This document shows, in pieces, positions 1 through 38,125 of a DNA stretch of 38,125 bases (its first letter is position 1; the number at the start of each line of letters is the position of its first letter). The DNA is from Coriobacteriia bacterium. GTDB taxonomy: Bacteria > Actinomycetota > Coriobacteriia > Anaerosomatales > SLCP01. The stretch lies in contig JACUUN010000011.1 of NCBI GenBank assembly GCA_014859265.1, forward strand, positions 1 through 38,125, in the 5' to 3' direction. The position numbers and the translations under genes were made by a program. The notes below the pieces were generated by a model. It made no database searches. It had not been told where the DNA came from and saw only the letters and a list, made by a program, of their open reading frames with translations.

Positions 1-55
1 GGGGGGATCTCGACCTGTTCTCCGTCACGGTACACGGTGACGGCCGTAGGACGCC
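1..55. repeat. Exact 55-bp direct repeat, copy at the window edge
   Basis: These bases are identical to 206-260, inside the rodZ-like gene. Identity stops at base 56 (t here, c at 261). The copy replaces what should be the continuation of yajQ, whose reading frame is intact up to this junction. A perfect repeat that sits at the extreme end of the sequence and has a length typical of an assembler word size suggests a loop in the assembly graph or an amplification chimera. A real 205-bp tandem duplication is possible but less likely. Confidence 0.9.
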
Positions 56-126
56 TGCTGCATCGCGTTGTCGATTTCCTGCATGTCGACCTGCGAGACT
101 ACGTCGAAACTCTGTTCCTTTGCCAT
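52..126 (-). CDS. yajQ: YajQ/DUF520 family nucleotide-binding protein, N-terminal 25 codons only
   Basis: The start ATG at 126 is preceded by a strong Shine-Dalgarno (GAGGAGGT, about 132-139). The first residues read MAKEQSFDVVSQVDMQEIDN followed by AMQQA. This is the typical YajQ opening (SFDVVS-x-VD-x-QE-x-DNA). YajQ proteins are about 160 residues with two ferredoxin-like folds and bind nucleotides; some have been reported to bind cyclic di-GMP. After codon 25 the frame enters the 55-bp repeat and meets a TGA about nine codons later, so only the start is genuine. The gene lies 39 bp downstream of the rodZ-like gene and is probably co-transcribed with it. The family call rests on a short stretch but the match is characteristic. 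Confidence 0.8.
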
Positions 127-165
127 ATGGCCACCTCCTCGTAATGCTCGCGGATGCTCAGGTGC

Positions 166-927
166 CTACTCGCTCGCAGAGAGCACGAGGGTGGGCGGAT
201 CGCCCGGGGGGATCTCGACCTGTTCTCCGTCACGGTACACGGTGACGGCCGTAGGACGCCCGATGCGAAGCGAAGCCTCTTCGGCAACCTCCCACTCCTG
301 GGTCTGCCCCCCGGCCATCGTCCCTTCATATGCGACGAGCCCGTCGACGGTGATTCTGAGCCACGAGGCGCTATCCGTGGCGATCACCACACGCAGGGTG
401 AAAGGTGTCTCCTCGGCCGACTCGCGTGCTTCGGAGTCGCCAGGCCCGTCGACGCCCGGACTCGCAGCCTGAGGCACCGAGGGTTCGGCGGTGCTGGTGT
501 CCTCGGGTATCGCAGGAATCGGCGGTGGGGCCTCGGGACCCCGCAGTGCACGTCCGACTCCCCACACCCCCGTGACGAGTAACACTAGCACGCCGAGGAC
601 GATGAGGCCTGTGCGCAGGGGCAGGTGCTGTCCGTGGCCACGCGGCGCGACGACCTGTTCGGGTAGGCGGACGGGCTCGGTCCGTATGGCCTGACCGGTT
701 TCCTGCTCGTAGAGCTCGAGCAGCGGTTCCGCGTCCAACCCGAGGAACTTGGCGTATGAGATGACGTAACCCTTCACGTACGCGGGACTCGGCAGCGCCT
801 CGTATTCTCCCCTTTCGAGCGCCTGGAGAAGCCGTGCCCGAATGCGGGTGTCGGCTTCGGCTTCCGGCAGCGACCTGCCGAGGGAGCGGCGCGTCTTCTC
901 GAGGACTTGGCCGAGAGTATCGCTCAC
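166..927 (-). CDS. RodZ-like membrane protein with N-terminal helix-turn-helix
   Basis: This is a 253-residue protein. The start is GTG at 927, four bases after the ftsK stop, with AAGGAG in the ftsK tail as ribosome site; a longer frame upstream would overlap ftsK without support. Residues about 1-75 form the RodZ/YmfM-type Cro-like helix-turn-helix (LGQVLEKTR, RIRARLLQALERGEYEALP, YVKGYVISYAKFLG). A basic linker leads to one membrane helix at about 106-124. A Pro/Ala/Glu-rich stretch (about 130-172) follows, then a C-terminal beta-rich DUF4115-like domain (about 176-253) with SWLRITVDG. In rods RodZ links MreB to the cell-wall elongation machinery; the role here is inferred from architecture. 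In Bacillus the ymfM gene occupies a similar place downstream of spoIIIE. Bases 206-260 inside the C-terminal domain recur at 1-55. Confidence 0.85.
   Translation of the reverse strand: MSDTLGQVLEKTRRSLGRSLPEAEADTRIRARLLQALERGEYEALPSPAYVKGYVISYAKFLGLDAEPLLELYEQETGQAIRTEPVRLPEQVVAPRGHGQHLPLRTGLIVLGVLVLLVTGVWGVGRALRGPEAPPPIPAIPEDTSTAEPSVPQAASPGVDGPGDSEARESAEETPFTLRVVIATDSASWLRITVDGLVAYEGTMAGGQTQEWEVAEEASLRIGRPTAVTVYRDGEQVEIPPGDPPTLVLSASE
206..260. repeat. Exact 55-bp direct repeat, internal copy in the rodZ-like gene
   Basis: This is the original copy of the sequence also found at 1-55. It encodes part of the C-terminal beta domain of the RodZ-like protein in frame, so it is the authentic location; the edge copy interrupts yajQ. 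The copies are offset by 205 bp in the same orientation. Confidence 0.9.
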
Positions 928-931
928 GACG

Positions 932-3184
932 TCACTCCTTCCCCTTCCGGGCATCGTTGCGTTCAAAGGCCTTGAGAGCTTCGAGTTCCTCGATGCCGAC
1001 GCTGACTTCGCGGGGCTTGGAGCCATCCGGCGGACCGACGATCTCCTTCGCCTCGAGCATGTCCATGATGCGACCCGCTCGCGCGTATCCGACCCTCAGG
1101 CGGCGCTGGAGCATTGAAGTGGAGCCGAGCCCCGAGGTCACGACGATGTCGGCTGCCTCCCACAGAAGCGGATCGTCCTCCTCGCCGCTATCGACCCCTC
1201 CTCCCACGGCTGCGACTTTGAGATGCAGTATCTCCTCGTGGTAGTCAGGCTCGGCCTGAGCTTTTAGGTGTTCCACCACGAGCGAGATCTCCGGTTCTGA
1301 CACGAATGCGCCCTGGATGCGCTTGGGCTTGTGCAGGGCTGGGGTGGAGAACAGCATGTCGCCTTCGCCGACGAGTTTCTCGGCGCCGGACTGGTCTAGG
1401 ATGACGCGCGAGTCGATGCTCGAAGAAACGGCGAACGCGATTCGGTTCGTGATGTTCGTCTTGATGAGGCCAGTGATGATGTCGGTCGACGGGCGCTGCG
1501 TGGCGACCACAAGGTGGATGCCCGCGGCACGGGCGAGCTGCGCAATCCGGCAGATCGAGTCCTCGACCTCTTTCGCCGCGACCATCATGAGGTCGGCCAA
1601 CTCGTCGATGACGATTATGAGGTAGGGCATCTCCTCGGCGCCCTCCGGTGCCCTGCCCTCCTGGACGAGCGCGTTGTACATGCCGATGTTGCGGGTGCCT
1701 ATCTTCTGCAGCCGCGTGAGACGGGCATCCATCTCCGAGACCGCCCAGGCCAGCGCACTTGCGGCCTCCTTAGGCTCGGTCACCACTGGCACGTAGAGGT
1801 GCGGGACCTCGTTGTAGAGCGAGAGCTCGATGCGTTTCGGGTCGATGAGGATAAGGCGCACCTCGGCTGGCGTCGCACGCATTAGTACCGTTGTGAGTAG
1901 GGCATTGATGCAGACCGACTTGCCCGTACCCGTCGAGCCGGCGATGAGCAGGTGCGGCATGGTGGCAAGGTCGGCGAGCACGCTGTCGCCGGAGACGTCC
2001 TTTCCGATTGCGAGCATAAGTGGCCCGCCAGTCGCGGCGGCGGGCACCGACAGGACGTCGCCGAGTGTGACGGTGGACCGGCGCACGTTAGGAACTTCGA
2101 TGCCGACGAGCGACTTGCCCGGGATCGGGGCCAAGATTCTCACGGTTTGTGCGGCGAGCGCGAGTGCGAGGTCGTCGGCGAGTCGCGTGATGCTGCTGAC
2201 CTTGATGCCCCGGGGAAGCTCGATTTCGTACATCGTGACGGTCGGGCCGGGGATCCAGTTCACGACGGTGGCTGGCACGTCGAACGTGGCAAGGGTCTCC
2301 TCGATGAGCCGGGCGGTCGAAGTAAGTTCGCGTTCGGTCGCCCGGTGGCGCGCTGTGCTCTCGGGACTGCGTGTCAGGAGAGTCATCTTCGGTAGTTCGA
2401 AGCCCTCCATCGCCTTGGGGGCCGCCGCACGTGGTGCGGGCTCGGTCTTTCGGCACGTCTCTGGGTCTTCGGCCGGTGCGGATTCGGTAGACGTTGCGCT
2501 CCTGCGCGCGGGCTTGGGAGGCTCCGCATCGAAGTCCGAGAGTGGGACCGTGCGGGGTGTGCGCTCGCGCCTGCGGGACCGGGGCTCGGGTTCAGCGTTG
2601 GGAACCCGGCGGAGGCGGTCCGCTGCCCACTCGACGATTCCCGAGATGGAGAATCCGGTGATCACGAGGCCGACGAGCATAAGGGCTGCGAGCGTCACGT
2701 AGCCGATGGTGACACCGAGCAAGGAGCGCAGCGCCCATGCAAGCGCTCCTCCGAGGTATCCGCCGTTGGCCTCCAGGACAGCCCGCTCCCACTGAGGCGC
2801 CTCGGGTGCCCGTAGTGCGAACGCGCCTATCAGCGCCATGAGGATCGATCCGAGGCCGATGCCCACACGCATCTCGCTGATGGCGAACGCCCGGACGAAG
2901 AAGGTGAGCCCCCAGAAGAGCATGAACGCGGGTATTGCGAAGGCTCCGATGCCGAAGATCAGACGGAAGAGCGTGGCAAGGGGGCCGCCTAGCATGCCTG
3001 TGCCACCGGAGAGGAGAGCGATTGTCAGCGCGACCGCACCCGCAACCAGCAGGATTCCGTAGATGTCGTTGCGCGCATCCGGGTCCAGGACCTGACGCGA
3101 TGCACGTACCTCGGAGTGCTTCTTCGCACCAGCGGTGGATACCGGGCGTTCTGTGGTCCGCTTAGTGTTCTTTGTGGCTGCCAT
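932..3184 (-). CDS. ftsK: DNA translocase FtsK/SpoIIIE
   Basis: This 750-residue ATP-driven DNA pump acts at the division septum to clear and segregate chromosomal DNA. The N-terminus carries about four membrane helices (roughly 41-60, 72-100, 106-125, 155-182). A variable Arg/Pro/Ala-rich linker (about 185-260) precedes the motor. Walker A is GSTGTGKS at 416-423 and Walker B is IIVIDELADL at 523-532, followed by the ATQRPSTDIITG motif. The C-terminal gamma winged helix (about 675-740) contains RVGYARAGRIMD, the KOPS/SRS-reading module. The length is close to SpoIIIE (about 790). The start is ATG at 3184, 18 bp after uppP, with a modest GGGG-type ribosome site. The rodZ-like gene begins four bases after its stop, so the two are probably coupled. 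Confidence 0.97.
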   Translation of the reverse strand: MAATKNTKRTTERPVSTAGAKKHSEVRASRQVLDPDARNDIYGILLVAGAVALTIALLSGGTGMLGGPLATLFRLIFGIGAFAIPAFMLFWGLTFFVRAFAISEMRVGIGLGSILMALIGAFALRAPEAPQWERAVLEANGGYLGGALAWALRSLLGVTIGYVTLAALMLVGLVITGFSISGIVEWAADRLRRVPNAEPEPRSRRRERTPRTVPLSDFDAEPPKPARRSATSTESAPAEDPETCRKTEPAPRAAAPKAMEGFELPKMTLLTRSPESTARHRATERELTSTARLIEETLATFDVPATVVNWIPGPTVTMYEIELPRGIKVSSITRLADDLALALAAQTVRILAPIPGKSLVGIEVPNVRRSTVTLGDVLSVPAAATGGPLMLAIGKDVSGDSVLADLATMPHLLIAGSTGTGKSVCINALLTTVLMRATPAEVRLILIDPKRIELSLYNEVPHLYVPVVTEPKEAASALAWAVSEMDARLTRLQKIGTRNIGMYNALVQEGRAPEGAEEMPYLIIVIDELADLMMVAAKEVEDSICRIAQLARAAGIHLVVATQRPSTDIITGLIKTNITNRIAFAVSSSIDSRVILDQSGAEKLVGEGDMLFSTPALHKPKRIQGAFVSEPEISLVVEHLKAQAEPDYHEEILHLKVAAVGGGVDSGEEDDPLLWEAADIVVTSGLGSTSMLQRRLRVGYARAGRIMDMLEAKEIVGPPDGSKPREVSVGIEELEALKAFERNDARKGKE

Positions 3185-3202
3185 AAACGGGGCCCCTGTC
3201 CC

Positions 3203-4003
3203 TCAGCCCGTCAGTCGCCAGACTAGCACGGATACGCCCATGACGGCGGTGTAGACGGCGAATACGGCGAACGAGTGCCGTTTCAGATAGGCCATCAGGC
3301 TGGCAATGGCGGCATATCCGGTGACTGCTGCGGCGACGAAACCAGTCACCGACGCTGCGATGCCGGGGATCACCGCGCCTCCGGAGAGAACATCGATGCC
3401 CTGATTCACACCGGCAAGCAGAATGATGGGCCCGGAGAGCAGAAAGGAGAAGCGAGCCGCCTGCTCCCGGTCGAGACCGACTCCCAGCCCCATGGCCATG
3501 GTAGCTCCCGCACGCGAGATGCCGGGCATGATAGCGATTCCCTGGGCGATGCCCACGAGCACCGCACGACCCAAGCCGAGGCCTTCAGCCGCATGCAGGG
3601 ACTTGCGCGAGAGCGTGTCCGCGACCGTCAGCGCTGCCGAGGTGACCAGGAATGCGACGCCAACGTAGAGGATGTCAGCAGTCTCGAAGAAGTCACCCCC
3701 GGAAAGACCGATGATGCCGGTGGGTATGGTGGCGATCACCACCAGCCAGGCAAGACGGCGGTCGTGCGCGCACGCGGGGTCCGTCGAGAGGAATGCGCGT
3801 GTCATGTGAAGGATGTCGGTTCGAAAGTAGACCACGACAGCGAGGAGTGTGGCGATGTGGAGCATCGTATCGAATGCGAGACCGAACTCATCAGCGATAC
3901 CGAAGAACTCCTGGACCACTCTGAGGTGCCCCGAGGAGGAGACGGGCAGGAACTCCGAGACCCCTTGAACGGCGCCGAGGAGAATCGCCTGAAGGACCTG
4001 CAT
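3203..4003 (-). CDS. uppP: Undecaprenyl-diphosphatase (BacA/UppP)
   Basis: This 266-residue multi-pass membrane enzyme dephosphorylates undecaprenyl diphosphate to recycle the lipid carrier for peptidoglycan. Motif 1 is AVQGVSEFLPVSSSGHL (about 11-27), with the catalytic Glu17 and the Ser-rich run. Motif 2 is PGISRAGAT at 160-168; families usually show PG-x-SRSGAT, so the second Ser is Ala here while Ser and Arg of the core remain. About eight hydrophobic helices are visible. The start ATG at 4003 has a near-perfect GGAGGT eight bases upstream, inside the end of the RNase J gene, and the intergenic gap is only four bases. It functions with uppS (26822-27598), which makes the same lipid. Its place between RNase J and ftsK is not the Bacillus arrangement. 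Confidence 0.95.
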   Translation of the reverse strand: MQVLQAILLGAVQGVSEFLPVSSSGHLRVVQEFFGIADEFGLAFDTMLHIATLLAVVVYFRTDILHMTRAFLSTDPACAHDRRLAWLVVIATIPTGIIGLSGGDFFETADILYVGVAFLVTSAALTVADTLSRKSLHAAEGLGLGRAVLVGIAQGIAIMPGISRAGATMAMGLGVGLDREQAARFSFLLSGPIILLAGVNQGIDVLSGGAVIPGIAASVTGFVAAAVTGYAAIASLMAYLKRHSFAVFAVYTAVMGVSVLVWRLTG

Positions 4004-4007
4004 CCTA

Positions 4008-5678
4008 TCAGACCTCCATCACGACGGGGACGATCATCGGACGGCTGCGGGTCCGCTCCCACATGAACTGGGAGAGGGACTCGCGGACCGCATTCTTGAT
4101 GACCGCGTGGTCCGTCGCGCCTTCACGGGCGGTCTTCGCAAGCGTCTTCGCCACCCGCTGCCGGGCCTCGTCCATGAAGGCGGAGTCGTCCCCGCCGAGT
4201 GATATCCCTCGCATCACTAGCTCGGGCTCGCCGATAGGCCGGCCATCCTGCTGGTCGATTGCGATGATGATGGTTGCCAGTCCATCGCGCGCGAGCAACT
4301 GGCGGTCCCGGATGATCACCTGCCCGATGTCGCCCACGGACAAACCGTCGACGTAGACCACACCGGACTCGACCCGCTCGGCGATGCGGACGGAGCCCTC
4401 GGTGATTTCGAGGCAGTCGCCGATGTCCATGATGAACACGTTCTCATCGGGAACGCCGGTGAGTTTGGCAAGATCGGCGTGAGCTTTCAAGTGGCGGCTC
4501 TCTCCGTGGATCGGCACGAAGGCGGCCGGCTTAATCAGGTTGAGCATGAGCTTGAGTTCCTCGGCGGCGGCGTGTCCCGAGACGTGAACAGGGGCCGTCC
4601 CTTTGTGCACGATCGTAGCACCGGCTTTCGAGAGGCGGTTGATGACGCGGCTGACCGCCTTCTCGTTGCCTGGAATCGGCGTTGCCGAGATGACCACTGT
4701 GTCCCCCGCCTCGATGGTCACCGTGCGATGGTCATGGTTGGCCATGCGCGCGAGCGCCGAGAGAGGCTCGCCCTGGCTGCCCGTCGAGAGCACCACGACG
4801 CGCTCGGGGGGCAGATCCCCCATCTCGTATGCATCAACGAGGTTGTCTTCTGAGATCGTGAGGTAGCCGAGTTGGCGTGCGATCTTTGTGTTGTTGATCA
4901 TCGAGCGACCAGTGACAACGACTTTGCGTCCAACGGCCACTGCAGCATCGCATACCTGCTGGACACGGTGAATGTGGCTGGCAAAGGAGGCAACGATGAT
5001 GCGCTGCTCGGCCGTGGCGAAGATCTCCCGGAGCGCCGCGCCCACCGTTGCCTCGGAGTTGGTGATTCCGGCGGTCTCGGCGTTGGTCGAGTCGCTCATG
5101 AGCAGCCGTACGCCCTTCTTGCCTGCCGCAGCGAGCGCCCCGTAGTCGGTCAGCCTGCCGTCGATCGGGGTCTGGTCGAACTTGAAGTCGCCCGTGTGGA
5201 GGATGTTGCCCACAGGAGTGCGGATGAACAGAGCGACCCCGTCGGGGATCGAGTGGTTGACCGGGATGAAGTCGAAGCCAAACGGGCCGATGTTGACGTG
5301 GCCGCCCTCACGGATCTCGCGGAGCTTCGGCTTCTTGATCCGGTGCTCTTCGAGCTTGCCGGTCACGAGGCCGAGGGTGAGCTTAGTGCCGAGGACGGGC
5401 ACCCCCGCACCTACCTCCTTGAGCAGGTAAGGCAGCGCGCCGGTATGGTCTTCGTGACCATGCGTGATCATGATAGCGCGCAGCTTGTCTCTTCTGTGCA
5501 CGATGTAGCTGTAGTCGGGAAGTATGAGGTCGACACCGGGGTGGTCGTCGTCGGGGAACATGATGCCGGCATCGATGACGACCATGTCGTTCCCGTACTC
5601 GAGCACGGTCATGTTCTTGCCTATCTCGCCAAGCCCTCCCAGGGGGATGACGCGCAGGCGGGTCTTCTTCTGTGTCAT
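4008..5678 (-). CDS. rnj: Ribonuclease J (RNase J family)
   Basis: This 556-residue metallo-beta-lactamase/beta-CASP nuclease carries out 5'-to-3' exonuclease and endonuclease steps in mRNA decay and rRNA maturation. The zinc-binding HGHEDH is at 73-78, a further His at 142 (VNHSIPD) and HTGDFKFD at 161-168. Downstream are the beta-CASP motifs (SDSTNAE, ASFASHIHRVQQ, STGSQGEP) and HVSGHAA. The length fits RNase J1/J2 (about 555). All catalytic ligands are present, as in J1, although the position beside dapA corresponds to that of Bacillus rnjB. The start is ATG at 5678. The only good AAGGAG lies 15 bases upstream, so initiation looks weak. The 93-bp gap to dapA holds an imperfect hairpin. Confidence 0.97.
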   Translation of the reverse strand: MTQKKTRLRVIPLGGLGEIGKNMTVLEYGNDMVVIDAGIMFPDDDHPGVDLILPDYSYIVHRRDKLRAIMITHGHEDHTGALPYLLKEVGAGVPVLGTKLTLGLVTGKLEEHRIKKPKLREIREGGHVNIGPFGFDFIPVNHSIPDGVALFIRTPVGNILHTGDFKFDQTPIDGRLTDYGALAAAGKKGVRLLMSDSTNAETAGITNSEATVGAALREIFATAEQRIIVASFASHIHRVQQVCDAAVAVGRKVVVTGRSMINNTKIARQLGYLTISEDNLVDAYEMGDLPPERVVVLSTGSQGEPLSALARMANHDHRTVTIEAGDTVVISATPIPGNEKAVSRVINRLSKAGATIVHKGTAPVHVSGHAAAEELKLMLNLIKPAAFVPIHGESRHLKAHADLAKLTGVPDENVFIMDIGDCLEITEGSVRIAERVESGVVYVDGLSVGDIGQVIIRDRQLLARDGLATIIIAIDQQDGRPIGEPELVMRGISLGGDDSAFMDEARQRVAKTLAKTAREGATDHAVIKNAVRESLSQFMWERTRSRPMIVPVVMEV

Positions 5679-5738
5679 AGGGGTGCCGTAGCGCTCCTTA
5701 GATCATGTCGCACTCCGGCGACGATGGTTGGTTCACAC

Positions 5739-5759
5739 GCGGGCGGCAGTGCCGTCCGC
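5739..5759 (-). other. Intergenic imperfect hairpin between dapA and RNase J
   Basis: On the minus strand GCGGACGGC and GCCGCCCGC can pair around an ACT loop, with one A-C mismatch. No T-run follows, so this is not a convincing intrinsic terminator. It may be a processing or stability element, or chance in GC-rich DNA. Confidence 0.3.
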
Positions 5760-5771
5760 GCAATGTTCCGT

Positions 5772-6668
5772 TCAGACGGGCAGGACGCCGACGTGGCGCA
5801 TCACATGTTCGAGTTCGGCGGTCTGCTCGCTTGTGGGCGGCACCAGTGGGAGCCTGACGGTGCCGACGGAGAAGCCCTGGAGTCGCAGTGCTTCCTTCAC
5901 CATGATGGGGTTGGCCGTCATGAAGAGCGCTTTCATCAGGGGCAGGAGTTCGAGGTGAATCCTGAGAGCGCGTGTGTGGTCACCGGCGACATGCGCCGAG
6001 ATCATCTCCTTGAAGCGACGCCCCGCCACATGAGCTACGACGCTGATCACGCCGGTGCCGCCGAGTCCCATCATCGGGAGTGTCATCTCGTCATCGCCGG
6101 AGAGGACCTCGAAGCCCGCGGGGGCGCCGTCGATGATCTGCGCTATCTGGGTGAGGTCACCGCTTGCTTCCTTGACGGCGACGATGTTCTCGCAGTCGTG
6201 TGCGAGCCGCAGGGTCGTCTCTGCCATCATGTTGACGACGCAACGTCCCGGAATGTTGTAGAGGATCACGGGAACGTCCACGGCTTCAGCGATGGCCCGG
6301 AAGTGGCGATAGAGTCCCTCCTGTGGAGGCTTGTTGTAGTAGGGCACCACAGCCATGATTCCGTCCACCCCGAGAGCAGCGACCTTCTGCGCGAACTCGA
6401 CACTGTCCTCGGTGCAGTTGTCTCCGGCATTGGCGATGACCGGAGCCCGGTCTCCGACCGCGCCGATAACCGCACGGAAGAGCTCCATCTTCTGCGGGTA
6501 GAATACGGTCGGCGACTCGCCGGTCGTCCCGCACACGATCAGCCCGTCGGTGCCGCTCGAGAGTAGCCGGTCAGCCAGAGCCTGGGCACGGGGAAGGTCG
6601 AGTTCGAGATCGGAGGTGAACGGCGTGACCATAGCGGTCAGCATGCGTCCGAAGCGCGGTTCAGCCAT
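5772..6668 (-). CDS. dapA: 4-hydroxy-tetrahydrodipicolinate synthase
   Basis: This 298-residue TIM-barrel enzyme condenses aspartate semialdehyde with pyruvate, the first committed step to diaminopimelate and lysine. The Schiff-base Lys is at about 166 (VAVKEASGD), the proton-relay Tyr at about 137 (ILYNIPGR), GTTGES at 47-52 binds the pyruvate carboxylate side, and the second catalytic Tyr lies in VVPYYNKPP (about 110-111). The start ATG at 6668 has AAGGGGAG five bases upstream. A 149-bp gap separates it from the aspartokinase gene and holds a possible promoter, so dapA may also be transcribed on its own. Together with the aspartokinase and dapB it forms a lysine/cell-wall cluster. The aspartate-semialdehyde dehydrogenase gene (asd) is not in this window. 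Confidence 0.97.
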   Translation of the reverse strand: MAEPRFGRMLTAMVTPFTSDLELDLPRAQALADRLLSSGTDGLIVCGTTGESPTVFYPQKMELFRAVIGAVGDRAPVIANAGDNCTEDSVEFAQKVAALGVDGIMAVVPYYNKPPQEGLYRHFRAIAEAVDVPVILYNIPGRCVVNMMAETTLRLAHDCENIVAVKEASGDLTQIAQIIDGAPAGFEVLSGDDEMTLPMMGLGGTGVISVVAHVAGRRFKEMISAHVAGDHTRALRIHLELLPLMKALFMTANPIMVKEALRLQGFSVGTVRLPLVPPTSEQTAELEHVMRHVGVLPV

Positions 6669-6731
6669 GGATACTCCCCTTGCGTCTCACCGTGGGCGGG
6701 ATGTCGGCGTATCGGGCGTTCGACGTAGTTC

Positions 6732-6740
6732 ATTGTGCCA
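6732..6740 (-). promoter_or_regulatory. Possible extended -10 element upstream of dapA
   Basis: The minus strand reads TGGCACAAT, an extended -10 pattern (TG-n-nnnAAT), about 63 bases before the dapA start in the longest gap of the dap cluster. No convincing -35 is seen. It resembles, more loosely, the elements at 12812, 20524 and 30941. Confidence 0.35.
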
Positions 6741-6817
6741 TACCGGTGGATCTGGTGATCGGCCCAGTCCGCAGCGTTGCCACCGCATCATCGGTGACGA
6801 TGCGAGACCGTCGCGAC

Positions 6818-8050
6818 TCAGGATTCGGATGCCGCGAGTCCGAAGCCGTCGTGGAGCGCCTGCACGGCGCCGCGGCATTCCTCCGAAGGGACCAGTACCG
6901 AGATCGTTGTGTGGCTGTCGGCCGTCTGCAGCACTGTGATACCTCCTCGATCGAGGTACTCTGCCATTCGCGCCATGACTCCGGGCACACCGTGCATGCC
7001 GGCTCCGATGAGAGTGACCTTGGAGAGCGAGGCTTGGACCCGGTAGGTCAAGCCCAGGGTGGCAAGCACTTCGCACGCACGGTCGAGGGCCTCATCAGCG
7101 ACGGAGAACACAAGCGTCTCGCCCACGGGCGTGAACATGTCGAGTGACACGGATGCATCCGCCATCGCGCGGTAGACGCGCGCCTGCGCAGCCATGTGAG
7201 CACGGGTGCCTTCAGGCGCCGGAAGCGAGATTCGGAGCCGTGCCAGACCGCCGGTGTGCGAGACAGCCGTGGCCACGCGGTCCGGTCGGTATGCATCGAT
7301 GTCGGCGACCAGGGTTCCCGGATGATTGCTGTAGGTGTTGCGCACGCGCACGGAAAGGCCGCTGGCGAGTGCCAGCTCGGCTGCCGGCGTGTGGATGACA
7401 CGAGCCCCGTGGCGGGCCATCTGATGGAGCTCATCGGCCCGGATAACCTCAAGGACCTCAGGGCCGTCGCACGTGCAGGGATCCGCACTCATGACGCCGT
7501 CGACGTCGGTGTAAATCTCGACCGCATCGGCTTGCAACGCGACACCGAGAGCGCATGCGGTCGTGTCTGAGCCGCCGCGCCCCAACGTGGTGAGAGAGCC
7601 GTCCTGGGCAATGCCCTGGAAACCGGTGACCACGGGTACCGCACCCTGCGAGATGGCTGCGATAAGTGGTCCGGGGTGGATGTCGGTGATCGCAGCCGAG
7701 CCGTGTGCGCCATCAGTGCCGATGCCTGCCTCGCCACCCGTGAATGCGCGCGCATCGACGCCTGCAGCGCGCAACTCGTGAGCCAGCACAACGGCGGCGA
7801 CTACCTCACCGCTCGCCATCAGCAGATCCCGCTCTCGGGCGTCGGTTGGCAACGCGTCTACGAGGGACAGGAGCGTATCGGTAGCGTACGGCTGACCAGC
7901 GCGGCCCATGGCAGAGACGACAAGCACAGGCGAGCCGCCTGAGTTGAGGTTTGCGAGGACGGCCCGGGCGACTGCGGCGCGCGCATCGGCGGTTGCGACC
8001 GACGTGCCTCCGAACTTCATCACCACGATGCCACTGGTGGTTCCGGTCAC
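6818..8050 (-). CDS. lysC: Aspartate kinase (DapG/LysC type)
   Basis: This 410-residue enzyme phosphorylates aspartate, the entry to lysine, threonine, methionine and diaminopimelate synthesis. The kinase domain begins with MKFGGTSV (11-18); VVSAMGRAGQPYATDTLLSL, the TLGRGGSDTTA motif and YTDVDGVMSADP follow. The C-terminal third (about 255-410) holds paired ACT domains, ending in the GVPGVMARMAEYLDRGGI and LQTADSHTTISVLV stretches. The residue pattern and length resemble Bacillus DapG, the diaminopimelate-sensitive isozyme encoded next to dapA, more than the LysC of most Actinomycetota; effector specificity is inferred only. The start is GTG at 8050, one base after the dapB stop, so translation is probably coupled. 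Confidence 0.95.
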   Translation of the reverse strand: MTGTTSGIVVMKFGGTSVATADARAAVARAVLANLNSGGSPVLVVSAMGRAGQPYATDTLLSLVDALPTDARERDLLMASGEVVAAVVLAHELRAAGVDARAFTGGEAGIGTDGAHGSAAITDIHPGPLIAAISQGAVPVVTGFQGIAQDGSLTTLGRGGSDTTACALGVALQADAVEIYTDVDGVMSADPCTCDGPEVLEVIRADELHQMARHGARVIHTPAAELALASGLSVRVRNTYSNHPGTLVADIDAYRPDRVATAVSHTGGLARLRISLPAPEGTRAHMAAQARVYRAMADASVSLDMFTPVGETLVFSVADEALDRACEVLATLGLTYRVQASLSKVTLIGAGMHGVPGVMARMAEYLDRGGITVLQTADSHTTISVLVPSEECRGAVQALHDGFGLAASES

Positions 8051-8051
8051 C

Positions 8052-8834
8052 CTACGCCCCCATGAGGTTCTCGAGGCCGATGATGAGACCGGAGCGGGAG
8101 ACTACCTCGCGGACGGCAAGGACGACACCGGGCATAAACGAGGTGCGGTCGATGGAGTCGTGACGGACGGTGAGCGTCTGGCCCTGCCCGCCGAAGATGA
8201 CTTCCTGGTGCGCGACGAGACCAGGCAGCCGGACGCTGTGGATGCACACATCGTTGACGAGCGCCCCGCGCGCACCTTCGGCGAGTTCGGTCTCCCGGCC
8301 TGGACTCGCAGGAGCATCGCCGCGGGAGGCGGCGATCAGCGAGGCGGTACGGAGCGCGGTGCCCGAGGGGGCGTCGGCCTTGTGGTCGTGATGCAGCTCG
8401 ATGATCTCGACGTGGGGCATGAAGCGAGCAGCTTCTTGAGCGAAACGCATCATGAGCACCGCGCCGATCGCGAAGTTCGGGGCGACAAAGAGGCAGACGT
8501 CGGGAGCACCCCCGGACAGCTCACGGAGTCTCTCCTCGGCGACACCGGTGGTGCCGAGCACGCAGTGGACACCCGCCGCGAGCGCCAGCCGGAGGTTTTC
8601 CTCGACCGCGTCCGGGTGAGTGAAGTCCACCATGACCGCGGGCCGGGACGCTTCCAATGCGGCTGCGAGGTCCGCAGAGCAGATCAGCTCTCCCCCGGCA
8701 CCGTCATCGACGGGACGTCCGTCATGTCCAGGGTCCACTGCGGCCACGGTGCGGATATTGTCGGCCGCGGTGAGGGTTCGTACGACCTCGCGGCCCATGC
8801 GTCCAGCGGCACCGTTGACAAGTACATCGATCAT
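8052..8834 (-). CDS. dapB: 4-hydroxy-tetrahydrodipicolinate reductase
   Basis: This 260-residue NAD(P)H-dependent reductase acts on the DapA product in the diaminopimelate pathway. The Rossmann motif NGAAGRMGREV lies at about 7-17, GTTG at about 94-97, and the signature ELHHDHKADAPSGTA at about 146-160 includes the catalytic His-His pair and Lys. The length is close to the family norm (about 265). The start is ATG at 8834, 23 bp after the M16 peptidase stop. It lies directly upstream of the aspartokinase gene, with dapA the third gene of the cluster. Confidence 0.96.
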   Translation of the reverse strand: MIDVLVNGAAGRMGREVVRTLTAADNIRTVAAVDPGHDGRPVDDGAGGELICSADLAAALEASRPAVMVDFTHPDAVEENLRLALAAGVHCVLGTTGVAEERLRELSGGAPDVCLFVAPNFAIGAVLMMRFAQEAARFMPHVEIIELHHDHKADAPSGTALRTASLIAASRGDAPASPGRETELAEGARGALVNDVCIHSVRLPGLVAHQEVIFGGQGQTLTVRHDSIDRTSFMPGVVLAVREVVSRSGLIIGLENLMGA

Positions 8835-8857
8835 GGTATGCCCTCCCCTCTTGGCGT

Positions 8858-10108
8858 CTACCCTACCAGGTGGGCTACGTCATCGGCGGAGTACGGTCCG
8901 ATCATGGCGAGCACACGCTCCCGGTCGAGAACATCGGTCGCGACACGGCGCGCTGAAGCCAGGTCGACGGCGTCGATTCGCTCGACGACCTCATCGACGG
9001 AGATCAGCTCGCCACCGGTCACCGCGTTCTTGCCGAGTCTCGTCATGCGATTGCGAGTGCTCTCCAGGCCGAGGACGAGATGCCCCTTGATGGACTCTTT
9101 GGCACGTGACAGCTCGTCAGCGGTCAGTCCGGATGTCAGCAGGCGCTCTATCTCGGACTGGATGAGGCGCACTACCTGCTCGGCATTGCCAGGACGCGTT
9201 CCTGCGTACACCGTGAACTGGCCGGTGTCCTGATAAAGCGCGTGGAAGCTGTATACCGCGTAGGCGAGGCCTTTCTTCTCACGGATCTCCTGGAAGAGCC
9301 GCGAGGACATGCCCCCGCCGAGGACAGTGTCCACGACGGCGAGCGTGAAGCGATCGGAATGCCGTGCGTTCAGGCAAGAAACGCCGTAGCAAATGTGCGT
9401 CTGCTCGGTGTCCTTCTCGATGACCGCCAGGCGCCCCGTCGAGGGCGATTCGGCAGCAGGGCGATCGCTACGCGGGCCTTCAGGCAGGACGAGGTGGGCC
9501 CTCACGAGTTCGACGAGAGCGTCGTGATCAACGCTGCCGGCCGCTGCGACAACGCAGTTGCCGGTCAGGTAGTGCCGCGTGCGAAAGGCGACTGACGCCA
9601 TGTGGTCGAATCCGCCGACAGTGTCACTGTTGCCCAGTATCGGCAGACCGATCGGGTGTTCTGGCCAGAGCGCCCGGGAGAACAGCTCGTGGATGCGGTC
9701 GTCAGGAGTGTCCTCCATGCGGGCGATCTCCTCGATGACCACTTCCCGCTCCTTGGTGCAGGAGTCATCGGTGAGCGACGCATTGCACACCATGTCCGAG
9801 AGGAGCTCGATCGCAGTGGGAAGGTGCTCATCGATCACGCGCGAGTAGTAGCACGTGTACTCCTTGCTGGTAAACGCGTTGAGCTCAGCACCGAGACGGT
9901 CGAACGTCTCGGAGATGTCCGCGGCCGAGCGTGTCGGTGTCCCCTTGAACATCATGTGCTCCATGAAGTGGGACATGCCGGCTTCCGCTGGGCTCTCGTC
10001 ACGGCTACCGACGGAGAACCACACGCCAAGCGCCACGGTCCTCACCGAGTCAAGGGACTCGGTGAGGACCGTCACGCTGTTGTCGAGTACGGTTTCGCGA
10101 TAGAACAT
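8858..10108 (-). CDS. M16 family zinc peptidase (MlpA/YmxG-like)
   Basis: This is a 416-residue protein from ATG at 10108; a longer frame reads back into pnp and has no family support. The inverted zinc motif HFMEH is at 47-51, with the third ligand Glu at about 126 (VVIEEIARMED), typical of pitrilysin/insulinase-like and mitochondrial processing peptidase beta-type enzymes. The C-terminal half carries LGGGMSSRLFQEIREKKGLAY, where Arg-containing motifs close the active-site chamber. There is no signal peptide, so it is probably cytosolic. The gene follows pnp by 16 bases with a weak ribosome site, the same place as mlpA/ymxG in Bacillus. The substrate is unknown from sequence. Confidence 0.93.
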   Translation of the reverse strand: MFYRETVLDNSVTVLTESLDSVRTVALGVWFSVGSRDESPAEAGMSHFMEHMMFKGTPTRSAADISETFDRLGAELNAFTSKEYTCYYSRVIDEHLPTAIELLSDMVCNASLTDDSCTKEREVVIEEIARMEDTPDDRIHELFSRALWPEHPIGLPILGNSDTVGGFDHMASVAFRTRHYLTGNCVVAAAGSVDHDALVELVRAHLVLPEGPRSDRPAAESPSTGRLAVIEKDTEQTHICYGVSCLNARHSDRFTLAVVDTVLGGGMSSRLFQEIREKKGLAYAVYSFHALYQDTGQFTVYAGTRPGNAEQVVRLIQSEIERLLTSGLTADELSRAKESIKGHLVLGLESTRNRMTRLGKNAVTGGELISVDEVVERIDAVDLASARRVATDVLDRERVLAMIGPYSADDVAHLVG

Positions 10109-10124
10109 CAGCGTGTCCCGCCGC

Positions 10125-12314
10125 CTAGTGACGACGGCGCGGCTTGCGATCGCCGCGGTCAGCGCCACGCTCGCGGTCTGGCCGGTCGCCGCCGCCGTGA
10201 GGCTTACGGTCGCCACCACCACCGCCGGTCGACGGGGGCGCCTCAGGCTTGTCGATGCGATCGAGACTGATCTTGCCGCGATCGTCGATGTCGAGCACCT
10301 CGACCTCGACCTCATCGCCTACAGCGAGCACATCCTCGACCTTCTCGACGCGGCCCTTGGCGACACGCGAGATGTGGAGCAGGCCATCCTTGCCCGGGGT
10401 GAGCTCGATGAAGGCGCCAAACGCCTGTATAGACACAACGCGGCCCTTGTAGCGCTCGCCGATCTCGGGGACCTTGACGATGAGCTGGATGCGACGGACC
10501 GCCTCCTCGCCGCCCTGGTCGCGCGAGGCCACGAAGATGGTGCCGTCCTCCTGGATATCTATCTGCGCGCCGGTCTCCTCCTGGATGCCCCGGATGACCT
10601 TGCCGCCCGAACCGATGACTTCGCGGATTTTGTCGACAGGGATCTTGACGGTGAGGATGCGGGGTGCGAACTGCGAGAGTTCCTCGCGCGGCACGTCGAT
10701 GGCCTCGAGCATCTTGGAGAGGATGTGCGCGCGGCCGTCTTTAGCTTGACGGAGCGCTGTCTCGAGTATCTCGTAGGACAGGCCCTTGGCTTTGTTGTCC
10801 ATCTGCAGTGCTGTGATGCCCTGCTCGGTCCCGGCGACCTTGAAGTCCATGTCGCCGAGGAAGTCCTCGAGGCCCTGGATGTCGGAGAGCACCGCGACGC
10901 GGTCGCCCTCCTTGACCAGTCCCATGGCGATACCGGATACAGGTGCCTTGATGGGCACTCCGGCGTCCATGAGCGCGAGCGACGAGCCGCACACCGAGCC
11001 CATCGAGCTTGAGCCGTTCGACTCGAGGACCTCAGAGACGATACGGATCGTGTAGGGGAACTCGTCTTCGGCAGGAAGCATCGGCACGAGTGCGCGTTCG
11101 GCCAGGGCACCGTGACCGATTTCACGGCGCTTCGGGCCGCGCATGAACCCGGTCTCACCCGTGCAGAACGGCGGGAAGTTGTAGTGGTGCATGTAGCGCT
11201 TACCCTCGGACACGTCGATGGTGTCGATGCGCTGCCACTCAGAGAGCATGCCGAGCGTGAGCACGGAGAGCACCTGGGTCTGCCCGCGCGTGAACAGACC
11301 GGATCCGTGAGCGCGGGGCAGGTAGCCCGCCACGCTCGTGACCTGGCGGATCTCGTCAGTACGACGACCGTCGGCACGCTCGCCCTCATCGAGGACCATG
11401 GCACGCATAGTCTTCTTCTCGAGTTCCTTGAGAAGGGCCTTGATGTCCTTGCCGTCTGCGGTCAGCTCCTCCTCGGTGAAGGTCGCAAGGACCTCGTCCT
11501 TGACCGCGACGACGCCGTTCATGCGAGAGAACTTGTCTGCGTTGTGGAGCGCCGCGCGCATCTTCTCCGAGCCGGCGGCAAACACCCGCTCGCGCAGCGA
11601 CTCGTCTATGGTGTGAATCGGTACCTCCATCGGCGTGACGTCGGCCTGTGCGACGAAGCGCTCCTGGACGGCGCAGAACTCGGCGATCGCCTCCTGTGCG
11701 AAGGTGAGCGCTGCGAGCATGTCGTCCTCGGAGACCTCGTACGCGCCGGCCTCGATCATGTAGACGGCATCGGGTGACCCGGCGACCACGAGGTCGAGAT
11801 CGGAGACCTCGAGCTCGTCGAAGGTCGGGTTGACGACGAACTCTCCGTCGACCCGGCCGATGCGAACGCCGGCGAGCGGTCCCTCGAAAGGAATGCCGGC
11901 GACGCGCAGCGCTGCGGAGGCGCCCATGATGCTGATGACGTCAGGCTGTGAAACCTGGTCTGCGGAGAGCACCGTCACGAGGATCTGGACTTCGTTACGG
12001 AACCCGTCGGCGAAGGCCGAGCGCAGCGGGCGGTCGATCATGCGTGCGGTGAGGATTGCCTTCTCACTCGGACGGGCCTCGCGCTTAATGAAGCCGCCCG
12101 GCAACTTGCCGGCCGCGTACATACGCTCCTCGAAATCGACGGTCAGCGGGAAGAAATCCAGGTCCTTGGGATTACGTGACGCGGTAGCCGCGACGAGCAC
12201 CATCGTGTCGCCCTGACGAACGACGACCGCTCCGCCGGCCTGCTTGGCGAGCTCCCCGGTCTCCAGGACGTACTCCTTGCCGTACAACTCGAAACGTTCG
12301 ACGATCTTTGACAT
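10125..12314 (-). CDS. pnp: Polyribonucleotide nucleotidyltransferase (PNPase)
   Basis: This 729-residue phosphorolytic 3'-to-5' exoribonuclease acts in RNA decay. It contains two RNase PH domains joined by a helical domain; the second holds the catalytic acidic run SDIQGLEDFLGDMDFK. A KH domain follows (IREVIGSGGKVIRGIQEETG), then an S1 domain (YKGRVVSIQAFGAFIEL to GKISLDRID). The last 35 residues are Gly/Asp/Arg/Lys-rich, likely a flexible RNA-binding tail. The start ATG at 12314 has AGGAGT three bases upstream. It lies downstream of rpsO, as in most bacteria, with a strong hairpin between them. Confidence 0.98.
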   Translation of the reverse strand: MSKIVERFELYGKEYVLETGELAKQAGGAVVVRQGDTMVLVAATASRNPKDLDFFPLTVDFEERMYAAGKLPGGFIKREARPSEKAILTARMIDRPLRSAFADGFRNEVQILVTVLSADQVSQPDVISIMGASAALRVAGIPFEGPLAGVRIGRVDGEFVVNPTFDELEVSDLDLVVAGSPDAVYMIEAGAYEVSEDDMLAALTFAQEAIAEFCAVQERFVAQADVTPMEVPIHTIDESLRERVFAAGSEKMRAALHNADKFSRMNGVVAVKDEVLATFTEEELTADGKDIKALLKELEKKTMRAMVLDEGERADGRRTDEIRQVTSVAGYLPRAHGSGLFTRGQTQVLSVLTLGMLSEWQRIDTIDVSEGKRYMHHYNFPPFCTGETGFMRGPKRREIGHGALAERALVPMLPAEDEFPYTIRIVSEVLESNGSSSMGSVCGSSLALMDAGVPIKAPVSGIAMGLVKEGDRVAVLSDIQGLEDFLGDMDFKVAGTEQGITALQMDNKAKGLSYEILETALRQAKDGRAHILSKMLEAIDVPREELSQFAPRILTVKIPVDKIREVIGSGGKVIRGIQEETGAQIDIQEDGTIFVASRDQGGEEAVRRIQLIVKVPEIGERYKGRVVSIQAFGAFIELTPGKDGLLHISRVAKGRVEKVEDVLAVGDEVEVEVLDIDDRGKISLDRIDKPEAPPSTGGGGGDRKPHGGGDRPDRERGADRGDRKPRRRH

Positions 12315-12400
12315 CTGACTCCTACTTCCTCTACCTCTTCACTCCACGCCCCGTGCGCGGAGACCTCTCTACTACCTGCGCATCCGGCGTCCGGTAGTAA

Positions 12401-12428
12401 GAAGGCGGGAACTCTCTCTCCCGCCTTC
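12401..12428 (-). terminator. rpsO-pnp intergenic hairpin (partial terminator or processing site)
   Basis: On the minus strand GAAGGCGGGA and TCCCGCCTTC form a perfect 10-bp stem around an 8-base loop, followed by TTACTACC rather than a clean T-run. It lies 19 bases after the rpsO stop. By position it matches the rpsO terminator/processing region known between rpsO and pnp in other bacteria. Read-through into pnp is likely, as no separate pnp promoter is evident. Confidence 0.65.
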
Positions 12429-12447
12429 GGAGTGCCTATGTGGGTTC

Positions 12448-12717
12448 TTACCCGCGGATGCCGAGTTCCGCGGTGATTGCGCGGTAGCGCTCGATGTCGG
12501 TCTTCTTGAGATAGCCGAGGAGCCTACGGCGCTGGCCGACAAGCATCAGCAGACCGCGGCGCGTGTGGTGGTCCTTCTTGTGAGTCTTGAGGTGCTCGGT
12601 AAGGTCGCGGATACGCTGCGTGAGGAGCGCGATTTGAACCTCGGGAGAGCCGGTGTCGTCCTCGGCTCGTGCATACTTGGAGATAATCTCCGACTTCGTG
12701 TCTTTGGACAGCGGCAT
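12448..12717 (-). CDS. rpsO: 30S ribosomal protein S15
   Basis: This 89-residue S15 is an early assembler that binds 16S rRNA helices 20-22. The conserved block [21 protein letters not shown] and the [17 protein letters not shown] segment are present, and the length is exactly that of the family. The start ATG at 12717 is preceded by AAAGGTGA seven bases upstream. It has its own likely promoter at 12812-12820 and an untranslated leader of roughly 88 bases with two hairpins. In several phyla S15 represses its own synthesis by binding such leaders. Confidence 0.98.
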
Positions 12718-12746
12718 ACTTCATTCACCTTTCTGTTCATGTACAC

Positions 12747-12779
12747 CCCCGTCCGGGGCCCGCGTCGGTGATTCGCGGG
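12747..12779 (-). promoter_or_regulatory. Tandem hairpins in the rpsO leader (candidate S15 autoregulatory RNA)
   Basis: On the minus strand CCCGCG (12774-12779) pairs with CGCGGG (12759-12764) around a 9-base loop. It is followed directly by CCCC-GGAC-GGGG (12758-12747). Both lie between the proposed promoter and the ribosome site of rpsO. The structure is seen in sequence; S15 binding is inference from the known habit of rpsO leaders. Confidence 0.45.
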
Positions 12780-12811
12780 TCTCAGGCGAGGGTAAGCAAT
12801 ACAACCGTCGT

Positions 12812-12820
12812 ATAATACCA
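12812..12820 (-). promoter_or_regulatory. Extended -10 promoter for rpsO
   Basis: The minus strand reads TGTGGTATTATACG, with the extended -10 TGG-TATTAT at 12820-12812. It is an isolated AT-rich island in GC-rich DNA. No good -35 lies 16-18 bases upstream, as is common for extended -10 promoters. It is almost identical to the element before rpsB. Confidence 0.65.
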
Positions 12821-12861
12821 CAAGATAGACAGTCGGCGCCCGAGCGTCCGGACATTGATTC

Positions 12862-13791
12862 CTACGGGTGCATCGAGCGACGGACCTCGTCGATGTCGCG
12901 CGCAATCGCCGCCGCGAGTTCCGCATCAGATTCGAAGGTGCACTGATCGCGCAAGCGATGGCTGAATCCCACCGTCATGATCCGGCCGTAGAGGTCGCCG
13001 GCGAAGTCGAGGATGTGCGCTTCAAGCCGGTCATGCGCCATCGGATACATCGGCGGGATGCCGACGGACAACGCTGCCGGATGGGGGGTACCGTCGATGA
13101 GCGCCCATCCTGAGTAGACTCCATCGAGCGGGAGAGCCGCGTGCTCGACGGGCAGTAGGTTGGCTGTCGAGATGCCGAGAACCTGCCGGCCATGGCCACG
13201 ACCCCGCACGACCCGGCCCGAAACACGGTGCTCCCTGCCGAGGAGCGCGGCGGCGTCCTGAACGTCGCCCGACGCGACGAGATCGCGGATGCGTGTGGAC
13301 GTCACCGGCGTGCCGCCCGCGGTGACGAGCTCCTGGGCGCGCACGACGAAACCGTGGGCGTCCCCTGCAGTGGTCAGGGTGAGTACAGTGCCTTCGGCGT
13401 AGCGCCCGAACCGGAAATCCGTCCCGACGTGGACGGCACGGGGACTGAGCGCGGAGAGGAGCACCTTTGCGAGGAATCTCTCGGGAGAGAGCGCCGCCAG
13501 GGCGGTGTCGAACGGGATAACGAGTACACGGTGCGCACCCGCCTCAAGGAGAAAATCGCACTTGTCGGCAAGGGTGAGGAGTTGTGGTGCGGGAGCATCA
13601 GGGGTCACCACCTGGTCGGGGTCGCGATCGAACGTGACCACCACTGATGGGAGACCGCGCGCGCGCGCATCCGCAGCTGCGTGCCTGATGAGGGCCTGGT
13701 GACCGATGTGGACGCCATCGAACACCCCGATGGCTGCCACCGCGGCGCCAAGAGGCTCGACGCCGTTCTCCCAGATGAGAACGTCGCTCAT
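12862..13791 (-). CDS. ribF: Bifunctional riboflavin kinase/FAD synthetase
   Basis: This 309-residue protein makes FMN and then FAD from riboflavin. The N-terminal nucleotidyltransferase domain shows GVFDGVHIGH at 22-31 and STRIRDLVASGDV at about 165-177. The C-terminal riboflavin kinase domain (about 185-305) has GRQVLGISTANL, LDGVYSGWALIDG and EAHILDFAGDLYG. The usual kinase motif is PTAN; here it reads STAN (208-211), a Pro-to-Ser change with Thr, Ala and Asn kept. The start ATG at 13791 overlaps the truB stop by four bases (ATGA), the standard truB-ribF pairing. A 144-bp gap with the rpsO promoter follows. Confidence 0.94.
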   Translation of the reverse strand: MSDVLIWENGVEPLGAAVAAIGVFDGVHIGHQALIRHAAADARARGLPSVVVTFDRDPDQVVTPDAPAPQLLTLADKCDFLLEAGAHRVLVIPFDTALAALSPERFLAKVLLSALSPRAVHVGTDFRFGRYAEGTVLTLTTAGDAHGFVVRAQELVTAGGTPVTSTRIRDLVASGDVQDAAALLGREHRVSGRVVRGRGHGRQVLGISTANLLPVEHAALPLDGVYSGWALIDGTPHPAALSVGIPPMYPMAHDRLEAHILDFAGDLYGRIMTVGFSHRLRDQCTFESDAELAAAIARDIDEVRRSMHP

Positions 13792-14723
13792 CGCAACACA
13801 CCACCTGCGAACACGGTTCCGGGACGAAGCATGCCATCGTCCGGAGAGAGCGTATAGACTGCATGGAGTCGCTCCTGATCTGTGAGGGCGACGGACCCGC
13901 CTGGTTCAAGTACCGGCACACATCCCGTTTCGATCGCGGCTCCCACGCGTACACGCTCCGTCTCTTCCGGTGTGAGTGTGCGGACCGGAAGTCCGAGGGC
14001 ACCGACCGGATCGGTGAAGAGGCCCGCACAGTCGGGACCGGCATCGACGACCTCATCGAGGGAGTGAGCGTTCTCAAGGGCAAGCCGGCCGCTGGCGGTG
14101 CGTCTCAATGCTGCAAGATGGGCAGCGGTGCCCAACGCGTTACCGAGGTCGCGGGCGATAGAGCGCAGGTAAGTGCCCTTGGAGACGGTGAACGAAGCGT
14201 CCCAGCACACGCCGGGGTCACGCACAACTGCGAGGTGATGCGCGGCGAGGACTTCGATGTGGCGCGGCTCGAGAGCCAGCGGGGTACCCTCGCGGGCGGC
14301 ACGGTGCGCGCTTACTCCACCACGCTTGATTGCCGAGTACGAGGGCGGAAGCTGGTCGTGGGTACCGACGAGATCCGCAATCGCCGCGGCCGCATATGCG
14401 GGGTCCCCGAGGATTGGCGGTACCGGGGCGACACGTACGGACCCGCCATCTGCGTCGTCTGTGTCGGTCTGGGTCCCGAAAGCGATTCGTGCGACGTAGG
14501 ACTTCTCAGTGCCGATGAGGAACGGGGTAAGGCGCGTTGCGGGACCTACGAGGACTACCAGAACGCCGGTGGCCGCCGGATCGAGAGTGCCCGCGTGTCC
14601 GATGCGCTGTTCGCCGGTGGAGCGACGCACCGTCGCGACGACGTCGTGACTGGTCATGCCCGCAGGTTTGTCGATAACGAGGATGCCCGAGAGTCCGGTC
14701 GCTCCCCGGCGGGATGCGGTCAC
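13788..14723 (-). CDS. truB: tRNA pseudouridine-55 synthase
   Basis: This 311-residue enzyme isomerises U55 in the T-loop of tRNA. The catalytic Asp is residue 48 in GHAGTLDPAATGVL. Other family motifs are GILVIDKPAGMTSHD (about 13-27), QLPPSYSAIKRGGVSAHRAAR and GTYLRSIARDLG, where the Arg contacts substrate. The C-terminus is a short PUA-like extension. The start is GTG at 14723, overlapping the nrnA stop by four bases. Confidence 0.97.
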   Translation of the reverse strand: MTASRRGATGLSGILVIDKPAGMTSHDVVATVRRSTGEQRIGHAGTLDPAATGVLVVLVGPATRLTPFLIGTEKSYVARIAFGTQTDTDDADGGSVRVAPVPPILGDPAYAAAAIADLVGTHDQLPPSYSAIKRGGVSAHRAAREGTPLALEPRHIEVLAAHHLAVVRDPGVCWDASFTVSKGTYLRSIARDLGNALGTAAHLAALRRTASGRLALENAHSLDEVVDAGPDCAGLFTDPVGALGLPVRTLTPEETERVRVGAAIETGCVPVLEPGGSVALTDQERLHAVYTLSPDDGMLRPGTVFAGGVLR

Positions 14724-15685
14724 GCTTCCTCACCGCCGGGCAGGTGCGGGAGCAGCTCGGCGAGGACTTCGTCGAGGTCACCCGGGTGGTTGAATCCGGC
14801 GGCTGCGATATGGCCGCCTCCATCCCAGCGGCGGGCGACGGCGCTGACGTCGAAGCCGGTCTTGGCGCGCAGGTTCACGCGGACTTCGTCGGGGTGAACA
14901 CGCAGCAGCAGGGCGACATCGATTCCCTCGAGTGCGCGAACGGCGTCAACGAGGTGTTCGGTCTCCCAGGGGTGTGCTCCGGTCTCGAGGTAGTCAGCGT
15001 CATCGATCCAGGCGTAGGCAACGCGACCACCGTTGGCCACTGTCAGGCGTGACAGCACGCGGGTCTCGAGTGCCATCGCTGCCGGAGTGCGGTTCTCGTA
15101 GAGCATACGGTGGGCTTCGGCGGCATCCGCGCCTGCTTCGAGCATTGTAGCGGCATCCCTGAGTGCATCCGGAGAGGTGTTATCGTATGCGAAGCGGCCG
15201 GTATCAGTCACGAGGGCCACCCAGCAGCAGAGCGCGACTTCGGGTGAGGGTTCATGCTCGAGCGCCCGCAGGAGCCGCCAGACCATCAGACCGGTAGCCG
15301 CGGCGCTGGAATCAGCCAGGTTGACGGTGCCGAAGTGAGTGTTATCCGGATGATGGTCGATGACGATGAGTGCCCCGGCAGCTCCCGCGAGATCCGCAGC
15401 TGCACCGAGCCGGTCGGAGCCCGGCGTGTCCAACGCGACGAAGACATGTGGCGGCTCCAGGTCGGCTGCGGGAACGAAGAGCCCGAAGCCCGGTAGGAAT
15501 GCATAGGATCCGGGAGGCTCATCGGCATCGGCAAGTGTCGGAACGGCAGGGATGCCGGTCTCCCTGAGTGCCAGAGTCAGACCGAGTACGGAACCGATGG
15601 CGTCACCGTCGGGCTTGATGTGGCTGCACACGACCACAGACGAGGCCTTGCGCAGTTCGACAGCTACGCGGTGGTAGCCGACCAT
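14720..15685 (-). CDS. nrnA: DHH/DHHA1 phosphoesterase (NrnA-type oligoribonuclease/pAp phosphatase)
   Basis: This 321-residue protein starts from ATG at 15685, with GGAGGGG in the rbfA tail. Metal-binding motifs are KPDGDAIGS (24-32), VALDTPGSD (about 83-91), IDHHPDN (109-115) and LVTDTGRF (about 158-165). The C-terminal DHHA1 domain has RWDGGGHIAAAGF. NrnA enzymes degrade nano-RNAs left by RNA decay and dephosphorylate pAp. The rbfA-nrnA-truB order is a frequent arrangement. An upstream in-frame start (15727) would lie inside rbfA and adds a basic leader with no family support. Confidence 0.93.
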   Translation of the reverse strand: MVGYHRVAVELRKASSVVVCSHIKPDGDAIGSVLGLTLALRETGIPAVPTLADADEPPGSYAFLPGFGLFVPAADLEPPHVFVALDTPGSDRLGAAADLAGAAGALIVIDHHPDNTHFGTVNLADSSAAATGLMVWRLLRALEHEPSPEVALCCWVALVTDTGRFAYDNTSPDALRDAATMLEAGADAAEAHRMLYENRTPAAMALETRVLSRLTVANGGRVAYAWIDDADYLETGAHPWETEHLVDAVRALEGIDVALLLRVHPDEVRVNLRAKTGFDVSAVARRWDGGGHIAAAGFNHPGDLDEVLAELLPHLPGGEEA

Positions 15686-15692
15686 CAGCGGT

Positions 15693-16085
15693 TCACCCCT
15701 CCGTCTCGGAGTCCGCCTCCCCCGCACGTTCCTGGCGCAGGGTAGGCGGAACGTCCTTCAGCGCCTCTGAGATACGCATCCCCTCGTCCACTGAACGGTC
15801 GATGAGGAAGCGTAACTCCGGCGTGAAACGGAGGGTGATGCGCTTCCCGAGCAGCGAACGTATGCGCCCTTTCGCCGACTCGAGCCCTTCGAGGAGTTCG
15901 GCGTAGCGCTCCGCACCGCCGTGTGTGATGACGTAGATGTTGGCAACCATCATGTCGGGGCTCACCTCGGCTGAAGTGACTGTCACCAGGTCGAGGCGCG
16001 GATCGGAGACCTCCTCGGAGAGGATGATCGCAACCGCCTCGCGAACCGTCTCGTTGACCTTGCGGGTACGAGGGGTCTGCTTCAC
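15693..16085 (-). CDS. rbfA: 30S ribosome-binding factor A
   Basis: This 130-residue KH-like protein assists late maturation of the 16S rRNA 5' end. It has the family pattern RTRKVNETVREAVAIILSEE, DPRLDLVTVTSAEVSPDM and RFTPELRFLIDRSVDEGMRI. The tail is acidic. The start is GTG at 16085, nine bases after the infB stop, with GGGAG upstream. Placement after infB is the usual order. Confidence 0.96.
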   Translation of the reverse strand: MKQTPRTRKVNETVREAVAIILSEEVSDPRLDLVTVTSAEVSPDMMVANIYVITHGGAERYAELLEGLESAKGRIRSLLGKRITLRFTPELRFLIDRSVDEGMRISEALKDVPPTLRQERAGEADSETEG

Positions 16086-16094
16086 GGCCGCTCC

Positions 16095-18515
16095 CTATTC
16101 TTCACGGGCGACTTCGATGGTCTTAAAGGCCTCCACGACGTCACCCTCCTTGATGTCCTGGAATCCATCGATACTCAGTCCGCACTCGTAGCCGGAGCGG
16201 ACGGTCTTGACGTCGTCCTTGAAGCGCCGGAGCGAGCCCAGCTTGCCTTCGTAGATAACGGTGCCGTCGCGCACCACCCGTACCTGGTCGTCGCGGGATA
16301 TCTCGCCCTCCTGTACGTAGCAGCCTGCGACAACTCCCATCTTCGGCACGCGGAAGAGCTCGCGAATCTCGACCCGCGCGGTGTCCTTCTCGTGGAACTC
16401 CGGAGCGAGCATGCCGACGCGGGCGGCGTTGATGTCCTCGATGGCCTGATAGATGACCCGGTAGAGCCGGATGTCGACGCTCTCCTTCTCGGCGAGCGAC
16501 TTGGCTTTGGGCTCCGGCCGCACGTTGAAGCCGATGATGATTGCATCCGAAGCATCGGCAAGCATGACGTCGGTTTCGGTGATAGCGCCGACAGCCGAGT
16601 GGATGACGTTGATCCGGACCTCGGTCTGATCCATCTTGTCGAGTGCGTCCTTGAGAGCCTCGATCGAACCCTGGACGTCGGCCTTGACCACAAGGTTGAG
16701 ATCCCTGAGCTCACCTTCCTGGATGCGTGCGAACAAGTCATCGAGGGAGACGTGGACCTTCTTATCCTGGGCGAGCAGACGCTGCTTGAGGGCACGCTCT
16801 TCGGCCAGGTTACGCGCGTCACGTTCGTCCGCGAAGATGCGGAACTCGTCTCCCGCGGACGGCACATTGCCGAGGCCGATAATCTCGACCGGATCGGCGG
16901 GCCCAGCGGAGACCACGGTCTCGCCGAGGGGGCTCACCAGGGCGCGGACGCGACCGTGGGTCGTCCCGGCGACGATCGAATCGCCGACGTGTAACGTACC
17001 GCGCTGCACCAGAACGGTGGCCACTGGGCCGCGACCTTTGTCGAGTTTCGCCTCGATGACGATACCTGATGCCGGAGCATTCGGGTTCGCTTTGAGCTCC
17101 AGAACATCCGCCTGGAGCAGGATCATCTCGAGCAGCTCCTGGATGTTCAGCCGCTGCTTTGCCGAGACGTCAACGAAGATGTCAGAACCGCCCCACGCCT
17201 CCGGTACGATCTCGTGCTCGGTCAACTCCTGGCGGACGCGATCCGGGTTCGCTCCGTCCTTGTCGATCTTGTTGACCGCCACGATGATCGGAACGCCAGC
17301 GGCCTTCGCGTGGTGGATTGCCTCGACGGTCTGTGGCATGACGCCGTCATCAGCGGCGACGACGAGCACTGCGACGTCGGTGACCTTCGCACCACGGGCG
17401 CGCATCGCGGTGAACGCCTCGTGTCCCGGGGTGTCGATGAATGTGATCTGCTTGCCGTCGTGGAACACGACGCTCGCACCGATGTGCTGCGTGATGCCCC
17501 CGGCCTCGGTCTCGGCGACGCCCGTCTCGCGGATCGCATCGAGCAGCGAGGTCTTACCGTGGTCGACGTGGCCCATTACGGTCACCACGGGCGAACGCGG
17601 CTCAAGATCCTCGGGAGTATCGTCGAATACGAGACCTGTCTCCTCCTCGGGGCTCACCACGATCACTTCGCGGTCGAGATCGTCCGCGATGAGCTCGACG
17701 ATGTCGCTCATCATCGGCTGGTTGACGGTGAGCGGGGTGCCAAGGAGCATGAGCCGCTTGATAATCTCGGTTGAGGGGATGCCGAGTGCGTCGGCGAACT
17801 CGCCTACGGTGACGCCCTCGGTCACGGTGATGAGCTCCCCGTCGCCAACGGCGACGGGTGTGGTGACCTGTCCTATCTCGGCGACCGCCTCATCAGCGTG
17901 CTTCTGACGCTTCTCCTTGCGCTTCTTGCGCTTGCCTTGCTCGGTTGCCGCGGCGGCTACCGCCTGCTTCGCCTCTTCGATGATGGTCGAACGCGATACC
18001 TCTTCGACCTGTTTGGCCATCTGACGGTACCGGTCTTCTTCGCTCTTCTCGAGGGTGCCGGCCTCCTCCGCCTCTCGCTTCGCGCGCTCGACTGCCTCAA
18101 CGGCGTGGCGCTCTTCCTCGGCTTTGCGGGCGGCCTCTTTGGCGGCGTGCTTCGCGGTCTCCTCGTCCTCTGCAGCGCGACGGGCCTCCTCAGTGATGCG
18201 GGCGGCTTCCTCCCGGCGCGCACGCTCCTGGGCCGCGGCCGCGCGACGGGCATCGTCCTCGGCTTTGCGGGCGGCTTCCTCGGCCTCGCGTTTCGTAATC
18301 TCCTCCGCCTCGGCCTTGAGGCGCTCTTGCTCGAGTGCGGCCTGGCGCTCGGCGATGAGCGGCCCGAGGTCCTTGCGGATCTTGTCGACATACGCCTCGA
18401 CGAGCGTGGAGGCGTGATTCTTTGCAGGTATCTTCATGACCTGGAGCTGCTCGAGCAGCTCCTTGGAGGTCATGCCGAACTCTTTGGCGAGTTCGTGGAC
18501 TCTCATGCTGGGCAT
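16095..18515 (-). CDS. infB: Translation initiation factor IF-2
   Basis: This 806-residue GTPase delivers initiator tRNA to the 30S subunit. The start chosen is ATG at 18515, four bases after the rnpM stop; an ATG nine bases further in is an alternative. An N-terminal IF2_N domain ([21 protein letters not shown]) is followed by a long Ala/Glu/Arg-rich charged helix (about 55-205) and a second IF2_N module. The G domain has GHVDHGKT (315-322), [20 protein letters not shown] and SAK. Domains II, III and IV follow to the end. The Bacillus ylxQ gene, normally between rnpM and infB, is absent. Confidence 0.98.
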
Positions 18516-18519
18516 GCGT

Positions 18520-18822
18520 TCACCGTCCTTGCTGCGAGGTTGCCGCATCGGCGAGCAGTGCCTCGAGGTCTCGTCTCAATCGGTCTAGGTCGTCGTCGTG
18601 CAAGTGGACACGCAGTGCAGGGTCGAACCTCCGCCGGCCGGCTGCTGCGTCGAAACACTCGACGCTCGGGCAGACGTACGCACCCCGGCCATTCACCTTC
18701 CCCGTAGGGTCGAGCTCGATGTGGCCATCGCTTGTGCGCACGATACGCACGAGGGCGCGCTTATCGTCAGCGCGACCGCATCCAACGCAGGTTCGCGTCG
18801 GCATCTTGCGGGTGCGTGTCAC
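18520..18822 (-). CDS. rnpM: YlxR/RnpM family RNA-binding protein
   Basis: This is a 100-residue protein of the DUF448 family. The signature TCVGCG (11-16) and [12 protein letters not shown] (45-56) provide four cysteines, and the core reads LVRIVR then [14 protein letters not shown]. In Bacillus this protein has been reported to bind and modulate RNase P, hence the name RnpM. The start is GTG at 18822, overlapping the nusA stop by four bases; an internal ATG six codons on is possible. The position between nusA and infB is typical. Confidence 0.93.
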
Positions 18823-19964
18823 GTGTTAGCACCCTCCTTCTGGTGGATGCCACAGTAGACGCTTCCGGGGCGCGCTTTGTTGCGGCAGCGGAGCCCGGAG
18901 CTCGTCACGGCGACGCAGCGTCCGTCGGTCTCCTCCTCGGGAGTCGTACCCTCGGCTGCGGCCACCTGCGCGGCTAGACCAGCCTCTGCGGCCTGCGCCT
19001 GACTCTTGATGTCGATTCTCCAGCCGGTGAGCTTCGCGGCGAGCCGGGCGTTTTGGCCCTCCTTGCCGATGGCCAGCGAGAGTTGGTCCTCGGGCACGAT
19101 GACCGTGGCGATGTGGTTCTGCTCGTCGATGAGCACCGTAGTGACCTTCGCGGGCGAGATGGCGTTCGCAACGTAGGAGGCGGGCTCTTCAGCCCAGGGG
19201 ATGACGTCGATGCGCTCTCCGCGCAACTCGCTCACGATCATGCGGACGCGGCTACCCTTCGGGCCCACGCATGCGCCAACCGGGTCGAGCCCGGACTCGC
19301 GGCTCGACACCGCTACTTTCGAGCGCATGCCGGGCTCGCGCGCGACGCTCTTGATTTCAACGATCCCGTCGTAGATTTCCGGTACCTCGAGCTCGAAGAG
19401 ACGGCGGATCAGTCCCGGGTGGGTGCGGGAGACGACGATCGATGGCTCGGTCGACGTCTTGCGAACCTCGATGATATAGGCCTTCAGGCGCTGGTTGTGG
19501 TCGTAGCGCTCGTTTGGGGGCTGCTCGGCCGGTGGCAGCAGCGCCTCAACACCCTCGCGAAGCTTGATGAGGGTGTAGCGGCTGTCTGACTGCTGAACCG
19601 TGCCGGTCACACTCTCCCCGACGCGGTCCGAGTACTCCTCGTAGATCTTTTCGCGTTCCGCCTCGCGGATCGATGACATGATGACGTTCTTGGCCGCTTG
19701 TGCTGCGATTCGAGAAACGTCCGCGGGGGTGATGTCGTGCTCCTCGAACTCAGGCTCCTCTTCGGTGCCCCCGATAGGGATGAGCTCGTAGACGTAGATA
19801 CGGCCGGTCTCCCGGTCGATAGCGACCCGCGTGTCGTTCTCAAGGTCGAGTATGCGACGGTAGGTGGTAGCAAGCTGCTGCTCCAGCCTGTCGAGTATCT
19901 CGTACTCGTCGATGTTCTTCTCGCGCGCCAGCTGGCGCAACGCCTCCATGAGTTCAGAGCTCAT
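18819..19964 (-). CDS. nusA: Transcription factor NusA with Cys3His C-terminal tail
   Basis: This 381-residue factor controls pausing, termination and antitermination of RNA polymerase. The N-terminal polymerase-binding domain covers about 1-110, S1 about 115-182, KH1 about 200-275 ([20 protein letters not shown]) and KH2 about 276-322 ([21 protein letters not shown]). The KH2 end is followed by a linker and a short domain with C350, C360, C371 and H374 (C-x9-C-x10-C-x2-H). This is the pattern of small zinc-binding DUF5763-like knuckles and is not part of usual NusA proteins known to me. The start ATG at 19964 overlaps rimP by four bases. Confidence 0.97.
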
Positions 19965-20449
19965 CGCTCACAACCGCCTTTCGCCTGCTCGAAGTCCACC
20001 TCGCCCTTCAGCCGCGCGTTGCGCACGTTGCCGAAGGGAATGCGGACGGGTTCTCCGTCTACGTCCAGGACCACCACGTCATCCTGGACACTCTCGATGG
20101 TGCCGGTGAATCTCGTACGCCCGTCTATCGGGCGGGTCCTGAGCGTCGCCGTGGATCCTGCGAACCGCTCGAAGTCAGCCAGTTTGCGCAGCGGCCGGTC
20201 GATACCGGGCGACGACACCTCGAGAGTGTAGGGCCCGTCGAACGGTTCGGTCTCGTCAAGGAGCGCGGAGACCCACTCGTTGGCCTCGCATATCTCATCG
20301 AGCCCGATACCGCCGTCCCGGTCGAGGTAGACGCGGAGGATCGGCTGTGCGTGGGCACCTGCAAGCTCAACAGCGACGAGTTCAAGCTCGTGGCTGATGG
20401 CAGCGGGCGCGAGCGCGGCTTCCAGGCGCGCTTCGAGTTCCGTTGTCAC
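19961..20449 (-). CDS. rimP: Ribosome maturation factor RimP
   Basis: This 162-residue DUF150 protein is needed for 30S subunit maturation. Motifs are LVAVELAG, ILRVYLDRDGGIGLDEI and LEVSSPGIDRPLRKLADFERF, followed by the SH3-like C-terminal domain. The start is GTG at 20449 with a perfect AAGGAGGT (20457-20464) seven bases upstream. It heads the rimP-nusA-rnpM-infB group. Its 5' side carries a likely promoter and a terminator-like hairpin, so this operon is probably controlled by attenuation. Confidence 0.96.
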   Translation of the reverse strand: MTTELEARLEAALAPAAISHELELVAVELAGAHAQPILRVYLDRDGGIGLDEICEANEWVSALLDETEPFDGPYTLEVSSPGIDRPLRKLADFERFAGSTATLRTRPIDGRTRFTGTIESVQDDVVVLDVDGEPVRIPFGNVRNARLKGEVDFEQAKGGCER

Positions 20450-20471
20450 TTCACCGACCTCCTTCCAGACG

Positions 20472-20496
20472 AAAAGAAGCGGGGGTTACCCACTTC
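20472..20496 (-). terminator. Terminator-like hairpin in the rimP leader (candidate attenuator)
   Basis: On the minus strand GAAGTGGG and CCCGCTTC pair over 8 bp (one G-U) around TAACC, then TTTT. It lies between the likely rimP promoter (20524-20552) and the rimP ribosome site (20457-20464), with only seven bases between T-run and ribosome site. That position suggests premature termination control rather than the end of an operon. NusA, encoded in the same operon, could act on it (inference). Confidence 0.6.
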
Positions 20497-20523
20497 TCGC
20501 AGGACACGCTGTAGACCTCGATG

Positions 20524-20552
20524 ATTCTACCACACCGTTCAGCGCGGAAGAA
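20524..20552 (-). promoter_or_regulatory. Promoter for the rimP-nusA-infB operon
   Basis: On the minus strand a weak -35 TTCTTC (20552-20547) is followed by 17 bases and TAGAAT (20529-20524), extended by TGG just upstream. The local sequence TGTGGTAGAAT matches the class seen before rpsO and rpsB. It lies directly after the proS terminator-like hairpin. Confidence 0.6.
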
Positions 20553-20577
20553 CCTGCGGATTGGTCCCGCCGCAGGT
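20552..20577 (-). terminator. Terminator-like hairpin downstream of proS
   Basis: On the minus strand ACCTGCGG and CCGCAGGT form a perfect 8-bp stem around a 10-base loop, then TTCTTCC. It lies 32 bases after the proS stop and just before the rimP promoter. The T-tract is broken, so termination may be partial. Confidence 0.55.
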
Positions 20578-20609
20578 CGAAAACGAGGACTGCCCACGGG
20601 GAAAGCCGA

Positions 20610-22337
20610 TCAGCGGTAGCGGGAGCGCTCCTCGGCGATGCGCGACGCGAGTGTCTCGACGAGTGCATCGATTGCGACCTCTGTTCGCTCTCCCGTCGAC
20701 CGCTCCTTGAGTTCAACGACGCCAGCGGCGACACCGCGCTTCCCAATCACGACCTGATACGGATAGCCGACGAGGTCCGCATCGGCGAACTTCACACCGG
20801 CCCGTTCGTCCCTATCGTCGATAAGCACCTCCACACCGGACTCAGCAAGTCGGCGCCAGAGCTCGTCGGCGACCGGCCAGACCGTGTCGTCATCGACGGA
20901 GAGCGGGACAACCGCAACCTCGAGAGGAGCGACCGATATCGGCCATACGATGCCGGAGTCGTCGTGGTGCTGCTCGATGACCGCGGCAAGCGAACGTGTG
21001 ATGCCGACCCCGTAGCAGCCCATGACGAAGGGGCGCTCGGTACCGTCCTCGGCCGTGAAGGTAGCGCTGAGGGATTCGGAGTACTTCGTTCCGAGCTGGA
21101 ATACCTGGCTGACTTCGATACCCCGCGCGCTTCGCAGCACGCCGCCGCACACCGGACAGCCATCGCCTGGTTCTGCGACGACCAGGTCGGCCCAGAGGTC
21201 GACCTCAAAGTCACGACCGGGCATAGCACCGATGAGATGGTAGTCGTTCTCGTTCGCGCCGATCCCCCACGCTACCTCCTCGTGGAGCGAGAGGTCGGCA
21301 ACGACCAAAGTGCCCTCGGGCGGTGACACGGGGCCGAGGGAACCGCGGGGGATGCTGTACGCGGCGAAATCCTCGTCTCCGAGGAGCTCGACTCCGGAGA
21401 CCGCACGCAAGGCCTTCAAGGGGTTGAGCTCCCGGTTCCCCGGCACGCAGAAGTATACGAGCATTCCGTTCGGCGTCTTGCCGGCCATCGTCTTGACGGT
21501 ATCGTGCTCTGGGATGGCAAGGAACTGCGAAAGCTCGGCGATGGTACGGATGCCGGGCGTGTGGACGCGCTCCATCGGGCGCGGTTCGGTGATGCCAGAC
21601 GTCTGCGGTACGACGGTGCCTGCCGCCTCGATGTTTGCGGCCCACCCGCACTCGCAGTAGACGAGCGCAGCCTCCCCGGTGTCGGCGAGTGCCATGAACT
21701 CAGTGGTGACTGAGCCGCCGATCTGCCCAGAGTCGGCCTCGACCGGGCGGAATGTGAGACCGAGACGCTCGCAGATGCGCCCGTACGCGCGCGCCTGATC
21801 GTCGTAGTGCTCCTGCAGCGACTCCTGGGAGTCGTGGAAGGAGTAGGCATCCTTCATGATGAACTCCCGTCCGCGGAGCAAGCCGAAGCGGGGACGCATC
21901 TCGTCGCGGAACTTCAGGTTGATCTGGTAGAGGGAGAGCGGCAGGTCGCGATAGGAGCGCACCTCTCCACGGACGAGAGCGGTGATGATCTCCTCATGGG
22001 TCGGGCCGAGGCAGAACTCCCGACCCTGGCGGTCGCTCAGGCGCGCGAGTTCGGGACCGTATGCCTCCCATCGCCCGGACTCCTGCCAGAGTTCGGCGGG
22101 CTGCACGAAGGGCAGAAGGAGCTCCTGCGAGCCGATCGCGTCCATCTCCTCACGGACGATCTGCTCGATCTTGCGCACGCTGCGCCACCCGAGAGGGAGG
22201 AACGTGTAGATGCCGGCGGCCGCCTTGCGGATCATGCCGGCCCTCAGCAGTAGGCGGTGCGAGGCGATCTCTGCCTCGGTCGGATCCTCCTTCAGCGTCG
22301 GGACGTGAAGGTTGCTCATGCGCAGCGCGACGGTCAT
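20610..22337 (-). CDS. proS: Prolyl-tRNA synthetase (bacterial type with editing domain)
   Basis: This 575-residue class II synthetase charges tRNA-Pro. Motif 2 lies at about 143-168 (FRDEMRPRFGLLRGREF, then IMKDAYSFHD). Motif 3 is GCYGVGITRSLAAVIEQHHDD (about 440). Between them (about 240-400) is the YbaK-like insertion that deacylates Ala-tRNA-Pro, as in long bacterial ProS. The C-terminal anticodon-binding domain ends the protein. The start is ATG at 22337, with GAGAGA upstream; a second ATG six codons on lacks a ribosome site. In Bacillus proS follows rasP and precedes polC; here polC is missing and ispG intervenes. Confidence 0.97.
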   Translation of the reverse strand: MTVALRMSNLHVPTLKEDPTEAEIASHRLLLRAGMIRKAAAGIYTFLPLGWRSVRKIEQIVREEMDAIGSQELLLPFVQPAELWQESGRWEAYGPELARLSDRQGREFCLGPTHEEIITALVRGEVRSYRDLPLSLYQINLKFRDEMRPRFGLLRGREFIMKDAYSFHDSQESLQEHYDDQARAYGRICERLGLTFRPVEADSGQIGGSVTTEFMALADTGEAALVYCECGWAANIEAAGTVVPQTSGITEPRPMERVHTPGIRTIAELSQFLAIPEHDTVKTMAGKTPNGMLVYFCVPGNRELNPLKALRAVSGVELLGDEDFAAYSIPRGSLGPVSPPEGTLVVADLSLHEEVAWGIGANENDYHLIGAMPGRDFEVDLWADLVVAEPGDGCPVCGGVLRSARGIEVSQVFQLGTKYSESLSATFTAEDGTERPFVMGCYGVGITRSLAAVIEQHHDDSGIVWPISVAPLEVAVVPLSVDDDTVWPVADELWRRLAESGVEVLIDDRDERAGVKFADADLVGYPYQVVIGKRGVAAGVVELKERSTGERTEVAIDALVETLASRIAEERSRYR

Positions 22338-22435
22338 GGGGTTCTCTCGCTTCCGATACGTCAGGGTTCGGCAACAACGTCATCGGCGTCGGGTGACAGG
22401 ATAGCGCATACCAACAATACCGAGTGTGGTGCGAG

Positions 22436-23491
22436 CTACCCCTCCAGGGCGTCGATCTCCTCCATGAGCGCATCGACGATCTCGTCCTCGCGCACCTTGC
22501 GCAGTGGGCGCCCCTTCGCGAATACCATGCCGACCCCCTTGCCTGCGGCGACACCGATGTCGGCCTCGCGTGCCTCGCCCGGACCGTTGACTACGCACCC
22601 CATCACCGCCACCTTCAAGCCACAGCGTCGGCCGCGCAAGCGTCGCTCGACTTCGGTGGCGATGGGTATCAGGTCGATTTCACACCGGCCACAGGTGGGA
22701 CAGCTCACCAACTCGGGGTTGCGGCGCCGCAGATCGAGAGCGGCGAGTATCTCCCAGCCGACCAGCACCTCGTCGACGGGATCTGCGGTCAGTGAGACCC
22801 GAAGGGTGTCCCCGATGCCTTCCGCCAGCAGAATACCGAGTCCGACGCTCGACTTCACCGTGCCGGCGAGCGAGGTGCCGGCCTCGGTCACACCGATGTG
22901 CAGCGGATAGGGTAGCTGCTCGGCCAGCGCACGATACGCGTCGATGGTCGATGCCACACTCGATGCCTTGGCGGAGACGACGATGTCCTCGAAACCGCGA
23001 CTCTCGAAGTGTTCGCAGAAGCTCACCGCACTAGCCACCAGCTTGTCCGCGAGTGGCCAGTCACGGTCGCGATACTGCTCGGCCAGCGATCCTGCGTTCA
23101 CGCCGATTCGAATGGGGATGCCTGCTTCGCTCGCCGCCTCGATGACCGCATCAACCCGGTCAAGCGAGCCGATGTTGCCCGGATTGATGCGGAGCTTCGA
23201 AGCCCCCCGGCGGGCGGCTTCGATAGCCAGGGTGTGATCGAAGTGCACGTCGGCGACGACCGGGATCGGGGATGCGACGCATACGGCCTCGAATCCGTCG
23301 AGGGCGTCGGCACGCGGGATGGCGACCCGAACGATCTCGCACCCGGCATCGGCGAGCGCGAACACCTGGTCGAGCGTCGCCCCAGAATCACGCGTGTCGG
23401 TGGTGGTCATAGACTGCACCGTGACGGGCGCACAACCTCCGACAGGCACCCCTCCGGCCATGACAGGTCGGGTCTCGCGCCTCTCGAGCAT
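22436..23491 (-). CDS. ispG: 4-hydroxy-3-methylbut-2-enyl diphosphate synthase (flavodoxin/ferredoxin)
   Basis: This 351-residue iron-sulfur enzyme performs the sixth step of the MEP isoprenoid pathway. The [4Fe-4S] ligands are C264 and C267 (SCPTCGRC) and C299 with nearby Glu306 (MGCVVNGPGEA). An extra Cys at 270 is not a canonical ligand. TIM-barrel motifs SMTTTDTRD (27-35), LRINPGNIG and IRIGVNAGSL are clear. The start ATG at 23491 has GGAGG seven bases upstream. It shares the pathway with dxr two genes upstream and feeds uppS. The 98-bp gap to proS contains no feature I can support. Confidence 0.97.
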   Translation of the reverse strand: MLERRETRPVMAGGVPVGGCAPVTVQSMTTTDTRDSGATLDQVFALADAGCEIVRVAIPRADALDGFEAVCVASPIPVVADVHFDHTLAIEAARRGASKLRINPGNIGSLDRVDAVIEAASEAGIPIRIGVNAGSLAEQYRDRDWPLADKLVASAVSFCEHFESRGFEDIVVSAKASSVASTIDAYRALAEQLPYPLHIGVTEAGTSLAGTVKSSVGLGILLAEGIGDTLRVSLTADPVDEVLVGWEILAALDLRRRNPELVSCPTCGRCEIDLIPIATEVERRLRGRRCGLKVAVMGCVVNGPGEAREADIGVAAGKGVGMVFAKGRPLRKVREDEIVDALMEEIDALEG

Positions 23492-23508
23492 TTGCCGGCC
23501 TCCTCGGT

Positions 23509-24774
23509 TCAGTTCTGGATGAAGTACCGCACCACGTCAGCGTACATGAGGTATCCGATGAGCGAGAAGAGCACCACGGCCCCGGACAGGCTGAGGCCGA
23601 GCGAGAAGCGGCGACTGAGCGGGCGGCCGGTCACGGCCTCCACTATCTCGAGGGCGATCTTGCCTCCGTCGAGGGGCGGTATCGGCAGGATGTTCATCAC
23701 GCCGAGAGAGAGCGAAAGCAGCGCGACGATCCAGGCGTAGTTCAGAGGTCCCATACGCGCTGCCGCGGCCACCTCGACCGTAATGCCGACAATGCTGCGA
23801 GCGCCCTCCACCGACTCCTGGAAAGTCTCAGGCGAGAAGAACCTCCCGATTGCCACGAACACCATGCCGGTGAGGCGAACGCTCTCGATGGCCGCCTCGC
23901 CTATCGAGGGGTCAATGTGTTCTACGTCCGAGATGACGCCGATGACCGGCGTGCCCTGCTCGGACTCTCCGACGACCACCTCTGCGGTGCGGAACTCGCC
24001 GTTACGCACGAAACCAACTTCGATACGGTCGCCGGGCTGACGCAATGCGACCTCGCGGGTGAGCATCATCCAGTCGTCGATCTCTTTCTCCCCTATGGAG
24101 GCGATGCGGTCACCAGGCTGAAGTCCGGCTTGATCCGCGCCGGAGTCCGGCTGGACATCGTAGAGAGTGAGCGACTGGGTGTAGTAGCCCCATACGCCGA
24201 GAACGACCGTGAAGACGAGAAGGGCAGTGAACAGGTTGGTAAGCACGCCCATAGAGAGGAGCGTGATGCGCTTGGGCTTTGAGAGCGCCCGGTACGTCAC
24301 CGAGCGGGCGTGGTCGAGAAGAACAGTCGCTTCGGTGTCCGTATCCGCCTCGAGGGTGGCGAGGTAAGAGATCTCGTCATCGACGGCCGGAACGAGCGCG
24401 CCCCAGTCCGCGAGGGTTGCGAGAAGTGTGGACGCGCGTTCGACGTCAACGCCGATGTCGGCAGCGAGCCGATTCGCATCGGTGCGTCTTGCAAGGGTCG
24501 CCGTCCTCAGCGCGGGTGCCAGAAGATCGTCCTCGAGGCCCGGCTCCATCCCGGCAATGCGCACGTATCCTCCGAGCGGGATTGCCGTGATGCCGAACGC
24601 AGTTCCGTTCCGCTTGCTGCGGAACCTGATTGCGGGACCAGGAAGCCCGACCATGAACTCGTGAACCTTCACACCGAAGGCACGGGCGGCGAGGAAGTGC
24701 CCGCCCTCGTGCAGCACGACAAGGATGGAGAAGGTCACAACACCCCAGAGGATGGTGGATATGGCGTCCGGCAT
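23509..24774 (-). CDS. rseP: RseP/RasP-type site-2 membrane metalloprotease
   Basis: This 421-residue intramembrane zinc protease is expected to cut anti-sigma factors or signal-peptide remnants. The zinc motif HEGGH is at 22-26 in the first membrane helix; the third ligand Asp369 lies in NILPIPPLDGGK in a later helix. A PDZ domain spans about 200-290 (GADQAGLQPGDRIASIG). Between helices 1 and 2, residues about 77-165 form a charged helical insert that looks like a winged helix (RLAADIGVDVERASTLLATL, then ADWGALVP). The helix after it has NLFTALLVF where NP-x-x-x is common. The start is ATG at 24774. It lies between dxr and ispG. Confidence 0.94.
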   Translation of the reverse strand: MPDAISTILWGVVTFSILVVLHEGGHFLAARAFGVKVHEFMVGLPGPAIRFRSKRNGTAFGITAIPLGGYVRIAGMEPGLEDDLLAPALRTATLARRTDANRLAADIGVDVERASTLLATLADWGALVPAVDDEISYLATLEADTDTEATVLLDHARSVTYRALSKPKRITLLSMGVLTNLFTALLVFTVVLGVWGYYTQSLTLYDVQPDSGADQAGLQPGDRIASIGEKEIDDWMMLTREVALRQPGDRIEVGFVRNGEFRTAEVVVGESEQGTPVIGVISDVEHIDPSIGEAAIESVRLTGMVFVAIGRFFSPETFQESVEGARSIVGITVEVAAAARMGPLNYAWIVALLSLSLGVMNILPIPPLDGGKIALEIVEAVTGRPLSRRFSLGLSLSGAVVLFSLIGYLMYADVVRYFIQN

Positions 24775-24849
24775 GGGTCCTCTCTCAGGTCCACTAGGCG
24801 GTGTGGGCGTGGTCAGGACAAGTGCAAAGAGCGCGCCAGCGGTGCAACG

Positions 24850-25992
24850 TCACAGTGCGTTGCGCGCGGTTTCTCGCGCCCACCGGTCAACCGCTTCCAC
24901 CTGCTCGATGGAGGCAAGTCGCTCCGAATCGTGGGCGTTCATAACCGTTTCAACGACGCGATCGATATCGGTGAGGCGGCATCGCCCCGACAGGAACGCG
25001 TCGACCGCAACCTCGTTGGCCGCATTGAGGACCGCGGGAAGTGTACCGCCCTCGCGGCCTGCTGCGAGAGCCAGAGACAGGCAGCGGAAGGTCTCGAGGT
25101 CAGGAGGCTCGAAGTCGAGCGATCCGATGGTGGTGAAGTCGACTGGCGACACCGGCGCCGGCCACCGCCGCGGATGGCTGAACGCATACTGAATCGGGAT
25201 GCGCATGTCCGTCGTGCCGAGGTGCGCCTTCACGGAACCGTCGGAGAACTCGACCATCGAGTGCACGCATGACTGGGGATGGACGACGATGGAGATACGA
25301 TCGTAGCCCACCGAAAAGAGATGGTGGGCCTCGATGGCCTCGAGGCCCTTGTTCATAAGCGTTGCCGAGTCTATGGTGATTTTCGGACCCATCGTCCAGG
25401 TCGGATGCGCGAGCGCAGCGGCTGCATTGACCCGGCGAAGGAACTCGCGGTCCCGGCCGCGGAACGGGCCTCCGGAGGCTGTAAGCCAAATCCTGGCCAC
25501 ATCTCGTATGTCCTCGCCGAGCAGGCACTGGAAGATTGCCGAGTGCTCGGAGTCGACCGGAAGGATGCTGCCCGGCCGGGCAAGTGCTGTCACCAGCTCA
25601 CCACCAACGACCAGTGACTCCTTGTTGGCGAGGGCGAGTGTCTTGCCGGAGCGAAGCGCGGCGACCGTGGCGCGCAGCCCGGCCGCGCCGACGAGCGCGT
25701 TGAGAACCATGTCGACGTCCGGGAGGGATGCTAGCGCCTGGACGGCTTCCGGCCCGGCTCCGACATCGATTCCGGGAAGGGCGCGATCGGCTGCGCGGGC
25801 CGAGTCAGGATCGTGAAGGGCGACCGCCACGGGTCGGCACGAGAGTGCCTGCTCCGTCAGGAGGACGTAATCGGAGTCGGCGGCAAGTGCGGTGATGCGC
25901 ACGGCGTCGGGCATTCGGGCGGCAACGTCGAGCGCCTGGCGGCCGATGGATCCGGTCGACCCGAGCACGGCGACACGGAGTATCCTACTCAT
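24850..25992 (-). CDS. dxr: 1-deoxy-D-xylulose 5-phosphate reductoisomerase
   Basis: This 380-residue enzyme converts DXP to MEP, the first committed step of the non-mevalonate isoprenoid route. The NADPH motif is GSTGSIG at 11-17. ANKESLVVGGE, PVDSEHSAIFQCL, TASGGPFRG and ATLMNKGLEAIEAHHLF contain the metal and substrate ligands. The start ATG at 25992 overlaps the cdsA stop by four bases (ATGA); the frame remains open further upstream inside cdsA but without family similarity. The 75 bases to rseP hold the rseP ribosome site and nothing else I recognise. Confidence 0.97.
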   Translation of the reverse strand: MSRILRVAVLGSTGSIGRQALDVAARMPDAVRITALAADSDYVLLTEQALSCRPVAVALHDPDSARAADRALPGIDVGAGPEAVQALASLPDVDMVLNALVGAAGLRATVAALRSGKTLALANKESLVVGGELVTALARPGSILPVDSEHSAIFQCLLGEDIRDVARIWLTASGGPFRGRDREFLRRVNAAAALAHPTWTMGPKITIDSATLMNKGLEAIEAHHLFSVGYDRISIVVHPQSCVHSMVEFSDGSVKAHLGTTDMRIPIQYAFSHPRRWPAPVSPVDFTTIGSLDFEPPDLETFRCLSLALAAGREGGTLPAVLNAANEVAVDAFLSGRCRLTDIDRVVETVMNAHDSERLASIEQVEAVDRWARETARNAL

Positions 25993-26825
25993 CGGATTCC
26001 CCCAGCGACGAGCAGGTAGTACGCGACGACGCTGACGAGAAGAAGGCTGTCGATGCGGTCGAGGAAGCCGCCATGTCCCGGCAGGAGGTTGCCCGAGTCC
26101 TTGACGCCCACCTCGCGTTTGATGCGGGACTCGAAGAGGTCGCCGATGAGTGCGGCGATGGTGAGGGTCAAGCCGATGGTGATACGCCACGGAACGGATA
26201 ACGTGGTGTCGATGACGAGCGGAAGGGCGAGCCACACGCCAACGGTACCAGCCATCCCCGCCAGGAAACCTTCCCACGACTTGTTAGGTGAGACACGCGG
26301 CGCCAGTTTATGTGATCCGATGAGAGAGCCGACGAAGTACGCAAGTACGTCGCCTGCCCATACGCCGATCAGTACGGCAAGGGCCAGGAGCATACCACCC
26401 TCAAGGAGGCGGACCAAGACGAAGTGTGAGAGCGCGAAGCCGATGTACGCCGCCCCGAACACGACAACAGCGGTGTCGGCGATTCGCAGATTCACGAAGC
26501 TCACATGCCAGATGAGCGAGGCGACGACAAGTGCGGTCATCACGGACGGGAGCGTCGACAGGCCCCAAAGCAACGCCACGACGGGCATGACCACCACGGC
26601 TGCGAAACCGCAGAACTCCGCAGCCGGGCGGCGCTCGCGTCTGGTTATCCGATAGAGCTCGGAGACCGCAAGGGCCCCGAGCAGGATCATGAGGACCGCA
26701 AGCCCGATGGGGCCTCCGAAGTAAATCACTCCGAGGAGGGTCGCGCCGTAGAGTCCCCCGGTTGCGACCCGTACGGGCAGCGAGGAGAACGGTCCCTTCG
26801 TGGCGGTCTCGCCAGCCACTGTCAC
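25989..26825 (-). CDS. cdsA: Phosphatidate cytidylyltransferase
   Basis: This 278-residue multi-pass membrane enzyme makes CDP-diacylglycerol for phospholipid synthesis. About seven hydrophobic helices are visible. The C-terminal signature is GDLFESRIKREVGVKDSGNL followed by LPGHGGFLDRIDSL, and KLAPRVSPNKSWEGFLAG lies before it. The start is GTG at 26825, overlapping the uppS stop by four bases (GTGA), so it is translationally coupled. The uppS-cdsA-dxr order is the common bacterial one. Confidence 0.97.
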   Translation of the reverse strand: MTVAGETATKGPFSSLPVRVATGGLYGATLLGVIYFGGPIGLAVLMILLGALAVSELYRITRRERRPAAEFCGFAAVVVMPVVALLWGLSTLPSVMTALVVASLIWHVSFVNLRIADTAVVVFGAAYIGFALSHFVLVRLLEGGMLLALAVLIGVWAGDVLAYFVGSLIGSHKLAPRVSPNKSWEGFLAGMAGTVGVWLALPLVIDTTLSVPWRITIGLTLTIAALIGDLFESRIKREVGVKDSGNLLPGHGGFLDRIDSLLLVSVVAYYLLVAGGIR

Positions 26826-27598
26826 CGCCCTCCAAAGCGACGCTCGCGTGACTCGAAGTCCGCTATGGCGCGGAGCATCTCGTAGCGATCGAAGTCCGGC
26901 CAGAGAGTATCGGTGACCCAGATCTCGCTGTACGCAATCTGCCAGAGCAGGAAGTTGGAGACACGCATCTCGCCGCTCGTGCGTATCAGGAGATCCGGAT
27001 CGGGCACTTCTGGCAGGTATAGATGGCGGGCAAAAGTCGCTTCATCTATGGCATCGGCCGACAGATCGCCGGACGAGACACGCTCAGCGATGGCTCTCGC
27101 CGCGCGAACGATCTCAGTGCGGGCACCGTAGTTGAGCGCCACCACGAGCGTGAGCGTCTGGTTGTTCGCTGTACTCTGCACCGTTGCGCGGAACGCTTCG
27201 GCCGTATCCGCCGGCAGGTCGTCTAGATCGCCGCTGACCAGCACCCGGACATCCATCTTCTCGAGATTGGCGAGTTCACGCTCGAGGACTTCTACGAAGA
27301 GACGCATGAGGCCTGAGACTTCCTCGGCAGGACGCGACCAGTTCTCCGAACTGAACGAGTAGATTGTGAGGTACTCGACACCGAGCTCGATCGAAGCGGC
27401 GATCAGCTCGCGAACGGCTTTGGCGCCCGCCCGATGGCCGGCCACACGGGGAAGGTTCCTTGCGACTGCCCAGCGGCCATTGCCGTCCATGATGACGGCC
27501 ACGTGGCGCGGGACGCGCGCAAAATCGATCTTTCCGAGGAGTTCCGGACCTGGAGTATCGGAGAAGAATTCGGCGAGTGAGTCCGATGAGGGAGCCAA
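26822..27598 (-). CDS. uppS: Undecaprenyl diphosphate synthase
   Basis: This 258-residue cis-prenyltransferase extends FPP to the C55 carrier lipid of cell-wall synthesis. The catalytic Asp is at 38 in IMDGNGRWA; YSFSSENWSRP and DLLIRTSGEMRVSNFLLWQ are family signatures. The start chosen is TTG at 27598, five bases after the frr stop, with GGAGG/GAGG inside the frr end. The N-terminal 25 residues are variable, so a later start cannot be excluded. Its product is recycled by uppP (3203-4003). Confidence 0.96.
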   Translation of the reverse strand: MAPSSDSLAEFFSDTPGPELLGKIDFARVPRHVAVIMDGNGRWAVARNLPRVAGHRAGAKAVRELIAASIELGVEYLTIYSFSSENWSRPAEEVSGLMRLFVEVLERELANLEKMDVRVLVSGDLDDLPADTAEAFRATVQSTANNQTLTLVVALNYGARTEIVRAARAIAERVSSGDLSADAIDEATFARHLYLPEVPDPDLLIRTSGEMRVSNFLLWQIAYSEIWVTDTLWPDFDRYEMLRAIADFESRERRFGGR

Positions 27599-27603
27599 GA
27601 CCC

Positions 27604-28976
<1,373 letters not shown>

Positions 28977-29015
28977 TCACGCTGCGGTTACCCGCAAGTG
29001 ATGGCGAGTTGCATA

Positions 29016-29915
<900 letters not shown>

Positions 29916-29975
29916 TCTGCGGTTACCTCCGGTATTCGTTATCGATTTGTGGTGCGCGGTGGTCGGTGAGTCGGG

Positions 29976-30818
29976 CTACTCGGCAGTGGGGGCCGGACTC
30001 TCTTCAGCAGCATCGACCGCGGGAGCCTCAGGCGTTGCGTCGGTCATCGCGCCAGATACCTCGGCAGCCGTCTCAGCCGCCTCGATAACAGCAGGCACCG
30101 GACGCTCCGCGGTTTCGGCGACACGCGGGCCTTCGAGAGCAGCGCGGCCCTCGATGACCGCGTCGGCGATGACTCGCGACATGAGCGAAACAGAGCGAAT
30201 CGCGTCGTCGTTGCCGGGAATGATGTAGTCGATCTCGTCGGGATCGGCGTTCGTATCCGCCAGACCGATAATCGGGATCTTCAGGCGGCGTGCCTCGGCG
30301 ACCGCTATGGCCTCACGCTTGGTGTCGATGACGAATATCGCGGCGGGCAGGCTCTTCATCTCGCGAATGCCAGTGAGGTTGCGCTTCAGCTTCTCCTTCT
30401 CCTTGCCGAGGAGCAGCTGCTCCTTCTTCGGCAGCGAGGCCATCGTGCCGTCCTCCTCCATCGTCTCAAGGGCGACGAGGCGGTCGACGCGGGTCCTCAT
30501 GGTGACGAAGTTGGTGAGCATACCACCAAGCCAGCGCTGGTTGACGTACGGGCTTCCGGAGCGTTCGGCCTCCGATGAGACGGGTTCCTGGGCCTGCTTC
30601 TTGGTGCCGACGAACAGGACGTGATCGCCCCGTGCGGCGAGATCGCGAACGAACTGGTACGCCGTGTCCAGCTCGCGCAGCGTGCGCTGCAGGTCGAGGA
30701 TGTATATCCCGTTGCGCTCCGTGAAGATGTACGGTTTCATCTTCGGATTCCAGCGCCGGGTCTGGTGTCCGAAGTGGACACCGGCCTCGAGAAGGCTCTT
30801 CATCGAGACGATGGACAT
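29976..30818 (-). CDS. rpsB: 30S ribosomal protein S2
   Basis: This is 280 residues from ATG at 30818, preceded by a perfect GGAGGT six bases upstream; the open frame continues upstream through the leader without conservation. Motifs are [39 protein letters not shown] and the [13 protein letters not shown] stretch. The core ends near residue 225 and is followed by an Ala/Glu/Pro-rich acidic tail of about 50 residues, a lineage-variable extension. It is the first gene of the rpsB-tsf-pyrH-frr group, with a likely promoter at 30941-30949 and a leader of roughly 115 bases. Confidence 0.98.
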
Positions 30819-30849
30819 AGTGGTACCTCCTTCATCGGTTGTGCCTCCG

Positions 30850-30894
30850 CTCGCTGTCAGCCCCGTCCCGCGTTCCGCGCCGTCAGACAGCGAG
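30850..30894 (-). promoter_or_regulatory. Structured leader of rpsB (candidate S2 autoregulatory RNA)
   Basis: On the minus strand CTCGCTGTC (30894-30886) pairs perfectly over 9 bp with GACAGCGAG (30858-30850). The 27-base interior holds a further CGCG-GAA-CGCG hairpin. The element lies between the proposed promoter and the rpsB ribosome site. The pairing is visible in sequence; regulation by S2 is inferred from analogy with other ribosomal-protein leaders. Confidence 0.5.
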
Positions 30895-30940
30895 GACACC
30901 CGCGGGTAGGTCGGCGGGCGTGTGTGATAAGAACCCGCGT

Positions 30941-30949
30941 ATCATACCA
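30941..30949 (-). promoter_or_regulatory. Extended -10 promoter for rpsB
   Basis: The minus strand reads TGTGGTATGATACG, with extended -10 TGG-TATGAT. A poor -35 (GTGATG) sits 17 bases upstream at 30964-30969. The element differs from the rpsO one by a single base over 14. It lies 58 bases after the sigma-factor stop. Confidence 0.65.
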
Positions 30950-31007
30950 CAGGGTCTGGAGGGCATCACGCGGGCGATTTCCGCGGCGCGAAGTGCCTGA
31001 GGAGGCG

Positions 31008-31775
31008 CTACGCCAAGGGTAGTTTGGCACGCATCCGGAGGACGGCTTTTGTGTGTAGCTGGCTGACGCGCGACTCGGTGACGCCGAGGACCTTCCCTAT
31101 CTCCTTCAAGGTCAAACCTTCGTAATAGTAGAGCGTTATGACGATCCGCTCCCGTTCGGGCAAGTGTTCGATCGCGTCAGCCAGGATGTGCTTAACCTCC
31201 TCTGTCTCGAACATGGCGACCGGATCATGGGCATCGTGGTCAGGGATGGATGCGGCACCATCAGAGTGCTCCTCACGATCCACGCCGGTCCACAGCTCCT
31301 CGAACGAGATGACAGATGCGTAGGAGAGCTTGGAGAGTATCTCGTGGAGCTCGTCGGGGGACAGCCCCATCTCCTCGGCGAGCTCGACATCACTCGGGAT
31401 TCGGCGCAACCGAGTCTCGAGCGCGACGTAAGCGGCTTCGATCTCCCGCGCCCGTGCTCGCACGGAGCGTGGCACCCAGTCAAGCGAACGCAGCTCGTCG
31501 ATGATCGCTCCCTTGATGCGGGCAATTGCGTATGTCTCGAACTTGATGCCGCGATCCAAATCGTACTTCTCGATGGCATCTATGAGTCCGAAGAGGCCAT
31601 AGCTGATGAGGTCGGCGGTGTCGACGGTCTGGGGAAGCGTCGAGGAGACGCGGCCGGCGACGTACTTGACCAGCGGGGAGTAGTTGAGAATGAGGCGCTC
31701 ACGAATGTCAGCGTCGGCGGTATCTTTGAATGTAGCCCAGAGAGCGGCCACGTCCGTCCGCGCGTCGTTCCTCAT
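31008..31775 (-). CDS. whiG: WhiG/FliA-type RNA polymerase sigma factor
   Basis: This is a sigma-70 family group 3 factor. ATG at 31775 gives 255 residues, with GAGGGG nine bases upstream; a GTG at 31814 just after the xerC stop would add 13. Region 2 has LILNYSPLVKYVAGRVSSTL and FGLIDAIEKYDLDRGIKFET. Region 3 is RGAIIDELRSLDWVPRSVR-like (KGAIIDELRSLDWVPRSVRA). Region 4 ends with LYYYEGLTLKEIGKVLGVTE and SRVSQLHTKAV. The pattern is closest to Streptomyces WhiG and Bacillus SigD, which recognise FliA-like promoters. Its gene sits between xerC and rpsB, like sigD in Bacillus, but no flagellar genes are present here. Its regulon cannot be told from this window. Confidence 0.9.
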   Translation of the reverse strand: MRNDARTDVAALWATFKDTADADIRERLILNYSPLVKYVAGRVSSTLPQTVDTADLISYGLFGLIDAIEKYDLDRGIKFETYAIARIKGAIIDELRSLDWVPRSVRARAREIEAAYVALETRLRRIPSDVELAEEMGLSPDELHEILSKLSYASVISFEELWTGVDREEHSDGAASIPDHDAHDPVAMFETEEVKHILADAIEHLPERERIVITLYYYEGLTLKEIGKVLGVTESRVSQLHTKAVLRMRAKLPLA

Positions 31776-31815
31776 CTGTGTATGCCCCTCGCCCGCGGCA
31801 GTTACCCCTGGCACG

Positions 31816-32709
31816 TCACGCTCTCGGGTGCGCCTGACGATGTACGTCTTGAAGCCGCTTCATGCTCACGTGAGTATAAATCTGGGTAGTGGACAGCGCA
31901 ACGTGGCCGAGAAGTTCCTGCACTGTACGGAGGTCGGCACCGCCCTCCAGCAGATGGGTGGCAAAGGTGTGACGAAGGGAGTGCGGTGAAAGCGCGGTCG
32001 CAGCTCCAGCGGTAGCGAGGTGAGTCTTCAGGAGCCTTCGGACGGCATCCGCCGACAACGGGTTGCCCCGGGTCGATAGGAAGACAGTCCCGGGGTCATC
32101 GCCCCGTACGAGTTTCGGGCGGGCCCATTCGAGGTAGTCGCGTACCCGGCGAATCGCGAACTGGTGGAGGGGTACCACGCGTTCTTTGGACCCCTTCCCC
32201 ATCACCGTTGCCAGACCGAATCGCAGGTCGAGGCGGTTGAGGGTCAGACCCGTTAGCTCGGATACGCGGATGCCCGAGGCGTAGAGTACCTCAAGTATGG
32301 CGCGGTCCCGGATCCCGACGAGTGTGTCGGGGTCGGGCGTGTCGAGCAGCACCCGAAGAACGTCTTGTGGCACGACGTCCGGAAGATGGCGTGGTGTTCT
32401 TGGGGCAGAGACGACGCGGGATGGGTCGGAGGTGACGATACCTTCGTCCGAGAGGTAGCCCATGAAGGTGCGGAGTGCGGCGAGCCGTCGCGAGATGGTC
32501 CGGCGTGCGTATCCCGAACGGTCGAGGTCGGCGAGGTAGCGTCGTAGCGCCCTGTGCGTCAGTCGCAGCGGATCGACGTTTGAGCGCTCCGCCCACTCGA
32601 AGTAACGCAAGAGGTCGGAAGAGTATGCGCGCAGCGTGTGCTCTGACAGCCCCCGCTCGGCCGAGAGGTATTGGAGGAACGCGTCGAGGTGCGGGAACGC
32701 GTCGGTCAT
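31816..32709 (-). CDS. xerC: Tyrosine recombinase XerC
   Basis: This 297-residue recombinase resolves chromosome dimers at dif. All six catalytic residues are visible: R148 (SGIRVSEL), K172 (GKGSKER), H243 and R246 (HSLRHTFATHLLEGG), H269 (LLGHVAL) and Y278 (TQIYTHV). The N-terminal SAM-like core-binding domain spans about 1-105. The start ATG at 32709 overlaps the trmFO stop by four bases. Its order trmFO-xerC matches gid-codV in Bacillus, so this is a housekeeping recombinase rather than an integrase. Confidence 0.95.
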   Translation of the reverse strand: MTDAFPHLDAFLQYLSAERGLSEHTLRAYSSDLLRYFEWAERSNVDPLRLTHRALRRYLADLDRSGYARRTISRRLAALRTFMGYLSDEGIVTSDPSRVVSAPRTPRHLPDVVPQDVLRVLLDTPDPDTLVGIRDRAILEVLYASGIRVSELTGLTLNRLDLRFGLATVMGKGSKERVVPLHQFAIRRVRDYLEWARPKLVRGDDPGTVFLSTRGNPLSADAVRRLLKTHLATAGAATALSPHSLRHTFATHLLEGGADLRTVQELLGHVALSTTQIYTHVSMKRLQDVHRQAHPRA

Positions 32710-34055
32710 CGACTGGCTCCTTCCCTGTATTCGTCGAGCAGCGGATGGGCTGATGTCCAGGCAGCCAGGTTGAGCGCTGCCCTTTCAGCATACGCTGCAT
32801 ATCGATTGCGCTTCCCCCTGACCGAGGGGACAAGCGGTGGCACAAGGCCCCAGTTGACGTGCATGGGCTGGTAGCCGGTGGTGGCCGAATCTGTCGCGTA
32901 CGCGATGAGTGCGCCGAGAGCGGTCGCAGGCGGCAGGACGACCGGAGGTGCCCCTGTCAGGTCCGCAACCGTGTTCAGAGCCGCGAGCAAACCGGATGCA
33001 GCAGCTTCGAGATAACCTTCGGTTCCGGTCACCTGACCCGCCATCCGCACCTTAGGTGCATGCCGCAGGGCCAGAGTTCGGTCGAGCAGGACGGGCGCCT
33101 CGATGAACGTGTTACGGTGCATGACGCCGTAGCGGAGGAACTCTGCGGCGGTGAGACCAGGTATCATTCCGAACACCCTGCGCTGCTCGCCGAAGGTCAG
33201 GTTCGTCTGAAAACCGACGAGATTGTACGCGGTACCCTCCGCGTTCTCGGGGCGGAGCTGCACCACTGCCCACGGACGTTTGCCGGTTCTCGGGTCGATC
33301 AATCCTACCGGCTTGAGGGCCCCGTACCGGAGTGCATTCAGCCCACTGCGGGCCACCTCTTCTATCGGCTGGCACGCCTGGAAGAGGTCCGCCCCCTCGA
33401 AGTCGTGGACGCGCACTGTTCGGGCATCGACAAGCTCGGCGACGAATGCGGCGTACTGGTTGGGGTCGAGGGGGCAGTTGAGGTAGTCAGCGCCGCCCCC
33501 CTTGCCGTAGCGCGATGCGGCGAACGTAATCGACCTATCTGTCGTCGCGGCATCGACAATGGGTGCAACTGCGTCATAGAAGGCCAGTCGGTCCGGGCCG
33601 ACCAGATCGGAGAGGGCCTCCTCCATGGCCGGGCTAGTGAGAGGTCCCGTTGCGATGATGACCCTCCCCTCCGGAAGTCGGGTGACTTCCTCGCGGATGA
33701 TCTCGATGAGCGGGTGCGCCTCGAGCAGCTTCGTCAGTGTCGCCGAGAAGGCCTCCCGATTGACTGCGAGGGCTGCGCCCGCGGGTACTGCAGTGCGGCG
33801 TGCCACCTCCAGGACAACAGAACAAAGGGCGGTGAGCTCGTTCTTGAGGGTACCCGTCGCCGAAGACGGATCGGTGCCCTTGAACGAGTTGGAGCAGACG
33901 AGCTCGGCCAGGTCGCCTGTCGAGTGGGCGGGCGAGCACGCTCCTGGGCGCATCTCGTAGAGGAGCACGGGGACGCCGTGCCGCGCGAGTTGCCACGCGG
34001 CCTCGGTACCGGCGAGCCCGCCTCCGACGACGGTAACGCGTTCAGGCAGGGGCAC
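32706..34055 (-). CDS. trmFO: Folate/FAD-dependent tRNA m5U54 methyltransferase
   Basis: This 449-residue enzyme uses methylene-THF and FADH2 to methylate U54 in tRNA, in contrast to SAM-dependent TrmA. The FAD motif GGGLAG is at 11-16; YEMRPG follows. The two redox/catalytic Cys are C54 (LVCSNSFKG) and C228 (FQACQPIEE). Further signatures are GPLTSPAM, YLNCPL, PVGLIDPRTGKRPWAVVQLR and YGVMHRNTFI. The start is ATG at 34055. The same U54 is next to the U55 modified by TruB (13788-14723). In Bacillus topA stands between dprA and trmFO; it is absent here. Confidence 0.97.
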   Translation of the reverse strand: MPLPERVTVVGGGLAGTEAAWQLARHGVPVLLYEMRPGACSPAHSTGDLAELVCSNSFKGTDPSSATGTLKNELTALCSVVLEVARRTAVPAGAALAVNREAFSATLTKLLEAHPLIEIIREEVTRLPEGRVIIATGPLTSPAMEEALSDLVGPDRLAFYDAVAPIVDAATTDRSITFAASRYGKGGGADYLNCPLDPNQYAAFVAELVDARTVRVHDFEGADLFQACQPIEEVARSGLNALRYGALKPVGLIDPRTGKRPWAVVQLRPENAEGTAYNLVGFQTNLTFGEQRRVFGMIPGLTAAEFLRYGVMHRNTFIEAPVLLDRTLALRHAPKVRMAGQVTGTEGYLEAAASGLLAALNTVADLTGAPPVVLPPATALGALIAYATDSATTGYQPMHVNWGLVPPLVPSVRGKRNRYAAYAERAALNLAAWTSAHPLLDEYREGASR

Positions 34056-34107
34056 GGGTTCCTCGGCATCTCTCGCAGATGGCTGGATGTCGGCATTGTA
34101 CCGTGCT

Positions 34108-34956
34108 TCACCGGGGAAGCGTCCCGTACCGTCCGTCAGGGTATCGGGTCACCAAGCGCTGCGACTCGAGCACGCCCAGTGTGCGGATCGTCTGCACGAT
34201 ATCGAGATCGAACTCGCGGGCGACATCGTCCGGGCGCATAGGGGACGCTATCAGCGCCGAGAGCAGTCGGTCAGAGCAGTGAGGGGGTATCTCGGCGCGG
34301 GCCTCCTGCCCGAGCGCCTGGGCGAGTTCGGACACGTCTGTGATGGGGAGGGCGCCCTGACGAATCAGGCGGTTAGCGCCCCGGCACTCCGGGGCGAGGA
34401 TCGACCCGGGTACGGCGAAGACATCTCTGCCGATCGCGAGCGCATGATCGGCGGTGGTGAACGTCCCGCTGGGCAATCCAGCCTCGACGACGAGTATGCC
34501 GAGTGAGAGAGCTGCGATGAGGCGGTTGCGACGGACGAACGACCACCGTTTCGGTTCCGAACCCCACGGCGCCTCGGACACGACGACTCCGCGCGATCGG
34601 ATTTCGGCCAGGGTCCCCGAGGCACGGCGAGGATAATCGATGTCAGCGCCGCACGGCATCACCGCGACGGTTGGGCCGTCAACGGCCAAGGCGGTGCGGT
34701 GAGACTCCAGATCACAACCGATCGCAGCTCCCGAGACTACGGGGATACCGTTCGCCGCGGCCCACCCCGCGAAACGCCGCGCGCAGGCGAGTCCATATGG
34801 CGTGGCTCTCCGTGAGCCGATCACTGCGAGTCCTCCACCGAGCAGTCCGGGGTCCCCGAAACCGTACAGCACCTCCGGCGGGTCCGGCAGATCTTCAAGT
34901 TCGAACGGGTAGCCGTCATCGCCTCTTCTCAGGGACCACATGACTGTTGTGCTCAT
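34108..34956 (-). CDS. dprA: DNA processing protein DprA (Smf)
   Basis: This 282-residue protein loads RecA on incoming single-stranded DNA during transformation. The Rossmann-like core has VIGSRRATPYG (about 45-55), VSGAAIGCD, VMPCGADIDYPRR, FVRRNRLIAALS and VVEAGLPSGTFTTADHALA. The usual FP-x-RNR is FVRRNR here. A C-terminal winged helix covers about 225-280. The N-terminal SAM-like domain is shortened compared with long homologues. The start ATG at 34956 overlaps comM by four bases. Pairing with comM suggests DNA uptake capacity, but no competence pilus genes are in the window. Confidence 0.94.
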   Translation of the reverse strand: MSTTVMWSLRRGDDGYPFELEDLPDPPEVLYGFGDPGLLGGGLAVIGSRRATPYGLACARRFAGWAAANGIPVVSGAAIGCDLESHRTALAVDGPTVAVMPCGADIDYPRRASGTLAEIRSRGVVVSEAPWGSEPKRWSFVRRNRLIAALSLGILVVEAGLPSGTFTTADHALAIGRDVFAVPGSILAPECRGANRLIRQGALPITDVSELAQALGQEARAEIPPHCSDRLLSALIASPMRPDDVAREFDLDIVQTIRTLGVLESQRLVTRYPDGRYGTLPR

Positions 34957-36446
34957 CGGAGATCCTCTCGGCGGAATCCCAACGCTTCCATGACATGAAC
35001 CGTGCCGACCTGGGAAGAACCCTCTATATCTGCGATGGTACGAGCGACACGCATGAGCCGGGTGATCGCGCGACCGGACAGGTGGTGTTGACGTCCAACC
35101 TCAGTCAGCGTCTGACGGGTCTGGCTGTCGAACCGGCAGGCGGCGATGAGCTCGCCACCGCTAAGCGTTGCTGCGAGAGGTCGAGCGGCGTGCCGTGCGT
35201 GTGCGCGTGCATCACTCACCCGCTCGCGAACACGGTCCGAGGACTCGCCGTCTGCGCCGCGCACCAAGGCTGAAGGATCGATTCGCTCGACACTCACCGC
35301 CATGTCGATGCGGTCCATGAGCGGGCCTCCGATGCGTCCCTGATACCTGAGGACCGTAGACTCGGTGCAGCGGCATACCTTGACCGGGTCACCAAGATAG
35401 CCGCACGGACACGGGTTGGCAGCCGCCACGAGCGTGAACCGGGCCGGGAATCGGATTCGTCCCTCTGCCCTGACAAGGGTGATCCATCCGTCCTCCATAG
35501 GTTGCCGGAGGGACTGAAGTGCCGAAGGGGCGAACTCCGGGAGTTCGTCAAGGAAGAGCACGCCGTTGTGCGCAAGACTCACCTCTCCAGGGCGAGGTGG
35601 TGAACCCCCGCCCACGAGCCCTGCAAGCGAGGCACTGTGATGCGGCGCTCGAAACGGTCGCTGACCCCGGAGCGCCGGGCCTTCGTGGAGGCCTGCAACC
35701 GAGTGCACGAGAGCGGTCTCGATTCGCTCCTCCCCTTCGAGGGGTGGCAGGATCGGACCGAGCCGTCGGGCAAGCATCGTCTTGCCAGAGCCCGGAGGTC
35801 CGGTGAACAGGAGGTTGAGGCCGCCTGCAGCAGCGATCTCCAGAGCACGACGAGCCGTGTTGAGGCCGGTCACGTCCGCCAGATCGGGGGCCGCGAAACG
35901 CGTGCCGTGAGATGAACTGACCGCAGGCAGGCTCTCCTCGGAGAGTATTCTGGCAAGTGATGATATGCCCCGGTATTGAAGACCCGGCAACCCGCCAGCA
36001 AGATGGGCTGAGTCGAGAGGTCCCAGGAGCGGGAGATGGTCTCTCCGCGCACCGAGCGCATGCGCAAGCATTCCCGGTACCGGTCGCACGGCTCCATCGA
36101 GCGAGAGCTCCCCCACCGCCCGCCGTCCCGACCAGAGTTCCGACGGTATCTGAGCGGTGGCCGCTAGCAGCCCCAGTGCGATAGGCAGATCGAAGCCGGT
36201 GCCGTGCTTTCGCAAAGGGCCTGGTGCAAGATTGACGACCACCCGGGCGTTGGGGAATCGAAAGCCGGTCGACCGCACCGCCGAGCGCACGCGCTCACGT
36301 GCTTCGAGGACTGCAGTATCCCCAAGGCCGACGATGGAGAAGCCCGGAAGTCCGGGCGCGACGTCGACCTGCACCTCCACCGGAACGGGTTCGGTGCCAA
36401 CCAAGGTGGTCGTTTCGACGGTGGCCTGTCCGTGTGATTCGGTCAC
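34953..36446 (-). CDS. comM: YifB/ComM family AAA+ magnesium-chelatase-like helicase
   Basis: This 497-residue protein belongs to a family that acts as branch-migration helicases during natural transformation. The N-terminal Lon-like domain covers about 1-180 (GLPGFSIVGLGDTAVLEARER). Walker A is GPPGSGKT at 216-223 and Walker B VLFLDELPEF at about 296-305. A Cys pattern NPCPCGYLGDPVKVCRC (345-361) suggests a zinc site. Sensor motif and C-terminal Mg-chelatase domain follow. The start is GTG at 36446, overlapping yraN by four bases. The order yraN-comM-dprA is a common cluster in Actinomycetota. Confidence 0.95.
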   Translation of the reverse strand: MTESHGQATVETTTLVGTEPVPVEVQVDVAPGLPGFSIVGLGDTAVLEARERVRSAVRSTGFRFPNARVVVNLAPGPLRKHGTGFDLPIALGLLAATAQIPSELWSGRRAVGELSLDGAVRPVPGMLAHALGARRDHLPLLGPLDSAHLAGGLPGLQYRGISSLARILSEESLPAVSSSHGTRFAAPDLADVTGLNTARRALEIAAAGGLNLLFTGPPGSGKTMLARRLGPILPPLEGEERIETALVHSVAGLHEGPALRGQRPFRAPHHSASLAGLVGGGSPPRPGEVSLAHNGVLFLDELPEFAPSALQSLRQPMEDGWITLVRAEGRIRFPARFTLVAAANPCPCGYLGDPVKVCRCTESTVLRYQGRIGGPLMDRIDMAVSVERIDPSALVRGADGESSDRVRERVSDARAHARHAARPLAATLSGGELIAACRFDSQTRQTLTEVGRQHHLSGRAITRLMRVARTIADIEGSSQVGTVHVMEALGFRREDLR

Positions 36447-36802
36447 GCGGTGAAGGCGGCTCGGTGGTGACGCAGTAACGCACGGTGCTCGGCGATGGGC
36501 CGGATCGCGATGACGTCGAACCGCACGTCAGCGCCCTCAAGTCCTGCATGTGCGAGGTAGTGGCGTGCGATTTTCACCAGGCGGCGCTGCTTGGTGGGCG
36601 ATACCGCCTCTTCCGGCGTACCGGCCGAGGGTGTCCTGCGGGTCTTGACCTCTACGATAATCAGCGTCGAGCCGTCAAGCGCGACTATATCGACCTCTCC
36701 AGAAGAGCACCGCCAGTTCCGGTCGACGACCGTACAGCCTATCCGCTCGAGGTATGCGGCTGCGGCATCCTCCCCGCGCCGCGCGGTCTCTGCTCGTGTC
36801 AT
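36443..36802 (-). CDS. yraN: YraN/UPF0102 nuclease-like protein
   Basis: This is 119 residues from ATG at 36802, which has AAAGGAGGAG directly upstream; a TTG 13 codons earlier is much weaker. The fold is predicted as restriction-endonuclease-like, with E36 and D38 (SGEVDIVALDG) and E51-x-K53 (IIVEVKTRR), the Holliday-junction-resolvase-type pattern. The GEDAAAAYLERIGCTVVDRNW opening is typical. Cellular function is poorly defined. The neighbours are rnhB upstream (67-bp gap) and comM downstream (overlap). Confidence 0.93.
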   Translation of the reverse strand: MTRAETARRGEDAAAAYLERIGCTVVDRNWRCSSGEVDIVALDGSTLIIVEVKTRRTPSAGTPEEAVSPTKQRRLVKIARHYLAHAGLEGADVRFDVIAIRPIAEHRALLRHHRAAFTA

Positions 36803-36869
36803 GGCTCCTCCTTTCGGGGGGAGCGTGGCACACAAGTGCAAACAGGACCTTACCGTCCTCTTCCCACTC

Positions 36870-37649
36870 TCAGAAGAGCGTTGAAGTGCCCCTACACGGA
36901 GCGAAGGAGCGCCGGTGCAGCGGGCACACCCCGTGCTCGGCGATGGCCTGAAGGTGTTCGGCGGTCCCGTAGCCCTTGTTCACGTCGAAAGCCCATGCGG
37001 GATAGTGGGCGGAGAGATCGGTCATGAGGCGATCGCGCTCGACCTTTGCAAGTATGGATGCTGCCGCTACCGCTGCGACCGTCGAGTCGCCCTTCACTAC
37101 AGGGGTCTCGGGAACCGGCAGTCCAACGCGAAGACCATCAGTGACTGCATGATCTGCGGCGGGGACCAGCCGCGAGAGAGCAATCTCCATTGCTCGATAT
37201 GTGGCCCGTGTCATGCCGAGAGCGTCTGCGACATGCGCCGGAACATGGGCAACCGCGTACGTGACGGCGATCATCCGGATCTCTCCAGCAAGCTGCGCCC
37301 TGCGGTGCGGGGCCAGGCGTTTAGAGTCGTGCAGCCCTATGAGGCGCGCTCCGGGCGGCAGAACGACCGCTGCAGCGGTGACGGGTCCGGCGAGAGCTCC
37401 GCGACCGACCTCGTCTATTCCTGCGACAAACATGCGACCGTCGGCGCGTAGACGGTCTTCGAGCTCGTGGAGCCTGTCGAGGCGGGCAACCTCAGCTTTG
37501 TGCCGGTCGAGCCGGCGGCGGGCCGCCTCGACCGCATCACGCACTCCGACACGGGCATCGTCGGCATGCGCAGCGATGCGGTCCGGGAGTTCAGCACAGT
37601 CTGCGTGTGCGAGCGCGGCCCTGCACTCGGCAACGCTTGGTGTGGGCAC
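36870..37649 (-). CDS. rnhB: Ribonuclease HII
   Basis: This 259-residue enzyme cuts RNA in RNA-DNA hybrids and removes misincorporated ribonucleotides. The active-site acids are D79 and E80 (GIDEVGRGALAGPV), D171 (VTDGLR) and D188 (VKGDSTVAAVAAASILAKVERD). A 70-residue charged helical N-terminal extension resembles that of Bacillus RnhB. The start is GTG at 37649 with AAGGA about five bases upstream. It follows rplS by 42 bp, the standard neighbour pair. Confidence 0.97.
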   Translation of the reverse strand: MPTPSVAECRAALAHADCAELPDRIAAHADDARVGVRDAVEAARRRLDRHKAEVARLDRLHELEDRLRADGRMFVAGIDEVGRGALAGPVTAAAVVLPPGARLIGLHDSKRLAPHRRAQLAGEIRMIAVTYAVAHVPAHVADALGMTRATYRAMEIALSRLVPAADHAVTDGLRVGLPVPETPVVKGDSTVAAVAAASILAKVERDRLMTDLSAHYPAWAFDVNKGYGTAEHLQAIAEHGVCPLHRRSFAPCRGTSTLF

Positions 37650-37691
37650 GGGCGTCCTTCCCTCGGGTCGCCACGAGGTATGCGCCAGGTG

Positions 37692-38036
37692 CTAGTAGGA
37701 CTTCTCCTTGAGGCGGGCGGACTTGCCGACCTTGTCTCGGAGATAATAGAGCTTGGAGCGGCGTACCTTGCCCTGGCTGACGACCTCGATCTTCGCGATC
37801 TTCGGCGAGTGAACCGGGAAGGTGCGCTCCACCCCTACCGCGAACGATATCTTGCGCACGGTGAAGGTCTCGCGATTGCTGGCTCCGTGGCGGCGGATAA
37901 CGCGTCCCTCAAACACCTGAACGCGCTCCCGGTTTCCCTCGACGACGCGGTAGTGGACCTTGACGTTGTCGCCGACCTGGAAGGCCGGAAGGTCATCGCG
38001 AATCTGCTGCTGTTCAATGGCTCGAATGGTATCCAT
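37692..38036 (-). CDS. rplS: 50S ribosomal protein L19
   Basis: This 114-residue protein lies at the 30S-50S interface. It has the signatures [53 protein letters not shown] and [19 protein letters not shown]. The start ATG at 38036 has GAGGA about six bases upstream. It is the first gene after the promoter at 38090-38119; its leader is about 47 bases. It probably heads the rplS-rnhB-yraN-comM-dprA run. Confidence 0.98.
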
Positions 38037-38066
38037 CAGTATCCTCGGTCATCCTTCAACGGTCAG

Positions 38067-38081
38067 GCGCCGTTAAGGCGC
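38067..38081 (-). other. Small hairpin at the 5' end of the rplS transcript
   Basis: GCGCC-TTAAC-GGCGC forms a perfect 5-bp stem just downstream of the expected transcription start (near 38083). It could stabilise the mRNA 5' end or form part of an L19 leader; evidence is only the pairing. Confidence 0.4.
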
Positions 38082-38089
38082 AAGGCGAA

Positions 38090-38119
38090 AGTATAGACCA
38101 CCTCTCCTCGGCTATGCAA
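38090..38119 (-). promoter_or_regulatory. Sigma-70-type promoter for rplS
   Basis: On the minus strand -35 TTGCAT (38119-38114) and -10 TATACT (38095-38090) are separated by 18 bases. This is the best conventional promoter in the window and, unlike those of rpsO, rpsB and rimP, it has a recognisable -35. Confidence 0.7.
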
Positions 38120-38125
38120 ACCCCC

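Follow-up and report, generated by a model that had tools for sequence, protein, structure and literature searches.

The leader of the rimP-nusA-ylxR-infB operon in the window (the whole stretch of 38,125 nucleotides that was analyzed, from a Coriobacteriia bacterium) is, with a probability that we put at about 0.8, an autogenous transcription attenuator acting through NusA. Transcription would start near position 20517, and about 20 nt would be made before the polymerase reaches the hairpin. There it would meet a weak intrinsic terminator, whose stem is short and has a U.G wobble in its middle and whose U-tract is interrupted at the fifth base. Abundant NusA would increase pausing, hairpin folding and release, yielding a leader of about 45-50 nt, while scarce NusA would let the polymerase read through into the operon. 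A competing RNA structure would be unnecessary, and the hairpin would serve nusA and not rimP. This type of switch is already known, as the rimP-leader; what our analysis adds is an argument drawn from the loss of rimP.

Organization of the operon and its leader

The operon lies on the minus strand, downstream of proS on the same strand (end at 20610), and comprises rimP (20449..19961, with a GTG start at 20449; Pfam RimP_N 2.8e-17 and DUF150_C 1.9e-17), nusA (19964..18819; NusA_N, S1 and KH_5), ylxR (18822..18520; YlxR 1.1e-25) and infB (18548..16095; IF-2 and GTP_EFTU), in that order. The product of nusA is the likely feedback factor. Its C-terminus carries a zinc-finger-like extension with a C/C/C/H pattern (about 18819-18940, minus strand), which gave weak Pfam matches to zf-TRM13_CCCH (1.5e-4) and DUF5763 (0.017) and is covered by most of the NusA matches in 14 class genomes.

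The proS-rimP gap spans 160 bp, and all of its elements are read on the minus strand. The first is an 8-pair stem 3' of proS (20577..20552). Its interpretation as a proS terminator in the preliminary description is unconvincing, since the TCTTCC that comes next is no real U-tract and the terminator scan was silent. A candidate -35 element (TTCTTC, 20552..20547), poor with 2/6 matches and a spacer of 17, precedes an extended -10 element (TGG-TAGAAT, TGGTAGAAT; 20532..20524) that is recognized by its sequence and by its conservation in relatives. The start placed near 20517 from this -10 element would leave a 5' leader of about 20 nt (20517..20499) ahead of the predicted terminator hairpin of 8-10 pairs (20498..20474), for which sequence, conservation and a covariance model (R1, see below) all speak. 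The core of this hairpin, GAAGTGGG-TAACC-CCCGCTTC (in RNA, GAAGUGGG-uaacc-CCCGCUUC; 20496..20476), has 8 pairs, and two outer pairs extend it to 20498..20474, with -14.1 kcal/mol for the 10 pairs. These outer pairs are overlapped by the interrupted U-tract, UUUU-CGUCUGG (20475..20465), in which TTTT occupies 20475..20472. Seven bases then separate TTTT from the perfect Shine-Dalgarno sequence of rimP, AAGGAGGT (20464..20457), and the coordinates and spacing originally given for this second stem, its TTTT and the ribosome site proved exact.

When taken as a single sequence, the leader was unremarkable. A strict consensus scan for promoters and terminators called neither the promoter nor the hairpin, its counts being at or below chance, and a fold of the 180-nt whole region was no better than its shuffles (z -0.19). 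Rfam returned nothing useful for the whole window at the gathering score; for the leader at E <= 10 the rimP family, RF01770, was absent and two chance-level matches to other families appeared. A search of 21 genomes from the window's order did not detect RF01770, and E. coli alone was matched among the control genomes (1/14). Consequently, the case rests on conservation.

Conservation of the hairpin and the promoter

Sampling at the class level yielded 110 regions upstream of rimP, with a RimP match in 189 of the 197 genomes searched. A hairpin with T-rich DNA was present ahead of rimP in 106 of these regions, compared to 349 of 2200 shuffles (15.9%), and control stretches taken from the other strand or from further upstream held a hairpin in 18 of 216 cases. 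For other classes of the phylum the count was 48/69, against 186/1380 shuffles (13.5%) and 27/137 control stretches; these scans were restricted to hairpins of the TGGG, CGGG and TGGC types, which match 13-16% of shuffles and leave swapped pairs at the phylum level invisible. A regular expression for the hairpin matched 96 of the 110 class regions, and most of its 14 misses hold the hairpin when examined by eye, clear departures being confined to L106 and L109.

In the rest of the phylum, the hairpin was missing in 22 of 70 regions, one of which (L117) had too little upstream DNA. Large genomes of families f40 (L114, L131 and L141) and f45 (L157) showed no such hairpin before rimP, and the f45 region counted as a match (L164) looks like chance. 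Six regions of family f23 (L129, L136-L138, L142 and L143) carry, in place of the usual hairpin, a stem of the inverse type (CCCC..GGGG) ahead of T-rich DNA, which resembles the inverse motif reported in Gammaproteobacteria by Naville and Gautheret.

The promoter was conserved together with the hairpin. Within the window's order, 52 of 66 leaders scored 7-8 (of 8) for the -10 element, a level reached by 0.5% of shuffles; TGn was present in 59/66, and the element was placed 34-42 nt 5' of the hairpin core in 61/66. At least 4/6 matches to the -35 were found in 47/66 order leaders versus about 6% of shuffles, many relatives having a TTGAC-like sequence. These counts, like those for antiterminators, leader peptides and ribosome-site pairing given below, retain the order leader L018, whose anchor was a different hairpin. 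The promoter and the terminator-like hairpin of the preliminary description are therefore both conserved elements (52/66 leaders and 106/110 regions, respectively); for the promoter itself, those 52 leaders have a strong -10, and the -35 of the window's genome is weak (2/6).

The covariance model R1, built from 57 order leaders, matched the window's genome once up to E 1 (best 50 of 612 first-look candidates scored), and this match was the leader itself (20508..20461; 66.5 bits, E 1.4e-15). Across 119 genomes, with at most 50 first-look candidates scored in each, 103 had a match at E 1, and in 76 it reached E 0.001. Of 296 class genomes, 148 contained an exact pattern like that of the window, with zero counts for the reversed control in every row; among the matches listed it fell in a single place per genome, overlapping tail lengths being counted repeatedly.

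Comparison of the stem across relatives, which the preliminary description had proposed, revealed conservation (106/110) but no two-sided changes within the order. Since the stem pairs there are nearly invariant, the sequence of the stem seems to be constrained as well as its pairing, and support for pairing at the order level would rest on invariance and not on covariation.

Conserved weakness of the predicted terminator

The features that should weaken this terminator are themselves conserved. A U.G wobble occupies the middle of the stem in 103 of 106 class hairpins, and the same position is U-A in 42 of the 48 hairpins found in other classes of the phylum. Bases 1-4 of the U-tract are U in 64-65 of 65 order leaders, while base 5 is not U in 63/65. 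Distal interruptions of the U-tract have been described as marks of NusA-dependent terminators (PMC8060035), and the suboptimal hairpin and/or distal U-tract interruption that define such terminators in B. subtilis are found here. The wobble and the broken U-tract hence suit a weak, NusA-stimulated terminator. Overall, the promoter, the hairpin, the broken U-tract and their spacing are all conserved, which strongly supports the initial proposal that this putative terminator functions as an attenuator.

The hairpin in the absence of rimP

Six genomes of the class (G073, G075, G077, G081, G085 and G089, from families f20 and f21) have NusA and no RimP_N match. In all six, 18-32 bases separate the end of the R1 match from the NusA match that follows, and although the R1 scores were weak in G073 (E 0.008) and G081 (E 0.96), the exact pattern was nonetheless present in every one of these genomes. 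Their completeness is 77-94%. However, the absence of a gene between hairpin and nusA does not hinge on completeness.

A scan of the pattern across bacteria yielded at least 115 loci and at least 121 oriented sites, in which RimP was called within 800 nt downstream with a profile made from 60 RimP proteins of the study loci. Among the matches listed, RimP was downstream at 62 of the at least 121 sites, and NusA came next at 21 of the 59 sites without RimP. These 21 sites belong to Chloroflexota (10), Omnitrophota (4), Planctomycetota (3), Actinomycetota (2) and other bacteria (2), again among the matches listed, and the NusA match starts 55-200 nt past the start of the hairpin at 20 of them, the match at the remaining site (L219) being partial. 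The two actinomycetotal sites are probably those of genomes G085 and G089, with which their leaders are identical. RimP_N was detected in 0 of the 21 NusA-next genomes among the matches listed, as opposed to 10 of 14 control genomes. The total is 25 distinct genomes with the hairpin directly before nusA, six of the class and 19 other bacteria (among the matches listed), none of which has RimP_N.

Neither RimP nor NusA was found downstream at the other 38 of the at least 121 sites (among the matches listed), and the short pattern alone is therefore unspecific outside the operon. One of the 38, L281 of Omnitrophota, when inspected by eye leads into the NusA start that L280 also has before its contig ends. 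The other 37, for which no link to the operon was seen, include opposite-strand readings and cut-off contigs, and 13 of these loci are from Clostridia (among the matches listed). The pattern also recurs in similar surroundings away from nusA, twice in one Defluviitaleaceae genome (L225 and L241) and once in each of three Rhizobiales genomes (L234, L253 and L282).

A tree of NusA with 102 rows (26 without rimP and 76 with it), unrooted, built with a quick method and containing some long branches, required 4 changes of label, at least 3 of which are forced by well-supported branches, compared to 23 in shuffles. We infer that these changes are losses of rimP, and on several occasions the hairpin seems to have persisted beside nusA after rimP was gone. 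Its position directly before nusA where rimP is missing, in 3-4 separate changes on the tree, ties the element to nusA (or infB) and not to rimP. The feedback by NusA that the preliminary description had suggested gains support from these rimP-less genomes and would fit what has been described in B. subtilis (PMC12288461) and S. agalactiae (PMC4448216).

Five genomes (G083, G095, G072, G087 and G091; loci L302, L303, L305, L306 and L308) have RimP frames of only 94-123 residues. These frames are apparently cut off after the N-terminal domain, perhaps representing a gene in the process of being lost, and the genera concerned lie near genera without detected rimP.

Candidate factors acting on the predicted terminator

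Loss of rimP excludes RimP as an essential regulator. It would be compatible with a role of IF2, because infB stays in the operon. Control by IF2, by YlxR as the other retained product, or by another protein that binds RNA and recognizes the sequence of the conserved stem is unlikely in our judgment. It would account for a stem sequence conserved beyond pairing, and among the matches listed 15 of the 21 NusA-next sites are followed by InfB, no more than 2247 nt of downstream DNA being available at the other six. Nevertheless, NusA is a known termination factor with reported autoregulation in B. subtilis (PMC12288461), and YlxR went undetected at 7 of the 15 NusA-next sites that have InfB (among the matches listed).

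We give very little credence to the view that the hairpin simply terminates proS transcripts or blocks read-through from upstream. The proS gene is the immediate neighbor on the same strand, and ProS lies upstream at 17 of 30 loci, with a contig end too near to tell at some of the other 13. However, a conserved promoter separates proS from the hairpin, and the hairpin persists at four f19 loci where 1500 nt of upstream sequence contain no ProS match; it is consequently not tied to proS. Its position directly before nusA in genomes without rimP also speaks against a proS terminator.

Control of termination by a leader peptide or by a competing RNA structure, be it an antiterminator or one that hides the ribosome site, is highly improbable. 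The window does have a GTG frame that crosses the hairpin, and in its minimum-energy fold the ribosome site is base-paired to UCCU. Across the order, however, we rejected each version. A conserved leader peptide was discarded because open frames, present in 46 of 64 leaders, are also present in 54% of shuffles, and all three frames are used (28, 22 and 18). An antiterminator was supported in 0/64 order leaders at p <= 0.05, and pairing of the ribosome site was near chance, with 5/64 leaders at p 0.05 and a median p of 0.33. With no antiterminator, leader peptide or ribosome-site pairing, a factor that acts directly on the terminator remains. The NusA-autoregulated leader of B. subtilis is not known to have an antiterminator.

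Family f19, which is Eggerthellaceae-like (L025, L027-L029 and most of L071-L090), shows a conserved UACUUUCG that ends about 5-12 nt before the hairpin. This segment is complementary to the 5' arm GAAAGU of the hairpin, and where the arm reads GAAAAGU (L077 and L090) the upstream segment becomes ACUUUUC. The antiterminator test for the family was passed by 3 of 26 leaders at p 0.05, and the arm-swap control is weak, since its 28 leaders have only 7 different arms among them and L075, one of the two informative rows listed, goes the wrong way. A family-specific antiterminator formed by UACUUUCG is possible.

Finally, control by RimP, namesake of the published family, finds some basis in rimP being the first gene in most genomes seen and was named as a possibility by Naville and Gautheret (PMC2965389), but it is scarcely credible given that RimP_N is found in 0/6 class genomes and 0/21 pattern-scan genomes (among the matches listed) that keep the hairpin before nusA.

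Comparison with known systems

The rimP-leader was the attenuator most often found by Naville and Gautheret in 2010, with NusA as the best candidate for its regulator (PMC2965389). The window and the rimP-leader, as that paper describes it, share the operon, a short G-rich/C-rich GGG..CCC hairpin, a stretch of U, the proximity of the ribosome site and the lack of an antiterminator. More specifically, our element lies in the 5' UTR of the rimP-nusA-infB operon, and its G-rich 5' and C-rich 3' arms correspond to the published GGGc(...)gCCC, with GUGGG..CCCGC in 106 of 110 class regions; the inner c-g pair next to GGG is missing in the window's genome and present in order members such as L023. 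The downstream U-stretch has four U and then a break (65 order leaders), and no larger conserved element or antiterminator accompanies it (0/64 order leaders at p 0.05). Unlike the published rimP-leader, the U.G wobble is nearly fixed in the window's class. A hairpin before nusA where rimP is missing is likewise not part of the rimP-leader description in PMC2965389, and among open-access papers we found none on the fate of this hairpin in rimP-less genomes.

The NusA of B. subtilis regulates itself by stimulating termination within its own leader (Mondal et al. 2016, as summarized in PMC12288461). There, as is predicted from sequence for the window, a leader terminator controls entry into the gene. 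The preliminary description had pointed to self-regulation of the E. coli nusA operon by other means; regulation by the same means has in fact already been described. Leader transcripts of the S. agalactiae gbs0413-gbs0418 operon stop 31 nt after the start site, and feedback by NusA has been proposed (PMC4448216). That leader is also very short and precedes an operon with rimP, nusA, infB and rbfA; its transcripts have been seen, whereas ours are predicted from sequence. The metY-nusA-infB operon of E. coli has terminators t1 and t2 upstream of rimP, and NusA regulates its own operon, but the arrangement differs in the presence of metY, several promoters and RNase III sites (PMC6511841).

Implications

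We tentatively propose, with odds somewhat short of even, that what is called the rimP-leader is in truth an element of nusA: an ancient terminator, conserved in sequence and sensing NusA, that stays with nusA after the loss of rimP in members of the Actinomycetota (Coriobacteriia), Chloroflexota, Omnitrophota and Planctomycetota. The conserved stem, GUGGG..CCC(G/A)C, and the interrupted U-tract would then constitute a tuned signal read by the complex of NusA and polymerase, and not just any weak hairpin.

Our analysis would extend the nusA/rimP leader attenuator to a clade in which Rfam sees nothing. The hairpin that stays with nusA when rimP is gone provides a natural deletion test of which product this widespread leader serves, and the wobble and the interruption of the U-tract, both conserved, are specific features with which the reading of a terminator by NusA may be measured.
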